From: Deltaproteobacteria bacterium
GTDB lineage: Bacteria > Desulfobacterota > Desulfomonilia > Desulfomonilales > Desulfomonilaceae
Direction of reading: 5' to 3'
DNA: 63,829 nucleotides
Assembly: GCA_021777225.1 (NCBI GenBank)
Contig: JAJYDQ010000012.1
Coordinates: forward strand, 1 to 63,829
Shown here: positions 1 to 63,829 of the stretch, in pieces
Layout: the number at the start of each line of letters is the position of its first letter
Numbering within the stretch: position 1 is the stretch's first letter
Made by a program: the position numbers and the translations under genes
The notes under the pieces: model-generated
Told to the model about the DNA's origin: nothing
Database searches by the model: none
What the model saw: the letters and a program-made list of their open reading frames with translations, nothing else

Positions 1-60
1 GTGTCTGGGGCCAATATCAGTAATTCTATCTTTCAACGGTTCGCTGGGATCGTAAGGCAT
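1..60 (-). CDS. dsrB: Dissimilatory sulfite reductase beta subunit, N-terminal fragment
   Basis: Only the first 20 codons lie in the window (MPYDPSEPLKDR...), and the gene continues past the left edge. A GGGAGG ribosome-binding site lies 8 bases before the ATG, inside the 15-base gap after dsrA, so the two are co-transcribed. DsrB pairs with DsrA in the alpha2beta2 siroheme enzyme that reduces sulfite in the cytoplasm. The identification rests mainly on position directly after dsrA and on the N-terminal sequence style of the family. Whether dsrD follows cannot be seen. Confidence 0.85.
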   Translation of the reverse strand, partial: MPYDPSEPLKDRITDIGPRH

Positions 61-75
61 CTTGTTGACCTCCCT

Positions 76-1365
76 TTACCTCTGATGTTTCGCTCGGAAA
101 GCTTCGATGTCTCGGGTCCATCCACCCTCAACTTCTTCTTCTTTCCAGAAAATGTACGGATTGGATCTAGGCTCGTCGACCATTCTTGGATCAGGATCAA
201 GTTCGCAGACCCTGAGGAATTCCTGGAAGGATTTCCTTTGAATCAATTCACCAAGACGTTCACGGTTCTTACCTTCTTCCATCCACCAATCCCAAACTTT
301 CTCAACAAGATCTTTTGCTTCAGAGAAGGGAGACTCCATCGGCAGAAATGGAACGGTCAGAGTGGACATTTGGGCGCCTTCAAGGATAGGGGCTTTCGCA
401 CCGAAAAGAATAGACGCGCCCGTATCCAGGCCTCTTCTAAGGGCTCGAGGCATTACATTCAAGCAATGCATGCAGCGGACACATTCCTTATTGTTGATCT
501 CGAGCTTGGATCCATCCCATCGCATACAACCTGTTGGGCAAAGGTCAATAACCTCTTTTTGGATGTCAAATTTGCCCCAATCTCTACCCGAATAAGCGCC
601 GGCGTTCGGAGCAAATTCTCCGCCTACATACGCCTTAACTGCGGCTTGGTCTATACGGATGTCGTCTCTCCAAGTCCCGATAAAAGACATGTCGGAACGG
701 GCGATAGACGCCACGCAACCGTTAGGACAACCGTCAAACTTGAATTTGAACTTGTAGGGAAACGCAGGACGATGAAGTTCATCCTGATATTCATGAGTAA
801 GATTATCGCAGGCTTCCTGAGTGTCATAACATGCGAATTCACATCGGGATTGACCCAAACAGCACTCGGGGGTTCTCAGGTTAGACCCGGATCCGCCAAG
901 ATCCTGATGTAATTCATGGGTCATTTCGAAGAATAGAGGCTCAAGATGATCTGTGGTTGTGCCTAAGAATACGATGTCACCAGTGGATCCATGCATGTTG
1001 GTAAGACCGCTGCCATGGTGTTCCCAAAGATCACATAGGCTTCTCAGATATTTTGCGGTATAAAATTTACTTGATGGTTGATTGACCCGGACAGTATGAA
1101 AATGAGCCACACCGGGAAACGTTTTTGGTTGGTCACAATATCGTCCTATGATGCCACCGCCGTATCCAAATACGCCCACGATACCACCATGCTTCCAGTG
1201 AGTGACCTTGTCCATGTAAGATAATTCCATCACCCCTAATAAATCTTCAGGAGCGTCTTTGAGAATGTGTTTTCCGTTTTCCACCTGCTGCTTGATATCA
1301 GATACAAAGCTAGGCCACGGCCCCTTTTCTAATTCATCAAGCATAGGGGTATTGTGTTTTCCCAT
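76..1365 (-). CDS. dsrA: Dissimilatory sulfite reductase alpha subunit
   Basis: This is the alpha subunit of DsrAB, the siroheme/[4Fe-4S] enzyme of the final step of sulfate respiration. At 429 residues it has normal family length. Cluster-ligand cysteines are visible at about 169 and 175 (ECCLGQSRC) and at 213 and 217 (CPNGC). The inserted ferredoxin domain shows CPTGC near 276-280 and CVRCMHC at 295-301. The start is supported by a strong GAGGAGG site just upstream. It is the first gene of a leftward dsrAB unit and faces a divergent dsrN-type operon. All expected cysteines are intact, so the gene looks functional. Confidence 0.97.
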   Translation of the reverse strand: MGKHNTPMLDELEKGPWPSFVSDIKQQVENGKHILKDAPEDLLGVMELSYMDKVTHWKHGGIVGVFGYGGGIIGRYCDQPKTFPGVAHFHTVRVNQPSSKFYTAKYLRSLCDLWEHHGSGLTNMHGSTGDIVFLGTTTDHLEPLFFEMTHELHQDLGGSGSNLRTPECCLGQSRCEFACYDTQEACDNLTHEYQDELHRPAFPYKFKFKFDGCPNGCVASIARSDMSFIGTWRDDIRIDQAAVKAYVGGEFAPNAGAYSGRDWGKFDIQKEVIDLCPTGCMRWDGSKLEINNKECVRCMHCLNVMPRALRRGLDTGASILFGAKAPILEGAQMSTLTVPFLPMESPFSEAKDLVEKVWDWWMEEGKNRERLGELIQRKSFQEFLRVCELDPDPRMVDEPRSNPYIFWKEEEVEGGWTRDIEAFRAKHQR

Positions 1366-1442
1366 TAAAGGTTCCTCCTCTCTACTTAGGTCTTCTGCGA
1401 TTCGAGCGATCGTGATCTATTCAAGTGACCGGAAACAAAAAA

Positions 1443-1501
1443 CGCCGGTATACCCGACTGTTCAAGCTTTTTGAGCTGATTAGAATTTAGTCAAACCGGC
1501 G
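1443..1501 (-). promoter_or_regulatory. Structured 5' leader element of the dsrAB mRNA
   Basis: CGCCGGT (1443-1449) and ACCGGCG (1495-1501) are perfect inverted arms. Inside them, GACT/AGTC and an AGCT/AGCT pair with a short A-rich loop can extend the helix. On the minus strand this would be an imperfect hairpin in the untranslated leader between the candidate dsr promoter and dsrA. No poly-T run follows, so it does not look like a simple terminator. Its function is unknown; it may affect mRNA stability, protein binding or translation. Confidence 0.4.
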
Positions 1502-1550
1502 AATTTATTGAGCATGAATGAAAAAGGCCACCGAATTGAAGATTCTTAAA

Positions 1551-1580
1551 AATCTAATTCAAATGAGTAGCCCAAGTCAA
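1551..1580 (-). promoter_or_regulatory. Candidate sigma70-type promoter for dsrAB
   Basis: On the minus strand TTGACT (1575-1580) is followed after 18 bases by TAGATT (1551-1556). This would give a leader of roughly 180 bases before dsrA that contains the inverted repeat at 1443-1501. The -35 box is good and the -10 box matches four of six positions. It was predicted by eye only. Confidence 0.4.
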
Positions 1581-1614
1581 GAAAAAAATCCCAAGAGTTT
1601 TAGTAAATAACATC

Positions 1615-1662
1615 TCTCTCAATTTATGACATACTTGAATTTTGTGACATTTTGTTGAGAGA
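1615..1662. promoter_or_regulatory. Inverted and direct repeat cluster in the dsr divergent region
   Basis: TCTCTCAA (1615-1622) and TTGAGAGA (1655-1662) form perfect 8-base inverted arms. Between them lie two imperfect tandem 17-base units (1621-1637 and 1638-1654), each built as AATTT..TGACAT..TTG. The cluster sits between the candidate dsrAB promoter and the divergent gene at 1692, a natural place for a regulator controlling one or both. The TTGTGA core recalls half-sites of CRP/FNR- or Rex-type regulators, but there is no full consensus for any of them. Confidence 0.4.
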
Positions 1663-1691
1663 ATACTTTTTCTACTAAGTTAGGAACTCTG

Positions 1692-2879
1692 ATGCGCACC
1701 ATGATGCCGAAATTTCGTTTCCTGTATTCGACCCCAGACGGGAATCCCAAGATACTTGATTCAAAAAGCCTTGAAAGCAATATCCCCGTTACAAGGGACG
1801 AATCGCTTTCATCCGACCCAAAGCGTATAACTTATAGAAACTATATGGAATCTATACAAACTTTTCTGCTGGAGAATTTAAATGAATTTCATGATCTGGT
1901 TCTACAAGATAGTCGGGCCACTGAAGAAATAAAATCGATAGATTTGGTCGCGGAGAAAAGGGGAGCTGACTATTTTCCAGCGTCTGTGAGGGTTAGGACC
2001 GGGAAGGATGAAACCTGGTTTGTTGTAAACGTGGCGCTAACGGATAGAGGCTTATCCAGAATCAGACAGGATTATGATTTACTAAAATACCTTGGATCTC
2101 AAGATGAAAACAAATTTTTGCCTGCAATCTATTTCATTAATACTTTTCAGGACACTAGCGCATCAATGCTTGGCTCTCCCGTCCAAATGTTTTTAGCTGA
2201 ATGGTTTAGGGGATATCACGAATTCCATGTCTCAAGTTCAGCAAAAAACAGCCAATCCGTCTTCAGTTTGTGGGATACTGACAATGGTTATAGCGAATTC
2301 CCTGAGTCTGTTGCACTTCAATTAATCGAGAAAGTTTCTTATATCCTGGGTTACTTTTTCAATCTGGAGACGTTTCAGGAGATATATCCTTGGCATCACG
2401 CCGCGGGTGATTTCATAGCCAGGTTGACCCCTTTCCCCGATGTGAAGTTAATAACAGTCAGACAATACGAAAGTCGGGTTTCGTTTCCCGATGATTCCCA
2501 TGAAAATCTTAACGATGCGTTATTGATATTTTTGGCCAATCTGACCATTCGTGCAAGGATCGACAGAATAGGTGGCACAGGACAATTTGTGTGGCTTAGA
2601 GGGCAATTCGCAAAATCAATATTTATTGGGTTCCTGAAATCTATTATGACCAAAGAGCAGGAGAGGCGAGGGAGCTATGATTTTTTTAAAAAATTTATTA
2701 AAACTCTTTGGACGCGCACAATCGAAGATTGGTCTCAGCTTTTTATTCAAATAATTGAATCTTATGATCAGAGGGCTCCTGACTTTGAAATAATCAAAGA
2801 AAACTTGGTCGATCATATTTTTGATGTATACCAGAACTGTCGAGACCTGATGATAGAAAATAAAATCGATATCAATTAA
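1692..2879 (+). CDS. Uncharacterised dsr-linked protein, possibly phosphotransferase-like
   Basis: I do not recognise a named family. The 395-residue protein has no signal peptide or clear membrane segment. Visible features are a strand/helix stretch at about 108-135 (WFVVNVALTDRG then IRQDYDLLKYLG), a hydrophobic segment with EWFRGYHEF at about 170-178, and a histidine-rich PWHHAAGDF motif at 233-241. That order loosely recalls the kinase/APH fold (nucleotide-binding lobe, hinge, HxxxGD loop), but this is inference only. AGGA at 1682-1685 supports the start. It is the first gene of a rightward operon with two DsrN-like amidases (gap 19 bases) and is divergent from dsrAB, which suggests a role tied to sulfite reductase or its cofactor. 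Confidence 0.75.
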   Translation: MRTMMPKFRFLYSTPDGNPKILDSKSLESNIPVTRDESLSSDPKRITYRNYMESIQTFLLENLNEFHDLVLQDSRATEEIKSIDLVAEKRGADYFPASVRVRTGKDETWFVVNVALTDRGLSRIRQDYDLLKYLGSQDENKFLPAIYFINTFQDTSASMLGSPVQMFLAEWFRGYHEFHVSSSAKNSQSVFSLWDTDNGYSEFPESVALQLIEKVSYILGYFFNLETFQEIYPWHHAAGDFIARLTPFPDVKLITVRQYESRVSFPDDSHENLNDALLIFLANLTIRARIDRIGGTGQFVWLRGQFAKSIFIGFLKSIMTKEQERRGSYDFFKKFIKTLWTRTIEDWSQLFIQIIESYDQRAPDFEIIKENLVDHIFDVYQNCRDLMIENKIDIN

Positions 2880-2898
2880 TGAGCATAAATTCCTGGCA

Positions 2899-4362
2899 AT
2901 GAACATTCCCCGACTTCTTATAACCGCCCTTAAAGGTGGTTCCGGCAAGACGCTCATAACAGTGGGGCTGACCGCCGCCTTTCGTAAAAGAGGGTTGAGC
3001 CCGAGTGTTTTTAAAAAAGGACCGGATTATATAGATTCAGGTTGGTTGGGTGTAGCCGCAAACCGCCCGTGTTACAATCTGGACCAGTATCTTTTTCCCC
3101 GCGACATTATTCTCCATTCATTTGTACATAGATCTGCAAATTCCCGTATTGCAATAGTTGAAGGCAATAGGGGGCTTTTCGATGGAGTTGACAATCAGGG
3201 CTCGTTTAGCAGCGCGGAACTGTCGAAATGTTTGATGAGTCCGACAATACTGATAATCGATTGTGTGAAAATGACGGGGACGGCGGCAGCTCTTGTGAAA
3301 GGTTGCCTGGAATTTGATCCGGAACTTCATATTGCCGGTATAATTCTAAATAGAATTAAAGGCGCCAGACACGAGCACGTCGTTAGGCAATCTATTCAAA
3401 GAATTAGCGATATACCGGTATTGGGAGTTGTGCCCAGCATGAGGTTAAAGAATTTTCCGCAAAGACATCTTGGGTTGATACCTATTCAAGAACATCCGGC
3501 GTCCATGAGTTTTGTAGAGGAAGCGAGGATGATTGCGGAAAATAGTCTGGATTTGGACGAGATTGAAAAAGTTTCGCAACTCGCTGTGGATCTTCACGTT
3601 GTTTGTAGAGTTGTAGAAAATCCACAAATCGGCGGTTTGAGACAACGTGTGACAATAGGTATCCTACGTGATTCTGCCTTTCAGTTTTACTACCCCGAAA
3701 ACATTGAAGCATTGCGTGTCAGGGGGGCTGAGATCATTGAAATAAACTCCCTTGAATCGAATAACCTACCGAATATAGACGCTCTATATATAGGCGGTGG
3801 ATTTCCGGAGACCAATGCTGAAAGACTCGCCGAAGCCCGGCTTTTTAAAACTTCGGTGAAATCGTTCGTTGAATCAGGTGGCCCTGTTTATGCTGAATGT
3901 GGTGGTTTTATGTTTTTGGCCAGGGAGTTGGTTGTTGACCATAAAAAATTTCCGATGGTCGGTGTTTTTGCCGCCCTGTCCATCCTGCGCACAAGGCCAC
4001 AAGGCTTGGGATATGTTGAACTTAGGGCTCGCAAAGATAACCCGTTTTTCGAAACTGGGCAAACGCTTCGAGGTCATGAATTCCATTATTCCACAATGGT
4101 ATTGGACGGAGCCGGTTCCCATCACCGACCATTTGATATGTTAAGGGGTTATGGGCTAGATGGCGCTCATGACGGCCTTTGTGTAAAGAACGCGCTAGGA
4201 TTATACTCGCATATTCATGCATTAGGGGAGCCCTCGTGGGCTGATGCGCTGATTCGAAAAGCTCAAGAATTTCGAATGAATAAAATACTGCAAAACGAAA
4301 ACCTGAGAAATGCAAAAAATCCCGAGGCTCATGGTTGCCGCCCTGAAGGGCGGAGCTGGTAA
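2899..4362 (+). CDS. dsrN: CobB/CbiA-family amidotransferase, DsrN-like, copy 1
   Basis: Members amidate tetrapyrrole carboxylates with ATP and glutamine: CbiA acts on cobyrinic acid, and DsrN is assigned to siroheme (siroamide) for dissimilatory sulfite reductase. The N-terminal P-loop KGGSGKT is at residues 12-18. The C-terminal class I glutaminase domain carries the nucleophile in YAECGG (Cys334) and the catalytic-type histidines in YSHIH (438/440). The conserved RDSAFQFYYPEN and GGGFPET segments are present. No other cobalamin gene is nearby while dsrAB is, so DsrN is the preferred role. The last 17 codons overlap the start of copy 2, giving this copy an unusual tail ending in RSW. No strong ribosome-binding site was seen. 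Confidence 0.88.
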   Translation: MNIPRLLITALKGGSGKTLITVGLTAAFRKRGLSPSVFKKGPDYIDSGWLGVAANRPCYNLDQYLFPRDIILHSFVHRSANSRIAIVEGNRGLFDGVDNQGSFSSAELSKCLMSPTILIIDCVKMTGTAAALVKGCLEFDPELHIAGIILNRIKGARHEHVVRQSIQRISDIPVLGVVPSMRLKNFPQRHLGLIPIQEHPASMSFVEEARMIAENSLDLDEIEKVSQLAVDLHVVCRVVENPQIGGLRQRVTIGILRDSAFQFYYPENIEALRVRGAEIIEINSLESNNLPNIDALYIGGGFPETNAERLAEARLFKTSVKSFVESGGPVYAECGGFMFLARELVVDHKKFPMVGVFAALSILRTRPQGLGYVELRARKDNPFFETGQTLRGHEFHYSTMVLDGAGSHHRPFDMLRGYGLDGAHDGLCVKNALGLYSHIHALGEPSWADALIRKAQEFRMNKILQNENLRNAKNPEAHGCRPEGRSW

Positions 4363-5758
4363 AACTCTACTCACTATAGGGATAACAGCCGCTCTAACAA
4401 ATCGCGGTTTATCCATAGTTACTTTCAAGAAAGGCCCTGATTACATTGACGCTGGTTGGCTTGGTAAAGCCGCTGGATGTCATTGTCGTAATCTCGATTC
4501 ATACCTTTTTGACGCCGACACTCTTAAGACATCATTTTGCGCTGGAGCGAACAGGTGTGACATTGCCGTAATAGAGGGAAACAGGGGATTGTTTGACGGT
4601 GTCAGCGCCTCTGGCGAATATAGTTCGGCTGAGCTGGCAAAGCTTCTGAATTGTCCCGTCGCTCTCGTTGTTGACGCGTCAAAGATGACGCGTACCGCGG
4701 CCGCTTTGGTTCTCGGATGTAAATTGTTGGATCCTAGTGTTTCTATCAAAGCCGTAATCTTGAACAGGGTGGCGGGTTCCAGGCATGAGAAGACGCTTCG
4801 CGAGTCCATAGAAGACCATTGTTCCATACCAGTGATTGGATGTGTCAACAAGCTTTCGCTTGAAAATTTCCCCCAAAGGCACCTTGGCCTTTTGCCACTG
4901 TTCGAGCACGCTGGGGCTAACGAATTGATAGTTCAGGCCGCGCAGGTAGTTGAGCGCTCAATCGATCTGGATCGACTAGTAAGAATAGCAAATACTGCGG
5001 ACCCTTTTAATTGCGATTATTCAGTCAATTTGGCGCTAAAACGTGACCCATCTCACGTGGACCTAAAAATTGGTGTACTGAGAGATTCGGCTTTCCAGTT
5101 TTATTACCCGGAAAACTTGTCTGCTTTATCTGCGACCGGAGCAAAATTGGTCGAAATTTCAGCGCTTGAATCCAAACCTATTCCAGAGTTGGACGCTCTT
5201 TATATCGGTGGTGGTTTTCCTGAGACACATGCCGAATGTTTAGCAAAAAACACGGTTTTCAAGAATTCTTTATTTGAAGCGGTTGAATCCGGTCTCCCAG
5301 TCTATGCGGAATGTGGTGGCTTGATGTATTTGGCGAGAGAACTGACTATAGATAATACTACCTACCCGATGGTTGGAGTTTTTGATGTTGGAACTGTCCT
5401 CGAAAGGATACCCCAAGGCCACGGTTACATGACTGTGGAGGTGGTGGTTCACAACCCATTCTTCCCGGTTGGGTCCGTTTTCAAAGGACACGAGTTTCAC
5501 TATTCATATATACAATCTGAAAACGTCAGGCGAAGTTCGTATGCGTTCAAGGTAATTCGAGGGCACGGAATCAATGGCGCCTATGATGGCATTTTCCGAA
5601 ACAATGCGTTAGGGACATATCTACATCTGCACGCATTAGGCGCGCAAGAATGGGCCCAACATATATTAAATCGGGCGGTTCAATATCATAGCGCCCAAAA
5701 GTCAGATTCGACCGTAAGACAATGGATCCCGGGGCCTAAAAGCAATCATCAAATATGA
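4310..5758 (+). CDS. dsrN: CobB/CbiA-family amidotransferase, DsrN-like, copy 2
   Basis: This is a tandem paralogue of the preceding gene with the same architecture: P-loop KGGAGKT at residues 13-19, glutaminase Cys335 in YAECGG, and YLHLH histidines at 439/441. All catalytic residues are retained in both copies, so neither looks like a decayed duplicate. The start at 4310 gives the same offset to the P-loop as in copy 1; it lies 53 bases inside copy 1 in another reading frame and has only weak ribosome-binding sequence, so translational coupling is likely. The substrate is probably siroheme or another tetrapyrrole acid. The two copies may amidate different side chains, or one may act on a cobalamin precursor. 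The stop overlaps the next gene by four bases. Confidence 0.88.
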   Translation: MQKIPRLMVAALKGGAGKTLLTIGITAALTNRGLSIVTFKKGPDYIDAGWLGKAAGCHCRNLDSYLFDADTLKTSFCAGANRCDIAVIEGNRGLFDGVSASGEYSSAELAKLLNCPVALVVDASKMTRTAAALVLGCKLLDPSVSIKAVILNRVAGSRHEKTLRESIEDHCSIPVIGCVNKLSLENFPQRHLGLLPLFEHAGANELIVQAAQVVERSIDLDRLVRIANTADPFNCDYSVNLALKRDPSHVDLKIGVLRDSAFQFYYPENLSALSATGAKLVEISALESKPIPELDALYIGGGFPETHAECLAKNTVFKNSLFEAVESGLPVYAECGGLMYLARELTIDNTTYPMVGVFDVGTVLERIPQGHGYMTVEVVVHNPFFPVGSVFKGHEFHYSYIQSENVRRSSYAFKVIRGHGINGAYDGIFRNNALGTYLHLHALGAQEWAQHILNRAVQYHSAQKSDSTVRQWIPGPKSNHQI

Positions 5759-7734
5759 CCGATCGGAACCATAACTTGAATAATTCGAAACATTCTTCGA
5801 GAGACAAAATTAAAGAAATTTTAGGACCCAATGGAATAGCATCGCGGACTATTCCGGGTTATGAATTCCGGGAACAGCAAATCATCATGGCTGAGTCCGT
5901 CCTAGATGCTCTGTTAGCGGAAGATACGTTGATAATTGAAGCCCCTACCGGGACGGGGAAAACCCTGGCCTACCTAGTTGCGGCGGCCCTCAGCGACAAG
6001 AAGATCGCCATCTCAACCGGCACAAAAAATCTGCAGGAGCAGCTTTTTTTAAAAGACATTCCTTTTGTTAGACAATCCATATTCCCCGGTCTGAAAGCGG
6101 CCCTTCTTAAGGGGCGAAGTAACTTCATTTGTCATCAGAGGTTCAAGAATTACCTTCGTCAACCTAGTTTCTATGAACAATGGGAAGAAAAGCTTCTTCA
6201 AAAGATTATTCAGTGGTATCAGACTACGTCTATTCGGGGAGAAGGAGATAGGGCAGAGATAGATAACCTGCCTGACGAAAGTCCTTTGTGGTCTGAAATA
6301 TGTTCAACTGCCGAGACTTGTTTGGGACGAAGCTGTTTCGATTTTGAGCGATGTTTTATCCAGAAGATGAGATCCAGGGCTTCGGATGTCTCGTTGATGG
6401 TCATTAATCATAGTCTTCTAGCTTCTGATATGGTTGTTCGAGCTAGTGGCCGTGGAGAGGTAATCCCTCGTTTTGACGCATTGATTATAGACGAGGCCCA
6501 TGCCTTCGAAGAAACAGTGACGCAACATTTTGGTTTCCATTCTAGCGTTTACAAGATCAGAAAATTCGCCAAAGACTGTAAGTTTCACCTTAATCAGGCC
6601 GAAGTAAATGAAGAAAAATTTGAGAAGGAGCTGCGGAGGTCAGAAGAACACGCAAAGAATTTATTTGGAATTTTTGAAGAGGACCCAGCTCAGAGAATCA
6701 GAATAGACCCCACCGACAGTCGTGTCAAAGAGGCCAGATCAAACCTGTCCCAGACCCTGAGCAGCGTTTTTTCAATGTTGGAAGCGCTTCCAAAGCATAG
6801 TGAAGAACTCAAGAATATTGTGCAACGCGCTCGGGATCTTCGCGTTGAAATAGATACCATATTTGGCCCGCTTTCTGGAAATGATTACGCCACCTGGGTT
6901 GAAAAAAGAGACAGAATGATCGCCGGCCACGCTTGTCCAATCAAAATTGGCCATTCCCTGCGATCCAGACTGTATGAGAAAGTGCCTGGGGTTGTTTTTA
7001 CCTCTGCTACACTGGCTACCAGCGGATCTTTCAATTATTTTAAGTCCAGTGTTGGATTAAACGGAGGCTTGTCTTCCAGGGAACAAATCCTGGATAGCCC
7101 CTTTGATTACCAAAGACAAACGCTATTTTACATTCCCGAATCTGTTCCTGAACCTAATTCAAAGGAATTTGTTCCAATTCTGACCGAAAGAATTAGAGAA
7201 ATTCTCTTGATAACCCAAGGTCGTGCCTTTGTACTTTTTACTTCTAACAGGAACATGGAAATGGTTTTCCAGAATTTGAGGGGAAGCTTGCCCTTTCCAC
7301 TCATGTTGCAGGGCACAAAACCCAAAACAAAACTCATTGAAGAGTTCAAAAGTAACAATGGCGCAGTACTTTTTGGAACATCTTCTTTCTGGGAAGGAGT
7401 GGATGTTCAGGGGGAGGCATTATCATGCGTCATAATAGACAGATTACCTTTCGCTCCCCCGGATGATCCGATCCTGTCCACGAGGGTCGAACTGTTAAGG
7501 TCTGAAGGAAAGAACCCATTTTTCCTTTTGCAGGTCCCAATGGCCGCAATATCTTTGAAACAGGGTCTGGGGAGATTGATCAGAAACAGGACCGATCATG
7601 GGGCTTTGTGCGTTATGGATACCAGAATCGTGACCAAGAGCTATGGCAAGATCTTTTTCGAAAGTCTTCACAAAAGTCCCTTGACTAGATCGTTAAAAGC
7701 TGTGAAAGCCTTTTTTGATACTTTAAATTCATAA
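5755..7734 (+). CDS. DinG/YoaA-family ATP-dependent DNA helicase
   Basis: This is a superfamily 2 helicase of the XPD/DinG type with 659 residues. Visible motifs are Walker A PTGTGKTLAY near residue 63, the iron-sulfur cysteines (C in NFICHQ, then the CLGRSC and ERCF group), DEAH in IIDEAHAFEE, and C-terminal motif VI-like GLGRLIRN. Such enzymes unwind forked DNA, D-loops or G-quadruplexes during repair. No N-terminal exonuclease is fused, so it matches the DinG/YoaA form. Start and previous stop overlap as ATGA, putting it in the same transcript as the amidases, though no functional link is evident. Confidence 0.92.
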   Translation: MTDRNHNLNNSKHSSRDKIKEILGPNGIASRTIPGYEFREQQIIMAESVLDALLAEDTLIIEAPTGTGKTLAYLVAAALSDKKIAISTGTKNLQEQLFLKDIPFVRQSIFPGLKAALLKGRSNFICHQRFKNYLRQPSFYEQWEEKLLQKIIQWYQTTSIRGEGDRAEIDNLPDESPLWSEICSTAETCLGRSCFDFERCFIQKMRSRASDVSLMVINHSLLASDMVVRASGRGEVIPRFDALIIDEAHAFEETVTQHFGFHSSVYKIRKFAKDCKFHLNQAEVNEEKFEKELRRSEEHAKNLFGIFEEDPAQRIRIDPTDSRVKEARSNLSQTLSSVFSMLEALPKHSEELKNIVQRARDLRVEIDTIFGPLSGNDYATWVEKRDRMIAGHACPIKIGHSLRSRLYEKVPGVVFTSATLATSGSFNYFKSSVGLNGGLSSREQILDSPFDYQRQTLFYIPESVPEPNSKEFVPILTERIREILLITQGRAFVLFTSNRNMEMVFQNLRGSLPFPLMLQGTKPKTKLIEEFKSNNGAVLFGTSSFWEGVDVQGEALSCVIIDRLPFAPPDDPILSTRVELLRSEGKNPFFLLQVPMAAISLKQGLGRLIRNRTDHGALCVMDTRIVTKSYGKIFFESLHKSPLTRSLKAVKAFFDTLNS

Positions 7735-7800
7735 CCCTTTTGAAATGAGCGCTACTTGTCGTCAAACCCGGCAATCTGATTTTGTGAGTCTGGTCGTTTC

Positions 7801-8937
7801 ATGTTTCAAATTCAATATAAACAGAAGTCCTTTGATGAACTCCTGATACACATTGCCGGTAGTGTTTCAGTGGAGGACGCTGTTTCTGTAAATAATGAGT
7901 TACTGGAAATACTGGAATCCCAGCCGTTAAAAAATGTCCAGCTCGATCTTGGTGGCCTGAGCTATCTAGACGGGGCGGGGATGGCCGTAATTCGTAACTT
8001 TGCCCGTAGCTGTAATAAGCTGCGGAACAGTATTACCCTTTTGAACATACCTTCTTCCGCAAAACGTTTCCTGGATAGAGATCAATTCCCAATCTATAAT
8101 GATAACAGTATCCTGGAAGGGATTGAGGATCCAGGCTTCGTTGAACAGATTGGCGAAGGGATGGTGAATCTCAAGCAAAATACTTATGACATCATAAGTT
8201 TTTTGGGGGGTATAGTTGACGCCTTTTCCTCAGGACTTCGCAGCCCAGGCTCTGTCAAATGGGAGGGATTTTTAAGACTGTTCGAAAAAGCGGGGGTCGA
8301 CGCTGTACCGATTGTAGTCATTTTAAGCCTACTCATGGGCGCTATCCTTGCATTTCAAGCTGCTATACAATTACGAAAATTCGGTGCGAACATTTTTGTG
8401 GCTGACTTGGTAAGCCTTTCGATTTGCCTCGAAATGGGGCCTCTGCTGACGGCTTTGATAATATCCGGTCGTTCCGGCGCGGGGTATGCGGCCCACGTAG
8501 GCTCCATGCAGGTTGCCGAAGAGATAGACGCCTTACGCGTTCTAGGAATAGATCCGTTTTTGTACCTTGTTGCCCCCAGAATACTGGCAGTGGCTCTGGC
8601 TGCGCCATGCCTTACAATTCTCGCTGATATCATGGGTGTGATAGGCGGTTGCTTGGTGGCTGGTTTTTCACTGGACGTGACGCCGACCGCCTATTTCAAC
8701 CAGGTCAAGAAGGTCCTGGAAATAAGCGACGTGCTTAAGGGCTTAATCAAGAGTCTGGTTTTTGGGGTGCAGATTGCCAGTATCGGTTGTCTCCGGGGAT
8801 TTCAGGTCAGGGGTGGCGCTGAGAGCGTGGGTTCGGCGACTACCTCAGCAGTTGTAACGTGCATATTCGTCCTGACGGTAACCAACGCGTTGTTTGCTGT
8901 TCTGTTTTATTATTTCCCACGAATCTGGTCTTTTTAG
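7801..8937 (+). CDS. mlaE: MlaE-type lipid ABC transporter permease with N-terminal STAS domain
   Basis: Residues 1 to about 100 form an STAS domain (LDLGGLSYLDGAGMAVIRNFA), equivalent to separate MlaB of E. coli. The rest is the MlaE permease with its family signature ELGP-like LEMGPLLTALIISGR and EEIDALRVLGIDP, plus several membrane helices. It works with the next genes to move phospholipids between inner and outer membrane. STAS-MlaE fusions are common in this phylum. No clear ribosome-binding site precedes the ATG. Confidence 0.93.
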   Translation: MFQIQYKQKSFDELLIHIAGSVSVEDAVSVNNELLEILESQPLKNVQLDLGGLSYLDGAGMAVIRNFARSCNKLRNSITLLNIPSSAKRFLDRDQFPIYNDNSILEGIEDPGFVEQIGEGMVNLKQNTYDIISFLGGIVDAFSSGLRSPGSVKWEGFLRLFEKAGVDAVPIVVILSLLMGAILAFQAAIQLRKFGANIFVADLVSLSICLEMGPLLTALIISGRSGAGYAAHVGSMQVAEEIDALRVLGIDPFLYLVAPRILAVALAAPCLTILADIMGVIGGCLVAGFSLDVTPTAYFNQVKKVLEISDVLKGLIKSLVFGVQIASIGCLRGFQVRGGAESVGSATTSAVVTCIFVLTVTNALFAVLFYYFPRIWSF

Positions 8938-8988
8938 ATTTTGAAATAAAGTCAAGTTATGAATAAATGACCTTTACATAAAAATGCC

Positions 8989-9753
8989 ATGTTAACCAAC
9001 GACTTTTCTGTTGCAGCAATTTCCGTAAGGAATGTTTCTGCGGGTTATGCTGAAGAAATAGTAATCCACGATGTTTCGTTTGATGTTTTCAAAGGCGAAG
9101 TGTTTGCTGTAATGGGTCGTTCTGGATGTGGAAAAACCACACTATTCAGGGCAATGGTAGGTTTGTTAAAACCACTGACAGGGGAAATCTATTATGGCGC
9201 CGAAAAAATGGAACCAATATCAGAACAGCCACAGTTGCACATATTGAGAAAACTGGGCGTCCTTTTTCAGTCGGGAGCCTTGTTCAGCTCTATGACTGTT
9301 GCCGATAATGTAGCTTTGCCTCTCCGCCAGTTCACTTCTTTGCCCAAAAACGTCATAGGAGAGCTGGTTTACCTGAAGCTTGAACTGGTTGGTTTATCTG
9401 ATTCTGCCAAGAAATTGCCTGAAGAATTGAGCGGTGGCATGCAGAAGAGAGTCGCTTTGGCTAGAGCTATGGCGCTGGACCCGGAAATCCTGTTTTTTGA
9501 TGAGCCATCAGCCGGACTTGATCCTCTTACGAGCGCCGAACTTGATCAAACTATCCTTGGCATCAATTCATCTATCGGTACTACAATTGTGGTAATAACC
9601 CACGAACTTAGGAGCGCGTTTGCAATAGCTAACCGGGCGATTCTGCTGGATCCAGTAGAAAAAACAGTGATAGCGGAGGGACCTCCAAGGGAACTTAAGA
9701 ACAGCGCTTCGGATCTAAGAATAAGAGCGTTTTTTAGGGGATACGCTGATTAA
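8989..9753 (+). CDS. mlaF: MlaF-type ABC transporter ATPase
   Basis: This is the ATP-binding subunit of the Mla/MCE lipid transporter. It shows Walker A GRSGCGKTT near residue 44, Q-loop FQSG, signature LSGGMQKR, Walker B ILFFDEPSAGLDP and the switch histidine in VITHE. The 254-residue length is typical. It lies 51 bases after the permease and before the MCE-domain gene, the standard E-F-D order. The cytoplasmic ATPase drives the MlaE permease. Confidence 0.94.
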   Translation: MLTNDFSVAAISVRNVSAGYAEEIVIHDVSFDVFKGEVFAVMGRSGCGKTTLFRAMVGLLKPLTGEIYYGAEKMEPISEQPQLHILRKLGVLFQSGALFSSMTVADNVALPLRQFTSLPKNVIGELVYLKLELVGLSDSAKKLPEELSGGMQKRVALARAMALDPEILFFDEPSAGLDPLTSAELDQTILGINSSIGTTIVVITHELRSAFAIANRAILLDPVEKTVIAEGPPRELKNSASDLRIRAFFRGYAD

Positions 9754-9939
9754 AACATAAAGTTTCAAGCGCATAGACAAGTATTGAGACTTAACAAAGT
9801 ATCGAGGCTACTGATTTCTGAAAAATTCATTAACTATGAAGCTGAAACAATTCTCACAGTGTGCTAATTGACGCTCATAATTGTTTTATGCGATTCACCC
9901 CGCAAGATATGCAGCCAAGGTAAACCTCGGGAGAACAAA

Positions 9940-10812
9940 ATGCGCAAGCAGTCAACAAAGTTTAAAATAGGCCTATTTCTCATTGCAATTTTGTTGTTGA
10001 CTGTCGCCATTCTGATCTGGTTGGGAGCTTCTAGATATTTTGAAGATTCCCAGACAGTGGTGGCTTATTTTTCTGAAAGCGTCCAAGGCCTGGAATCGGA
10101 CAGCCCTGTCAAATTCAGGGGCGTTCCTGTCGGTAGGGTAAAAAAAATCCGTATGGCGCCGGATGGTAGGCTGATTGAAGTTGTGATGGGACTTGACCGT
10201 AAATTTAAGGTCACTGATGACCTCGGAGTAAAAATGAATTTACTTGGGTTAACTGGTTTGAAATATCTGGAAATGGATTCTTTCAATAAAGATCAATATA
10301 AGGAACCGATTGAATTGGATTTCAAGCCTCGTTATAGAGTCATTCCTACTTATTCTTCCGACATCAAAGAAATAGGAGCCGCTCTGGAAAACGTCTTCCA
10401 AAAGCTCAAAGCCCTTGATATTGAAAGGATCTCAAACCATTTCTTGCGAGTTTCGTCCAAGCTTGACAAAATTCTATCAGATTCTAAAGTCGATAACATC
10501 GGCGCTGACGCAGCCGATGCAATACGTGAGATTAAAGACTCCGCCCGGAAACTTAACGATGACTTATCGAAGGCTCAATTAGGAAAGTCTTTGGCTAAAA
10601 CAATTGAGAAAACGAATGAGTTCTTGCAAGCTGGAACGGAAACAATTCGAAACACAGACAGGATGATTCGGAGAACAGATAATAATATTAGCTTGTTGAC
10701 TCAAAAATTAGATAGGAGTGCAGATAATTTGATTGATTTCACTAGAATGATCAAAAACAAGCCATCGAGTATAATCTTTGGTCCTGGAGAAAAAGGCAGC
10801 GAAGGTCGATAA
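9940..10812 (+). CDS. mlaD: MlaD-type MCE-domain substrate-binding protein
   Basis: One N-terminal transmembrane helix (KIGLFLIAILLLTVAILIWLG) anchors a periplasmic MCE domain (YFSESVQGLESDSPVKFRGVPVGRV), followed by a long helical tail of about 130 residues. MCE proteins form rings that pass lipids across the periplasm. The ATG at 9940 is preferred over an upstream TTG because it follows GGGAGAA and places the membrane helix at the N-terminus. The tail is rich in charged residues and is predicted to be coiled. Confidence 0.92.
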   Translation: MRKQSTKFKIGLFLIAILLLTVAILIWLGASRYFEDSQTVVAYFSESVQGLESDSPVKFRGVPVGRVKKIRMAPDGRLIEVVMGLDRKFKVTDDLGVKMNLLGLTGLKYLEMDSFNKDQYKEPIELDFKPRYRVIPTYSSDIKEIGAALENVFQKLKALDIERISNHFLRVSSKLDKILSDSKVDNIGADAADAIREIKDSARKLNDDLSKAQLGKSLAKTIEKTNEFLQAGTETIRNTDRMIRRTDNNISLLTQKLDRSADNLIDFTRMIKNKPSSIIFGPGEKGSEGR

Positions 10813-10960
10813 CGGAACCGCGTATTGATTCCCATTAATTGGGAGGTCAAGAAGAGCATATTGGAGTAAATTTCTTTTAACGCAATAAGTTTCAAAAACA
10901 GGCGCAATTCAAACGTTTTTAGCAGGTGACTTTTTTTTCTTGCTCGGATAGCCTGTGTAT

Positions 10961-11644
10961 ATGGTTCAACCTTGGTCGGAAAAAAAACTTGGGCTTAAAC
11001 AATATTTCTCAGATTTTCCCTATGACAGGAAATGGCCCGTTCTTTTACTGTTCGCTTTTGTAATCCCGTTTTATGGTTGCGCATTATGGAGTAAAGACTC
11101 TGTCGTCTTTCACGCCATCAATTATCCAGCCCCCAAGCCGACCAACGAATCAACCATTCCTGAAACCATAATGGTATATCGTTTTTTAATGGATTCTTCT
11201 GTTGACACACACTATCTTCTCATTTCGGACCAGAATTCTAAGAGTAAAGTTCTTACCAACCATGCTTGGACTGAAGATCCATCGGTTATGCTGACGGCAT
11301 TGGCGATCAGGGACTTGGAGTCTTCTGGAGCTTTTCAAAAGGCTGTTGATCAAACGAGTAATGTTCCCTATAGATACGCGTTGGAGGGAGCGATCAAGAA
11401 ATTCGAGGGAGTTGTTAACAAGGCCAAAGGTTCAGGTTTAATAGAGGTGGAAGTTAAGTTAATAGACTTTGAGCCTAGGTCAGTTGGTAAAAACCAATTG
11501 ATGAAAAAGGATTACGTCATAGAAACTCTAAGCGCTGACACAAGTCCAGAATCCTTGGTAAAAGCCCTAAAACAAGGCGCAAATGAATTGTCTGAAAAAA
11601 TAAGGAATGATGTGAGAAAATCCGTAACGCAAGATTCGCAATGA
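10961..11644 (+). CDS. ABC-type transport auxiliary lipoprotein of the Mla/MCE cluster
   Basis: An N-terminal hydrophobic stretch ends in FYGC (Cys about 40), a plausible lipoprotein signal although the segment before it is long. The body resembles the ABC_trans_aux/PqiC family (VYRFLMDSSVDTHYLLISD, then a Rossmann-like half). Such lipoproteins accompany MCE transporters and are thought to form the outer-membrane end of the path. It takes the place usually held by MlaC in enterobacteria. The start could be GTG 10955 or ATG 10961; both give nearly the same product. Confidence 0.75.
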   Translation: MVQPWSEKKLGLKQYFSDFPYDRKWPVLLLFAFVIPFYGCALWSKDSVVFHAINYPAPKPTNESTIPETIMVYRFLMDSSVDTHYLLISDQNSKSKVLTNHAWTEDPSVMLTALAIRDLESSGAFQKAVDQTSNVPYRYALEGAIKKFEGVVNKAKGSGLIEVEVKLIDFEPRSVGKNQLMKKDYVIETLSADTSPESLVKALKQGANELSEKIRNDVRKSVTQDSQ

Positions 11645-11675
11645 TTAATATGTTGTTTCATGCGAGAGGCGAAAA

Positions 11676-12029
11676 ATGAAACGTATCCTTGTTGTTGATG
11701 ACGAAAAACATATCTGTGAGCTTTACAAAATGGAACTCGAAGAGGAGGGCTATTCGGTTACTCTTGCCCACTCGGGCAAGGATGCCCTGAAACAGGTCGA
11801 TGGCGCTCCCCCCGATTTGATTGTGCTGGATATTCAAATGCCCGGAATGGATGGGATCGAGACTCTGGAAAAGCTCCTGGGTAAAGACAAGGGGATCCCT
11901 ATTATACTCAACACCGCTTACAGCCATTACAAAGACGATTTCACGACTTGGGGAGCTGACGCGTACGTAGTGAAATCGTCTGACACATCCAAACTGAAGG
12001 CTGAAATTAAAAGGTTGCTGCGCAAATGA
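11676..12029 (+). CDS. Single-domain response regulator coupled to glgC
   Basis: This is a stand-alone 117-residue receiver domain of CheY type. It has acidic-pocket residues D8/D9, phospho-acceptor D52 (LDIQMPGMDG), T80 and K100 in the expected places and no output domain. GAGAGGCG precedes the ATG. Its stop overlaps the glgC start by four bases (ATGA), which implies translational coupling. The receiver may act by protein contact, either on a kinase relay or on glycogen synthesis; this is inferred from gene order only. Confidence 0.93.
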   Translation: MKRILVVDDEKHICELYKMELEEEGYSVTLAHSGKDALKQVDGAPPDLIVLDIQMPGMDGIETLEKLLGKDKGIPIILNTAYSHYKDDFTTWGADAYVVKSSDTSKLKAEIKRLLRK

Positions 12030-13297
12030 ATCTGAAAAACGAAATGAAGGGTACTCTGTGCATACTCATGGCTGGTGGGAAGGGAGAACGTCTTTATCCC
12101 CTGACCAAGGCCAAGGCCAAACCGTCAGTCAGATTTGGCGGCATATACAGGATAGTGGATTTTACGCTGTCGAACTGTCTGAATTCCGACATAAGAAGAA
12201 TTTATGTCCTCACCCAATACCGCTCCGTTTCTTTGGACCGTCACATCCGATTGGGCTGGAACATTTTCAACCACGAACTGGGGGAATTCATTGAGTGTGT
12301 TCCTCCTCAACAAAGAAACGTCGACCGTTGGTACAGGGGAACAGCGGACAGCATTTACCAGAACATCTATATCCTTCAGAGAGAGCGTCCCAATAGGGTC
12401 CTAATTCTTTCCGGCGACCACGTTTACAAAATGAATTATAATGACATGCTGGCGTTTCACATAGAGAAGGGCGCTGATCTTACCGTAGCCGGAGTCGAAG
12501 CCCCTCGGGATGAAGCCAAAGCCTTTGGAGTAATTGGTTGTGATGATGATTTTCGTATTACGGACTGGGATGAGAAACCTGATAACCCCAAAGCTATTCC
12601 GGGGAAACCTGACAAATCTTTTGTATCTATGGGAGTCTACATTTTTAATACGGAAGCTTTGGTAAAAAATATCATGGAAGATGTTAAAGACCCCAGGTCT
12701 TCTCATGATTTTGGGAAAGACATAGTTCATAAAATGATATCATCAAATAAGGTGTATGTTCATAGTTTTAGAGAAGCAAACAACGAATCAGGAGCTTATT
12801 GGCGCGATATAGGAACATTGGACGCATATTGGCAGGCAAACATGGATCTGTGTTCGGAGTCACCATTGTGCAACCTTTACGATCAAAGTTGGCCCATAAG
12901 GACATACCAGGAACAGGTCCCGCCAGCGAAGATAGTGGCGTCTCAACCCGGCAGTCTTTGGGGTACCGGAGGGGCGCAGACAGTAAACTGCATAATATCA
13001 GGTGGTTGCATAGTTTCGGGAGCAAAGATTGTCCGATCGGCGCTTTCACATGGTGTAGTTGTCGAAGAAGGCAGCATGGTGGAAGATTCAGTTCTGTTGG
13101 ACAAATGCCGTATAGGCAAAGAGGCCAAAGTGAAAAAGGCCATTATTGATCATGAGGTTTATGTCCCGGATGGATTTATGATTGGCTATGACCACAAACT
13201 GGACCGACAGCGTTTTACCATTTCGCCGGATGGGGTAGTGGTGGTCCCCAATGGCATGAGTCTAGCCTCATCGAATGAGCCACAAGTTGCTGAATAG
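12026..13297 (+). CDS. glgC: Glucose-1-phosphate adenylyltransferase
   Basis: The enzyme makes ADP-glucose from ATP and glucose-1-phosphate, the committed step of bacterial glycogen synthesis. Visible are the nucleotide-binding loop GGKGERLYPLT, KPSVRFGG, WYRGTADSIYQN, the sugar-phosphate region SGDHVYKMNY and a C-terminal left-handed beta-helix with repeated hexapeptides. The 423-residue length is typical. It overlaps the preceding receiver gene by four bases. No other glycogen genes are in the window. Confidence 0.96.
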   Translation: MNLKNEMKGTLCILMAGGKGERLYPLTKAKAKPSVRFGGIYRIVDFTLSNCLNSDIRRIYVLTQYRSVSLDRHIRLGWNIFNHELGEFIECVPPQQRNVDRWYRGTADSIYQNIYILQRERPNRVLILSGDHVYKMNYNDMLAFHIEKGADLTVAGVEAPRDEAKAFGVIGCDDDFRITDWDEKPDNPKAIPGKPDKSFVSMGVYIFNTEALVKNIMEDVKDPRSSHDFGKDIVHKMISSNKVYVHSFREANNESGAYWRDIGTLDAYWQANMDLCSESPLCNLYDQSWPIRTYQEQVPPAKIVASQPGSLWGTGGAQTVNCIISGGCIVSGAKIVRSALSHGVVVEEGSMVEDSVLLDKCRIGKEAKVKKAIIDHEVYVPDGFMIGYDHKLDRQRFTISPDGVVVVPNGMSLASSNEPQVAE

Positions 13298-13352
13298 GCG
13301 GTCCAATTACAGAATCGTAGCAAGGTAGTCAAAAGGTTTCTAAGGGTTGAAT

Positions 13353-14123
13353 ATGCCTAAATTAATCATACAAAATCGACGAATTGGATACGGAAGCAAT
13401 CCTGTTGACTTTGACGCTTCCAAGACAACTTTGCTCTTTATTCCTGGTTCCGGTGGGGACAGGGAAGATTGGCGAGCCCAGATTGAGGGACTAAAAATGC
13501 CTGGCGCTGTCATGGCTTTAGAGCTTCCAGGGCATGGTAAGTCGGACCCACCGGGTGAAGATTCAGTTTCAATGTATGCCCATTGGGTGGAAATGTTTGT
13601 TGAAGGGTTAGGGCTCAAGAGCGTTATCGTCATGGGATGCTCTCTCGGTAGCGCTATCACTCAGTGGATAGCCCTACATCCTCAACCGTGGCTGGTCGCA
13701 ATAGGGTTGATAGGTTCAGGGGCCCGATTACGCGTATATCCCCCTATGCTCGAAGGACTTCTTCAGGAACCCGCCAAGGAACTCCTAACGTTGGCTGACA
13801 AATGTCTTTCAACTTCCTGCCCGGATTCGTTACGTCGATCAATGAGAGAAAAATATGGGAAATCAGATCCCCTGATCATCCACGGAGATCTAAGCGCGTG
13901 CGACCATTTTGACGTAATGAACATTGTCCATCAAATATCTGTTCCTACCCTTATAGTAGTTGGGCAAGAAGATGTGCTTACGCCGGTAAAATATTCCAGG
14001 TTTTTGGCTGACAAGATCAAAAAATCAAATTTGGTCATAATTCCAAATGCTGGCCACTTGGTTATGATGGAACGTCCCGATGATTTTAACTCAACAGTAC
14101 AACAATTTGTAAACGGTCTATAA
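13353..14123 (+). CDS. Alpha/beta-fold hydrolase
   Basis: This is a serine hydrolase of the alpha/beta superfamily with 256 residues. Features are an oxyanion/N-terminal strand region FIPGSGGDREDW, nucleophile elbow GCSLGS, an acidic residue in GQEDVLTP and catalytic histidine in NAGHLVMMERP. The substrate is unknown; esterase, lactonase or C-C hydrolase activities all occur in this family. ATG 13353 is chosen because AAGGG lies six bases upstream; TTG 13347 is less likely. It follows glgC by 55 bases and converges with the GGDEF gene. Confidence 0.88.
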   Translation: MPKLIIQNRRIGYGSNPVDFDASKTTLLFIPGSGGDREDWRAQIEGLKMPGAVMALELPGHGKSDPPGEDSVSMYAHWVEMFVEGLGLKSVIVMGCSLGSAITQWIALHPQPWLVAIGLIGSGARLRVYPPMLEGLLQEPAKELLTLADKCLSTSCPDSLRRSMREKYGKSDPLIIHGDLSACDHFDVMNIVHQISVPTLIVVGQEDVLTPVKYSRFLADKIKKSNLVIIPNAGHLVMMERPDDFNSTVQQFVNGL

Positions 14124-14192
14124 AAGTTCGGACTTAGTACGGTTTTTAATATTTGAAGAAAATATACAATGAAAAGTAGGTCGAAGTTGAAT

Positions 14193-15113
14193 TCAAGAAA
14201 GAAGTTCCCCCCCGAATTCAACTCTGTTCCTACCTAAATTTTTGGCTTTGTAAAGAGCCTCATCCGCCAGACCGATTATTGCGTCAGCATCCTGACTATC
14301 TTTTCCTCTTACCATAACAACTCCAAAACTCAGGGAAACGTTGAAGGACCCTTCTACGTTATTGATTGGGTTTTCCTGAAATGATCCCCGCAATCGTTCA
14401 GCGACATTTAATGCTTCCTGGGTGGAACAACTCGGCAGAACCAGAAGAAATTCTTCTCCGCCATACCTTCCCACCGCATCGTAAGGTCTTAACAAATGGG
14501 TCAACCTGTTTGCTGTTTGCCTCAAGACTTCGTCACCAGTCAGATGTCCATATGTATCGTTAATTTTCTTGAAGTGATCTATATCCGCCATGATAACCGA
14601 TACAGGGTTCATTTCCCGGAACCCTCTCGCCAATTCCCTATGGAGGATCCCCAATATCGCGTATCTGTTCCAGAGACCGGTAAGCGCATCATGACTAGCC
14701 TGAAATTCAGACTTTTCCAACGCTTTTAACAGATCTTCCTGCAATTGAACAATCCTAGTCGCTGCCCGAATTCTGACGCGAAGTTCCTGTGGCTCGAAAG
14801 GTTTGATAATATAGTCATCGGCGCCGGCTTCCATACCATCAACAATGTCTTCTTTACTACTTCTTGCCGTCAATAATATTATGTAGGTATAAGGTTTGGT
14901 TTCAAGTTTACGAATTTCACGGCTTAACGTAAGCCCGTCCATGCCAGGCATCATCCAATCCAGCACTACAAGTTTAGGAGAGCCCGTTCTGTTAATTTGC
15001 TCCCATGCCTGCTGCCCATCAGAGCAAACTACGAGTTCATGACCCCAATTCTTGAGTTGAGCCGCAAGGAGACGACGAGTTATAATGTCGTCTTCAGCTA
15101 TTAGAATTCTCAA
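14193..15113 (-). CDS. Response regulator with GGDEF diguanylate cyclase output
   Basis: An N-terminal receiver domain (AEDDIITRRLLA, acceptor Asp in LDWMMPGMDG, Lys in IIKPF) is joined through a short helix to a GGDEF domain. The active-site loop is YGGEEF, and an RPYD inhibitory site lies five residues before it, so it should make cyclic di-GMP and be product-inhibited. This layout matches PleD/WspR-like regulators with a single receiver. The cognate kinase is not adjacent. Length is 306 residues. Confidence 0.95.
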   Translation of the reverse strand: MRILIAEDDIITRRLLAAQLKNWGHELVVCSDGQQAWEQINRTGSPKLVVLDWMMPGMDGLTLSREIRKLETKPYTYIILLTARSSKEDIVDGMEAGADDYIIKPFEPQELRVRIRAATRIVQLQEDLLKALEKSEFQASHDALTGLWNRYAILGILHRELARGFREMNPVSVIMADIDHFKKINDTYGHLTGDEVLRQTANRLTHLLRPYDAVGRYGGEEFLLVLPSCSTQEALNVAERLRGSFQENPINNVEGSFNVSLSFGVVMVRGKDSQDADAIIGLADEALYKAKNLGRNRVEFGGELLS

Positions 15114-15194
15114 TTTGTCTGACTCCTTGTGACGAAGACCTTTGAGGCGCCGAATCGTGGCAAATATAAAATTAATGGAAAATTTTGAAAAAGC

Positions 15195-17033
15195 TCAGGT
15201 GGACAATGATTCGGTCTTGTCCGCCTGATTAAAATACTCCCTTATTTTAAGCACATCCCTTGAAGTAATTCCAGAAACATCTTCAAGCTGTTTGTCGGTG
15301 GCCTGCAAAACCCCTTTTAGACTTCCAAAAGTATTTAGTAGTAGAGTTCGCTTCTTTTGGCCAATCCCGGTAACATCATCGAGATTTGAACGTATCACTG
15401 ATTTAGTCCTTCGTTTGGTATGGAAAGAATGGGCATATCTGTGAGATTCGTCCCGGATCTTCATGATGGCCAAGAGGCTGACATCTCCATTAGGTAGAGA
15501 CAAGGGGTTCTTTCTGTTGTACGCGTATATTTTGTCACTTTCACCGGGGGCTCGACCTTTGGCGATAGAAATCACCGGGGGGCGACTTTCGGGAGCCAAA
15601 TCTTTCAGGGCCGCCACTGCAGCGTTGAGTTGAGATTTTCCACCATCGATAACCAGCAAATCCCCCAGTATGTCTTCTTCCGAATGACTGACTCGTCTTG
15701 AAATAACCTGGTTAATCATTCCCGGGTCATTCTGATCTTTGAAGTCACGTATTTTGAATTTTCTATACGCCGACTTCAATGGTTTACCGTCTAGGAACGC
15801 TACCTTTACGCCTACCGGCTCTACTCCACTAATATTCGAGATGTCATAGCATTCTATCAGGTTAAGAGAAGTATCTAATCTCAGTTTAGCCGCTAGGCGA
15901 TCTAATGCGTTTTCCGTGGATTTATTTTGTTTTTCGCGTTCTAATGACACACGGGCGTTTTTTAGCGCCAGTTCAATAAGCCTAGCCCTGGGACCTCGTA
16001 TGCCAACCCTGATGCTTACCTTAGATCCTCTCAGATCGGATAGCCATGATTCTATTATTTCTTGCCGCTCCAAATTCTTTTGAACAATAATTTCCGCAGG
16101 TACCGACGTAGCGTTGTAATAGAATTGCTTGATTGATGAATTAAGAACTTCATGTTTATCAATTGTTGAATTTCTGATGATGAAGGATTCCTCAGCCAGG
16201 AGATTTCCTTTTCTAAAAGATAATATTTCAATAACGTATGTGTCACCAGGCTCCTCAAGGACCGCAAAAACATCCTGATCTTTAAAATGGAAAAAAGAAA
16301 CATTCTGTTTTTGCAAAGTACGATCCACCGCATGAAGCCTGTCTCTTATTCGTGCGGCTTCTTCGAATCTGAGGTCCTCCGAGGCGTGCTCCATTTCCCT
16401 TTTAAGGGCTTTGGTCAACTCTTCGTTTTTCCCTTCAAGAAACAGGGAAACATTTTCAACCATTCTACGATATTCATTTTGGTCAAGATTGCCGGTACAG
16501 GGACATAAGCAACGATTAATCTGACAGTTAATGCAAGGCCTTTTTGTTGTCGCGATATGCCGGTCGGAACATTGTCTTAACGGGAAGATCTTCCGGATCA
16601 GGTTGAGAGTTATCCTTGCGTCACGGGCTGAAGAGTATGGGCCAAAATATTTGGCGCCGTCCGGTTTAATTTTCTGTGTCCTGATCAAGGTTAAGCGCGG
16701 ATAAGGATGCGCAATATTTAGCCTCAAGGAAAAAAAAGATTTGTCATCGCGCAAATTGACGTTGTATTTAGGGCGATGCTCCTTGATAAGGTTATTCTCC
16801 AGTAGGAGAGCTTCCTTTTCTGTTTCAGTAAGAATTGTCCGGATTTTTGAGATATGTTGGACGAGGAATCTTACCTTCGGGCGTTCATCCCCACTCTTTG
16901 AAAAATAATTTCTGACCCTGTTCCTGAGATTGGCCGCCTTTCCTACGTAAATAATTTTTCCATTGCTGTCTTCCATGAGGTACACGCCGGGACTGGTAGG
17001 AAGATTCTTAAGAAAGGTTTCATCTATCGGCAT
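15195..17033 (-). CDS. uvrC: Excinuclease ABC subunit C
   Basis: UvrC makes both incisions in nucleotide excision repair. The N-terminal GIY-YIG nuclease (SPGVYLMEDSNGKIIYVGKA) is followed by a cysteine cluster (CINCQINRCLCPC), a UVR motif for UvrB contact (EMEHASEDLRFEEAARIRD), the RNase H-like second nuclease (GVEPVGVKVAF..., DLLVIDGGKSQLNAA) and C-terminal helix-hairpin-helix motifs. Its 612 residues match the family. It is transcribed leftward, 81 bases before the GGDEF gene. Confidence 0.97.
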   Translation of the reverse strand: MPIDETFLKNLPTSPGVYLMEDSNGKIIYVGKAANLRNRVRNYFSKSGDERPKVRFLVQHISKIRTILTETEKEALLLENNLIKEHRPKYNVNLRDDKSFFSLRLNIAHPYPRLTLIRTQKIKPDGAKYFGPYSSARDARITLNLIRKIFPLRQCSDRHIATTKRPCINCQINRCLCPCTGNLDQNEYRRMVENVSLFLEGKNEELTKALKREMEHASEDLRFEEAARIRDRLHAVDRTLQKQNVSFFHFKDQDVFAVLEEPGDTYVIEILSFRKGNLLAEESFIIRNSTIDKHEVLNSSIKQFYYNATSVPAEIIVQKNLERQEIIESWLSDLRGSKVSIRVGIRGPRARLIELALKNARVSLEREKQNKSTENALDRLAAKLRLDTSLNLIECYDISNISGVEPVGVKVAFLDGKPLKSAYRKFKIRDFKDQNDPGMINQVISRRVSHSEEDILGDLLVIDGGKSQLNAAVAALKDLAPESRPPVISIAKGRAPGESDKIYAYNRKNPLSLPNGDVSLLAIMKIRDESHRYAHSFHTKRRTKSVIRSNLDDVTGIGQKKRTLLLNTFGSLKGVLQATDKQLEDVSGITSRDVLKIREYFNQADKTESLST

Positions 17034-17246
17034 ACAGTTTAAACCATGTCATGCGAAATTGTGCGCGCAATTTGGATTTGAATGGTCCAAAGAAGGCGGC
17101 ACGAGGCTTTTCTGATGAACCACCGAAAAAATATGAATAATGCGCATGAATTTTGAATAACTCTAAAACGCAAAAAAACAAACAACAAGATTGTAAAACT
17201 TAAAAAATTGAGAACATGGCGGCGCGAGGATCAAAAAAATATTAAA

Positions 17247-17274
17247 TTGATAACAGAGGTCATTTTTTGATAAT
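17247..17274 (+). promoter_or_regulatory. Candidate promoter for the HTH-porGDAB unit
   Basis: TTGATA (17247-17252) and GATAAT (17269-17274) are separated by 16 bases, within an AT-rich gap between uvrC and the HTH gene. It would start a transcript about 45 bases before the HTH gene and could drive the por genes, since no other promoter-like gap of size exists before porG. Confidence 0.42.
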
Positions 17275-17327
17275 AATTAATATTTGGCATATGATAGCAG
17301 GTCTGAAAAAATGTCTTTGGGACCAAC

Positions 17328-17732
17328 ATGAAAAAAAATCAGGACCGAAGAAATGCTGAGAAAGCGTTTCTAAAAGATCGTGGAAGAATTACAAACAAGG
17401 AAATGGCAAAAAAACTGGGAGTGCATCCTGCTACCATCGCCCGTTGGAAAAAGGCTGATGAATGGGACTTGAAATTGATTCAAACCATAACCGACCAAAC
17501 GAACGCTGAATCTGGTGAAGACGATTTCTTCAAAATCGACATAAAACATCTGAATTTACTAAATGAGCGGATTGAAGCTCATCTTCAAAAGAAAGAGTTA
17601 TTAAGCTCTGAGATCCTGGAACTTTCACAGGCTAAACTTAATATCATCAGTTGTATCGAAATACTCAATGAGCAGTTTAAGTACTCTAATACTAGAGAAG
17701 GCCAACTACGTGAAGATTTGGAGTATGACTAA
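17328..17732 (+). CDS. Small HTH protein resembling phage terminase small-subunit N-termini
   Basis: The 134-residue protein begins with a helix-turn-helix segment (ITNKEMAKKLGVHPATIARWKK, approximately residues 21-42) of the type found at the N-terminus of phBC6A51-like terminase small subunits and some transposition-linked regulators. The remainder is helical with leucine-rich heptads and could dimerise. No terminase large subunit, portal or other phage gene is nearby. It lies 12 bases before porG, so it may be a local regulator of the por operon or a domesticated phage remnant. Confidence 0.75.
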   Translation: MKKNQDRRNAEKAFLKDRGRITNKEMAKKLGVHPATIARWKKADEWDLKLIQTITDQTNAESGEDDFFKIDIKHLNLLNERIEAHLQKKELLSSEILELSQAKLNIISCIEILNEQFKYSNTREGQLREDLEYD

Positions 17733-17744
17733 GAAGGAGACAGC

Positions 17745-18293
17745 ATGATCGAGATGAGATTTCATGGCAGAGGGGGACAGGGCGCTGTAACATGCGCAGA
17801 GCTGGTCGCCCAGGCCGCTATTGGTGTTGGAAAATTCGCAACAGCTTTTCCAAGTTTTGGTCCGGAACGTCGAGGAGCGCCGGTCATAGCTTTCGCCCGT
17901 ATCGATGACAAACCTATTAAACTTAGGTCCAAGGTTTACTGTCCCAATGTAGTAATTGTTCTTGATCCGTCACTGCTTGAAATAGCGAATCCCACGGAAG
18001 GCTTGGGTAAAGAAGGGATTCTAATTATTAACTCTTCAGAGAGTCCCGAAAATATTCGAAAACAGATTTCTTACGAAGGGCGGATGGCGTTGACGGATGC
18101 GACAAAAATTGCCAAGGAAGTCATAGGGTTGCCCATAACAAATACTACTATGGTAGGCGCTCTGGTTAAGGCGGCAGGCGTCGTCGCGGTAGATTCCTTG
18201 ATAGAGCCTTTTAACAAACGCTTCGGCAAGATCGCTGCCAGAAATATTGAGGCTATGAAAAGAGCTTTTCAGGAAACGAATATTTTCGAGTAG
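17745..18293 (+). CDS. porG: Pyruvate/2-oxoacid:ferredoxin oxidoreductase gamma subunit
   Basis: This is the gamma subunit of a four-subunit PorGDAB-type enzyme that interconverts pyruvate plus CoA and acetyl-CoA plus CO2 with ferredoxin. The N-terminal signature RFHGRGGQGAVTCAELVA and FPSFGPERRGAPV are characteristic. Its 182 residues are normal. AAGGAG precedes the ATG. The gene order G-D-A-B is standard. Pyruvate is the likely substrate, but a 2-oxoisovalerate type cannot be excluded from sequence alone. Confidence 0.93.
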   Translation: MIEMRFHGRGGQGAVTCAELVAQAAIGVGKFATAFPSFGPERRGAPVIAFARIDDKPIKLRSKVYCPNVVIVLDPSLLEIANPTEGLGKEGILIINSSESPENIRKQISYEGRMALTDATKIAKEVIGLPITNTTMVGALVKAAGVVAVDSLIEPFNKRFGKIAARNIEAMKRAFQETNIFE

Positions 18294-18358
18294 TGATCGA
18301 GAGTGATCTTAACAAATAAATATGAATATTATCTATGTGTCTTTTAAGGGAGGCAATT

Positions 18359-18649
18359 GTGACCAAACCCATGGATCAAATAAGCTGGCGGGAAATAGAT
18401 ACCGGCGCGGTCATTACCGAACCGGGAAACGCTTCTTGTTATCATACCGGAACATGGCGCTCGCAAAGACCTAAATACGATAGCAACATTTGCATACGTT
18501 GCTGGAGATGTTTTGTGATGTGCCCCGACGCCGCTATCTCTCCAGATTTTGATAAAAATGTTTTTTCGTGGAATTACGACTACTGTAAGGGTTGTGGCAT
18601 TTGTGCCCATGAATGCCCTGTTGAAGCCATAACCATGGAGGAGGATTAA
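18359..18649 (+). CDS. porD: Pyruvate/2-oxoacid:ferredoxin oxidoreductase delta subunit
   Basis: A ferredoxin-like subunit carrying two [4Fe-4S] clusters through CIRCWRCFVMCP and CKGCGICAHECP. It passes electrons from the TPP centre to ferredoxin. GTG 18359 is chosen as start because AAGGGAGG lies five bases upstream, which trims an in-frame extension and gives 96 residues. It ends two bases before porA. Confidence 0.93.
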   Translation: MTKPMDQISWREIDTGAVITEPGNASCYHTGTWRSQRPKYDSNICIRCWRCFVMCPDAAISPDFDKNVFSWNYDYCKGCGICAHECPVEAITMEED

Positions 18650-18651
18650 AG

Positions 18652-19815
18652 ATGGGCCGGAAAGTAGGTGTAGAAGTTTCAATCGCGGCGGCCGACGCTG
18701 TAGGACTTTGTGATGTTGATGTTGTTGCAGCCTATCCTATAACCCCTCAAACTCACGTGGTGGAGCACTTGTCAGAATTGTGCGCTTCTGGAAGTCTTGA
18801 CGCGGAATTTGTACCTGTGGAGTCAGAACATTCGGCGATGAGTGTTTGTTGCGGTTCTGCGGCCGCGGGGGCCAGGACATTCACTGCTACATCATCCCAG
18901 GGCTTGGCTCTTATGGCTGAGATTGTTTTTATAGCCTCCTCCATGAGACTCCCAATAGTAATGTTTTTGGCGAATAGGGCGCTAAGCTCTCCTTTGTCAA
19001 TCTGGAACGATCATTCAGATACCATGATGGTCAGGGATTCAGGGTGGATTCAAGTCTTCTGTGAAAACGGACAGGAAGTCTATGACGCCGTTTTTCACGC
19101 GTTCAGAGTTGCTGAGGATGCAAGGGTATCTCTGCCCGTGATGATTAACGTAGACGGTTTTAACCTAACCCATGTCATAGAGCCTATCGAATTCTGGACC
19201 AAAGAGATGACGCAGAAATATCTTCCGGAGTTTAAGCCCATTCACAGACTGCACCCCGACAAGGTCGTTACTATGGGCGCATTTGGAATGCCGGAAATTT
19301 ATACCGAGGCCAAAATGGCCCAAAATGATGCCCTTTTGAAATCTTTTCCTGTGATTAAACAGGGTTGGGATGAGTTGGCGGACCTTACCGGGAGAAAATA
19401 CTCGCCCGTTGAAACGTACAGGACCGAAGACGCTGAGACCATAATCCTGGGCATGGGTTCGATCTGTGAAACCGCTTCGTTGGCTGTCGATCAAATGAGA
19501 GAACGGGGCAAGAAAGCAGGCCTTGTGAAATTACGACTCTGGAGGCCTTTGCCTGTGGACGATATCAAGAAGGCGATTGCCAGAGCCAAGGATGTGCTGG
19601 TGCTCGATCGGGCTGTCTCCTTTGGCGCCGCCAACGCTCCAGTGACGTCCGAGATCAGGGCCATCATGTATCATGAATCAAATCGGCCCAACATACACAA
19701 TGTGATTGCGGGACTGGGCGGTAGAGATGTTACGCCTGACCATGTAATAGAGATGTTGGAGATGGCTCTGGCGGATAAAACTCATGGGTACAACATTTTC
19801 GGTGTGCGAAGTTAA
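18652..19815 (+). CDS. porA: Pyruvate/2-oxoacid:ferredoxin oxidoreductase alpha subunit
   Basis: This is the alpha subunit (387 residues), with the pyrimidine-binding domain of the TPP enzyme near the N-terminus (AAYPITPQTHVVEHL, EFVPVESEHSAMSVCCGS, TATSSQGLALM) and the transketolase C-terminal-like domain after residue 240. GGAGGATTAAAG before the ATG is a good ribosome-binding site. It forms the catalytic unit with PorB. Confidence 0.95.
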   Translation: MGRKVGVEVSIAAADAVGLCDVDVVAAYPITPQTHVVEHLSELCASGSLDAEFVPVESEHSAMSVCCGSAAAGARTFTATSSQGLALMAEIVFIASSMRLPIVMFLANRALSSPLSIWNDHSDTMMVRDSGWIQVFCENGQEVYDAVFHAFRVAEDARVSLPVMINVDGFNLTHVIEPIEFWTKEMTQKYLPEFKPIHRLHPDKVVTMGAFGMPEIYTEAKMAQNDALLKSFPVIKQGWDELADLTGRKYSPVETYRTEDAETIILGMGSICETASLAVDQMRERGKKAGLVKLRLWRPLPVDDIKKAIARAKDVLVLDRAVSFGAANAPVTSEIRAIMYHESNRPNIHNVIAGLGGRDVTPDHVIEMLEMALADKTHGYNIFGVRS

Positions 19816-19838
19816 ACGCCGCCTGATTGGAGATCAAT

Positions 19839-20774
19839 ATGGCTGAGACTGAAAAAAACAAGGTCATCAAACCTATAAAAAATTTCGCAATGCAAGAATA
19901 CATAAGCTCCGGTCATCGCGCCTGCCAGGGATGTGCGGAGGTTTTAGCTGTTCGGCATGTGTTGAAGGCAATTGGTCCTGACATGATTTTGGCAATGGCC
20001 ACCGGATGTATGGAGATAATTTCTTCCCCTTATCCACTGACATCATGGAATATTCCATGGATCCATGTCGCGTTCGAAAACGCCGCAGCGGTAGCTTCCG
20101 GTGTCGAATCCGGACTTAAGGCCCTGCGACGGAAAGGTCGGGTCCCAGACAGGGACGTGACAATAGTGGCAATGGGTGGTGACGGCGGTACTACAGATAT
20201 CGGATTCCAGGCCCTCTCGGGAATGATGGAACGAGGTCACAGGGTTATATATGTATGTGTTGACAATGAAGCATACATGAATACAGGCATCCAAAGGTCT
20301 TCATCGACACCGTTCGGGGCTACCACAACTACATCTCCGGCCGGAAGAGTGAAGCCGGCTGGTGAAATGACATGGAAAAAGGATATGGTGGCCATAGCGG
20401 CCGCTCACGGTATACCTTATGCGGCTACGGCATGCCCGACATTTTTCACGGATTTGCAGAAGAAAATCCAGAAGGCAAAAGAAGTTGACGGCCCCTCATA
20501 CATTCATATTTTATCCGTTTGCCCCACAGGCTGGAGAATTCCGCCAAATAAGGCCATAGAATATGGGCAACTCGCAGTTGATACTGGTGTATTTCCATTG
20601 TATGAAGTCGAAAAAGGGGTATGGAAGCTTAACAGAAAACCGAAGGAACTAAAACCCATATCTGAATATTTCAAAGGCCAAGGTCGTTATCGGCACCTCG
20701 ATGAAAAATTCACATCGGAAATTCAGGATAAGATCACTGAAAAATGGAATAAACTTGTGAAGTTTTGCGAATAG
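19839..20774 (+). CDS. porB: Pyruvate/2-oxoacid:ferredoxin oxidoreductase beta subunit
   Basis: This subunit binds the pyrophosphate of TPP. The motif MGGDGGTTDIG followed by VDNEAYMNTG is the classic GDG...N pattern, and cysteines in CQGCAE ligate a proximal cluster as in other PorB proteins. ATG 19839 is preferred to TTG 19827 because GGAG lies eight bases upstream. Length is 311 residues. It is the last gene of the unit, followed by a strong terminator. Confidence 0.95.
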   Translation: MAETEKNKVIKPIKNFAMQEYISSGHRACQGCAEVLAVRHVLKAIGPDMILAMATGCMEIISSPYPLTSWNIPWIHVAFENAAAVASGVESGLKALRRKGRVPDRDVTIVAMGGDGGTTDIGFQALSGMMERGHRVIYVCVDNEAYMNTGIQRSSSTPFGATTTTSPAGRVKPAGEMTWKKDMVAIAAAHGIPYAATACPTFFTDLQKKIQKAKEVDGPSYIHILSVCPTGWRIPPNKAIEYGQLAVDTGVFPLYEVEKGVWKLNRKPKELKPISEYFKGQGRYRHLDEKFTSEIQDKITEKWNKLVKFCE

Positions 20775-20800
20775 CGAGAGCCAAAGCTTAAATAACCAAG

Positions 20801-20835
20801 AAAAAGGTCGGTTCATTCAAGAACCGACCTTTTTT
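20801..20835. terminator. Bidirectional rho-independent terminator between porB and the DsrK-like gene
   Basis: A perfect 14-base stem (20801-20814 paired with 20821-20834) has an ATTCAA loop. It is flanked by A-runs on the left and T-runs on the right, so it can stop transcription in both directions. It lies between convergent genes ending at 20774 and 20853. Confidence 0.95.
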
Positions 20836-20852
20836 GTTTTTTTTAGGATAAT

Positions 20853-22469
20853 CTACATGTCGTCGTCATCATCTTCGCCCGGCCATTCCAGGAATGGCTT
20901 CTCCTGATCGACCATTGCGTTGACCATCAGTTCCACTAAGCCTGTGTACCATATACCTGTCTTCTCATAAACTTCATAGCTTTCCAGCATGTCCCTGATC
21001 TGACCTTTGCAGTTGGAGCATGGAGCACAAACCATCTTCTTTATAGATGGATCCATTTCTCCCTGAAAGGCGTTAAGAATTTGGGTCAATTTCTTCCTGC
21101 CGGATACAAGTCGTTTCCAATCAGTAAAGTTCCCGGAACTCATGATTGCAAAGCCCGAACCACCGCCACAACAATAGTTTTTTACACCATGCGGCTCCAT
21201 TTCCCGGAACCTGCCAGGAGGAAATATTGCGTTAATGACCTCTCGCTGAGGTTTTACAATACCCATCAACCTAACTGCGTTGCATGGGTCATGCAGAGTT
21301 ACAGGAAAGTCATTCTTGGTCGGGTCGAATTTTATCTTCCCGGATTTTACGATGTCATTGAGCAAAGTATAAGAACTCTCACGGGGAATCATCTGAGCGC
21401 CAGGTAGAAGTCTGTCCGCAATAACCGATAGGGCTTTATGAGCGTGTCCACATTCTCCAATGACAATTTTCTTGACCCCCAGGTTACGGGCTATTTCGAT
21501 GTGTTTTAAGGCAACGCGGGCAAACTGAACGTCATCATACCAGAGACCATAATTAACAGCGTCATATCCGACTAGATCGGTAGACAATGTATAATCTATT
21601 CCAGCAGCGTCAAAAAGTATGGCGAAGGCCATGGGGTTTTCAGGCCAGGCCATGAATTCACCAGCGTTATGAATAAGAAGGATTTCCGCTCCCTTTTTAT
21701 TCAAGGGTATCTTAATTCTTTTGCCTGTTTTTTCTTCAATATCGTCTTCGAGGTATTCAATGATGTCGGCGACGGCTGCTGTTGTCATCCCAGTACTAGA
21801 ACCAAACTTAAGATGTTTAACAGAGCCCTTTTCGTGAATCTCTGGACCAGCGATTCCCATTTCCTGGCTGAAAAGCTTTCGTAATTCATGTGTTATCAAG
21901 CCGTTGTCAACCCCTACAGGGCATACTGAAGCGCAGCGTCGACATAGTGTGCATCTGTAAGCTAGTTCAGCCAATCTGGCTATGGTGTCCCAGTTCAGAT
22001 CAATGTCGTGTCCACGGAAGCCGGCGAGGATCTTCCCACCTTTGCTCAAATACTTCTTGGCTATTTTTCGTAAAACGTCTGCCCTGAAAGTAGGCCTATA
22101 TATGTCTTTACGACCACTAGCCTCAAAGGCGGGGCAAGCGTCCGCGCAAGTCTGACATTTTGCGCAATACTCCATGGACAACATAAGAGGCTGAAGAAAG
22201 GTCCAGTTGTTTTCCTTGGTCATCAGTTTTTCTAAACCACTCAGGAAGGCCTTGACCAATCGCTCCTCTTCTTCGGGAGTCTCGGGTTTTGGTAATGTAA
22301 GGGCGCTTACCCCATCCAGGGAATGTTCCCATTTTTTCTTCTGCTCTTCTTTTAGGGGAGTTATGGGTGTCTCTTCATATGTGTCATAAGGAAAAGGCAA
22401 AGGAGATAAGTCCTCGGGCTTTATTGTTACAAGCTGTTCTGTTTTTTTGGATATTTCTTCGGGTCTCAT
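20853..22469 (-). CDS. dsrK: DsrK/HdrD-like iron-sulfur protein
   Basis: This is a cytoplasmic heterodisulfide-reductase-D-like protein of 538 residues. Two [4Fe-4S] ferredoxin motifs are seen (CAKCQTCADACP at 102-112; CTLCRRCASVCP at 173-183), then two CCG-type domains with YCCGGGSG and CAPCSNC, the latter binding the special catalytic cluster in HdrB/D relatives. The tail is acidic. ATG 22469 is chosen over 22508 because GGAGGA lies just before it and this removes overlap with the upstream gene. DsrK of DsrMKJOP and TmcB or HmeD are close relatives. The role is probably electron transfer between menaquinone and a DsrC-like thiol/disulfide carrier. Confidence 0.82.
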   Translation of the reverse strand: MRPEEISKKTEQLVTIKPEDLSPLPFPYDTYEETPITPLKEEQKKKWEHSLDGVSALTLPKPETPEEEERLVKAFLSGLEKLMTKENNWTFLQPLMLSMEYCAKCQTCADACPAFEASGRKDIYRPTFRADVLRKIAKKYLSKGGKILAGFRGHDIDLNWDTIARLAELAYRCTLCRRCASVCPVGVDNGLITHELRKLFSQEMGIAGPEIHEKGSVKHLKFGSSTGMTTAAVADIIEYLEDDIEEKTGKRIKIPLNKKGAEILLIHNAGEFMAWPENPMAFAILFDAAGIDYTLSTDLVGYDAVNYGLWYDDVQFARVALKHIEIARNLGVKKIVIGECGHAHKALSVIADRLLPGAQMIPRESSYTLLNDIVKSGKIKFDPTKNDFPVTLHDPCNAVRLMGIVKPQREVINAIFPPGRFREMEPHGVKNYCCGGGSGFAIMSSGNFTDWKRLVSGRKKLTQILNAFQGEMDPSIKKMVCAPCSNCKGQIRDMLESYEVYEKTGIWYTGLVELMVNAMVDQEKPFLEWPGEDDDDDM

Positions 22470-22483
22470 ATTGGATCCTCCAA

Positions 22484-23413
22484 TTATTTCTGTTCTTTGT
22501 TGTCCCAAGGATTAGTGGTGGCGATATCGGCCCATGTCTTTTTACCTCCCTGAGAGTCAATGTGGACAGCGGCCCAAGTAACCGGGTACGTGAGATACTT
22601 TTTAATTTTAGAATCCATGCCGGCGTCGCCTCTGTTGGGGTTGTCGTCCCATTTAACTTTATCCCACATGAAATATTTTGAAACCATGTGCGTCATTGGG
22701 GTAAAGGGGAAGTAAGCCCAGAAACCGATAAAAATGAGTAAATTAACAACGTGTATCGCACTCATCGGCTCTTTCATCGGACCAAAGGTCAAAAGGCTCT
22801 GAAAAAAAGCTCGGGAAACGTTGAACCCTGGGTCCTGAAGCCACACGATGAAACCCGTAACGAACAGTAGACCTAGCCATATCAGGTTCATGAAATCAAT
22901 TCCTGCTGTCACATCGGTCAGGTTCGAATCGGTTGTTCGTTTCACTATAAGACCAAGCGCCCCTATTGTCCCCAGAATATAACCTGGGACAGCAAACACG
23001 GTTGTCAACGATTGAAACAAGCTCGCTAGCGCTGAATTTTCAGGAACCATCCCAAAAATTTGCACAAATGCCCCAAATCCCAGGAAAACCAACCCACCAA
23101 TACAGAGATAGAGGCCCATGTGAAAAGGAAATGACCAGTACCACAAAGGCTTGTTATCTTCATGCAGGGCCCGGATAAAAAGTATTTCCGGTACCATGAA
23201 TCTGTACTGAGCCATGTGGTCCTTGTGACGGACCTTTTTCCAATGGTCTATTTCCTCATAAAAAGAACCACCCCATTCCTTGCCCTCATGGGGTATTGGA
23301 TAAAGTTCCCATCGCACATGCATCGGCATCGTCGCATACTTCAACAATTTTGCGCCAAATGCGATCACAAAAACCAGGCCACTTAAATAAGTTAAGATCT
23401 GCAAAAAGCCCAT
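22484..23413 (-). CDS. dsrM: DsrM/NarI-like membrane cytochrome b subunit
   Basis: This integral membrane protein has 309 residues and about six hydrophobic segments, typical of the NarI/DsrM/TmcC family that carries two b-haems on histidines and oxidises or reduces menaquinone. It begins with a helix (LQILTYLSGLVFVIAFGAKLL), followed by a cytoplasmic segment MHVRWELYPIPHEGKEWGG. It lies 14 bases before the DsrK-like gene, so the two form a DsrMK-type pair. The partners DsrJ, O and P are absent, as in minimal DsrMK or TmcBC-like arrangements. The exact subtype is uncertain. Confidence 0.8.
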   Translation of the reverse strand: MGFLQILTYLSGLVFVIAFGAKLLKYATMPMHVRWELYPIPHEGKEWGGSFYEEIDHWKKVRHKDHMAQYRFMVPEILFIRALHEDNKPLWYWSFPFHMGLYLCIGGLVFLGFGAFVQIFGMVPENSALASLFQSLTTVFAVPGYILGTIGALGLIVKRTTDSNLTDVTAGIDFMNLIWLGLLFVTGFIVWLQDPGFNVSRAFFQSLLTFGPMKEPMSAIHVVNLLIFIGFWAYFPFTPMTHMVSKYFMWDKVKWDDNPNRGDAGMDSKIKKYLTYPVTWAAVHIDSQGGKKTWADIATTNPWDNKEQK

Positions 23414-23671
23414 CTCAGCGCTCCTTTTTATGATGATGATTTAATCTTTGCCGGGTGACAGTTTAGAAAGACGTCAAACTTACTGATTAACACGTTCTCT
23501 ATTATTCTGCTAGATGTTTCATATTAAGCCGTACAATTTTTGTGATGAATTTTCTACCTGGCCATTTTAAGACAAATTTTCAACAGGCGCTAATCCCGGG
23601 AAGCCGGAATTGAAAAAAACAAACAGGCTATCAAACATGAAGCCCTACTAATCTTAGTTCGTCGGAAATTT

Positions 23672-24901
23672 CTAACCCGACTCGCCCGCGTTAAGATCAA
23701 CAACTTCACGCTCCAGATCTTCAAAATCATTTTCTTGATCACCTGAATCATCGCAAAGGTCGAATTCTGGCACAGGGTCATCGGCAAAATCAGCGCTGAA
23801 AAATTTTGATACCCACGAACGTCCCCACGGATCGTCTTCCAAAAAACATCGCAAATCACCAACACCCATTAGATTGCGCAATTCGACCCAACCGTCTTTT
23901 TCCTGTAGAAGAGTAAGTTCTTCCGGCGCGTTATCGGACCAGTCGATAAAATATGGAGAATGGGAACTCAAAAGTATTTGCTTGTCGGGATTTACCAATG
24001 CGTAGCGATGCATGAGACCATAGATCACTCTCAACCGATTTGGATTGAGATAGGTTTCAGGTTCCTCGATAAAAAATATTTTGGGTTGATCCGGTAAATT
24101 GAACAAAGTACAAACCGCCAGAAACACGAGAAACCCTTCCGATAATTGGGGCCCCACAAAATATCCTGTCTTATGCTTTTCTTCCACTCCAATGCCGACT
24201 TGTCCTGGGTCACCAAGATGTGGTGTAAAAATCCTCCTAATTTCTGGAATTGCCCGTTTTACTTCCTGGACAGTCCTGAAATAATTCTCTGGGTAGTTTC
24301 GTTCAAGAAAATGGATTACTGCCGCTAGGTTTTCCCCTGTATGGTCGAGCAAGTAAGAATCCTGAATTTGTGAAGGTTTTTTGATTAAGTCGGGAACAAA
24401 CCTATACCGCTTTATTTTTGACAGATACTGGGCAACCGATCGGATCCTTTTCTCAGAATCGTTCCACGCGTGGCCTTTCCTCATTTGAGACATCTTCGAT
24501 TCACGGGCCTTCACATCGTTTATAGTGAACAGTATTTCGCCTTGGATCTCCTGGAGGGTTTCTTCCTTAATAAGATACTCATTCCTTCTTATCTCAGTGA
24601 AAATCAGTCGGTATACATAATTGGTTTGTTCCACTTCCAGGGTCACTTCAAAATGCAGATCGAAATCCTGGTTGTCCGCCTGCTCTCGAGGTTTGCGACT
24701 CAACGTCTGACGAAATGTAAATGGGCCTGGCCCAAAAGCGCTATTAAAAGGGCCGGATGCCAGAAAACTCATCATGAGGAGGAAATTGCCCAAGTTTGAC
24801 TTGCCCGTTCCATTTGGCCCAATAAAAATATTTAGGGGCTTGACGTCAAAATCGGCTTCTTTGAAATTCTTGAAATTCTTTATTCGAACACTCTTGATCA
24901 T
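23672..24901 (-). CDS. AAA-family ATPase of RecF/OLD-like type
   Basis: This is an SMC/RecF-like ATPase of 409 residues. The N-terminus reads IKNFKNFKEADFDVKPLNIFIGPNGTGKSN (Walker A near residue 28), with signature-like SEGFLVFLAV, Walker B IFFIEEPETYLNP and the D-loop/H-loop region LLSSHSPYFID. No TOPRIM nuclease domain follows, so it is not a full OLD protein; the C-terminal 60 residues are strongly acidic. It stands alone between non-coding gaps of 258 and 302 bases, as an inserted accessory gene would. Many such ATPases belong to defence systems, but no partner gene is adjacent, so the role is unknown. Confidence 0.85.
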   Translation of the reverse strand: MIKSVRIKNFKNFKEADFDVKPLNIFIGPNGTGKSNLGNFLLMMSFLASGPFNSAFGPGPFTFRQTLSRKPREQADNQDFDLHFEVTLEVEQTNYVYRLIFTEIRRNEYLIKEETLQEIQGEILFTINDVKARESKMSQMRKGHAWNDSEKRIRSVAQYLSKIKRYRFVPDLIKKPSQIQDSYLLDHTGENLAAVIHFLERNYPENYFRTVQEVKRAIPEIRRIFTPHLGDPGQVGIGVEEKHKTGYFVGPQLSEGFLVFLAVCTLFNLPDQPKIFFIEEPETYLNPNRLRVIYGLMHRYALVNPDKQILLSSHSPYFIDWSDNAPEELTLLQEKDGWVELRNLMGVGDLRCFLEDDPWGRSWVSKFFSADFADDPVPEFDLCDDSGDQENDFEDLEREVVDLNAGESG

Positions 24902-25203
24902 AACTGGAAAGGGCCTTTCTCAGAAAATCGTCCATTCCTCGATTAAACACGAGTTAACCTCGAAAAGTTCAGAACAACAAAATGATTATTCACGAAATTA
25001 ACCTTGCAGCTTTTTCTGTTAAACAAGTCTGCAATAACGCGCCCTGCGCGGCAGTTTCCTGCTCGAAAAAAACGATAAGCTTCAAACGTTCACTGGCCTT
25101 TGAGTCTCCTGGAAAAATATGTGGCCAGTACTGCGCAAGAGCGGAATTTCTCCCCTGCCCCCGAGCAAAGTAACGGAATCTAACGACTGGGACACGCAGC
25201 GAA
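24902..25203. other. Gap of 302 bases between ilvC and the AAA ATPase gene
   Basis: Read on both strands, I see no convincing gene, RNA or terminator here. It presumably carries the ATPase promoter on the minus strand and the 3' end of the ilvC transcript. Confidence 0.5.
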
Positions 25204-26211
25204 TTACTTCTCTTCCAGACCGGAAGAAATCCAACTCATCATGGATCTTAGCTCTTGGCCCACTTTCTCGATCGGATGTTCGGCTCCCATTCTCTCTTTG
25301 GCCAGGAATACCGGCCGTCCGGCCGCGTTTTCAAGTATCCATTCCTTGGCAAATTCACCTGAACGAATCTCACTCAGGATCTTTTTCATTTCCTGTCGGG
25401 TTTGCTCAGTTATAATTCTTGGACCTCGCGTTAAATCGCCATATTCTGCGGTGTTGCTCACTGAATAGCGCATTCTTCCAATTCCACCTTCATAGATCAA
25501 ATCAACAATCAATTTTAATTCATGCAGACACTCGAAATAGGCGATCTCGGGTTGATACCCCGCTTCCACAAGCGTTTCAAACCCAGCCTGTACCAATGCG
25601 GTAACTCCACCGCACAACACAGCCTGTTCGCCGAATAGGTCAGTTTCAGTCTCTTCTGCGAAAGTGGTTTCTATCAATCCTGCCCTAGTGGCGCCAAGAG
25701 CCCTGGCGTAGGCCATGCCGACCTCCCTGCAATTGCCACCGGGGTTTTGGTAAACGGCCAAAAGGGCCGGCACGCCAAAGCCGGTTTTGTACATGCGTCG
25801 CACCAAATGCCCTGGACCCTTGGGAGCAATCATAAAAACATCAACATCCTCATGCGGCTGTATCTGGTTAAAATGAATATTGAAACCATGAGCGAAAGCC
25901 AATGCTTTGCCCTTGCCCAGATGAGAACCAATTTTTTCGCGATATAGGTTACCCTGAATTTCATCAGGCACTAGAATCATCACTATGTCAGCCTGTTTTG
26001 TCGCGGCATCCACTTCCATGACTTCCAGGCCGTCCTGCATGACCTTGTCCCACCGTCGACTCGATCTCTGTAATCCGACAATTACTTTAACACCCGAATC
26101 TGAAAGATTGAGAGCATGAGCGTGCCCCTGACTCCCATAGCCGATGATTGCCACCGTTTTACCCTGCAAAAACGATGGATCCGCGTCGTGATCATAATAA
26201 ATTTTTGGCAA
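25204..26211 (-). CDS. ilvC: Ketol-acid reductoisomerase
   Basis: This is the second common enzyme of valine, leucine and isoleucine synthesis. The Rossmann motif [15 protein letters not shown] is near residue 20. The metal-binding helices of the class I enzyme are seen in [21 protein letters not shown] and [20 protein letters not shown]. Length is 335 residues, typical of class I. The ilvB and ilvN genes are not adjacent. It lies 145 bases downstream of the cysE-like gene. Confidence 0.97.
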
Positions 26212-26356
26212 AGTTCTTCTCCGAATTTCTGAAAAAGTATCAGCAATGACTTAATTCATCAATTTTAACAAAAACGTCGCTTATCATCAATACTGTGGAG
26301 CAATTTCTATGGAGTATTTTCCATATCGAGACTGAATCTCAAGTAGAAATGGTTAT

Positions 26357-27694
26357 TTATTTTCCGCTGTCATCTTTGAAAACGTGGCGTGGCGGTTCTA
26401 TCAAGACAGTTGTATCCGCGGGAACAGAAGATGTAAGCCAGACATTTCCACCTATGACCGACCGAGCGCCAATTATAGTTTCTCCGCCTAAGATTGTCGC
26501 CTGAGCATATATCGTGACGTCATCCTCTATAGTAGGATGTCTCTTGCGACCTCTCAAATAGTTTCCACCTTCCGACTCACGAGGGACAGATAATGCCCCC
26601 AATGTCACCCCCTGATATATTCGGACACGGTCTCCGATATTTGTGGTTTCTCCTATGACCACACCGGTTCCGTGGTCAATAAAGAATTCCTTTCCTATGG
26701 TAGCTCCGGGATTTATGTCGATCCCAGTTAAAGAATGAGCGTGTTCCGTCATTATCCTGGGCATCAGGGATATATTATTCACAAACAGTTCATGCGCCAC
26801 TCTGTAAACGAAAATTGCATACAAACCCGGATACGAAAAAACAATTTCATCCAGACTTTTTGCCGCCGGATCACCGTCATAATGGGCTTTTACATCAAGG
26901 GCTAGGGCAAGTCTTAATGCGGGTAATTTCTCCATAAACAGGATGGCTTCCTCGCGTCCCTTTTGAACGCATTTCACGCAAAGACTGTCCATTCTTCGGC
27001 ATTCATGCCTTATACTCCTGGATAGTTGAGCCGAAAGTGACTCGTACAGGTTTATCAATTCATTGCCGAGATGATATTCCAACGTTGAAGGACTTAACTC
27101 CTGTCTGCCGAAAAATCCTGGGAATAAAATGTCCTGTAACATCCCCAATATGTTTATGATCTCATCTTTTGAAGGTATCAGCGTCGCTCCGACATGGTCG
27201 ATTGTCTTGTCGTCGTTACACGACCGGACCATAGCGGAGATCACTTCACGTATCCTGTTTTCCTGGGAAGGGATCAGTTGATCCTCCTTGAATTCACAGA
27301 AATCCGGAGGATAGTCATCATGAAAATTGGAGCGGTTCATATCATTGCACCTTCCTAAACCGGAACTTGGTCTCGGTAAGAATTTATCCTCTACTTCAAT
27401 TGGGGAAACTGGTTTGTTGGGAGTCCCACGGGTACTACTTGGCAAATAATAGACTGGAGGCGCTATCGCCTCAGAACGGCAAACAGGACAACGGCTCGGA
27501 GAGGTAAGTCGATGTCGTTTCTTGAAATTGAAGCCACAGTCCAGACAACGCGCAGACTCTTGGATCACCCCGCCTGGTAATCGTAAAGATTTCTCAATAT
27601 GCGAGAGGTGGTGATATACTTCTTTCTCAGGAATGCCCAAAGCTCGGGACAAATCTCGGGCTGTAGATGGGCTTTCTTTAAGCAATTGAGCCAT
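26357..27694 (-). CDS. cysE: Serine O-acetyltransferase with N-terminal HTH and zinc-ribbon module
   Basis: Residues from about 119 match a normal EpsC/CysE-type enzyme that makes O-acetylserine for cysteine synthesis: an N-terminal helical domain, then left-handed beta-helix repeats with DHGTGVVIGETTNIGD and the acceptor loop before RHPTIEDDV. Residues 1-118 are an extra module: a winged-helix-like segment (SALD-type LSRALGIPEKEVYHHLSHIEK) and a zinc ribbon (CLDCGF...CPVCRSE), which in related bacteria occurs as a separate small regulator. No stop separates the two. A second ribosome-binding site before Met119 could also yield a normal 327-residue enzyme. The first start is uncertain; see the CTG note at 27710-27725. 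Confidence 0.85.
   Translation of the reverse strand: MAQLLKESPSTARDLSRALGIPEKEVYHHLSHIEKSLRLPGGVIQESARCLDCGFNFKKRHRLTSPSRCPVCRSEAIAPPVYYLPSSTRGTPNKPVSPIEVEDKFLPRPSSGLGRCNDMNRSNFHDDYPPDFCEFKEDQLIPSQENRIREVISAMVRSCNDDKTIDHVGATLIPSKDEIINILGMLQDILFPGFFGRQELSPSTLEYHLGNELINLYESLSAQLSRSIRHECRRMDSLCVKCVQKGREEAILFMEKLPALRLALALDVKAHYDGDPAAKSLDEIVFSYPGLYAIFVYRVAHELFVNNISLMPRIMTEHAHSLTGIDINPGATIGKEFFIDHGTGVVIGETTNIGDRVRIYQGVTLGALSVPRESEGGNYLRGRKRHPTIEDDVTIYAQATILGGETIIGARSVIGGNVWLTSSVPADTTVLIEPPRHVFKDDSGK
27350..27356 (-). promoter_or_regulatory. Internal ribosome-binding site before Met119 of the cysE fusion
   Basis: On the minus strand AGGAAGG ends nine bases before the ATG at 27340, in frame with the fusion and exactly where ordinary serine acetyltransferases begin. 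It could allow separate production of the enzyme domain. Confidence 0.5.
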
Positions 27695-27709
27695 TCGGAG
27701 CCTTATTGT

Positions 27710-27725
27710 CAGGGTGATCCTCCTT
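27710..27725 (-). promoter_or_regulatory. Ribosome-binding site implying a CTG start upstream of the cysE fusion
   Basis: On the minus strand AAGGAGG (27719-27725) lies 24 bases from ATG 27694, too far for normal initiation, but six bases from an in-frame CTG (27710-27712). Starting there would add LTIRLR and restore the usual N-terminus of the HTH module. A non-standard CTG start is therefore possible. Confidence 0.4.
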
Positions 27726-27842
27726 ATTAGGACATGCTAACCCTTTGAGCTTGACAAGCGTGCTTCATTTCATAGAGGATAACCTTTCTGGTAAGCCTAC
27801 GGCAATTTTTTTCCTGTGATTTTTACAAGGAGGGAGGCGATT

Positions 27843-28319
27843 ATGGCCCAGAGGTCTTTAAATAAGGTGCTTCTTTTGGGAAACGTTGGGAAGGACCCTG
27901 AGGTTCGCTACACGGCGTCAGGTAGAGCGGTCGCTACGTTTTCTATCGCTACTTCACAAAGATGGAAAGACCAAGAGGGAAAAGATCAAGAAAAAACTGA
28001 ATGGCATCGAATAGTGGCGTGGGGACGCCTTGGGGAAATCTGCGGGGAGTTCCTCAGCAAAGGTAAGCAAGTATACGTCGAAGGTCGCATACAGTCCAGA
28101 GAATGGGAAGACCAAGACGGTAACAAGAGACTGACAGTCGAAATAGTTGCAAATGACATCATATTGCTGGGCAATGTAGGCACGTCGAGTAGGAGCCAGG
28201 ACGAAGGAGTAAAGCGAAACGTTCCGCCGTCAGGACAAAATGCTGGGGCCTTCAAGCCCCGTCCTGATGATAGGGGAGCATATTCCCCACCACCGCCAGA
28301 TGATGACATTCCTTTTTAA
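27843..28319 (+). CDS. ssb: Single-stranded DNA-binding protein
   Basis: SSB binds single-stranded DNA in replication and repair. It has an N-terminal OB fold (NKVLLLGNVGKDPEVRYTASGRAVATFSIAT, WHRIVAWGRLGEICGEFLSKGKQVYVEGR), a glycine/proline-rich linker and the conserved acidic tip DDDIPF. ATG 27843 follows AAGGAGGGAGG; the upstream in-frame start is not needed. It has 158 residues, and the oligopeptide transporter genes follow. Confidence 0.97.
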   Translation: MAQRSLNKVLLLGNVGKDPEVRYTASGRAVATFSIATSQRWKDQEGKDQEKTEWHRIVAWGRLGEICGEFLSKGKQVYVEGRIQSREWEDQDGNKRLTVEIVANDIILLGNVGTSSRSQDEGVKRNVPPSGQNAGAFKPRPDDRGAYSPPPPDDDIPF

Positions 28320-28373
28320 GCATTTGACATTTTGATTTGTCCTAGCCTGGACTGAACAACAAGAGGCTGGATC

Positions 28374-30302
28374 ATGCCCGTTTGGTTGAGCGGTAAAAAG
28401 TTGACTGGATCAATTCCTTTCACGTTGTTTTTTCTGTTAGTCTTCTGCTTAACTTGCGCCAATGCTTTCAATGAAGCCCCTGGTTTGTCCAAAGCAGTTA
28501 ATGCGGGGATTCTCCCGTCTATAGAAAATCGTCTGCCGCCTCAACCCGTTTTAGTAACTCCTTTTGACAAGATCGGCTATTATGGAGGCGTTTGGCGTTG
28601 CGCTTATACCGGACTTTCAGATTTAGTCGGTGTCCGAAGGATACTCTACGAGCCTTTGGTCCGTTGGGACCCGCAATTTCAGGTTGTGCCCAACCTTGCA
28701 GAGAGTTGGGAAATGGACGAAACGGGGCAAACCTACACCTTCCACCTTGTCAAAGGCATAAAATGGTCCGATGGAGAACCGTTTACCGTTGATGACATAA
28801 TGTTTTATTTTGAAGACATTCTCTTCAACAAGGAACTCACAACATCGATTCCAAACTGGTTATCTCCTGACGGAAATCCTCCAACAGTCGTCAAGGTTGA
28901 CGAATATTCTTTCCGGATAGAATTCCCGAAGCCATACTCCATTTTTCTGCAGCAACTGGCTTGCCCATATGCCATGGAATTGGTCACCAAACCAAAACAT
29001 TACCTCAAAAAGTTTCACAAAAAATACGCCGACCCAACTCAACTTGAACAGCTAATTAAAAAACGGCACGCAACTTCGTGGGTCAAACTTTTTCAAGATG
29101 TTTCGGGCCTTAGACACGCCATGTTCGTAAGTTCAAAATATCCCTCGCTTTGCGCTTGGATAACCAAAACTCCTGCTCCTTCAAAGCGTTTCGTGATGGA
29201 ACGTAACCCTTACTACTGGAAGGTGGATCCGGAGGGAAACCAGCTCCCTTATATTGAAACCGTAGTCCACGAATTGGTCACGGACCCCAAGACAATAGTG
29301 CTCAAGGCTATTGCTGGTGAAATAGACATGCAGGGTCGGCATCTCGGGAGCATGCAGAACGCAGTGCTTTTGTTGGCCAGTGAAGCAAATGGTAAGTTCC
29401 GACTTGTTCCAAAGACGTTATCAGCATCGGTCGGAATTCTCCTAGCCCCCAATATCAATCATAAAGACCCAGTTATGAAAGCGATATTTTCTGACAAACG
29501 TTTTAGAATTGCCCTGTCTTACTCAGTGAATCGAAAAGAAATTAACAAAATTGTCTGTCGTGACAAGGGGATTCCAAGACAGGCGGCCCCTCTCAAAGAC
29601 TCAGAGTTCTACAGCGCCTCTTATGAAAAGGCTTACACAGATTTTGATCCTGACAAGGCTAAAGCTCTCCTGGACGAAATGGGACTAAAGATATCTAGAG
29701 ACGGTAAACGACTCCGACCTGATGGTGCTCCATTACAGATTTCGTTGGATGTTGTCGCGTCCATGTCGGGTTGGGTTGATACTGCGGAAATTGTAGCTTC
29801 CAGTTTGAAGAAAGTTGGCATTGACGCTGAAATCAAATCCGAGACAATGGAACTGTTCAGACAGCGGACCCAAAACTCAGCCCATGACATAGCCTTGTGG
29901 CCTGGAGACGGTGGCTTGGAGTGTTTGCTCGATCCGCGCTGGTATTTTCCTTACAGCTCGGAAAGTTTAAACGCTCCCTCGTTTGGTTTGTGGTTTCAAA
30001 GCAATGGATCCAGGGGTGATGCGCCTCCTCCTGAAATTAATGACCAGATGAAGACCTACGATAGTATTCTCGGAACGGTTTCCAACGAGAAACAGAGGGA
30101 ACTGTTCAAAAAAATTATTGAGTCCGATGAAAAAAATTTGTGGGTCATTGGTCTTGTCCAAGACCCCCCAGACTACTATGTTGTTTCCAAAAGAATGTTT
30201 AATGTACCCAAGAAAGATATTCAAAGCTGGATATACCCGAATCCAGGGCCTATTCACCCTGAACAGTTTTCTTATGAACCAAAAGGATTCAGGGCAAAAT
30301 GA
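28374..30302 (+). CDS. Oligopeptide-type ABC transporter substrate-binding protein
   Basis: This is a periplasmic solute-binding protein of family 5 (OppA/DppA-like), 642 residues. An N-terminal signal peptide (FTLFFLLVFCLTCANA) is followed by the family pattern YEPLVRWDPQFQVVPNLAESWEMDETGQTYTF and KWSDGEPFTVDDIMF. It is somewhat longer than typical OppA, as in members binding larger or unusual ligands. It heads a five-gene operon with two permeases and two ATPases. The ligand is unknown; peptides are likely, but nickel or sugars are possible in this family. Confidence 0.9.
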   Translation: MPVWLSGKKLTGSIPFTLFFLLVFCLTCANAFNEAPGLSKAVNAGILPSIENRLPPQPVLVTPFDKIGYYGGVWRCAYTGLSDLVGVRRILYEPLVRWDPQFQVVPNLAESWEMDETGQTYTFHLVKGIKWSDGEPFTVDDIMFYFEDILFNKELTTSIPNWLSPDGNPPTVVKVDEYSFRIEFPKPYSIFLQQLACPYAMELVTKPKHYLKKFHKKYADPTQLEQLIKKRHATSWVKLFQDVSGLRHAMFVSSKYPSLCAWITKTPAPSKRFVMERNPYYWKVDPEGNQLPYIETVVHELVTDPKTIVLKAIAGEIDMQGRHLGSMQNAVLLLASEANGKFRLVPKTLSASVGILLAPNINHKDPVMKAIFSDKRFRIALSYSVNRKEINKIVCRDKGIPRQAAPLKDSEFYSASYEKAYTDFDPDKAKALLDEMGLKISRDGKRLRPDGAPLQISLDVVASMSGWVDTAEIVASSLKKVGIDAEIKSETMELFRQRTQNSAHDIALWPGDGGLECLLDPRWYFPYSSESLNAPSFGLWFQSNGSRGDAPPPEINDQMKTYDSILGTVSNEKQRELFKKIIESDEKNLWVIGLVQDPPDYYVVSKRMFNVPKKDIQSWIYPNPGPIHPEQFSYEPKGFRAK

Positions 30303-30384
30303 TGACATAAATTGATAGAGTGGTTCGAATTTGTACAAAACCAGTCGATTTTATTTCTTCTGCCTTCAATAAAGGGAAACCATC

Positions 30385-31383
30385 GTGCTTGCATACCTAA
30401 TTCGTCGCATCATGATAATGATTCCTACCTTAATAGCTATTTCAATAATTTCTTTTACCATAATTCAGCTTCCCCCCGGTGATTTCCTGACCACTTATGT
30501 GGCTCAACTGACCGCCAGTGGTGAAACTGTAGACCAGGCTGAACTAGAATCTTTACGAACACGCTTTGGCCTGGATCAACCTATGTACATACAGTATCTA
30601 AAGTGGGCCTGGAACTTTATACATGGCGACTTTGGCCACTCATTCGAGTGGAATAAACCTGTTTCGGAATTAATTGGCGAACGTTTGGGTCTAACGGTTG
30701 TGATTTCAGTAAGCACGCTGCTTTTTACATGGGCCGTTTCTATTCCAATCGGGATTTATTCGGCGGTGCGTCAATACTCATGGCTCGATTATATCCTTAC
30801 TGTCTTGGGTTTTATCGGCCTGGCTACCCCCAATTTTCTACTGGCCCTAGTCCTCCTTTGGGTGTCTTACGCATACTTCGGTTTAAGTATTGGCGGGCTG
30901 TTTTCTCCTCACTTTGCCGATGCTCCATGGAGTTTGGCGAAAGTAGTCGATCTGTTGGAACATGTTTGGATTCCGGTAATTATTGTGGGACTGGCGCACA
31001 CGGCAAAATTCATAAGAATCATCAGAGGCAATTTGTTGGATGAATTGCGTAAGCCTTATGTAGTTACGGCGCGCGCCAAAGGGCTCTCTGAAACCCGCCT
31101 GATTTTGAAATACCCGGTCAGAGTGGCGATTAACCCCTTGGTTAGCACTATAGGCTGGACACTGCCCGAACTGATTTCTGGAATTGCGATTACCGCTGTG
31201 GTCTTGAATTTGCCCACCACAGGTCCGTTGCTCCTATGCGCGTTAATGAGTCAGGACATGCAGTTAGCCGGAACGTTCATAATGTTTTTAAGCTGCCTTA
31301 CGGTAGTAGGAACATTGATTTCGGACATACTGTTGGCATGGGTGGACCCTCGAATAAGGTTTGGCGCACGCGAGGGCCTATGA
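30385..31383 (+). CDS. Oligopeptide-type ABC transporter permease 1 (OppB/DppB family)
   Basis: This inner-membrane permease has 332 residues and six hydrophobic segments. It begins MLAYLIRRIMIMIPTLIAISII, typical of DppB, and has the EAA loop near VTARAKGLSETRLILKYPVR. The start is GTG 30385 after AAAGGGAAA. It pairs with the next permease, which it overlaps by four bases. Confidence 0.95.
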   Translation: MLAYLIRRIMIMIPTLIAISIISFTIIQLPPGDFLTTYVAQLTASGETVDQAELESLRTRFGLDQPMYIQYLKWAWNFIHGDFGHSFEWNKPVSELIGERLGLTVVISVSTLLFTWAVSIPIGIYSAVRQYSWLDYILTVLGFIGLATPNFLLALVLLWVSYAYFGLSIGGLFSPHFADAPWSLAKVVDLLEHVWIPVIIVGLAHTAKFIRIIRGNLLDELRKPYVVTARAKGLSETRLILKYPVRVAINPLVSTIGWTLPELISGIAITAVVLNLPTTGPLLLCALMSQDMQLAGTFIMFLSCLTVVGTLISDILLAWVDPRIRFGAREGL

Positions 31384-32492
31384 AAGCAGATCACGCGAGC
31401 CAGAAGCAACTCAAATATCTCAACGCATCTACCCGGCGTCTAATTTGGTGGCGATACCGCAAACACACTCTTGCGATGATAGGTCTGGTTTCAATCTGCG
31501 GAATGTATTTCACAGCACTGTTTTGTGAGTTTTTAGCGCCCTATAACAAGGACACGATACATCTTGACGCAATTTACTCCCCGATTAGCAAGATTTATCT
31601 ATTCGACAAAGACAACAATCTTTGTTGGCCCTTTGTGAAGGAATGCCGGCTTAAACTGGATCTGGAACACTATAAGGCTACCGTAATTGAGGTACCCGGA
31701 ACACGTTTTCCAATAAAATTCTTTGTTAAAGGTGACCCTTATCATTTCTGGGGAGAATGGCTGTGGGACAGGCATCTGTTCGGAGTTGAAAAACCCGGAA
31801 CACTTTTCCTGTTTGGAGCCGACCGTATGGGTCGTGATGTTTTTTCACGATGTCTTTACGGGACCCGGATATCATTGTCCATAGGAATGATAGGCGTGTT
31901 GATGAGTCTTTTGTTGGGGGTGACACTTGGAGGTGTTTCAGGATATTTCGGCGGATGGTCTGATGGGATAATTCAAAGGGTTATCGAAACGATCCGCTGC
32001 TTTCCAAGTATACCTCTCTGGATGGGCCTTTCCGCTGCCATGCCACCTCACTGGCCCGCATTGAAAGTTTATTTCGCCATCACAATTATACTATCGCTCG
32101 TGGGTTGGACGGACTTGGCCAGAATGGTTCGCGGGAAGCTCATGTCGCTACGGGAAGAAGAATTTGTCCTAGCCGCGAAATTCATTGGGGCTTCGGACGC
32201 CCGTATAATATTCAAACATCTTCTTCCATCTTTTATGAGCCATATTATCGTTTCCGTTACACTGGCCATACCTGGAATGATACTTGCCGAAACGGCGCTA
32301 TCGTTCCTTGGTATCGGACTGCGACCGCCCATAACGAGTCTGGGGGTCCTTTTAAAGGAGGCCCAGAACGTTACCACAGTCGCACTTTATCCGTGGCTTC
32401 TTCTCCCAGTCTTTTTTGTAATAATTATTGTGCTGTCGTTCAATTTCGTCGGCGATGGTCTGCGTGACGCTGTCGATCCGTATTCCAGGTGA
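31380..32492 (+). CDS. Oligopeptide-type ABC transporter permease 2 (OppC/DppC family)
   Basis: This is the second permease subunit. After an N-terminal helix (LAMIGLVSICGMYFTALF) there is a periplasmic segment of about 100 residues, longer than in DppC, then five helices with the EAA loop VLAAKFIGASDARIIFKHLLPS. ATG 31380 overlaps the previous stop (ATGA); upstream in-frame codons inside the other permease are rejected. Length is 370 residues. Confidence 0.94.
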   Translation: MKADHASQKQLKYLNASTRRLIWWRYRKHTLAMIGLVSICGMYFTALFCEFLAPYNKDTIHLDAIYSPISKIYLFDKDNNLCWPFVKECRLKLDLEHYKATVIEVPGTRFPIKFFVKGDPYHFWGEWLWDRHLFGVEKPGTLFLFGADRMGRDVFSRCLYGTRISLSIGMIGVLMSLLLGVTLGGVSGYFGGWSDGIIQRVIETIRCFPSIPLWMGLSAAMPPHWPALKVYFAITIILSLVGWTDLARMVRGKLMSLREEEFVLAAKFIGASDARIIFKHLLPSFMSHIIVSVTLAIPGMILAETALSFLGIGLRPPITSLGVLLKEAQNVTTVALYPWLLLPVFFVIIIVLSFNFVGDGLRDAVDPYSR

Positions 32493-32499
32493 TTTTTTA

Positions 32500-33519
32500 A
32501 TGAGACCTATTCTAGAAGTAGAAAACTTGAAGGTTCATTTTTACCTTGAAGAGGGCGTTTCTCGTGCTGTTGACGGGGTAAGTTTTTCAGTGCAGCCTGG
32601 AAAGACCCTCGGCATAGTTGGTGAGTCGGGTAGTGGGAAAAGCGTCATAGGGCTTTCAATTTTGAGGATTGTCCCGTCTCCCGGTCGCATAGTGAACGGC
32701 AAGATCTGGCTGGACATGGAAGTGAAGGAGCAAAACGAGGCCCACAATCGTCTCGATCTGGTAACGCTCAAACCAAAAAGCTCAGCGGCACGAGGCATAC
32801 GTGGTAAAGACATTTCCATGATTTTTCAGGAGCCAATGAATTCATTCAGCCCGGTTCATACAATTGGGTCTCAGATTATAGAGGCTCTTAAAATTCATGC
32901 CGATGTTTCAAGTCATGAAGCATACAAACGATCTGTAGAAATGTTGAAAAGGGTAGGGATCCCCCAACCGGAAAAAAGAATTGGCTCATATCCTCATCAG
33001 TTGTCCGGTGGTATGCGACAGCGCGCCATGATTGCAATGGCGTTAATTTGCAATCCTCGCATCCTCATAGCGGATGAGCCGACGACAGCCCTGGATGTGA
33101 CTATACAGGCCCAGATATTGGCCCTGCTAAAAGATTTGCAGGAAGAATTCGGCATGGCCATTTTGTTTATTTCACACAACCTTGGAATAATATCCGATAT
33201 AAGTGACGATGTGCTGGTTGTCTATTTTGGCAGGGTAATGGAGCAAGCGCCTGTTGATGTCATTTTTAGAAACCCAGTCCACCCCTACACAAGGGCGTTG
33301 CTCAGGTCAGTGCCGGGGATCGATACTCCGGTTGGGACCGAATTGGCGACTATTGAGGGGACACTTCCCGACCCGTTGACCGATATTTCAGGTTGTCCTT
33401 TTTGGGGGCGATGCGGTGAATGTGGAGGAGCGTCCTTGTGTCGCGACAATCCATATGAATTGAATCAAATCGAAGATAGACATTATGTGGCATGCCCAAG
33501 AGTCTGTGTAACCATGTGA
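32500..33519 (+). CDS. Oligopeptide-type ABC transporter ATPase 1 (OppD/DppD family)
   Basis: This ATPase (339 residues) has Walker A GESGSGKSV, signature LSGGMRQRAMIAMAL, Walker B ILIADEPTTALDV and the C-terminal oligopeptide-transporter extension with cysteines (CPFWGRCGECGGASLC), which in relatives can hold an iron-sulfur cluster. ATG 32500 lies eight bases after the previous stop behind AGGTGA. It works with the ATPase encoded next. Confidence 0.95.
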   Translation: MRPILEVENLKVHFYLEEGVSRAVDGVSFSVQPGKTLGIVGESGSGKSVIGLSILRIVPSPGRIVNGKIWLDMEVKEQNEAHNRLDLVTLKPKSSAARGIRGKDISMIFQEPMNSFSPVHTIGSQIIEALKIHADVSSHEAYKRSVEMLKRVGIPQPEKRIGSYPHQLSGGMRQRAMIAMALICNPRILIADEPTTALDVTIQAQILALLKDLQEEFGMAILFISHNLGIISDISDDVLVVYFGRVMEQAPVDVIFRNPVHPYTRALLRSVPGIDTPVGTELATIEGTLPDPLTDISGCPFWGRCGECGGASLCRDNPYELNQIEDRHYVACPRVCVTM

Positions 33520-33528
33520 GGTGACTTT

Positions 33529-34563
33529 TTGTCCGAAGCAGGACCTTTGCTCGAGATTAAAGACCTGAAACAGCATTTTCCTATCCATAGGGGTGTATTC
33601 CGAAAAGTTGTCGGACACGTCAAAGCGGTAGATGGAATAAGTTTCAAAATTGACCCCGGAGAGACACTGGGTCTGGCCGGAGAATCTGGGTGCGGAAAAA
33701 CAACCGTTGGACGCTTGATAATGGGAGCGTATCGTTCAACAGCAGGAGAAATCTGGTTTCAGCCTCCTGACGGTTCCGACAGGGTCAATCTTGCGGCTTT
33801 GACCTCAGCGGAAATGAAACCTTACCGTCGCTACGTACAGATGGTTTTTCAGGACCCCTTTGCTTCGCTGAACCCGAGAATGACTGTTCGTGAAATCCTG
33901 GCTGAACCGCTTGTTGTAAACAAAATTGCCAGAGGAACAGAGCTTGAAGGTCGTGTGCGTGAACTTATTGAGATGGTAGGGTTAAAAGTCCAGTATCTGA
34001 AAAGATATCCACATGCTTTCTCTGGCGGACAAAGGCAGAGGATAAGCTTGGCCAGGGCCCTGGCTCTGTATCCGCGTTTACTGGTAGCCGATGAGCCCAC
34101 ATCAGCCCTTGATGTCTCGGTTCAGGCCCAGATTGTAAATCTTGCTATGGAAATTCAGCATAAAATGGGGATCGCCTATCTGTTCATATCGCATGACCTC
34201 GGGTTGATTAGACATATTAGTAAGAAGATACTCCTGATGTATGTTGGCAGAGTTGTAGAATACGCCCCTGCAGATATTCTGTTTAAACGCCCCAGACACC
34301 CGTACACTGAAGCTCTTATGTCAAATGTTCCAACTACTCGTCCGGAATTAGTTGGTCGCAAGATAATACTGAAAGGAGATCCCGCCGATCCCATCAATCC
34401 TCCTCCAGGATGCGCATTTCACCCGCGATGTATCTATTCAAAGGAGGTTTGCTCGTCGGAAAATCCCGAACTTCGAGAGATTAGTCCCACCCACTTTGTC
34501 GCGTGTCATTTTGCTGAATCTCTTGATCTGCGGGGTTGCGATGCGCTGGGTTGTGTGATCTAA
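33529..34563 (+). CDS. Oligopeptide-type ABC transporter ATPase 2 (OppF/DppF family)
   Basis: The second ATPase (344 residues) shows Walker A GESGCGKTT, signature FSGGQRQRISLARAL, Walker B LLVADEPTSALDV and the C-terminal extension with HPRCIYSKEVC. The start is TTG 33529, four bases after a GAGGTGA site. It is the last gene of the transporter operon; no clear terminator follows. Confidence 0.95.
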   Translation: MSEAGPLLEIKDLKQHFPIHRGVFRKVVGHVKAVDGISFKIDPGETLGLAGESGCGKTTVGRLIMGAYRSTAGEIWFQPPDGSDRVNLAALTSAEMKPYRRYVQMVFQDPFASLNPRMTVREILAEPLVVNKIARGTELEGRVRELIEMVGLKVQYLKRYPHAFSGGQRQRISLARALALYPRLLVADEPTSALDVSVQAQIVNLAMEIQHKMGIAYLFISHDLGLIRHISKKILLMYVGRVVEYAPADILFKRPRHPYTEALMSNVPTTRPELVGRKIILKGDPADPINPPPGCAFHPRCIYSKEVCSSENPELREISPTHFVACHFAESLDLRGCDALGCVI

Positions 34564-34661
34564 TCAAAAATACAGCTATAAGAATGTTGAGGACATTGTC
34601 GGTTGACTACGATATGATTCCACATCTTTGAGCGCCATCTGAATAGGACTCTATTGAAACA

Positions 34662-35897
34662 ATGAACCATCATATCAAACGAATCCTCGTTTATACTCAT
34701 AATTCAATAGGGGTAGGACATGCGTTCAGGACTTCAGCCGTTATAACCGGGATAAGGAAATGGCGACCGGATATTGATTTCCTCGTTGTGTCAGGAACCT
34801 CCGTACCCCAGGTCTTTTTCAGGGAGGGAGTTGAGGTAATCAAATTACCATCAGTAAAGCTAGATATCGATTCGAAAAACAATCCCTTACGCTCGCGCTA
34901 CCTTTCCGGATTTGAGCTGGAAAATATCTTTGACTTTCGTCAACGCCTGATTCTCGCCAGTTTTGATTTTCTGCAGCCGGACGCGCTTATAATTGAACAC
35001 AATATGACTGGCCAGATGAGTGAACTGATTCCGTTACTCATGAAGAAATGGATGAGGAAAGGTGGACCCGTTGATTTTGCTGTTGTCCACATATGTCGGG
35101 GCATAATGAAATGGATCCCTTTGCTCACAATACCCTATCAGAACCCTCGACACCGTTCTGAATCAATCAATATAGGTTCACTATATGACTTCATGTATGT
35201 GCTTGAAGACAGGGATGTTATTGATATTAACAAAGAATTTTTGGGGAACGACCCTGAGCTTGAGAAGAAGATCCATTATCTTGGCAAGATAACCAACAGA
35301 ACACTTGATGAACTTCCTAACAGAAACCAGGCGCTGGAACGATGCGGACTCCCGGACAGGCCGCTGATAGTTGTGTCTCTTGGTCGTAATAGTAGGGTGC
35401 TCGATCTCTCCCTGCGAATTTTGGATTTCATAAACAGGTATGAGTTGCAATCCGGATATCAGATTGTAATGGTCCTTGATACTTATCTTGACACAAAGTC
35501 CAGCGAGACGTTGACGTCGCATCCTTCAGGAAAAGGAGTACGTTTTTTAAGCTTTACCATGGACCTCGTTGATCTGTTCAATCATGCTGATCTGGTTATA
35601 TCCCGTGCAGGGTACAACACCATGAATGAAATTCTTTTAACCGGCGTGAGGGCAATAATTATTCCGGAGAGCCACGGATCCGGTGAACAGGAACAGCGGG
35701 CCCGAAGCAGTCAAGCCCAAAACATGGTTGTTCTAAACGAAGAAGAGGCCCTAAATACCGACTTCGGCGCCAAGATAATCAAATTTCTTGAAACAGGGTC
35801 TAGGGCTCCATCCCGAAACTTTAACAAGTACGCTACCGGTAAGCGTATCATTGAAGATCTCGAGAATTGGAGACCAATCCCCCGTGAATCATGTTGA
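34662..35897 (+). CDS. Predicted glycosyltransferase of the MurG/GT28-like superfamily
   Basis: This 411-residue protein has a GT-B type layout. The N-terminal half has VYTHNSIGVGHAFRTSAVI and the C-terminal half has the nucleotide-sugar motif DLVISRAGYNTMNEIL, then a Pro/Glu-rich loop IIPESHGSGEQEQRA. It resembles the COG4671 group of predicted glycosyltransferases. The substrate is unknown. It stands alone between the transporter operon and a leftward dehydrogenase gene. Confidence 0.8.
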   Translation: MNHHIKRILVYTHNSIGVGHAFRTSAVITGIRKWRPDIDFLVVSGTSVPQVFFREGVEVIKLPSVKLDIDSKNNPLRSRYLSGFELENIFDFRQRLILASFDFLQPDALIIEHNMTGQMSELIPLLMKKWMRKGGPVDFAVVHICRGIMKWIPLLTIPYQNPRHRSESINIGSLYDFMYVLEDRDVIDINKEFLGNDPELEKKIHYLGKITNRTLDELPNRNQALERCGLPDRPLIVVSLGRNSRVLDLSLRILDFINRYELQSGYQIVMVLDTYLDTKSSETLTSHPSGKGVRFLSFTMDLVDLFNHADLVISRAGYNTMNEILLTGVRAIIIPESHGSGEQEQRARSSQAQNMVVLNEEEALNTDFGAKIIKFLETGSRAPSRNFNKYATGKRIIEDLENWRPIPRESC

Positions 35898-35910
35898 ACC
35901 CGACCCATAG

Positions 35911-37242
35911 CTATGGATAAATACCCCGAATCAGTGTTGCGTCTGATATCCTCTGAATCGCAAGAATTTGGGCTGCCTCTCTATTTGAAACCCTGAATTG
36001 TCCGGCCGCGCCCATTACGTTTTCAAACGCCTTGGCCATCAAGTATTGTAGTTTTAGGTTGATCTCTTCCACTGGCCAGAAAAAGGCCTGAAGGTCCTGA
36101 ACCCACTCCAGATAACTGACAGTGACTCCTCCGGCGTTACATAAAATGTCGGGGATGATGAATACACCCTTTTGGTTCAGGATTTCATCAGCTTCAGGCG
36201 TGGTGGGACCATTGGCGCCTTCAGCCAAGATCTTTGCTTTAACCTTGTCGGCATTTTGTGAAGTGATTTGGTTTTCAACCGCCGCAGCAATCAAGACGTC
36301 GCACTCCAAGGTTAACAATTCCTCATTGGAAATAGACTCCGTTCCGGCAAAATTAGTTACACAACCTCCCTGTTCAAGGTGTCGGGTAACACTTGACGGA
36401 TCAATGCCATCGCCACTATAAAGCCCACCTTTGGAACAACTGACCGCCACCAGCTTCATGCCCAGATCCTGAACCATTCTGGCGGCCACTGAGCCAACAT
36501 TCCCGAATCCCTGAATTGCGACAGTAGCGTTTTTCTGATTTATACCCGTGAGCTTTAGAGCTTCGAGTACACAAAAAACCACGCCTCGTCCAGTCGCTTC
36601 AGTCCTTCCCAGCGATCCGCCTATCTCTACAGGCTTGCCTGTCACCACAGCGGGGATTGAAAATCCACGGTGCATGGAATATGTATCCATGATCCACGCC
36701 ATTACCTGAGGATTGGTACCGACATCCGGAGCCGGTATATCACTTTCAGGCCCCATCAAGACACTAATCTCAGTAGAATATCTCCGAGTAAGACGCTCAA
36801 GCTCACGTGTGGACAAAAGCTTGGGGTTTACAACGACCCCTCCTTTTGCCCCACCATAAGGCAGGTTCATAAGGGCGCACTTCCAACTCATCCACATTGC
36901 AAGGGCTCGAACTTCGTCCAAAGTCACATTTGGCGAATACCTGATCCCACCTTTAGTCGGCCCTTTGGCGACAGAATGATGCACACGATAGCCTCGAAAA
37001 ATTCTTATATCTCCGTTGTCCATCATCACAGGAAAGTTCACTGACAATTCCCGCTTTGGACAGCGAAGCATATCTATGACACCACGCTTTAAATTCAAGT
37101 GGGATACGGCCTTGTCGAATTGGGTTAGAGCGTTAATATAAGAATTATCTTCGCTGCGTCCCTTTGATGGTCCACCCTGCGCGCTGATTGCGCACGGCGA
37201 TCCTGGGTTTTCCGATGCCCCCAGTTTTACTCCTTCATCCAT
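35911..37242 (-). CDS. gdhA: Glutamate dehydrogenase (Glu/Leu/Phe/Val dehydrogenase family)
   Basis: This is an oxidative-deamination/reductive-amination enzyme. The substrate-binding lysine region is PTKGGIRYSPNVTLDEVRALAMWMSWKCALMNLPYGGAKGG, and the dinucleotide motif is GFGNVGSVAA. Length (443 with a short low-complexity N-terminus) and the PDVGTN segment fit glutamate dehydrogenase best, but leucine or valine dehydrogenase-type use is not excluded. AAGGGGAA precedes the ATG. It is a single-gene unit convergent with the glycosyltransferase. Confidence 0.9.
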   Translation of the reverse strand: MDEGVKLGASENPGSPCAISAQGGPSKGRSEDNSYINALTQFDKAVSHLNLKRGVIDMLRCPKRELSVNFPVMMDNGDIRIFRGYRVHHSVAKGPTKGGIRYSPNVTLDEVRALAMWMSWKCALMNLPYGGAKGGVVVNPKLLSTRELERLTRRYSTEISVLMGPESDIPAPDVGTNPQVMAWIMDTYSMHRGFSIPAVVTGKPVEIGGSLGRTEATGRGVVFCVLEALKLTGINQKNATVAIQGFGNVGSVAARMVQDLGMKLVAVSCSKGGLYSGDGIDPSSVTRHLEQGGCVTNFAGTESISNEELLTLECDVLIAAAVENQITSQNADKVKAKILAEGANGPTTPEADEILNQKGVFIIPDILCNAGGVTVSYLEWVQDLQAFFWPVEEINLKLQYLMAKAFENVMGAAGQFRVSNREAAQILAIQRISDATLIRGIYP

Positions 37243-37329
37243 TTAGTTCCCCTTGGCATACAAAAATCTTAGGCTGACAAAAAATTTCAGTGATTCAAAT
37301 ACATCCCTGAAAAATATTTTTGCGCCCGA

Positions 37330-38352
37330 CTAGCAAATTCTGGGAAGTAACTCCCCCATGGGCTCTGAAAGGACCCTGGATCCGCCGATACGTGTTTTAA
37401 TGATTACCCGATGTCCTTTTTCACCGATAACCGAACCGATAAAGGAAGCGCCGACCGCCTGCGGACAATCATTCAACAAATCAAAGGTCCTGTCCACGCT
37501 GCCTCTGTCGATCACGGCGACTATTTTCCCTTCATTAGCGGCCTCTAATGGATTAATACCCAGTAGCTCGGCTGCCGCTGAGACCTCTGGAGAAACCGGT
37601 ATCATAGACTCATCGACAGAGACAGTGAACCCCGTAAGATTGGCGATCTCATTAAGAGTAGCGCTAAGTCCGCCTCTGGTGGGATCCCTCAAAAACTTCA
37701 GGCCGCTTTCCAGCGGTAATAATCTTTCAACAACAGGCCATATACCAGCAGAATCTGATTTTATATCAAAGTCAAAAGAAAATTCGGCCCGACTCAACAT
37801 TACCGCCATACCATGATTGCCCACGGGACCACTAACAATTATGGCGTCACCGGGAGCAATACGAGTTGGAGTCAAATCAACGACGGAACGTACCTTGCCA
37901 ATGCCGGTGGTATTGATAAAGATTCGGTCTGTGGCGCCTTTAGGAGTAACTTTTGTATCTCCTGTCACGATTTCTACCCCGCAAATGTCCGCAGCTTCAG
38001 ACATCGAATCCAGCAATCTGGAGAGGTCTTCCATAGGAAACCCTTCTTCCAGGATTAGTCCAGCGGATAAAAAAACAGGCTCGGCGCCCGAACACGCCAA
38101 ATCATTGCATGTTCCGTGAATGGACAATGATCCAATATTTCCACCCGGGAAAAAAATCGGTGAGACAACAAACGAATCAGTAGTAAAAGCAATTTTGTCA
38201 CCGAGATTCGATAAAACCACCGAATCAGTGAGAGCGGCAAGCTTGCCCCGATTCAGTCGAGGAACAATTACGTCACGTATAAGTTTTCCGCTCATCTTCC
38301 CGCCACCGCCATGCGCAAGTGAAATGGAATTGACATGAACGCTAGGTGTCAA
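37330..38352 (-). CDS. hypE: Hydrogenase maturation protein HypE
   Basis: HypE dehydrates the thiocarboxamide on its own C-terminal cysteine to the cyanide ligand for the NiFe site; the protein ends in PRIC as required. The N-terminal SLAHGGGGKMS is the AIR-synthase-like ATP-binding start. TTG 38352 is preferred because GGAGGAGGG lies just upstream, whereas ATG 38367 has no ribosome-binding site; both overlap the hypD end. It belongs to the hypFCDE unit. Confidence 0.94.
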   Translation of the reverse strand: MTPSVHVNSISLAHGGGGKMSGKLIRDVIVPRLNRGKLAALTDSVVLSNLGDKIAFTTDSFVVSPIFFPGGNIGSLSIHGTCNDLACSGAEPVFLSAGLILEEGFPMEDLSRLLDSMSEAADICGVEIVTGDTKVTPKGATDRIFINTTGIGKVRSVVDLTPTRIAPGDAIIVSGPVGNHGMAVMLSRAEFSFDFDIKSDSAGIWPVVERLLPLESGLKFLRDPTRGGLSATLNEIANLTGFTVSVDESMIPVSPEVSAAAELLGINPLEAANEGKIVAVIDRGSVDRTFDLLNDCPQAVGASFIGSVIGEKGHRVIIKTRIGGSRVLSEPMGELLPRIC

Positions 38353-39433
38353 GGGTCCCTCCTCCATATTTGTAATACGCGGCGCAAGTACCTTCGGATG
38401 AAACCATACATGGGCCTACGGGGGCTTCAGGCACGCAGTCTCTTCCAAATAACCCGCACTGGTTTGGGGTAAGCTCTCCCGTCAATATTCGGGCGCACTT
38501 GCAGCGAGGGTCGTCCGGTGAAGCCAGAACTTCTATAGAGAAACGCTTTAGAGCATCGAAGGAATCGTAAGGTGATCTCAATTTCAAACCACTTCCTTGT
38601 ATTACCCCAAGGCCGCGCCAGGAAGCGTCTGCAGGTTCGAAGACTTCATCAATCAAGGTCCTTGCGACAACATTGCCCTCTGGTTTGACGACAGTTCTGT
38701 ATTCGTTCTTAATCTTTGCCTCACCGTTTACAGTCATCTCTACAAGGCCCCGGATGGCCAATAATATGTCCAAACCGTCGAAACCCGCTATCACCCCAGG
38801 CTTGTGATAATCCCGCGGAAGATAATCGTAAGAATTGGCGCCTATGATAGCCGAAACATGACCGGGCAATAGAAACCCAGACAGGTCTTTTTGGGAAGCC
38901 AGTATCTTCAACGGCCTGTGAATAGTCTTGAACGCAGGCAATACAAACAGGTTTTTAACATTCTGGGAAAGAGCCGCCTTTAACGTCACGGCGACAGTCG
39001 GGATCGTTGTCTCGAACCCAACTCCCAAAAAGACCGCAGGTTGAGGGGCCACTTGGGCGGCAATTGCTATAACGTCCATTGGAGAGTAAACAACCTTGAC
39101 CGATCCGCCCTGAGACCTCAGGTCGGCAAGTGAACCTTCCGTGCCAGGTACTCTGACCAGATCTCCGAAAGTCACGAGGCAAGCCCCGAAATTCTTGCCA
39201 AGAAATATCGCCTGATCGATAAACAGCTTTTCAGTTACACAGACAGGACAACCAGGACCTGAAACCAAAACGAGTTTACTGGAAAAAAGACTCTTGATTC
39301 CCGAAGAATGTATTGCCATCGTGTGCGTGCCGCATACCTCCATGAATTTCATGGACGCCCTGTACCCCGACAGCATGGAATTTATATCTCCGGCCAATTT
39401 CTTTGCCGCCTGTTTTTCGATTTCGATTTTCAA
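38342..39433 (-). CDS. hypD: Hydrogenase maturation protein HypD
   Basis: HypD holds a [4Fe-4S] cluster and, with HypC, carries the Fe(CN)2CO precursor. The motif CGTHT near residue 34, GPGCPVCV near residue 67 and the C-terminal cysteine cluster (CKCARILTG, QCGLFG, C...GPCMVSSEGTCAAYY) are all present. Length is 363 residues. Its start overlaps the hypC stop by four bases. Confidence 0.96.
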   Translation of the reverse strand: MKIEIEKQAAKKLAGDINSMLSGYRASMKFMEVCGTHTMAIHSSGIKSLFSSKLVLVSGPGCPVCVTEKLFIDQAIFLGKNFGACLVTFGDLVRVPGTEGSLADLRSQGGSVKVVYSPMDVIAIAAQVAPQPAVFLGVGFETTIPTVAVTLKAALSQNVKNLFVLPAFKTIHRPLKILASQKDLSGFLLPGHVSAIIGANSYDYLPRDYHKPGVIAGFDGLDILLAIRGLVEMTVNGEAKIKNEYRTVVKPEGNVVARTLIDEVFEPADASWRGLGVIQGSGLKLRSPYDSFDALKRFSIEVLASPDDPRCKCARILTGELTPNQCGLFGRDCVPEAPVGPCMVSSEGTCAAYYKYGGGTLDT

Positions 39434-39669
39434 TCTAGGGCCTCGGTTGTGGTGGCTTCAGCCAGTTCCCTGAACAAATCAAGTCGTATCATGGCTTCTT
39501 CATGGTCAAGGACCTCAATTGCGAAACCGGCGTGAACAATCAGGTAATCACCCATTTTGGCGTCAGGCGCCATGGCAAGACTTATGTCCGCCTTTACTCC
39601 GCCGGCGTCCACTTTTCCTGCGCCAGACCCGGTTATTTCAACTAGTTTCATTGGAATAGCTAAACACAT
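39430..39669 (-). CDS. hypC: Hydrogenase maturation chaperone HypC
   Basis: This 79-residue chaperone begins MCLAIPMKLVEI; Cys2, exposed after methionine removal, binds the iron carried to the hydrogenase large subunit and to HypD. The length and the GDYLIVHAGFAIEVLD segment are typical. It precedes hypD with a four-base overlap and follows hypF by 55 bases. Confidence 0.96.
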   Translation of the reverse strand: MCLAIPMKLVEITGSGAGKVDAGGVKADISLAMAPDAKMGDYLIVHAGFAIEVLDHEEAMIRLDLFRELAEATTTEALD

Positions 39670-39724
39670 TGATCAATCCTTTATCCTGATCTTCATATTG
39701 TATGAGTCAGATAAAATTAATGGG

Positions 39725-42112
39725 CTACCGCTTTTTAAGAGTGATACTGAATCTGTCATTTGATCTCAACCAAATTTCCCGACCTACAACAGCCTGACCC
39801 ACTGCGATGCCACCATCGTTCACAGGGACCATTTTATGGCATAAAACCCTTGACCCGAAACGTTCGAGGCGATCAACAGCAGTTTGAGTAAGATTTTTAT
39901 TTTGGAAGCAACCTCCCGTTAATCCTACTATCCCGGAAACATTAAAAACGGCTAGCCTCTCTACAGTCTTTACAATTACGTCTGCGACCGAATTGTGAAA
40001 ACGGGCGGCGAGTTTTTCCGGTTTTGTGCCGGCAAGAGCGTCATTTGCCATCAAAGACAACAATGAAGCTACGTCAGGCTCCAATATGCCTGTGTCCTGG
40101 ATTGCAACAGGGTATGAAACATCTTCGGACCCATCCGCTATTGATTCAAGCCACATCGCCGCTTGGCCTTCAAAGGAAACCGGTCTCTGAAAACCTGCAA
40201 TTGCGGCTGCAGCGTCAAATAGTCTTCCAGCGGAAGATGTCAAAGGCGTGTTCATACGTTTCTTCCATGCTTCCAGCCATAGATTGGTCCTGGAAACCGC
40301 GTCGCCGAAGAGCCGAAGAGCATCCTCGGGAATCGAGCCTCCGTTGGCCATTGCGAGTAAACCGGCTGCTATCCTCAGAGGCTCCCGAATGGCGGCTTCC
40401 GATCCTATAAGGGGGAATGGCCTCAATCGGGCCAGCCGTTTAAAACCGGTCCTGTCGGAAAGCAAAAATTCTCCACCCCAGATGGTCCCGTCATCACCAT
40501 ATCCGGTACCGTCAAAGACTACACAGAGGATGGGACCGCTCAAACTATTCTCGAGTAGCAGACTGACCGCGTGCGCATGGTGATGATAAACTGGAACAAG
40601 AAATTTGTCATTCTGTTTGGCAAGTTTTGAACTGAAGTAAGCCGGGTGGGGGTCGTAGGCTATTATCGACGGGTCGACATCCAGATAACTTTTAAGCATA
40701 TCAATTGATTGGGAAAAATAATCCTGTGCCTCCGGCGATTCAAGGTCGCCGACATGAGGGCCGGGTGTGAGCCATTCTCCATCCAGTATAGCGGGCGCGT
40801 TCTTCAGATCAGCTCCTACCCCCAACACCGCAGGTGGTTTTCCCGGTGGGATCGGGACCAAGTTAACCGAATTGGATTTGTCATGACCTGCGGGGTTTAA
40901 CGAAAACGGCCCGCCAAGTGGAAAGCTCAAAGGAACATAACCGCGTGAGCGTCGAAAGACCGTAGGCTCTTCCCTGATTATCCGGACAATCGAATCATCG
41001 GTCCTCAACACAATCTGGCGATTGTGAAGCAGAAAAACATCGGCGATAGTTCCAAGCCTTTCTAAGGCCTCGTCATTGTCTGCTGCAATCGGTTCATCAG
41101 AGCTATTGCCGGAAGTCATTACCAACTGGGAAATCGCGTCAGTTTCATTAAAATAGGGGTGTCTGAACAGAAGATGGTGAACTGGAGCATAAGGAAGCAT
41201 TATTCCCAGTGTCCCTACGTGAGGAGCTACGCTCTGGGCGAGGCTTTTACCTCTGGCCCTGAGTAAAACTATTGGCGCAGCGCCTGACTTGAGTATCCCG
41301 GCTTCAATGGAACCAATTTCGCAGTATTGCCTCGCTTCTTCAATATCACGGCTCATTATTGCGAAAGGCTTTTCAGGCCTCCCCTTTAGATCACGCAATC
41401 TCCGAACAGCGTCATTGTTTAATGCGTCTACCGCTAGATGGAACCCGCCTAACCCCTTAATCGCAACTATTTGGCCTTGTTTGAGGCGTTTGATACACCC
41501 TATGATCGGGTCGCCTTGGACCGCTTTTCCAGCATCGTCCACCAAAGATATTTTTGGGCCGCAATTCGGACACGAGTTGGTTTGAGAATGAAACCGGCGA
41601 TTGTCAGGGTTTTCATATTCAGTCGCACAGTCTTCGCACATCTCAAAATCAGCCATGCTTGTCCTTTCCCTATCGTAAGGGAATGATCTGACAACAGTGA
41701 AGCGAGGGCCGCAAAGCGTGCAGGTTATAAATGGAAATAAATATCTTCTGCCATTAGGATCAAAAAGTTCTGAAACGCATTCGGGACAAGTCGCTACATC
41801 GGGAGGGATTGGAGCAATCTCACGTTGAGTTTCCAGGCTAGTCTGTATACGAAACGACGTATCACCTATGGGTGGCTTTTCGAATATTTCAAACGCCAGT
41901 ATTTGCCCTGGCGGTGGTGTGGCCTCAGGCAGTTCCGATATAAAATTCTCGCACCGGCTTAACGCTCCTTCTATTTCAATGCGGACGGCCTCTGTGGTGT
42001 TGATGACCCAACCGGCTAATCTATGCTTTCTGGCAAGCCGATAAACAGTGGGCCTGAATCCAATTCCTTGTAGGGTTCCCTTTAGAGTGATCTGTCTGCG
42101 AACGATCGGCAT
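39725..42112 (-). CDS. hypF: Carbamoyltransferase HypF
   Basis: HypF makes carbamoyl adenylate from carbamoyl phosphate and transfers the group to HypE. Domains in order are: acylphosphatase-like (GTLQGIGFRPTVYRLA, residues 10-25), two zinc-finger pairs (CPEC...CTLCGPRF; CEDC...CPNCGP), a YrdC-like domain (GLGGFHLAVDA) and the Kae1-like C-terminal domain (HHHAHAVSLL, GTGYGDDGTIWGGEF). Its 795 residues are normal. It is the first gene of the hypFCDE unit; no hydrogenase structural genes are in the window. Confidence 0.96.
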   Translation of the reverse strand: MPIVRRQITLKGTLQGIGFRPTVYRLARKHRLAGWVINTTEAVRIEIEGALSRCENFISELPEATPPPGQILAFEIFEKPPIGDTSFRIQTSLETQREIAPIPPDVATCPECVSELFDPNGRRYLFPFITCTLCGPRFTVVRSFPYDRERTSMADFEMCEDCATEYENPDNRRFHSQTNSCPNCGPKISLVDDAGKAVQGDPIIGCIKRLKQGQIVAIKGLGGFHLAVDALNNDAVRRLRDLKGRPEKPFAIMSRDIEEARQYCEIGSIEAGILKSGAAPIVLLRARGKSLAQSVAPHVGTLGIMLPYAPVHHLLFRHPYFNETDAISQLVMTSGNSSDEPIAADNDEALERLGTIADVFLLHNRQIVLRTDDSIVRIIREEPTVFRRSRGYVPLSFPLGGPFSLNPAGHDKSNSVNLVPIPPGKPPAVLGVGADLKNAPAILDGEWLTPGPHVGDLESPEAQDYFSQSIDMLKSYLDVDPSIIAYDPHPAYFSSKLAKQNDKFLVPVYHHHAHAVSLLLENSLSGPILCVVFDGTGYGDDGTIWGGEFLLSDRTGFKRLARLRPFPLIGSEAAIREPLRIAAGLLAMANGGSIPEDALRLFGDAVSRTNLWLEAWKKRMNTPLTSSAGRLFDAAAAIAGFQRPVSFEGQAAMWLESIADGSEDVSYPVAIQDTGILEPDVASLLSLMANDALAGTKPEKLAARFHNSVADVIVKTVERLAVFNVSGIVGLTGGCFQNKNLTQTAVDRLERFGSRVLCHKMVPVNDGGIAVGQAVVGREIWLRSNDRFSITLKKR

Positions 42113-42250
42113 GAAAAATGTTACACCTAATATCTTCCCTGAAACCTCAACCAGGTGATGGCAATTACACTGGCAATATTAAATTAGGTTAGCCTGTTTT
42201 AATTGCGAATGGAAGAGAACTCGTTTTTACAAGCATTCCGCAAAAATCTA

Positions 42251-42282
42251 TTGACATAATAGGCATTTTTCTGAGATATAAA
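42251..42282 (+). promoter_or_regulatory. Candidate promoter for rpsT
   Basis: A perfect -35 box TTGACA (42251-42256) is followed by an AT-rich stretch with GATATA (18-base spacing) and TATAAA (20-base spacing). The -10 assignment is therefore ambiguous. It lies about 120 bases before the start of the ribosomal protein gene. Confidence 0.45.
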
Positions 42283-42399
42283 AGAATTACACCGTAAACG
42301 GTAGGCTTGCTCTTCGCCGCCGCGGTCCAGTCTTGTGGAAGCTCTTTACAAAATGTGCAAAGCTCATATAGAAAGAGCAAAACCTAAAAGGAGCGATTA

Positions 42400-42654
42400 A
42401 TGGCCAATCATCCGTCGGCTTTAAAAAGAATGAGACAAAACGAGAAGAAACGCCTCAGAAACATGTCATATAAATCTAAAGTCAAGACATCCGTGAAGAA
42501 ATACCTTAAAGCAGCGGAAGAAAAGACTCCTGAAGCCGGAAATCTTTTGAACACCACTGTGTCCCTATTGAGTAAAGGTGTCACAAAGGGAATTTTTCAC
42601 AAAAATACCGCATCCAGGACTATATCAAGGCTATCCAGGAAATTGGCCGTCTGA
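42400..42654 (+). CDS. rpsT: Small ribosomal subunit protein bS20
   Basis: Ribosomal protein S20 binds 16S rRNA. The 84-residue basic helical protein starts MANHPSALKRMRQNEKKRLRN, the family signature. AAAGGAG precedes the ATG. It is a single-gene unit, as is usual for rpsT. Confidence 0.97.
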   Translation: MANHPSALKRMRQNEKKRLRNMSYKSKVKTSVKKYLKAAEEKTPEAGNLLNTTVSLLSKGVTKGIFHKNTASRTISRLSRKLAV

Positions 42655-42739
42655 GCGAACGAGCGTCTAGCTCCCGAAGCCGCCGCGCTCAGAACTCACA
42701 TGTAGACCAATTTCCACCCTGCCAATCCCTTCCCGAGTT

Positions 42740-44722
42740 TTATCTCTGCGGATCTCCGAGAAGGATCCAACCCGACCAGGAAGGTGGTTTTCCGTCAAAA
42801 GAGGAATCCATCCCGTTGGGTAGTTCTCGGGGAACATCCGCTAGCGCCTGGCCAGGTAATTCGTTGGCCGCGATTTTTTTGAGTACGCTTGTCAGAAAAG
42901 GTTGCTCAGATCCCCAATTTGGATCTGAATAATTTATGAGTGTAAGGCGAGACCCTGAATAAATTAAGGCCAAGTCCGTCAACAGAGCACCCTCGCCAGT
43001 GCAGTTTTCCGGATCACGAATTTCAAACCAAGAAATAGGCAGAACAGTAAGACCTGACGACATTGGGGTTGCAAAAAGGTCTTTGGTAGGGAAGCGTCGT
43101 TCGCCTGTTTTGTCTGGAGAGAAGAAGAAACAGGGCTGAGTTTCATCCGAAATGGTGTCCTGGACCCCTAACGGCACTGCTAGAATTGCGACATTATCCG
43201 ACCGGGGTTTGAGCCCGACAAAACAATTGATAGTGGCTGTAGGCCCTACGAATACTGCAAAGTTCTTAAATATTTTCTGGACGCCAATAACTATGTCCGA
43301 CGGTTTTGGATACACGCTGTTTGTCAAAATCAGTTTTTCAATCTTTTCGCCTTCCGTAAGTTTATTGGGGGCCTTCTTGCGAGATTTTTCCGATCCTGTT
43401 GCGTCACGAAGGCTCTCTTCAGAAACCCACGGAATCGATTCAAAGACCAGAAGATCATTTTTGGCCGTCAACTTTTGTTTGGTGTTTTCGCGGACTCTCA
43501 TTGCCTTTAGTATATCCGCCGATGGAATCATGCTGATGAGCCTGTCCTGACCAAACGGACGGTCCTCGGAGTCTAGCATCAATGAGAATGGTGTATACCA
43601 AAGCGCCCTGTCTGGAATAATCAATATGGTCGTCATTTCGCGCGGGATCTGAGGCAATTTGCCTATCAAATGTCTAAAGACGCGGCGGCACGGTTCTTTC
43701 CAAGCGTGCCCCATAAAAGTCGATTGGTCCCCTGTAGAATATTCTCTGAGTTTGTCCTGAAGGTTTACTATGGCTTTATCAATTTCAGTCTTGTGAATTG
43801 GCGACTGGATGTAAAAAGCCTTTTCCCTTGATATCAAGCCAACTACAATGCGATCCGAAAGCAGGTTGAAATCCATTAGAAGTTCATGAGGCTGCAAGGT
43901 TTCGGTTTGTATTTCGGCCAGGGTTACCGGTAGCCCTTTCCGGAACAGATTCCAATTAGGCGAAGCTTTTCCTATTTTTTGTCTCAATTCGACCAAAGAA
44001 TTTCGAAGGTCGTCCTCAGTTACCTGTGATTTATCAGAGACTCCTTTTTCTTTCAATCTCAAAAGCTGGTTGAGAATTTCTTCCTCTTGATTGATAAATT
44101 GTGGTGGCACGTCGTATGGTTGGATCAATCCAGCTTTTTTTATCGCAAGGTTTCTACGCGCAAGTCGTCTTTTTTCCATAAGATGGAATATCCTGGGTGA
44201 GTCCTCTTTTCTAATGTCAGAACTTATTGGTCCGAGAATTTTTGTGGCGATTTCCTCAAACACCGAAAATCTCTGTTCGAGATCATTAAGTATGGGATGA
44301 ACCGCAGGGGTGTCATCAAGAATAAATTCATACTGATCAATTGCGTTCCTGTACTTGAGAACAGCGTTTTCAGTCTCACCGGCGAGATATAGCCTTCTCG
44401 CTTCCCTGACTTCCATGTCAAACTTTTCGAGGAGTTTCACACTATCGACGCTTGAATCGGATTGCTGTGACTGAGGTTGCTTGAAAAGCCATTGATATTT
44501 GTTTTTAGGCTCTTCTTTACTGCGGAGCATACGACTGGAAGAATTCGAAAATTGTTTTAACACCTCCGAAGCCCCTGGGGCGCCGGCCTCGCTTGGAGGC
44601 CATTCGTCGCCGTTTACCGTCAGTCCTTGAGCCAAACAGTAAGGAACACAGCAAAGTATTACCAGGAATGTGACAACCAAAAATATCTTAGGTTTGGACG
44701 TTAGAACTGAAATCCTGGTCAT
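42740..44722 (-). CDS. Exported CHAT-domain-like protein lacking the catalytic dyad
   Basis: After a signal peptide (KIFLVVTFLVILCCVPYCLAQG) comes a charged helical stretch resembling one or two TPR units (EARRLYLAGETENAVLKYRNAID). The C-terminal half follows the CHAT order: LLMDFNLLSDRIVVGLIS, TILIIPDRALWYTPFSLMLD, and the terminal WSGWILLGDP. The catalytic positions are replaced: the usual HxxxHG strand reads DNVAILAVPLG, and the usual SAC-type cysteine strand reads LTVLPISWFE. It is therefore probably a non-enzymatic binding or scaffold protein in the periplasm. ATG 44722 is chosen after AGGTGA rather than GTG 44734. Assignment to CHAT is from pattern only. Confidence 0.65.
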   Translation of the reverse strand: MTRISVLTSKPKIFLVVTFLVILCCVPYCLAQGLTVNGDEWPPSEAGAPGASEVLKQFSNSSSRMLRSKEEPKNKYQWLFKQPQSQQSDSSVDSVKLLEKFDMEVREARRLYLAGETENAVLKYRNAIDQYEFILDDTPAVHPILNDLEQRFSVFEEIATKILGPISSDIRKEDSPRIFHLMEKRRLARRNLAIKKAGLIQPYDVPPQFINQEEEILNQLLRLKEKGVSDKSQVTEDDLRNSLVELRQKIGKASPNWNLFRKGLPVTLAEIQTETLQPHELLMDFNLLSDRIVVGLISREKAFYIQSPIHKTEIDKAIVNLQDKLREYSTGDQSTFMGHAWKEPCRRVFRHLIGKLPQIPREMTTILIIPDRALWYTPFSLMLDSEDRPFGQDRLISMIPSADILKAMRVRENTKQKLTAKNDLLVFESIPWVSEESLRDATGSEKSRKKAPNKLTEGEKIEKLILTNSVYPKPSDIVIGVQKIFKNFAVFVGPTATINCFVGLKPRSDNVAILAVPLGVQDTISDETQPCFFFSPDKTGERRFPTKDLFATPMSSGLTVLPISWFEIRDPENCTGEGALLTDLALIYSGSRLTLINYSDPNWGSEQPFLTSVLKKIAANELPGQALADVPRELPNGMDSSFDGKPPSWSGWILLGDPQR

Positions 44723-44815
44723 TTGGCTTTTCACCTTTTCACCACCTTCGACAAATTTTTATTCAGCATGCTTCGGTGAAATTCTCGAAAAGAACATTAA
44801 GTTAGTGTCTTAAGT

Positions 44816-45415
44816 CTATTTGTCGCTCAATTCGGGTTTCACGGCGTGCATCCGCCATTCATCCTCTTTGTCTTTAAACCACCATGCGGAAAAATCAGTA
44901 TTCATTATACTACGGCACAATTGCTTGCCTTCTTCGGTGCGTAGTCTCTTGGTCACAGTCAGGATCCAATCCCTCGAATACGGATTGCCAAGGTCCCCAA
45001 GCTCCTTTAGTTGAAGTATCATCTCAATCTGGTCGGCGTCATTTGCAAGCTGGGATTCAAAGGTTGTTTTGGCGTTAAATTCTTCCGTCAATTTTCTGAT
45101 TTCATCCCCGAAGGGCAGATTCTCGGTCATATCTTTTACGGCCGCTTCTTCATCAGCCTTCACGTACCGCTTGTTAACATAATTCAGATCGCCGGTCCGC
45201 GCTTCCACGAGATCATGGAAAAGACACATCAAAACGATTTTAGAAGTATTACCAATTTCGGACATTTTGGACAGGGTATAGCCTATGACCGCGCAACGCA
45301 GGCTATGCTCGGCAACAGTCTCTTTGCCCGTTCCCAAAAACTGGAAACCGGACCGAGGGGTGCGTTTGAGCATTCCCACTTCGAACAAAAAGTCAGCAAT
45401 TGCTTTAAGCTCCAA
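44816..45415 (-). CDS. HD-domain phosphohydrolase, YfbR/HDDC2-like
   Basis: This metal-dependent phosphohydrolase has the ligand set H...HD...D visible as EHSLRCAV, LFHDLVEARTGD and NDADQIEMIL. Relatives are 5'-deoxynucleotidases acting on dNMPs. TTG 45415 is preferred: AGGAG lies seven bases upstream, and the product then begins ELKAIADFLFEVGMLKRTPRSG, the usual family N-terminus; ATG 45463 would add 16 residues with no homologous look. Length is 199 residues. It is a single-gene unit. Confidence 0.85.
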   Translation of the reverse strand: MELKAIADFLFEVGMLKRTPRSGFQFLGTGKETVAEHSLRCAVIGYTLSKMSEIGNTSKIVLMCLFHDLVEARTGDLNYVNKRYVKADEEAAVKDMTENLPFGDEIRKLTEEFNAKTTFESQLANDADQIEMILQLKELGDLGNPYSRDWILTVTKRLRTEEGKQLCRSIMNTDFSAWWFKDKEDEWRMHAVKPELSDK

Positions 45416-45567
45416 GTCTAAGCTCCTAAAAAAGATGATATATAATTGACGAGTGTTTATCATGATTCATTAAACTAATCAAGGCGATCCGAATGAGATG
45501 GAATGGTAATATGTTGATAAACAAATGAAACTAAAATATTTTAATTCAACAAGTTCAGAGGCTATTT

Positions 45568-46452
45568 GTGACCGATGAGACCCACATGACTTCATCCCAA
45601 AACAATCAATTATCTCTGGAAATGATTGAAACGCGTTGTACCCTATGCGGTTCCTCAAACGATAAACTCCTGTTTGAAAAGGAAGGCTTCCGCCACGTAT
45701 GTTGCCAGACATGCGGTTTGGTTTATGTTAACCCGAGATTGAAGTTTCACAAGGATTTTCAAACTGTTTCAGGGACAGGTTCAATGGGGGATGATCAGCT
45801 TTCACGTTTGCAGATACTGCGAATCTGTAAGGAATTATCAATGTTAGATAATTACAGGAAACTCAACCGGATCCTTGAAATAGGCCCGGGTAAAGGTTGG
45901 TTTCTTAGTATTGCCAAACTCGTCGGTTGGGAAACTTGGGCTATGGAAATAAATCTTGACGCGATAGAAAACTTAAAGCGCAAGAATATAAATAACATAA
46001 TAACGTCAGGCTCAGTAATATCCGGCAGCGGTCATGAGTCATTTGATGTCATTAGGATGTGGGATGTGATCGAACACCTGGAATGGCCGAGAGCGCTCCT
46101 TGAGGAGATTTTTAACAGTCTTCGTTCTGGTGGCCTTCTTCGGCTATCAACCACGAACATCAATTCTCTTTCAAGGATGGTAAATGGCCCTGAGTGGGTT
46201 TATCTTAATGGATCTGACCATATTGTGCTTTTCGATCCAGTTACGATAGACAAACTCCTAAAGTTGGTTGGTTTCCGCAGAATTCGCATCAGGACAAGAT
46301 CATTCAATCTTAGGAGAAAGCTGTATCACCCTGAAAGGGAAATCAAAGTTAAGTTTCATCCTCTGAGGCCATTTCGAAAAATAATTGATGAAACAATAAA
46401 ATTCACCAATTTCGGGCATCAAATGATTGTTGACGCTGTAAAGGAAGCTTGA
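45568..46452 (+). CDS. Class I SAM-dependent methyltransferase with N-terminal zinc ribbon
   Basis: An N-terminal CxxC...CxxC ribbon (CTLCGS, CCQTCGLVYVNPR) is followed by a methyltransferase core: motif I LEIGPGKGWFL, VIRMWDVIEHLEWPRALLEE and a C-terminal strand region. This design is typical of type 12 methyltransferases acting on sugars or polyketide-like substrates linked to cell-surface glycans. The true substrate is unknown. The start is GTG 45568 (ATG 45586 is the alternative). It is a single gene with no surface-polysaccharide cluster nearby. Confidence 0.88.
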   Translation: MTDETHMTSSQNNQLSLEMIETRCTLCGSSNDKLLFEKEGFRHVCCQTCGLVYVNPRLKFHKDFQTVSGTGSMGDDQLSRLQILRICKELSMLDNYRKLNRILEIGPGKGWFLSIAKLVGWETWAMEINLDAIENLKRKNINNIITSGSVISGSGHESFDVIRMWDVIEHLEWPRALLEEIFNSLRSGGLLRLSTTNINSLSRMVNGPEWVYLNGSDHIVLFDPVTIDKLLKLVGFRRIRIRTRSFNLRRKLYHPEREIKVKFHPLRPFRKIIDETIKFTNFGHQMIVDAVKEA

Positions 46453-46591
46453 AAACACATAATTTTCGTTAGCATTTCTATTACTTCGTGGTAAAATAAA
46501 AATTTTAGCGTGATTTCGACGGCTAAGGATTTCCCTGCCGGCTACGCGCTCGAATCATTTTTGAGTCGAGTTATCGGATGAGAGCCTTAAT

Positions 46592-47500
46592 ATGACTACC
46601 CACAATGATTCGCAATTTGTGGCTCCTGCTTTGCGGGCCGGCATACTCGCCGAGGCGCTTCCATACATCAGGGCCTTTCGTGGAAAACGAATATTGATTA
46701 AGTATGGTGGCAGCGCCATGACAAACGATGCCCTCAAAAGGGATTTTGCCGAAGATGTGGCGCTTCTGAGTTTTATCGGGGTCAAACCAACAATAGTTCA
46801 TGGTGGCGGGCCCCAAATAGGCGCACTACTAAAGAAACTCGGCAAGGAAAGCCGATTTGTTCAGGGGCTACGAGTGACCGATGAAGAAACGATGGATGTA
46901 GTTGAGATGGTGCTGGTCGCCAAGGTTAATAAAGACGTGGTTTCACTGATTAATTCTTATGGTGGAAGAGCTGTCGGAATATCTGGCCGTGACGGTGGAT
47001 TGATCAGGGCCAAGAAAGCTAGGCCGGCCAAGTTGGCGGGAATTGATCAAGACTTGGGTTTGGTGGGTGAGGTAGAACGAATAAACCCAGATCTCATAGC
47101 CTCTCTGGAAGATCGGGGATTCATTCCTGTTGTCGCTCCAGTAGGGGCTGGCCCCCACGAAAAACCCTATAATATAAACGCTGACACAGCGGCTGGGGCC
47201 ATGGCGTCCGCTTTGGGCGCCGAAAAATTCTTGCTGCTTACCGATGTTCCAGGGGTGCAAGACCCCAAAGACAGCTTGATTTCGAGCCTATCTGAAGAGC
47301 AGGTTGAAGAAATGATCGAGTCCGGGGCTATTTCAGGCGGAATGATACCTAAAGTCAAATGTTGTTTGTCCGCAATAAGAGGTGGTGTGCCAAAGGCGCA
47401 CATAATTGACGGTCGGGTCCCCCATGCGCTTCTATTGGAAATTCTTACAGATGAGGGTATAGGGACCGAAATTGTTCGCGAAAAAGCGCCGGGACTTTAG
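46592..47500 (+). CDS. argB: Acetylglutamate kinase
   Basis: The enzyme phosphorylates N-acetylglutamate in arginine synthesis. Nucleotide-binding LIKYGGSAM and VHGGGPQIG are near the N-terminus and GGMIPKVKCCLSAIRGGV near the C-terminus, the usual amino-acid-kinase pattern. The 302-residue length includes an N-terminal helix seen in arginine-inhibited enzymes, so feedback control is plausible. It is the first gene of an arg run. Confidence 0.96.
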   Translation: MTTHNDSQFVAPALRAGILAEALPYIRAFRGKRILIKYGGSAMTNDALKRDFAEDVALLSFIGVKPTIVHGGGPQIGALLKKLGKESRFVQGLRVTDEETMDVVEMVLVAKVNKDVVSLINSYGGRAVGISGRDGGLIRAKKARPAKLAGIDQDLGLVGEVERINPDLIASLEDRGFIPVVAPVGAGPHEKPYNINADTAAGAMASALGAEKFLLLTDVPGVQDPKDSLISSLSEEQVEEMIESGAISGGMIPKVKCCLSAIRGGVPKAHIIDGRVPHALLLEILTDEGIGTEIVREKAPGL

Positions 47501-47624
47501 TTTGTGATAACAGACGTTCCCGGGGCTTCCAAATAAAATTGCTTGTTTGGCGCTTACTGGAATTCAGTGTTCACCACCTATCATACGAAGAGTTCCAGGA
47601 ACTCTTCAAGTCGAGAGATATAAA

Positions 47625-48827
47625 ATGTCTAAAAGATCCTACGATTTTATTTCAGCAAATAAGGAATATGTTTTCAATACTTATGGCAGGTCTCCAGTCA
47701 TGTTGGTCGAAGGGGCCGGAGTACGGGTAAAAGACAGTAATGGCAAAGATTATCTTGATTTTATAGGAGGGTTGGCCGCATGCCCCCTTGGACACGCTCA
47801 TCCGGCGCTTGTAGAAGCCATATGCAAGCAGGCCGGCAAACTGATACACGTGTCCAACATTTTCCACATTGAGCCGCAAATTGAATTGGCGCGGCTTCTG
47901 ACAGAGAATTCATTTGCGGACAAGGCGTTCTTTTGCAATTCAGGGGCTGAAGCAAATGAAGGCGCCATAAAGTTGGCCCGGAAGTTTTTCAGCGAAAAGG
48001 GCGACACCGATAGATATCATGTTATCACGATGCAAAATTCTTTTCATGGCCGGACGTTAGCCACGCTTGCGGCTACAGGCCAAACGAAGTACAGACAAGG
48101 TTTCGAACCAATAACACCGGGCTTCTCACATGTTCCGTTCGGAGATTATTTCACTCTGGCCGAGGCGGTTACGGAAACGACCGCAGCGATAATGATAGAG
48201 CCAATTCAAGGTGAGGGTGGCGTTCAGGTCCCGCCTGCCGACTATTTGCCTAAAGTACGGAAACTCTGTGACGACAAAGGTGTATTGCTGATCTTCGATG
48301 AAGTTCAAACCGGAATGGGCAGGACCGGTAAGTTGTTCGCGTACGAAAATTTCGGGGTTGAGCCGGACATAATGACATTGGCCAAAGGGCTTGCAGGCGG
48401 TGTTCCGATTGGCGCTATGGTCGCTACCGATCGCGTGGCTTCGGCGTTCAAGCCTGGAAACCACGCTTCCACATTTGGCGGTAATCCCCTCTCATCAGCC
48501 GCTGGAGTGGCTGTTATGAATGTAATTTTGTCCAATGGTTTTCTTGATCGGGTCAGAGTTATGGGGGGATATCTGAGGTCAAAACTCGAAGACGTCGCTG
48601 CAAAGCACAATATGGTCAAAGAAGTCCGGGGGCTTGGACTAATGCAAGCTTTAGACTTGAAAATGTCAGGCGCCAGCCTTGTTACTATCATGAGGGAAGC
48701 CGGTGTTTTGATAAATTGCACTTCCGATACGGTTATCAGGTTCTTGCCGCCTCTAGTGGTATCAGGCGCCGAGATCGATGAGATGATAATTATTCTGGAT
48801 GCCTCGTTAACCAAAGTTACGGGTTAG
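47625..48827 (+). CDS. argD: Acetylornithine aminotransferase
   Basis: This PLP-dependent aminotransferase acts on acetylornithine, and usually also on succinyl-diaminopimelate. The pyridoxal lysine lies in TLAKGLAGG, with LLIFDEVQTGMGRTG before it and FCNSGAEANEGAIKLAR in the N-terminal half. ATG 47625 (MSKRSYDF) gives 400 residues, which is normal; the extension to 47547 overlaps poorly conserved sequence. It is followed four bases later by argF. Confidence 0.96.
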   Translation: MSKRSYDFISANKEYVFNTYGRSPVMLVEGAGVRVKDSNGKDYLDFIGGLAACPLGHAHPALVEAICKQAGKLIHVSNIFHIEPQIELARLLTENSFADKAFFCNSGAEANEGAIKLARKFFSEKGDTDRYHVITMQNSFHGRTLATLAATGQTKYRQGFEPITPGFSHVPFGDYFTLAEAVTETTAAIMIEPIQGEGGVQVPPADYLPKVRKLCDDKGVLLIFDEVQTGMGRTGKLFAYENFGVEPDIMTLAKGLAGGVPIGAMVATDRVASAFKPGNHASTFGGNPLSSAAGVAVMNVILSNGFLDRVRVMGGYLRSKLEDVAAKHNMVKEVRGLGLMQALDLKMSGASLVTIMREAGVLINCTSDTVIRFLPPLVVSGAEIDEMIIILDASLTKVTG

Positions 48828-48831
48828 AACC

Positions 48832-49731
48832 ATGAAAAAGCTCCGCCATTTTTTGAGTCTCGCAGATTGCTCTAAAGAACAGATCCTCAGTTTGCTGCGT
48901 AGAGCAGCGGCAATCAAAAGAGGAGAACCGGGAAAAGGTCCCGAGTTGCCGCTTGAGGGCAAAAGTGTAGGTCTTCTTTTCGATAAGCCATCTACAAGGA
49001 CAAGAGTATCATTTGATGTTGGTGTCTATCAACTGGGAGGGCACCCGATATTCCTCAATTCCAGAGATATTCAGCTTGGTCGTGGGGAGCCAATCAAGGA
49101 TACGGCCCGTGTACTTTCGAGATATTTGGACGCTATTGTAATTAGGACGTTTGGTCAGGAAATAGTTGAGGAATTTGCGCACTGGTCTACAATCCCGGTA
49201 ATAAACGCGCTAACAGACCGATCTCACCCCTGTCAGATATTGGGTGATCTGCTCACTTTGCAGGAAGCAGGACTGGACATTTTTACTATGAGGGCCGCCT
49301 GGATTGGCGACGGGAACAACATGGCCAACTCATGGATATTTGCGGCACAGAAACTTGGTTTTCCGTTTGTCCTGGCATGCCCTGAAGGTTATGACCCGGC
49401 GGTTAAATTTGATTGTGACAACATAAGGCTGACCCGTGATCCATTCGAAGCGGCCAAAGGAGCTAACGCCATATCAACAGACGTGTGGGCCTCGATGGGG
49501 CAGGAAAAGGAAACCTCGGCTCGCAGGAAGGCCTTTAATGGTTTTCAGTTAAACCATAAGGTCCTCGAACACGCAGGTGACCCGGTATATGCGCTTCATT
49601 GCCTGCCGGCGCATCGCGGAGAAGAGATTACTGAAGAACTTATGGAATCGAAATATTCTTTGATCTGGAATCAGGCCGAGAACAGGCTTCATGTTCAGAA
49701 GGCCCTACTGGAAGATCTACTCAGCCTGTAA
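48832..49731 (+). CDS. argF: Ornithine carbamoyltransferase
   Basis: It makes citrulline from ornithine and carbamoyl phosphate. Carbamoyl-phosphate-binding STRTRVSF and HPCQ, and the ornithine-binding HCLPAHRG region, are all intact. It has 299 residues and is part of the argB-D-F-G-H run, with the expected tight spacing after argD. Confidence 0.96.
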   Translation: MKKLRHFLSLADCSKEQILSLLRRAAAIKRGEPGKGPELPLEGKSVGLLFDKPSTRTRVSFDVGVYQLGGHPIFLNSRDIQLGRGEPIKDTARVLSRYLDAIVIRTFGQEIVEEFAHWSTIPVINALTDRSHPCQILGDLLTLQEAGLDIFTMRAAWIGDGNNMANSWIFAAQKLGFPFVLACPEGYDPAVKFDCDNIRLTRDPFEAAKGANAISTDVWASMGQEKETSARRKAFNGFQLNHKVLEHAGDPVYALHCLPAHRGEEITEELMESKYSLIWNQAENRLHVQKALLEDLLSL

Positions 49732-49765
49732 GTAGAGATGCTTGGAGTGAACAGTTGGAGGAAAA

Positions 49766-50998
49766 TTGAAACACAAAGACATAAAAAAAATAGTATTGGC
49801 TTATTCGGGTGGTCTTGACACTTCAGTGATCCTGCGGTGGCTCGTTGAAACATATGAATGCCCGGTAGTCGCATTTGTTGCAGACCTCGGACAAGGCGAA
49901 GAACTTGATTGTCTTGATGACAAAGCCGAGGCTTCAGGCGCTGAATCTCTATACGTAGTTGATCTTAAGGAAGACTTTGTCAAAGATTTTGTTTTTCCCA
50001 TGTTCCGGGCAAACGCAATTTATGAAGGCTCATATCTCCTTGGCACCTCAATCGCCAGGCCTTGCATAGCGCAAGCCCAAATGAATATTGTTGCCAAGGA
50101 AAACGCCGACGCTGTCTGTCATGGGGCTACCGGCAAAGGAAATGACCAGGTAAGATTCGAACTTACTTACTATGCAATTAACCCTGAAATCAAAGTAATA
50201 GCCCCGTGGCGCACATGGTCGTTCAAATCCAGATCAGAACTTATCAACTACGCAAAAAAACATAACATTCCAGTAACCTCTACCGCAGCGAAACCATACA
50301 GCATGGATAGAAACCTGCTGCATCTGAGTTTCGAAGGAGGTATCCTCGAAGACCCATGGGCAGAACCTCCGTCAGATATGTTTGTTCTTACAGTTGACCC
50401 AAGAAAAGCCCCGGATAGGGCTCAAGAAATCACACTTACTTTTGAAGCGGGAGATCCTGTCGCCGTGGATGGTGTTCAGATGACGCCTTCGAACCTGTTG
50501 GATCATCTCAACAAACTTGGGGGTATGCACGGTGTGGGACGCGTAGATATGGTAGAAAACCGTTACGTAGGCATGAAAAGTCGCGGTGTTTACGAAACGC
50601 CCGGTGGCACGGTCATACACATCGCCAGGAGGGCAATCGAATCAATCACTCTGGATCGTGAAATTGCTAGGCTCAAGGATGAATGGGTCCCACGTTATGC
50701 CGGCCTCGTTTACAATGGATATTGGTTTTCGCCCGAAAGAAAGATGCTTCAAACAGCCATAGATACGACTTCGTCGGTGGTTTCAGGCGATGTAAGACTT
50801 CGGATCTACAAGGGGACTGTTACGGTCACTGGCCGGAAATCTGACAACTCACTCTACGATCAAAGGTTCGCAACCTTTGAAGAAGATGAAGTTTATTCTC
50901 AATCAGACGCTGAAGGATTCATAAGACTCAACGCTTTGAGACTACGGATCGGCTCCTTAATGGGTAAAACCGGGAAAAGCCGGCATACCGGGACATAA
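49766..50998 (+). CDS. argG: Argininosuccinate synthase
   Basis: This ATP-dependent enzyme joins citrulline and aspartate. The N-terminal PP-loop [12 protein letters not shown] and [14 protein letters not shown] identify it clearly. The start is TTG 49766 immediately after GGAGGAAAA, giving 410 residues. It lies 34 bases after argF and 11 before argH. Confidence 0.96.
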
Positions 50999-51009
50999 AT
51001 CGACGACAC

Positions 51010-52395
51010 ATGGCCATTGAACAAACTTTAAATAATGGGAATAACTCAATTGAGTCGTCAGGCGTTAGAAAGGGTCGGTTTGCAGAGGGCATGGACCCTC
51101 TTTTTTCTAACTTCAACGCCTCAATTTCGTTTGATCGACGTCTTTTTCGGGAAGACATCCAAGGCAGCGTGGCTCATGTCAGAATGCTCGGCGCTCAGAA
51201 AATCATACCACTCGAGGATGCGGTCAAAATAGAAGAAGGACTAAAAGAGGTCCTCGATGACTTCGAAAACGGTCGCTTTGAATTCCGGGAAGACCTGGAA
51301 GATGTCCATATAAACATAGAAGACGCTCTGAGAAAAAAAATCGGCGATGTCTCGGGTAAACTTCATACCGCCAGGAGCAGAAATGACCAGGTTGCGCTGG
51401 ATCTAAGGCTGTTCCTCAGAGACCAGTCCGGTTTGATCGAAGCCGCTTTACTCAATTTGGACTCCGCCCTGTTAGAAACAGCAAAGCGCAACATTGATAT
51501 CATTCTCCCCGGTTACACTCATTTGCAAAGAGCCCAGCCAGTAAGACTTTCTCACCATCTAATGGCCTACTTTCAGATGTTTAGGCGTGACTGGGAACGC
51601 TTTACGGATTCCAAAAAGCGAATCGATGAAATGCCATTAGGTTCGGCCGCCCTTGCCGGAACTACCTTTGACATCAATCGTGACCTTGTAGCCGACCTTC
51701 TGAATTTCCCGCGAGTAAGCCGTAATTCTATGGACGCGGTTTCGGACAGGGATTTTGCTGTTGAGTTCACTTTCAATTGCTCTCTTGTGATGACCCATCT
51801 ATCGCGATTGTCCGAAGAATTTATAATCTGGTCGTCGTCCGAATTTTCTTTTCTGGATCTACCTGATAGGTTCTGTTCTGGGTCAAGCATTATGCCGCAG
51901 AAAAAGAACCCTGACGCCTGTGAATTGATACGGGGCAAGACCGGTCGAGTATACGGAGACTTGATAACGCTTTTCACAATCCTCAAAGGACTCCCGTTGA
52001 CATACAACAAGGACCTTCAGGAAGATAAGGAACCTGTTTTTGACGCTGTCGACACAGTGTTGAACAGCTTAAGGACAATGACAGGCGTGATCAAGGGAAC
52101 GAAATTTAGGGCCGAAAGATTGCTGGACGCCGCTTCTGAGCCGTACCTTGCCGCAACAGATGTGGCGGACGCTTTGGCCAGACAGGGTGTACCGTTCAGG
52201 GAAGCGCACGCACGAGTTGGCGCTATTGTTCGTGGAGAGGCTTCTGGAACCGGTTATGTTCCTCCGACGCCGGAAGAAATGGTCGAATCAAGATGTCAGG
52301 AAGGCGCGACGGCGAAACAGAGTGTGATTCGACAGATGGAAGAGGGCGAGAAATTCCTTCTACAAAGTGGATGTACGCCCCGTGCGGACGGTTGA
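51010..52395 (+). CDS. argH: Argininosuccinate lyase
   Basis: The last step of arginine synthesis, releasing fumarate. The family signature GSSIMPQKKNPD is present, along with TARSRNDQ and the helical core. Its 461 residues are typical. It closes the arg run; a lipoprotein gene begins 20 bases later. Confidence 0.96.
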   Translation: MAIEQTLNNGNNSIESSGVRKGRFAEGMDPLFSNFNASISFDRRLFREDIQGSVAHVRMLGAQKIIPLEDAVKIEEGLKEVLDDFENGRFEFREDLEDVHINIEDALRKKIGDVSGKLHTARSRNDQVALDLRLFLRDQSGLIEAALLNLDSALLETAKRNIDIILPGYTHLQRAQPVRLSHHLMAYFQMFRRDWERFTDSKKRIDEMPLGSAALAGTTFDINRDLVADLLNFPRVSRNSMDAVSDRDFAVEFTFNCSLVMTHLSRLSEEFIIWSSSEFSFLDLPDRFCSGSSIMPQKKNPDACELIRGKTGRVYGDLITLFTILKGLPLTYNKDLQEDKEPVFDAVDTVLNSLRTMTGVIKGTKFRAERLLDAASEPYLAATDVADALARQGVPFREAHARVGAIVRGEASGTGYVPPTPEEMVESRCQEGATAKQSVIRQMEEGEKFLLQSGCTPRADG

Positions 52396-52415
52396 AAAGG
52401 AATGACGAAACAAGA

Positions 52416-53456
52416 TTGAGGAAACTTCTTCTTCCGGCCCTTTTTCTCATGACCTTGAACTGTCTGTGTTCTTGCGGATACAAGACTAACCCTAGACCTA
52501 CGACTGTAAGGGCGCCTGCGCCAACCAAGCTAATCACAGCGAGAGCTTTCCCTGATGATATCAAGCTTAACTGGAACGTGCCGGCGTCAAACTCGGACGG
52601 TTCCAGGTTGACTGATTTGTCCGGTTTCAAAATATATCGGGGCTCGAGAGGCGTGGATGAAGATTGCGAGAACTGTCAAGACAAGCGCAAGTTGTTGGCC
52701 AACATCGATTTCCAATCCCCATCCAATGCTGAAATTAAAAACGATGAAGTGATTTTTCAGGATAAAAATGTCACTCCTGGCAACGTGTATTCCTACGCAG
52801 TTGTAGCCTATAATCTCCGTGGTCGGGAAAGTGGAATAGGCGCCGCTGTAGAAGTTTATTATGAAACACCGCCGCCTGCGCCAACCGACCTTGTTGCTCG
52901 TCCTGAAGCGGGGCACATCAGACTCGAGTGGAAAGCGCCTGCCGACTCTAAAATCGATCGGTATCAGATCTTTAGGGGAACACAAGACGAAGCCGCCAAG
53001 ATGAAATCTATTGGTACTGCGGCTTATCGGGAACCCTGGTTTGTAGACAAGGGAGTTGAGAAAGATTCCAAGTATTTCTATACGGTACGATCGGTGAAAT
53101 CAAACAGGGGTACCCCGTTTGAATCGAATGCTTCGAACGTAGCCGGGGCCGTAGCGCCAAGTATTTACTGGGGCTCGCCTGAAAACGTAAATGTCGCCAT
53201 GAGTAACCAGGGCATCAGGGTATACTGGGAACCAGTGAAAATGGAGAATGAAGAAACACGCTATAATGTTTATCGGTCAGAGTCAGGTCGTGGCTTTCAG
53301 AAAATTAATGCTGAACCTGTCAAGACTCCCTGGTTGTTGGATAACAAGGTCACCAGGGGTAGAATGTACAGATACGCGGTCACGGCGTTCCCCAAAAACC
53401 GACCAGAAGAGGAGTCCTCAAGGACAGCGTCGGAAGCCTTAAAATATACTTACTGA
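52416..53456 (+). CDS. Lipoprotein with fibronectin type III-like repeats
   Basis: A short signal peptide (RKLLLPALFLMTLNCLCSC) ends at a lipobox-like CSC, followed by GYKTNPRP. The rest holds about three fibronectin type III-like domains, each with an initial Pro-rich strand and a conserved YRG/YRS motif (FKIYRGS, YQIFRGT, YNVYRSE). TTG 52416 is the preferred start because it sits directly before the signal peptide; earlier in-frame codons overlap argH. The function is unknown, probably a periplasmic or outer-membrane scaffold. It is co-oriented between argH and lysA. Confidence 0.8.
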   Translation: MRKLLLPALFLMTLNCLCSCGYKTNPRPTTVRAPAPTKLITARAFPDDIKLNWNVPASNSDGSRLTDLSGFKIYRGSRGVDEDCENCQDKRKLLANIDFQSPSNAEIKNDEVIFQDKNVTPGNVYSYAVVAYNLRGRESGIGAAVEVYYETPPPAPTDLVARPEAGHIRLEWKAPADSKIDRYQIFRGTQDEAAKMKSIGTAAYREPWFVDKGVEKDSKYFYTVRSVKSNRGTPFESNASNVAGAVAPSIYWGSPENVNVAMSNQGIRVYWEPVKMENEETRYNVYRSESGRGFQKINAEPVKTPWLLDNKVTRGRMYRYAVTAFPKNRPEEESSRTASEALKYTY

Positions 53457-53471
53457 TTCACGGGTAATCAA

Positions 53472-54743
53472 ATGCATTATTTCAGTTATAAAGATAGAGA
53501 ACTTTTTTGCGAACAGGTTCCTGTAAACCAAATAGTTGAGGAGTTTGGTACCCCACTTTTTGTTTACAGCAGTGGTACCTTGAAAAGACACTACAAAATA
53601 TTCGAAGAGCCTTTTTCAAGCGCGCCACATGTAATTTGTTTCTCTATGAAGGCATGCTCCAACCTCGCAATCCTCAAAATTTTCTCAAATCTTGGAGGAG
53701 GGGTCGACATTGTTTCTGGGGGCGAGCTTTTCAGGGCTCTGAAAGCCGGAGTCCCTTCATCCAGGATAGTGTACTCCGGGGTGGGCAAAAAGTCTTATGA
53801 AATGGATGACGCTCTTAAATCCGATATTCTAATGTTTAACGTGGAATCGGAAGAAGAGCTGCAGCTTCTCAATCAAAGGGCGCTGGCGTTAGGCAAGAGC
53901 GCCAGGATAGCTTTGCGTGTAAATCCGGATGTCGACCCGCTGACACATCCTTACATTTCAACCGGACTGAAATCGAACAAGTTTGGGGTCCAGATAGAGC
54001 AGGCTCTGGAAATATATTTAAAGGCCAGGGACCTTCCTTGCCTGGAGCCAGTCGGCATTGATTGTCACATTGGGAGTCAGTTGACGGAACTTGGACCTTT
54101 CATGGAAGCTGTGTCGATACTCAGGAAACTGTTGAGTAAACTTAGGAGTAAAGGGATAGACATCAAGTATCTAGATATAGGCGGCGGGCTTGGTATCCCC
54201 TACGATCAGGAAACACCACCTGCGCCCGGAGATTATGGAGCGGCCATACTTGACCTGGTGTCGGACATGGATATTACCTTGATCATGGAGCCGGGACGTG
54301 TGCTTGCAGGTAACGCCGGCGTCATGATTACTCGTGTGCTTTACAAAAAAACTGGAGTGGAAAAAAACTTCGTCATCGTGGACGCCGCCATGAATGATCT
54401 CATCCGTCCAAGTCTCTATAAGGCTTACCACTCTATAATTAAAGTCAAGAAATCGCCTGATCAGGCGCCGAAATTCTTGGCCGACATAGTCGGCCCAATA
54501 TGCGAGTCCGGCGATTTTCTTGCGAAAGGTCGGGAAATCGAAGAGCCATTTCCCGGCGACCTGCTTGCCGTCATGAGCGCAGGGGCATATGGTTTTACCA
54601 TGTCGTCCAATTATAATTCCAGACCTCGTTGCGCAGAGGTTCTTGTTGATGGTTCTAATTACTACCTTATTAGACAGAGAGAAACCTATGAGGACCTCAT
54701 CAGAGGTGAAAAGGTCCCCAGCCACATTCTCGAGGGTAAATAA
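53472..54743 (+). CDS. lysA: Diaminopimelate decarboxylase
   Basis: This PLP enzyme converts meso-diaminopimelate to lysine. The pyridoxal lysine is in CFSMKAC, the glycine loop is GGGLGIPY, and the EPGRVLAGNAG and GPICESGDF segments match the family. It has 423 residues and is followed by dapA after 11 bases and then dapB, so this is a lysine/diaminopimelate unit. Confidence 0.96.
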   Translation: MHYFSYKDRELFCEQVPVNQIVEEFGTPLFVYSSGTLKRHYKIFEEPFSSAPHVICFSMKACSNLAILKIFSNLGGGVDIVSGGELFRALKAGVPSSRIVYSGVGKKSYEMDDALKSDILMFNVESEEELQLLNQRALALGKSARIALRVNPDVDPLTHPYISTGLKSNKFGVQIEQALEIYLKARDLPCLEPVGIDCHIGSQLTELGPFMEAVSILRKLLSKLRSKGIDIKYLDIGGGLGIPYDQETPPAPGDYGAAILDLVSDMDITLIMEPGRVLAGNAGVMITRVLYKKTGVEKNFVIVDAAMNDLIRPSLYKAYHSIIKVKKSPDQAPKFLADIVGPICESGDFLAKGREIEEPFPGDLLAVMSAGAYGFTMSSNYNSRPRCAEVLVDGSNYYLIRQRETYEDLIRGEKVPSHILEGK

Positions 54744-54754
54744 AGGAGCGAGTC

Positions 54755-55627
54755 ATGTTTTCCGGAGCGTTCACAGCAATTGTAACTCCGTTCAAAAACG
54801 GTCGGGTTGATGAAAAAGGCCTCAAAAACCTGATACGGTTCGGAATGGATGGTGGAGTCAGTGGTTTTATCCCATGCGGCACCACCGGCGAATCCCCAAC
54901 ACTTTCTCATGACGAACACAATCGTGTCGTAGAACTGACAGTCAAGGAAGTCGCCGGACAAGTCAAGGTTATAGCAGGTACAGGTTCAAACTGTACTGAT
55001 GAAGCGATAAGTCTAACAAAACACGCGAAAGAGTTTGGAGCTGACGCTGCGCTTCTTGTTTCTCCTTACTATAACAAACCCACGCAGGAAGGTCTGTACA
55101 AACATTTCGCTGCCGTGGCGGCAGCCGTTGACATCCCATTGGTGCTCTACAATATTCAGGGAAGGACAGGAGTCAACATTGAAAACTCAACCGTTAAAAG
55201 GCTTTCAGAAATTCCCAATATAGTTGGCGTAAAGGAAGCTTCAGGCTCAATTTTACAGATGAGCGAGGTCATTCGGTTATGCAGCCCGGAGTTTGATGTG
55301 CTTTCGGGTGATGATCAGATGACTTTCCCGCTAATGGCTTTGGGCGGCAAAGGTGTAATCTCCGTTGTTACCAACATTATACCTGACAAGATGTCGGCAT
55401 TGGTTAAACACATGCTGGCCGGCCAGATCGACAAGGCTAGGACCATACACTTTGAAATTTTCGAACTTTGCCAGACTATGTTTGTTGAAACCAATCCCAT
55501 ACCAATAAAGGCGGCTTTAGGTCTAATGGGAAAGATCGAGCCCGAATTCAGGCTACCACTGTGCGCTCCCTCTGCGGTCAGCCTGGAGAAGATCAGAACA
55601 GCCCTTGTTAAACTCAATTTGATATAG
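54755..55627 (+). CDS. dapA: 4-hydroxy-tetrahydrodipicolinate synthase
   Basis: It condenses pyruvate with aspartate semialdehyde. GTTGESPTL, the catalytic tyrosine in VSPYYNKPTQEG and the Schiff-base lysine in VGVKEASG are intact. The 290 residues are typical. It is preceded by AAAGGAG and followed 13 bases later by dapB. Confidence 0.96.
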   Translation: MFSGAFTAIVTPFKNGRVDEKGLKNLIRFGMDGGVSGFIPCGTTGESPTLSHDEHNRVVELTVKEVAGQVKVIAGTGSNCTDEAISLTKHAKEFGADAALLVSPYYNKPTQEGLYKHFAAVAAAVDIPLVLYNIQGRTGVNIENSTVKRLSEIPNIVGVKEASGSILQMSEVIRLCSPEFDVLSGDDQMTFPLMALGGKGVISVVTNIIPDKMSALVKHMLAGQIDKARTIHFEIFELCQTMFVETNPIPIKAALGLMGKIEPEFRLPLCAPSAVSLEKIRTALVKLNLI

Positions 55628-55640
55628 TTCAGGAGATACT

Positions 55641-56444
55641 ATGATTAAGGTTGCGGTAAGCGGCGCGGCAGGCCGGATGGGAAAAAGAATTATAGCTCTA
55701 TCCCATGAACATCCCAAACTTAAAGTTGTGGCGGCGCTGGATGCCCCGAAGAACCCAAGCATTGGGAAAGACGCGGGCGACATCGCCGGCATAGGTCATA
55801 TCGGTGTCAAGGTAACCGATGACCATAGGGCGGCAATAGCCCTTTGCGATGTTCTGATAGATTTTTCCTCGCCTGAAGCGACCCTAAGAAATGTTGGAGA
55901 AGCTGTCAATAAAGGAAAGGCCGTGATTATTGGAACTACGGGCCTTTCGGATCAGCAGAAAATTACCGTCAGTGAGGCCGCTTCAAGCACTCCCTGCATG
56001 TTGGCCCCGAACATGAGCCTGGGTGTCAACCTTTTGTTCAACCTGGTCGAGAGGGTCGCTTCCAGTCTAGGTGATAATTATGATGTGGAAATAATAGAAT
56101 CACATCACAATCAGAAAAAGGACGCTCCCAGCGGTACCGCCGCTAAGCTGGCCGAGATTATAGCCGGATCTTTGAACCGGGACCTGGACGAAGTGGGTAT
56201 TTACGGACGTTATGGCATGGTTGGTGCCAGAAATCGAAAAGAAATAGGAATAATGTCCGTAAGAGCGGGAGACATCGTGGGTGAACACACAGTGATGTTT
56301 TGCACTAACGGCGAACGGATAGAGCTTACGCATAGAGCCCACAGTCGAGACGCTTTTGCAAAAGGCGCTGTTCAAGCGGCGGTCTGGATCATGAATGAGC
56401 CAGCAGGGCGTCTTTATGATATGCGAGATGTCCTTGGATTATAG
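55641..56444 (+). CDS. dapB: 4-hydroxy-tetrahydrodipicolinate reductase
   Basis: This NAD(P)H-dependent reductase is the next step after DapA. The dinucleotide motif is VSGAAGRMGK and the signature is ESHHNQKKDAPSGTA. It has 267 residues, with AGGAGA seven bases before the ATG. Confidence 0.96.
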   Translation: MIKVAVSGAAGRMGKRIIALSHEHPKLKVVAALDAPKNPSIGKDAGDIAGIGHIGVKVTDDHRAAIALCDVLIDFSSPEATLRNVGEAVNKGKAVIIGTTGLSDQQKITVSEAASSTPCMLAPNMSLGVNLLFNLVERVASSLGDNYDVEIIESHHNQKKDAPSGTAAKLAEIIAGSLNRDLDEVGIYGRYGMVGARNRKEIGIMSVRAGDIVGEHTVMFCTNGERIELTHRAHSRDAFAKGAVQAAVWIMNEPAGRLYDMRDVLGL

Positions 56445-56468
56445 GCGATGCGAGAATAGGGGAACAAA

Positions 56469-57212
56469 ATGAAGCTAGTACGATTCCAATCTCAGCAGGA
56501 GATCTTTTCCGGGGTCGTTGCAGGAGATATCATCAGGCCCTGGGGACCTAATCCAGCTAATCGCGAATGCGCCATTTCGGATGTACGGTTATTGGCGCCT
56601 TGTCTGCCGTCAAAGGTAGTGGCGGTTGGCCTTAACTATCGTGATCATGCCCAAGAGCTTAAGATGAAGCTCCCTGAGGAGCCGCTTCTATTTCTGAAAC
56701 CGTCTTCGAGCATAATCGGCCCCGGAGATACCATTTTAATGCCTCCGCAAAGCGCTCGGGTCGATTACGAAGCTGAGCTTGCGATCGTAATAGATAAGGA
56801 AGCTAAAAATGTCCCGGAAAAGGACGCGAAACAGGTTATTCTTGGTTTCACCTGCCTGAATGACGTGACCGCGCGTGACTTGCAGAATAGGGATGGCCAG
56901 TGGACAAGGGCTAAAGGCTTTGACACTTTTTGCCCTATAGGCCCCTGGATAGAAACAGATATTGATCCTTCGGACCTTAAAATCGACCTATTGCTAAACG
57001 GTCAGGCGAAACAGTCGTCTCGAACGTCTAATCTGATTTTTCACTCTTACAAGCTTATTGAGTACATCACAAGCGTGATGACACTGTATCCCGGTGATGT
57101 CATAGCCACCGGGACCACATCAGGTATTGGCCCGATGGCCGATGGCGATACAGTTCAGGTCGTGATTGAAGGTATAGGCTGTCTGTCAAACAGAGTCGAA
57201 AGCTGGAAGTAA
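56469..57212 (+). CDS. Fumarylacetoacetate hydrolase family protein
   Basis: This metal-dependent hydrolase or decarboxylase-fold protein has 247 residues. Family segments are GLNYRDHAQE, DYEAELAIVI (acidic metal ligands), GFTCLNDVTARDLQ and GDVIATGTTSGIGP. The substrate cannot be told from sequence; relatives act on acylpyruvates or oxaloacetate. It shares the run with dapB and folK and overlaps folK by one base. Confidence 0.92.
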   Translation: MKLVRFQSQQEIFSGVVAGDIIRPWGPNPANRECAISDVRLLAPCLPSKVVAVGLNYRDHAQELKMKLPEEPLLFLKPSSSIIGPGDTILMPPQSARVDYEAELAIVIDKEAKNVPEKDAKQVILGFTCLNDVTARDLQNRDGQWTRAKGFDTFCPIGPWIETDIDPSDLKIDLLLNGQAKQSSRTSNLIFHSYKLIEYITSVMTLYPGDVIATGTTSGIGPMADGDTVQVVIEGIGCLSNRVESWK

Positions 57213-57736
57213 TGTGTTCGCTCGCATACATAGGTTTTGGAGCTAATCTTGGAGATCCGGAGGAAACCTTTTACAGGGCTGTAAAAGAGATTGGGGCTTT
57301 GAAACGGGTGTATCTTGGAAAAGTGTCAAGTCTTTACAAAACGGAACCAGTTGGTCTGAAAGACAATGGTCCGGAATTCCTGAACGCTGTCGTGGAAACG
57401 CGGGTCGAACTGTCTCCTTTTGATCTGATTTATAATCTGAGAAAAATAGAGAGGGTTTTGGGCAAGAATCGGAGTCACAGGAGTGATCGCTCCAGGAAGA
57501 TAGATCTTGATCTGCTGCTGTTCGCTGATAAGGCATTTTCATCTGATACACTGGAAGTGCCGCATCCGCGAATGAAAACCAGAGGATTTGTTTTAGCGCC
57601 TCTAGCCGAGATTGCCCCGGATTTTATCCATCCTGGATTGAAATTAACTATAAGAGAACTTCTAAACAATCTGGACCCGGAAGAACTCAGGAAAGTACGT
57701 CTGTTTAAGGCTGTTAAACCTTTGGAAGGGATCTGA
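57212..57736 (+). CDS. folK: 2-amino-4-hydroxy-6-hydroxymethyldihydropteridine pyrophosphokinase
   Basis: It transfers pyrophosphate to the pterin in folate synthesis. GFGANLGDP, YKTEPVG, FLNAVVE and the magnesium-binding RKIDLDLLLF segment are conserved, as is VPHPRMKTRGFVLAPL. It has 174 residues. Its start overlaps the previous stop as TAATG. Confidence 0.95.
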   Translation: MCSLAYIGFGANLGDPEETFYRAVKEIGALKRVYLGKVSSLYKTEPVGLKDNGPEFLNAVVETRVELSPFDLIYNLRKIERVLGKNRSHRSDRSRKIDLDLLLFADKAFSSDTLEVPHPRMKTRGFVLAPLAEIAPDFIHPGLKLTIRELLNNLDPEELRKVRLFKAVKPLEGI

Positions 57737-57737
57737 A

Positions 57738-57995
57738 TTGACCAGGCTGCTGATTACCGTAATATGGATTTATGTAGTTTACAGGGTTCTGCGATGGGCC
57801 CTTGTAGCCATCGGAGCCGGTTTAAACAGAGGCTCTCTTGATGGAGATCACGAGCCGGTAAGTGTCAACCAGATGGTGAAAGACCCTGTCTGTGGCACTT
57901 ACGTCCTTGCCCGAGACGCGACCCATTTAAGAATTCATGGAAAGACTTATTACTTTTGCTCTGAAGAGTGTCGTAAACGTTTTGTCAACAAATAG
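57738..57995 (+). CDS. Small membrane-anchored YHS-domain protein
   Basis: This 85-residue protein has an N-terminal membrane helix (LLITVIWIYVVYRVLRWALVAIGAG) and a C-terminal YHS/TRASH-like domain (KDPVCGTYV...YYFCSEECRKRF). Such domains often bind metal; the cysteines fit this. TTG 57738 is preceded by GGAAGGG at seven bases. It follows folK by one base and may be co-transcribed with the downstream sensor kinase. The function is unknown. Confidence 0.85.
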   Translation: MTRLLITVIWIYVVYRVLRWALVAIGAGLNRGSLDGDHEPVSVNQMVKDPVCGTYVLARDATHLRIHGKTYYFCSEECRKRFVNK

Positions 57996-58010
57996 TTATG
58001 GTTTTTAAGA

Positions 58011-59561
58011 ATGGCCCCAGGGCTCGATAATCCTAAAATACTGATCGCTGAAGATTCAAAGATCCTCAACAACATTCTCAAGGATGTCTTTGAGGAACGT
58101 GGATTCGAAGTATTCCAGGCTTTCGACGGATCTGAAGGTAAAAACCTTTTACTCAAGGAAAACCCGGATGTAGCTTTGATTGATGTTCACATGCCCAGAA
58201 TCGATGGGTTTGAAACACTCCGCTTTGCAAAAGAAAAGTTACCTCGTTCTGTCGTGATAGTCATGTCCTCGGCGGACAATCCCCAGGTTGGCGTGAAAGC
58301 CATGAAGCTGGGAGCCGATGACTATCTTACCAAGCCTTTCGTTGCCGGGGATGTGGTGGATCTTGCGCTGAAGCTCCTTGAAAATCGGAAAGTTGGTGAC
58401 GAAAACATCAGGCTCAAAAAGGAAATCCGAAGAAGTGAGAAATACCTGGCGCATCTAACTACCATCATAAACGAAGCGCTCATAACTACGGACTCGGGCG
58501 GGAACATTCAGTCAATTAACCGGGCGGCTTCCAAGCTATGGGGTTATTCCTTCGAAGAATTGAAAGACAGGGACATTCACTTCCTTGTGAGAGGCGAGGC
58601 CCGCACATTGCTCCACCGTGATCTTGTAAAAGACACATTGCGAGCCGGAAAAGTAGAAGGGGAATTTCATTTCAGGAAAAAGGACAACAGCACTTTCCCC
58701 GGTTATCTCTCCACATCAATAATCAAGGAAAATAATCGAGCGCGCGGCATAGTAATAGTTGTCGCTGAACTCACTCGTCTTTACGCTGTCGAACAAAGGT
58801 TAAAACAGTCGGAAAAACTGGCGTCTCTTGGCAAGGTTGTAGAAGGCGTCGCTCATGAGGTCAGGAATTGTCTCACCTCCCTCGGGGGCTTCGCTCTCAG
58901 GTTGCGCAAGATGTCCGAAGCGGATTCATCAACCTCGAAATATACGGAAATTATTCTAAACGATGTTGGTCGTCTCGAGAAGATGGTCAAGGATATTGAG
59001 GAATATGTCCGTTTTTCAAAATTCTATAAATTCAATTTTGTAAGAACCGATCTAATACCGTTAATTGCCCGTGCAAGAGACAAGGCGCTCAATGAAATTG
59101 CCGACGGTATGGCGGCAAAAAAAGTAAATTTTAGCATAGACGCTCATAAAACCTCACCAGCAGCGCAAGTTGACCCCGCCGCGATGGAAGAAGTTTTCTT
59201 CAACATTATTCGTAACGCCTACGAAGCCATGCCCAACGGAGGTCGATTGAAAGTGACCATAAGAGACCTGAAATCAGGTGTTTCGGTGGCGTTTACCGAC
59301 ACTGGAGTAGGTATACACAGCGAAGATGTTTCAGAAATATTCACCCCGTTTTTTACTTCTAAAACCGTGGGGGCGGGTATGGGGTTAAGCAAGGTACATC
59401 TTCTGCTGGAGGAGCATCGGGGAGCGGTGAAAGTATCATCAGAGCAGGGCAAAGGCTCTACCTTTGAAGTGTTTTTGCCGGTAGAACATTTGACAAGCAA
59501 TATTTACCCATGGGAAACTGAGAGTCCTTTCAGACCTTCTCGTGGATTTAGTAAAAGATAA
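58011..59561 (+). CDS. Hybrid receiver-PAS-histidine kinase
   Basis: Domains in order are: an N-terminal receiver (LIAEDSKILNNIL, acceptor Asp in LIDVHMPRIDG, about residues 8-125), a PAS domain (about 145-260, LWGYSFEELKDRDI), a dimerisation/histidine region GVAHEVRNCLTSLGG, and HATPase_c (NIIRNAYEAMPNGG, DTGVGIHSEDVSEIFTPFFTSKTVGAGMGLS). The phospho-His motif has Cys where Pro is usual (HEVRNC). The 516-residue protein is predicted cytoplasmic. Its stop overlaps pgsA by one base. No partner regulator is adjacent. Confidence 0.93.
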   Translation: MAPGLDNPKILIAEDSKILNNILKDVFEERGFEVFQAFDGSEGKNLLLKENPDVALIDVHMPRIDGFETLRFAKEKLPRSVVIVMSSADNPQVGVKAMKLGADDYLTKPFVAGDVVDLALKLLENRKVGDENIRLKKEIRRSEKYLAHLTTIINEALITTDSGGNIQSINRAASKLWGYSFEELKDRDIHFLVRGEARTLLHRDLVKDTLRAGKVEGEFHFRKKDNSTFPGYLSTSIIKENNRARGIVIVVAELTRLYAVEQRLKQSEKLASLGKVVEGVAHEVRNCLTSLGGFALRLRKMSEADSSTSKYTEIILNDVGRLEKMVKDIEEYVRFSKFYKFNFVRTDLIPLIARARDKALNEIADGMAAKKVNFSIDAHKTSPAAQVDPAAMEEVFFNIIRNAYEAMPNGGRLKVTIRDLKSGVSVAFTDTGVGIHSEDVSEIFTPFFTSKTVGAGMGLSKVHLLLEEHRGAVKVSSEQGKGSTFEVFLPVEHLTSNIYPWETESPFRPSRGFSKR

Positions 59562-60133
59562 TGAAAAGACATCTACCAAACTTCTTAACACTTGGGCGCC
59601 TGTTACTGGTCCCTCCGATAGTGGTTCTGCTGTTTTTCCCGGGGCGGTTCCCGTCCGCGTTGGCCGCGATTCTTTTCTTCATTGCTTCACTCACTGATTT
59701 CTTTGACGGGTTCATCGCCCGCCGGTTGAAGGTCGAGTCCTCATTTGGACGTTTTCTGGATCCGATAGCCGACAAGGTGCTTGTTACTTCCGCATTGATA
59801 ATGTTGATTGCCCTGGACAGGGTGGACGCATGGATAGTCATGCTCATTATAAGCAGGGAAGTTGCGGTTAGCGCCTTGAGGGCGACATCAAGGTCATGGG
59901 ATTCTACATTGAAACCAAGTCGCATAGGGAAATGGAAAGCGTTTTTTCAATTCGCGGCTGTCATCCCGTTAATGATTCATTACGATTATCATTTCATAGT
60001 GGACATAGATTTCAACGAGATTGGGACAATCCTGCTTTACATAGCCCTCGCGCTCACCTTGTGGTCCGGCGTGGATTATTTTGTAAAATTCTACAGGGAA
60101 TACAGCTCAAAAGAATCAGTGAGCCTGGATTAG
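59561..60133 (+). CDS. pgsA: CDP-diacylglycerol-glycerol-3-phosphate phosphatidyltransferase
   Basis: This inner-membrane enzyme makes phosphatidylglycerol phosphate. The CDP-alcohol phosphatase signature DFFDGFIARRLKVESSFGRFLDPIADK-type is visible (D-x2-DG-x2-AR...G-x3-D-x3-D). It has 190 residues and several membrane helices. It starts inside the previous stop (TAATG) and is convergent with tRNA-Ser. Confidence 0.94.
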   Translation: MKRHLPNFLTLGRLLLVPPIVVLLFFPGRFPSALAAILFFIASLTDFFDGFIARRLKVESSFGRFLDPIADKVLVTSALIMLIALDRVDAWIVMLIISREVAVSALRATSRSWDSTLKPSRIGKWKAFFQFAAVIPLMIHYDYHFIVDIDFNEIGTILLYIALALTLWSGVDYFVKFYREYSSKESVSLD

Positions 60134-60138
60134 GATAA

Positions 60139-60225
60139 TGGCGGAGGGAGAGGGATTCGAACCCCCGGATCTTTTGGATCAACGGTTTTCAAGACCGCCG
60201 CCTTAAACCACTCGGCCATCCCTCC
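60139..60225 (-). tRNA. tRNA-Ser (anticodon UGA) with encoded CCA
   Basis: On the minus strand the gene starts GGAGGGATGGCCGAG and ends TCCCTCC-G-CCA. The 7-base acceptor stem pairs perfectly, a long variable arm is present and the anticodon loop is CTTGAAA, giving anticodon UGA. The T-arm has GGTTCGAATCC. The 87-base length with encoded CCA suits a type II serine tRNA. Confidence 0.97.
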
Positions 60226-60319
60226 GTTCGTATAATGACGAATCTAACGCAATCCCGCCACGCGTGTCAAGACGAGTGGCAAGCAATGACTTTGTGGTGG
60301 GTTCTTCCCCTCAGCCCAT

Positions 60320-60354
60320 TTGACAGAATTGGGTTGGTTTAATATCTTTAAACC
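60320..60354 (+). promoter_or_regulatory. Promoter with embedded palindromic operator for the toxin-antitoxin pair
   Basis: TTGACA (60320-60325) and TATCTT (60343-60348) have 17-base spacing. Over the -10 lies a perfect inverted repeat GGTTTAA (60336-60342) / TTAAACC (60348-60354) with a 5-base centre. Overlap of promoter and palindrome is the usual autoregulation design of type II toxin-antitoxin operons. The antitoxin start follows at 60370. Confidence 0.6.
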
Positions 60355-60369
60355 CACGGAAGAATCGTC

Positions 60370-60639
60370 ATGGAACTCAAAATCGCTGATTCAAGAGGCA
60401 GAGTTAACCTAGGCAAAGAATTTGCCAACAAGACTTTCTTGATCGAAAAAACGGGGGATACGGAAATGAAGCTTGAATTAGCCGCCGTCATACCAGAACG
60501 TGAATTGTGGTTTCACAGGAATCCTGAAGTTCGAGCAACCGTTCTTGGGGCCATAGAAAAATTAAGAGCAGGACAATTCGCTGAAATGCCCCCCGATGTT
60601 GACGCCGAAGAACCCTGGATGAAAGAACTTGAGGATTAA
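60370..60639 (+). CDS. Putative antitoxin, AbrB-like N-terminus
   Basis: The 89-residue acidic protein begins ELKIADSRGRVNLG, similar to swapped-hairpin AbrB-type DNA-binding proteins; the C-terminal half is acidic (PPDVDAEEPWMKELED), suited to toxin binding. GGAAGA lies about five bases before the ATG. It precedes the RelE-like toxin by two bases and follows a palindromic promoter. The family name is inferred and no functional data are implied. Confidence 0.75.
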   Translation: MELKIADSRGRVNLGKEFANKTFLIEKTGDTEMKLELAAVIPERELWFHRNPEVRATVLGAIEKLRAGQFAEMPPDVDAEEPWMKELED

Positions 60640-60641
60640 CT

Positions 60642-60991
60642 ATGCCTTTTTTTCTCGTCTGGGACACAGAAGCAGCGAAGACGTACAACGAACTGAAAAA
60701 AAAGCCAGGAAATCGTTTGAGAATAGGAAGAAATCCAAAAGAACGAAGGCTTCAATAGAAGAAGGGATATTCAAACAAGTCAGAAAGAGTATCCATTTCC
60801 TGAAAAACAATCCAAGGCATCCGAGTTTGACGACACACGAGTATTCCGCTCTAACCAACCCGTACAACCCAAGACAAAAAGTCTTTGAGGCATATGCTCA
60901 ACAGCACACTTCCGAGGCCTATCGAGTCTTCTGGTGCTATGGTCCCGACAAGGACCAGATTACGATTGTCGCGATAACTCCTCATCCATAA
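60642..60991 (+). CDS. RelE-like toxin, expressed only through a -1 frameshift
   Basis: ATG 60642 follows GAGG at seven bases and reads MPFFLVWDTEAAKTYNEL, then lysines and, without a shift, stops at 60756-60758 after 38 codons. The remaining conserved part (KARKSFENRKKSK...FKQVRKSIHFLKNNPRHPSL...VFEAYAQ...YRVFWCYG...ITIVAITPHP) is in the -1 frame. A run of eight A's (60696-60703) plus G forms A AAA AAG, in correct phase; a -1 slip gives ...NELKKKARKS..., a smooth join of about 116 residues. It is either programmed slippage or a one-base deletion that inactivated the gene. No strong stimulatory stem-loop was seen. The TTG 60629 start for the downstream frame is disfavoured. Confidence 0.7.
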
Positions 60992-61323
60992 GCGTCATCA
61001 AACGAGCGTTCCTAACAGTTTCCTAACAATTCTTACATGAATGTTGTTTCAAGTTGAAACTATCACTGGAATTTACAAAAGTGTATTGTCTATTGTTTTG
61101 ATTAAGTTTTTTAAACGGTTTTAAAATATTTTTTTAATTGACACCCCAATTCTTTTCTAATAACCTAAAAATAAAACAATCCTGTTAGATAAAATATCTT
61201 AATTTGCCTCAAGGCGTTTCTGCGAGATGGTAGTTGTCGCTGAGGGGCAAGCAGGGCTTTTTTACGCCAACTTCGGACGGGGGACCGTCTCCGTCCCCTT
61301 TTGTTTTGACAAGGGAGGACCTT
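60992..61323. other. AT-rich gap and leader before the porin gene
   Basis: This 332-base gap holds AT-rich sequence with an isolated TTGACA at 61138-61143; a 17-base-spaced TAACCT is a weak -10 candidate. The right part contains the leader hairpin at 61280-61298. No gene was found on either strand. Confidence 0.5.
61280..61307 (+). promoter_or_regulatory. Terminator-like hairpin in the porin leader
   Basis: GGGGAC (61280-61285) pairs with GTCCCC (61293-61298) around a 7-base loop and is followed by TTTTGTTTT. A competing pairing GGACGG (61275-61280) / CCGTCC (61291-61296) shares bases with it. The hairpin ends just before the GGGAGG ribosome-binding site, so it may act as an attenuator, as the end of a small RNA or as an mRNA stabiliser. 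Confidence 0.45.
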
Positions 61324-63210
61324 ATGTTTTGTCGTAGATTGTTAACCATAGCTCTCCTCCTTGGGCTCTCCGTGGTATCGGTCTCAGGACCGGCGAACGC
61401 ATGGGAGTTCTCGATGGGTGGAGTTTTCACATGGCTGTATGAAGTTAGAGGCCAAAATGGTGTTAATGGTTTTTTTGGAACTTATGACCAAGCCCAGGCG
61501 TCGGGAGTCAACTCTGTCACCTATTCTTCACCCCCCCCTCCATACCTCAGTCCGTTATCTTCGACTTCCTTAAATGGCATCGGCATTGCGGCCCCATACA
61601 ATTTTTACGTTGGGGGTTACCATAATGCGAATGTCAGTTCTGCGGGGGTCTGGAATGTCAGCCCAGCGTCTATGGGTGGAACGGCAAGCCGTAGAGCCGG
61701 TGGCGAGTCCATAGTTTCGGGGTCTGACGCGAATTGGATGATTTTTTACATGTCCACCGACATGAAAGTAACGATCAATCGGGCTATCAGTATAGAAGGA
61801 AACTATTATATCGGTTCGTGGAATTCTCCGAACTACAGCACGTCGGTAGGTTTAATGACTCCTTCGGGAGTATTGGATCAAGATTCCCCGGGTGTCCAAC
61901 GATCGATATCTCCCGGTTACTGGCGGACCCTTTGGGTCTCTGCCCAACTGCCGTGGGGTAAGATCACTCTGGGAAAGAGACCCGCTGAATTTGGTATGGG
62001 GCTGCAATACGACGGATCAGATAACAGGTCTTTGGAATCTCTATCTTTTACTGGACCATTCGGTCCCCTTCAAATGGGAGGGTCCGTATATATTGCCCGT
62101 AGGGGTTACGCCACAGACGATTATGGAACCACTGCTGTATGGTACAACGAGCGTGCCGACAAAAATAACACACGCTCCTTTGACTTTATTTTCCCACGTG
62201 TGAAATATCACGCCGGCAGTGTCTCGGCTGGTTTTTTTTGTAGCTGGCAGTTCAAGCATTTTGGTGGTGAGGGTGTTCTTAATGATCCCAATAAATATGT
62301 CGCCGGAACAAGAGGTGTCCAGGCTAGAGACGTTGGGGAGCAGTGGGGCATCCTGTACTTTAAATACAATAACGGTCGTTTCTTTCTTAACACGGAATAC
62401 GATTACGATCGAATTACCGAGAGGAGGAGTGGGAGTCTTCCTGCCGACGCCATTTCCCGTAACCAGGCTTTCCCGGTATTAGATACCCAGCATGATTCAG
62501 GCGCCGTTGAAATTGGCGCCCTTTACGGACCTGCCAAAATTTCGGTTTTAGGGGCATGGTTTACGGGAGATGATTATCGTTATACCCAACTGGCCCCTGG
62601 ATCCTATTATAGGGTTGAAGTGACCTCGGGCAAGCAGTCGGATACGTGGTCTAACGTAACTGTTTTCAGGCCCTACAGCTACCTCATGATATATGGATAC
62701 GGGCTCGGTACAAGTATTGCCCGTGATACTGGTGAAGGGTTTGTGCAGGACGCCAGTGTCTACGCCGCCAAGGTGGATTACGCTGTGGCTGCGAACCTGA
62801 ACGTGTATGGCAGTTTCACGTGGGCAGAGAGATTTTCAAAGAGTGGAGACATCATGGGTTGTCTTCTCCCTAATCCAGGGCCTTTTGTCGCGCCATTTTC
62901 AGGAAGTGTTGTTTATATTAAGGGGTTCAACTCTGTTCGCGCCGAGCCTATTCCGACAATTCCCGATACGTCGCTAGGTTGGGAAATTGATAGTGGGTTT
63001 GAGTGGAAACTTCTTGAGGATCTTACGGCGATGGGCACAATAGGTTATTGGGTACCGGGGAAATGGTTTAGCTACGCTTGCGTAGACAAAAATATTCCAA
63101 ATTGGGCCCTTCCTGCAAGCGGGGTTGCTCGAGGTCACTACAACGTCAACCCGGACAAAGCAATCGACCCGATATGGGGCACGGAATTTAAGGTAAAAGC
63201 TTCATTCTAA
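61324..63210 (+). CDS. Outer-membrane beta-barrel porin-like protein
   Basis: The 628-residue protein has a signal peptide (RRLLTIALLLGLSVVSVSGPANA, cleavage near residue 26) and many alternating hydrophobic strands rich in Tyr, Gly and Trp. It ends in KVKASF with the terminal phenylalanine typical of outer-membrane barrels. ATG 61324 is chosen because GGGAGG lies just upstream and the signal peptide begins there; the 30-codon extension is rejected. The transported substrate is unknown. Similar large porins are abundant in Desulfobacterota. A strong terminator follows. Confidence 0.8.
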   Translation: MFCRRLLTIALLLGLSVVSVSGPANAWEFSMGGVFTWLYEVRGQNGVNGFFGTYDQAQASGVNSVTYSSPPPPYLSPLSSTSLNGIGIAAPYNFYVGGYHNANVSSAGVWNVSPASMGGTASRRAGGESIVSGSDANWMIFYMSTDMKVTINRAISIEGNYYIGSWNSPNYSTSVGLMTPSGVLDQDSPGVQRSISPGYWRTLWVSAQLPWGKITLGKRPAEFGMGLQYDGSDNRSLESLSFTGPFGPLQMGGSVYIARRGYATDDYGTTAVWYNERADKNNTRSFDFIFPRVKYHAGSVSAGFFCSWQFKHFGGEGVLNDPNKYVAGTRGVQARDVGEQWGILYFKYNNGRFFLNTEYDYDRITERRSGSLPADAISRNQAFPVLDTQHDSGAVEIGALYGPAKISVLGAWFTGDDYRYTQLAPGSYYRVEVTSGKQSDTWSNVTVFRPYSYLMIYGYGLGTSIARDTGEGFVQDASVYAAKVDYAVAANLNVYGSFTWAERFSKSGDIMGCLLPNPGPFVAPFSGSVVYIKGFNSVRAEPIPTIPDTSLGWEIDSGFEWKLLEDLTAMGTIGYWVPGKWFSYACVDKNIPNWALPASGVARGHYNVNPDKAIDPIWGTEFKVKASF

Positions 63211-63237
63211 ACTCAACAATCTATCCTAGCTTAACTG

Positions 63238-63268
63238 AAACGGAGGACCAATCTGCCCTCCGTTTTTA
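63238..63268 (+). terminator. Rho-independent terminator after the porin gene
   Basis: Stem AAACGGAGG (63238-63246) pairs with CCTCCGTTT (63257-63265) around a 10-base loop, ending in a T-run. It lies 28 bases after the porin stop. Confidence 0.92.
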
Positions 63269-63305
63269 TTTCATAGTAAGGCCAAGAGAAATCAGCTCAT
63301 TGATT

Positions 63306-63333
63306 TTGGCAATTGTCTCCATAATTTTATTAT
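63306..63333 (+). promoter_or_regulatory. Candidate promoter for mntA-hepT
   Basis: TTGGCA (63306-63311) and TATTAT (63328-63333) have 16-base spacing, immediately after the porin terminator and about 40 bases before the nucleotidyltransferase start. Confidence 0.45.
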
Positions 63334-63375
63334 GAGATAATTATTTGTGTGATGTCGGAGATTTGAGGACGTGAC

Positions 63376-63663
63376 ATGGACAAAACAATCGAAGAAAACA
63401 AAGAAGCGATCTTAAATATCGCCCGAAAATACGGTGTAAGGCGACTGAGCATTTTTGGATCACGTTCCAGAGAGGATTTTTCATCAAACAGTGACATTGA
63501 TTTTTTAATCGAAGTTGACGGTCGTCCCACAGCGCCGTGGTTCCCTGGTGGGCTTGTGGCGGAACTGGAATCTCTATTAGGCCATCGAGTTGATGTTGTT
63601 GAAATTGACTCAATTAACCCCGGACTTCGTGAAAGTGTTATTCGAGAGGCTCAGCCGCTTTGA
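63376..63663 (+). CDS. mntA: MntA-type nucleotidyltransferase antitoxin
   Basis: This minimal nucleotidyltransferase has 95 residues. The GSX10DXD motif reads GSRSREDFSSNSDIDFLIEVD, with a third acidic residue in RVDVVEID. MntA-type antitoxins AMPylate the HEPN toxin HepT. The next frame overlaps by four bases (TTGA) and encodes such a toxin. GAGG precedes the ATG at eight bases. Confidence 0.9.
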   Translation: MDKTIEENKEAILNIARKYGVRRLSIFGSRSREDFSSNSDIDFLIEVDGRPTAPWFPGGLVAELESLLGHRVDVVEIDSINPGLRESVIREAQPL

Positions 63664-63829
63664 AAGACGATCAAGTTCACCTAAGACACCTTCTGGAATG
63701 CTTGAATGCTATTCAGAAGTATACGCGGCCCGGAAAAGAATTCTTTCTCAACGACAGGAAGACTCAAAAAGCCACGCTTCGGGAACTCCAGGAACTTAGT
63801 GAGTCAACCCAAAGATTGTCGTCAGCGCT
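63660..63829 (+). CDS. hepT: HepT-like HEPN toxin, N-terminal part
   Basis: TTG 63660 overlaps the mntA stop (TTGA) and opens KDDQVHLRHLLECLNAIQKYT, then FLNDRKTQKATLRELQELSEST, matching the DUF86/HepT family N-terminus. The gene runs off the right edge, so the catalytic RX4-6H motif cannot be checked. HepT is an RNase that is neutralised by MntA. Confidence 0.85.
   Translation, partial: MKDDQVHLRHLLECLNAIQKYTRPGKEFFLNDRKTQKATLRELQELSESTQRLSSA

Follow-up and report, generated by a model that had tools for sequence, protein, structure and literature searches.

Dissimilatory sulfite reductase (DSR) is the hallmark enzyme of sulfate respiration; to our knowledge, the assembly and control of this siroheme/Fe-S enzyme are poorly known. 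In the window (the whole 63,829-nucleotide stretch of DNA analyzed here), an operon that diverges from dsrA is headed by a gene, here called U395, to which a preliminary description of the sequence could assign no function. What kind of protein does this gene encode, and is it tied to sulfite reduction or only located beside it?

The gene facing dsrA

U395 is an exact open reading frame of 395 codons, and both motifs that had been singled out as conserved-looking occur in its translation, EWFRGYHEF at residues 170-178 and PWHHAAGDF at residues 233-241. The gene and its neighbors are as follows (window coordinates).

76..1365, minus strand: dsrA, divergent from U395 (TIGR02064, 606 bits vs. a cut-off of 393)
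1366..1691, no strand: divergent intergenic region, with the dsrA leader on the minus strand strongly conserved (84-98% identity within the genus)
1692..2879, plus strand: U395, ATG to TAA, 395 aa, member of an unnamed family; predicted fold protein-kinase-like, APH/choline kinase type (ORF, homologues, AF2 model, fold matches)
2899..4362, plus strand: first CobB/CbiA-like glutamine amidotransferase (DsrN-like), 19 bp past U395 (NF002204, 408 bits vs. a cut-off of 254)
4310..5758, plus strand: second CobB/CbiA-like glutamine amidotransferase (DsrN-like) (NF002204, 426 bits; CfbB model, 430 bits, below its cut-off of 560)

Downstream of U395 come the two CobB/CbiA-type amidases, then a DinG-like helicase and a Mla-type transporter; the ‘DsrN’ label of both amidases is assigned by context. 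The gene had been placed opposite dsrAB and ahead of two DsrN-like genes. The amidases do lie downstream and U395 does diverge from dsrA, across a spacer of 326 bp, but dsrA is the only one of the pair in the window; dsrB is cut off because the contig begins 75 bp past the dsrA end. In sister genomes, dsrB comes after dsrA. The tandem DsrN/CobB-like genes (2899-5758) overlap by 53 bp, and most of the window's family carries two copies, with a single copy at one locus (L026).

The full U395 frame is kept in homologues from other species, dN/dS relative to the nearest species is 0.16-0.19, and 19 columns are invariant among 79 U395 sequences with a median identity of ~35%. These results establish U395 as a real gene whose protein is under selection. 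On the other side of the spacer, the dsrA leader (1366-1600, minus strand) is 84-98% identical within the genus, vs. 52-85% for the divergently encoded U395 protein. A terminator-like hairpin plus U-run (1444-1458) lies upstream of the dsrA ribosome site, a candidate for an attenuator of dsrAB or for a leader RNA; the leader has no Rfam match, and covariation or conserved structure is unsupported on the family-wide alignment.

The protein was described as unrecognized, and so it stayed in sequence searches. Neither U395 nor any of its 79 homologues has a significant match in Pfam, no NCBIfam model matches the window's U395, no PDB chain is matched by U395 profiles, and no relative was found on viral contigs. 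The APH Pfam family (PF01636) matches 0 of the 79 sequences, and the APH and U395 profiles share a weak local alignment in the alpha-C/beta4 region only (probability 3%), with the catalytic loop not placed on APH. Apparent U395 ‘fusions’ of 586-610 aa in two genomes (G222, G279) were rejected as over-extended open frames in GC-rich DNA.

The dsr gene lists of four openly accessible papers (PMC5812927, PMC6018796, PMC10504309, PMC13047784) cover dsrC, D, N, T, L and MKJOP but not the U395 family; elsewhere, an earlier passing mention as a ‘hypothetical protein’ is possible. U395 resembles dsrC, dsrD, dsrN, dsrT and dsrL in clustering with dsrAB in reductive-type sulfite reducers, but constitutes a separate family.

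Fold and cleft residues of U395

The AF2 model of U395, for which 79 public-genome homologues were used, reaches a pLDDT of 90.4 and a pTM of 0.91. Kinases top the Foldseek list obtained with this model, and the best match in the VIA structural aligner is N-acetylhexosamine 1-kinase (Z 13.8, rmsd 4.1, 253 residues), followed in order by corramycin phosphotransferase, APH(2''), choline kinase, Bud32 and RIO2. Among 1000 PDB chains, 312 reach Z ≥8; in the calibration of the aligner, chance-level best matches lie near Z 7-8.

The protein-kinase-like (PKL) fold consists of two lobes, with strands beta1-3, helix alpha-C, beta4-5, a hinge, alpha-E, beta6 and beta7 with the catalytic loop between them, beta8 and a helical C-lobe. 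In U395 the elements are ordered as in the APH/choline-kinase branch. Strands beta1-3 (82-115) come first, then alpha-C (118-137), beta4-5 and the hinge EWFRG; after an inserted hairpin follow alpha-E (205-222), the catalytic loop, flanked by beta6 and beta7, and beta8. With this order in a model of pLDDT 90 and with a best Z of 13.8, the predicted fold is clearly protein-kinase-like, of the APH/choline-kinase type. The order of motifs had been said to recall a phosphotransferase or kinase weakly, with structure prediction and a fold search as the check; the hunch was right, and the confident model makes the resemblance clear rather than weak.

NahK (4ocu), APH(2'')-IVa and choline kinase alpha, members of the APH/choline kinase PKL superfamily, share with U395 the two-lobe fold and the order of strands and helices; the U395 hinge resembles E-x-x-x-G, and there is an APH-like insert between hinge and alpha-E. 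U395 differs from the superfamily in its low identity (7-12%, with no Pfam match), in having His, Asp and Thr/Ala/Ser at the positions of the catalytic Asp, the Asn and the DFG Asp, and in carrying its Lys in the glycine loop rather than in beta3.

Residue equivalences were derived from strand order, spacing and secondary structure of the model, with HRD Asp166, Asn171 at +5, DFG Asp184 and beta3 Lys72 as the kinase reference scheme (PMC4718504). All elements below are on the plus strand.

1935..2036: N-lobe strands beta1-beta3, residues 82-115; glycine-loop-like EKxGxxYHPA with Lys89, and Asn113 at the expected place of the beta3 Lys (secondary structure, conservation)
2043..2102: alpha-C-like helix, residues 118-137; position 127 always acidic (weak profile alignment to APH alpha-C)
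2388..2414: PWHHAAGDF, residues 233-241, the putative counterpart of the catalytic loop, flanked by beta6 and beta7; His235 falls on the catalytic Asp and Asp240 on the Asn (+5 spacing as in kinases)
2448..2468: LITVRQY, residues 253-259, the putative counterpart of beta8/DFG; Arg257 invariant, and Thr/Ala/Ser where the metal-binding Asp is expected (strand 250-253)

Residues H235, D240, R257, K89, Y94, E177, H179 and D291 are identical in 79/79 sequences, N113 is kept in 76/79, position 127 of alpha-C is E in 66 and D in 13 (acidic in all 79), and position 255, the DFG Asp equivalent in the register adopted, is T in 72, A in 6 and S in one. The canonical kinase Asp (HRD/HGD) and the Asn at +5 are absent, with His235 and Asp240 at the corresponding assigned positions in 79/79; the metal-binding Asp after beta8 (DFG/IDW) is likewise absent at the assigned position 255; and as regards the pairing of a beta3 Lys with an alpha-C acid, U395 has Asn113 in beta3 but also Lys89, which never varies, in the glycine loop, and the acidic position 127. 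Because His235, Asp240, Thr/Ala/Ser255 and Asn113 occupy its assigned places, the canonical phosphotransfer set appears to be missing family-wide, with a different cleft set fixed in its stead, and we infer from the model that ordinary kinase activity has been lost. An alternative register, with Asp240 as the catalytic Asp (HGD-like AGDF), was set aside because beta7 begins right after this residue, and both the helix turn and the +5 spacing fit His235/Asp240.

A relocated lysine, with the beta3 lysine absent, is described for WNK-type kinases and pseudokinases (PMC4718504). U395 is similar in that it also lacks the beta3 lysine and has an invariant Lys elsewhere in the N-lobe; WNK, however, retains HRD and DFG, and U395 has neither.

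The pseudokinases SelO and SidJ are known enzymes that modify substrates. By analogy, U395 may be an enzyme with new chemistry (e.g., AMP, glutamyl or phosphate transfer via His235/Asp240/Lys89) that modifies DsrAB, DsrC or siroheme. A complete invariant set of polar cleft residues in 79 distant sequences exceeds the conservation usual for a scaffold, and in the window's family U395 shares its operon with two amidases of the tetrapyrrole-amidase type; both observations favor such an enzyme. However, U395 is without the metal-binding DFG Asp equivalent, sequence searches found no homology to SelO or SidJ, and DsrN occurs in many dsr operons where the U395 arrangement differs; we consider new chemistry on these substrates a tentative possibility.

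Co-occurrence with dsrA and partner genes

In the 84,980 species genomes scanned, U395 has 346 relatives, the best 80 of which lie in Desulfobacterota and Nitrospirota records. Among 296 Desulfobacterota genomes (each ≥90% complete), U395 is present in 47, dsrA in 147 and both in 46 (Fisher, 4e-15, a statistic that ignores phylogeny); among 148 Nitrospirota genomes, dsrA is present in 72 and U395 in 4, all with dsrA. Such a phylogenetic profile had been proposed as a check on the tie to dsrAB, which would have been contradicted by homologues widespread in genomes without dsrAB. No such spread was found: dsrA is present in 50/51 U395 genomes over the two phyla (46/47 and 4/4), and in Desulfobacterota the two genes are mostly ≤5 kb apart, in line with the proposed tie. 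The sole U395 genome without dsrA (G128) is nearly complete and also has no convincing dsrB. Its U395 homologue (L129:8486-9637) adjoins genes resembling a molybdopterin oxidoreductase, a ThiF/MoeB-like protein and a small MoaD/ThiS-like protein.

The distance between U395 and dsrA is ≤5 kb in 30 of the 46 Desulfobacterota genomes having both and in 15 families, and there are at least three arrangements across lineages. U395 may be divergent upstream of dsrA, as in the window's family; codirectional upstream (TPR > U395 > dsrA > dsrB > cbiA-like); or convergent downstream (HEAT > U395 facing CxxC < TPR < dsrB < dsrA). Recurrence of the linkage in rearranged forms argues for a functional tie between U395 and dsrA. 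Some copies of U395, in families f55, f71, f77 and f89, are located apart from both dsrA and the TPR gene.

These data bear on whether U395 could be a common small-molecule kinase (APH/NahK type) that has nothing to do with DSR and hitch-hikes in dsr clusters. Its closest folds are small-molecule kinases and some copies are unlinked to dsrA, as such a passenger would allow. But at the assigned positions none of the 79 sequences retains the canonical Asp, the Asn or the DFG Asp, and co-occurrence with dsrA in 50/51 genomes, together with linkage in several arrangements, ill suits a passenger; for these reasons we disfavor this explanation and hold it to be very improbable.

U395 is found in ~1/3 of dsrA-bearing Desulfobacterota (46/147) and in 4/72 such Nitrospirota, a distribution unlike that of core DSR machinery; with ~2/3 of the Desulfobacterota dsrA genomes lacking it, U395, which had been suggested as a candidate for a step in siroheme modification, DSR assembly or its regulation, cannot perform a step that DSR needs universally. 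On a DsrA tree (72 sequences), U395 presence takes 12 changes (at least 9 of them forced), vs. 24 with shuffled labels, and is clustered yet patchy. The gene co-occurs with dsrA and clusters with dsrAB in unrelated lineages, as expected of a dsr-linked accessory family; U395 is accessory, repeatedly gained or lost, and tracks DsrA lineages. Nitrospirota DsrA sequences nest beside those of Desulfobacterota, as if dsr and the U395 module had moved together. U395 evolves much faster than DsrA (median identity 35% vs. 73%), with a moderate correlation of distances (r 0.58).

A gene for a small TPR protein lies ≤3 kb from U395 in 61/80 loci. The 19 loci without one are those of the window's family (13) and others with <330 nt of upstream sequence; outside the window's family, the TPR gene is near U395 at every locus with enough upstream sequence (61 loci). 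The two genes overlap by 4 bp at one locus (L070) and are paired also where dsrAB is located elsewhere. The link of U395 to DsrN is strong in the window's family only; elsewhere, the constant partners are the TPR protein and dsrA. The window's family is thus atypical, with two DsrN-like genes instead of a dsr-linked TPR gene and, in some sisters, a CxxC gene past dsrB. The genome of the window itself yielded no CxxC partner at E <1e-20, and a TPR match there (on C136) is probably a generic TPR protein, its neighbors being atp and housekeeping genes. DVU2210, a YcaO-TPR protein from the literature, is different from the TPR partner of U395.

U395-bearing dsr clusters also encode two further proteins: one combines an N-terminal zinc-ribbon domain with HEAT repeats, and the other is a CxxCxxCC protein of PF03692. 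Along with TPR, both genes adjoin dsrAB in several lineages without U395 too, which makes U395 a variable member of a wider DSR-linked set. Four syntenic conserved proteins of unknown function have been noted near acidobacterial dsr genes (PMC6018796). Full-length HEAT/zinc-ribbon proteins occur in 57/296 Desulfobacterota genomes, 56/57 with dsrA (two genome lists compared).

The HEAT/zinc-ribbon gene lies beside dsrAB at L134:4249-5343, L137:4404-6146 and other loci. Its N-terminal zinc-ribbon domain (CPFC...C.CGA...D.TGHN.G.A..EAL) is new; some genomes add a C-terminal TPR stretch and others have the zinc-ribbon domain alone. The HEAT half matches the NCBIfam DVU0298 family (NF045662), to which U395 itself is unrelated. 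HEAT-only DVU0298-like relatives (~240 aa; e.g., G000:C145:45780-46463) occur in the majority of the phylum's dsrA genomes and in few genomes besides, and are possibly another sulfate-reducer marker. The CxxCxxCC protein (L134:6388-7104, L102:11085-11729) has eight fixed cysteines, and Foldseek matched its model (pLDDT 83) to no solved fold in the PDB.

TPR and HEAT proteins are adaptors, and pseudokinases often act as allosteric sensors or scaffolds (PMC4718504), so U395 could sense a nucleotide or the redox state and, through these partners, regulate dsr expression or signaling, without acting on the DsrAB protein. In the window's family it also faces dsrA across one common intergenic region. 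This region is, however, confined to one arrangement, and a Pfam search of U395 found no DNA-binding or signaling domain; we judge a sensor to be unlikely.

Proposed role in sulfite reduction

Since U395 almost never occurs without dsrA and has a kinase fold without the usual catalytic residues, it probably serves sulfite reduction as a dedicated helper that has yet to be described. Our preferred reading, in which belief and doubt are evenly balanced, is that U395 is a dedicated DsrAB accessory factor with a non-canonical kinase fold that assembles or tunes DsrAB. Its active site would have shed the ordinary phosphoryl-transfer residues and kept the fixed set of Lys89, acidic 127, His235, Asp240, Arg257 and Asp291. 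The protein would most likely work with the small TPR adaptor and, in many lineages, also with the HEAT/zinc-ribbon and CxxCxxCC proteins. By binding DsrAB or the apo-subunits, it may aid assembly or tuning of the enzyme while its kinase cleft holds a nucleotide or cofactor. Against an accessory factor of DsrAB we count the ~2/3 of Desulfobacterota dsrA genomes without U395, the unlinked copies, G128, the fast divergence with r 0.58, and the APH profile mismatch.

A more elaborate proposal, which we find rather doubtful, is that U395 forms the catalytic or cofactor-binding center of a DsrAB-dedicated complex (kinase-fold, TPR, HEAT/zinc-ribbon and metal-binding CxxCxxCC proteins), carrying out a new reaction in its rewired cleft on DsrAB or siroheme during maturation in ~1/3 of the dsrA-bearing Desulfobacterota.

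U395 and its three linked partner families are concrete gene targets for the question of how DSR is assembled and controlled. U395 would also join the few kinase-fold proteins known to have departed from ordinary kinase chemistry.
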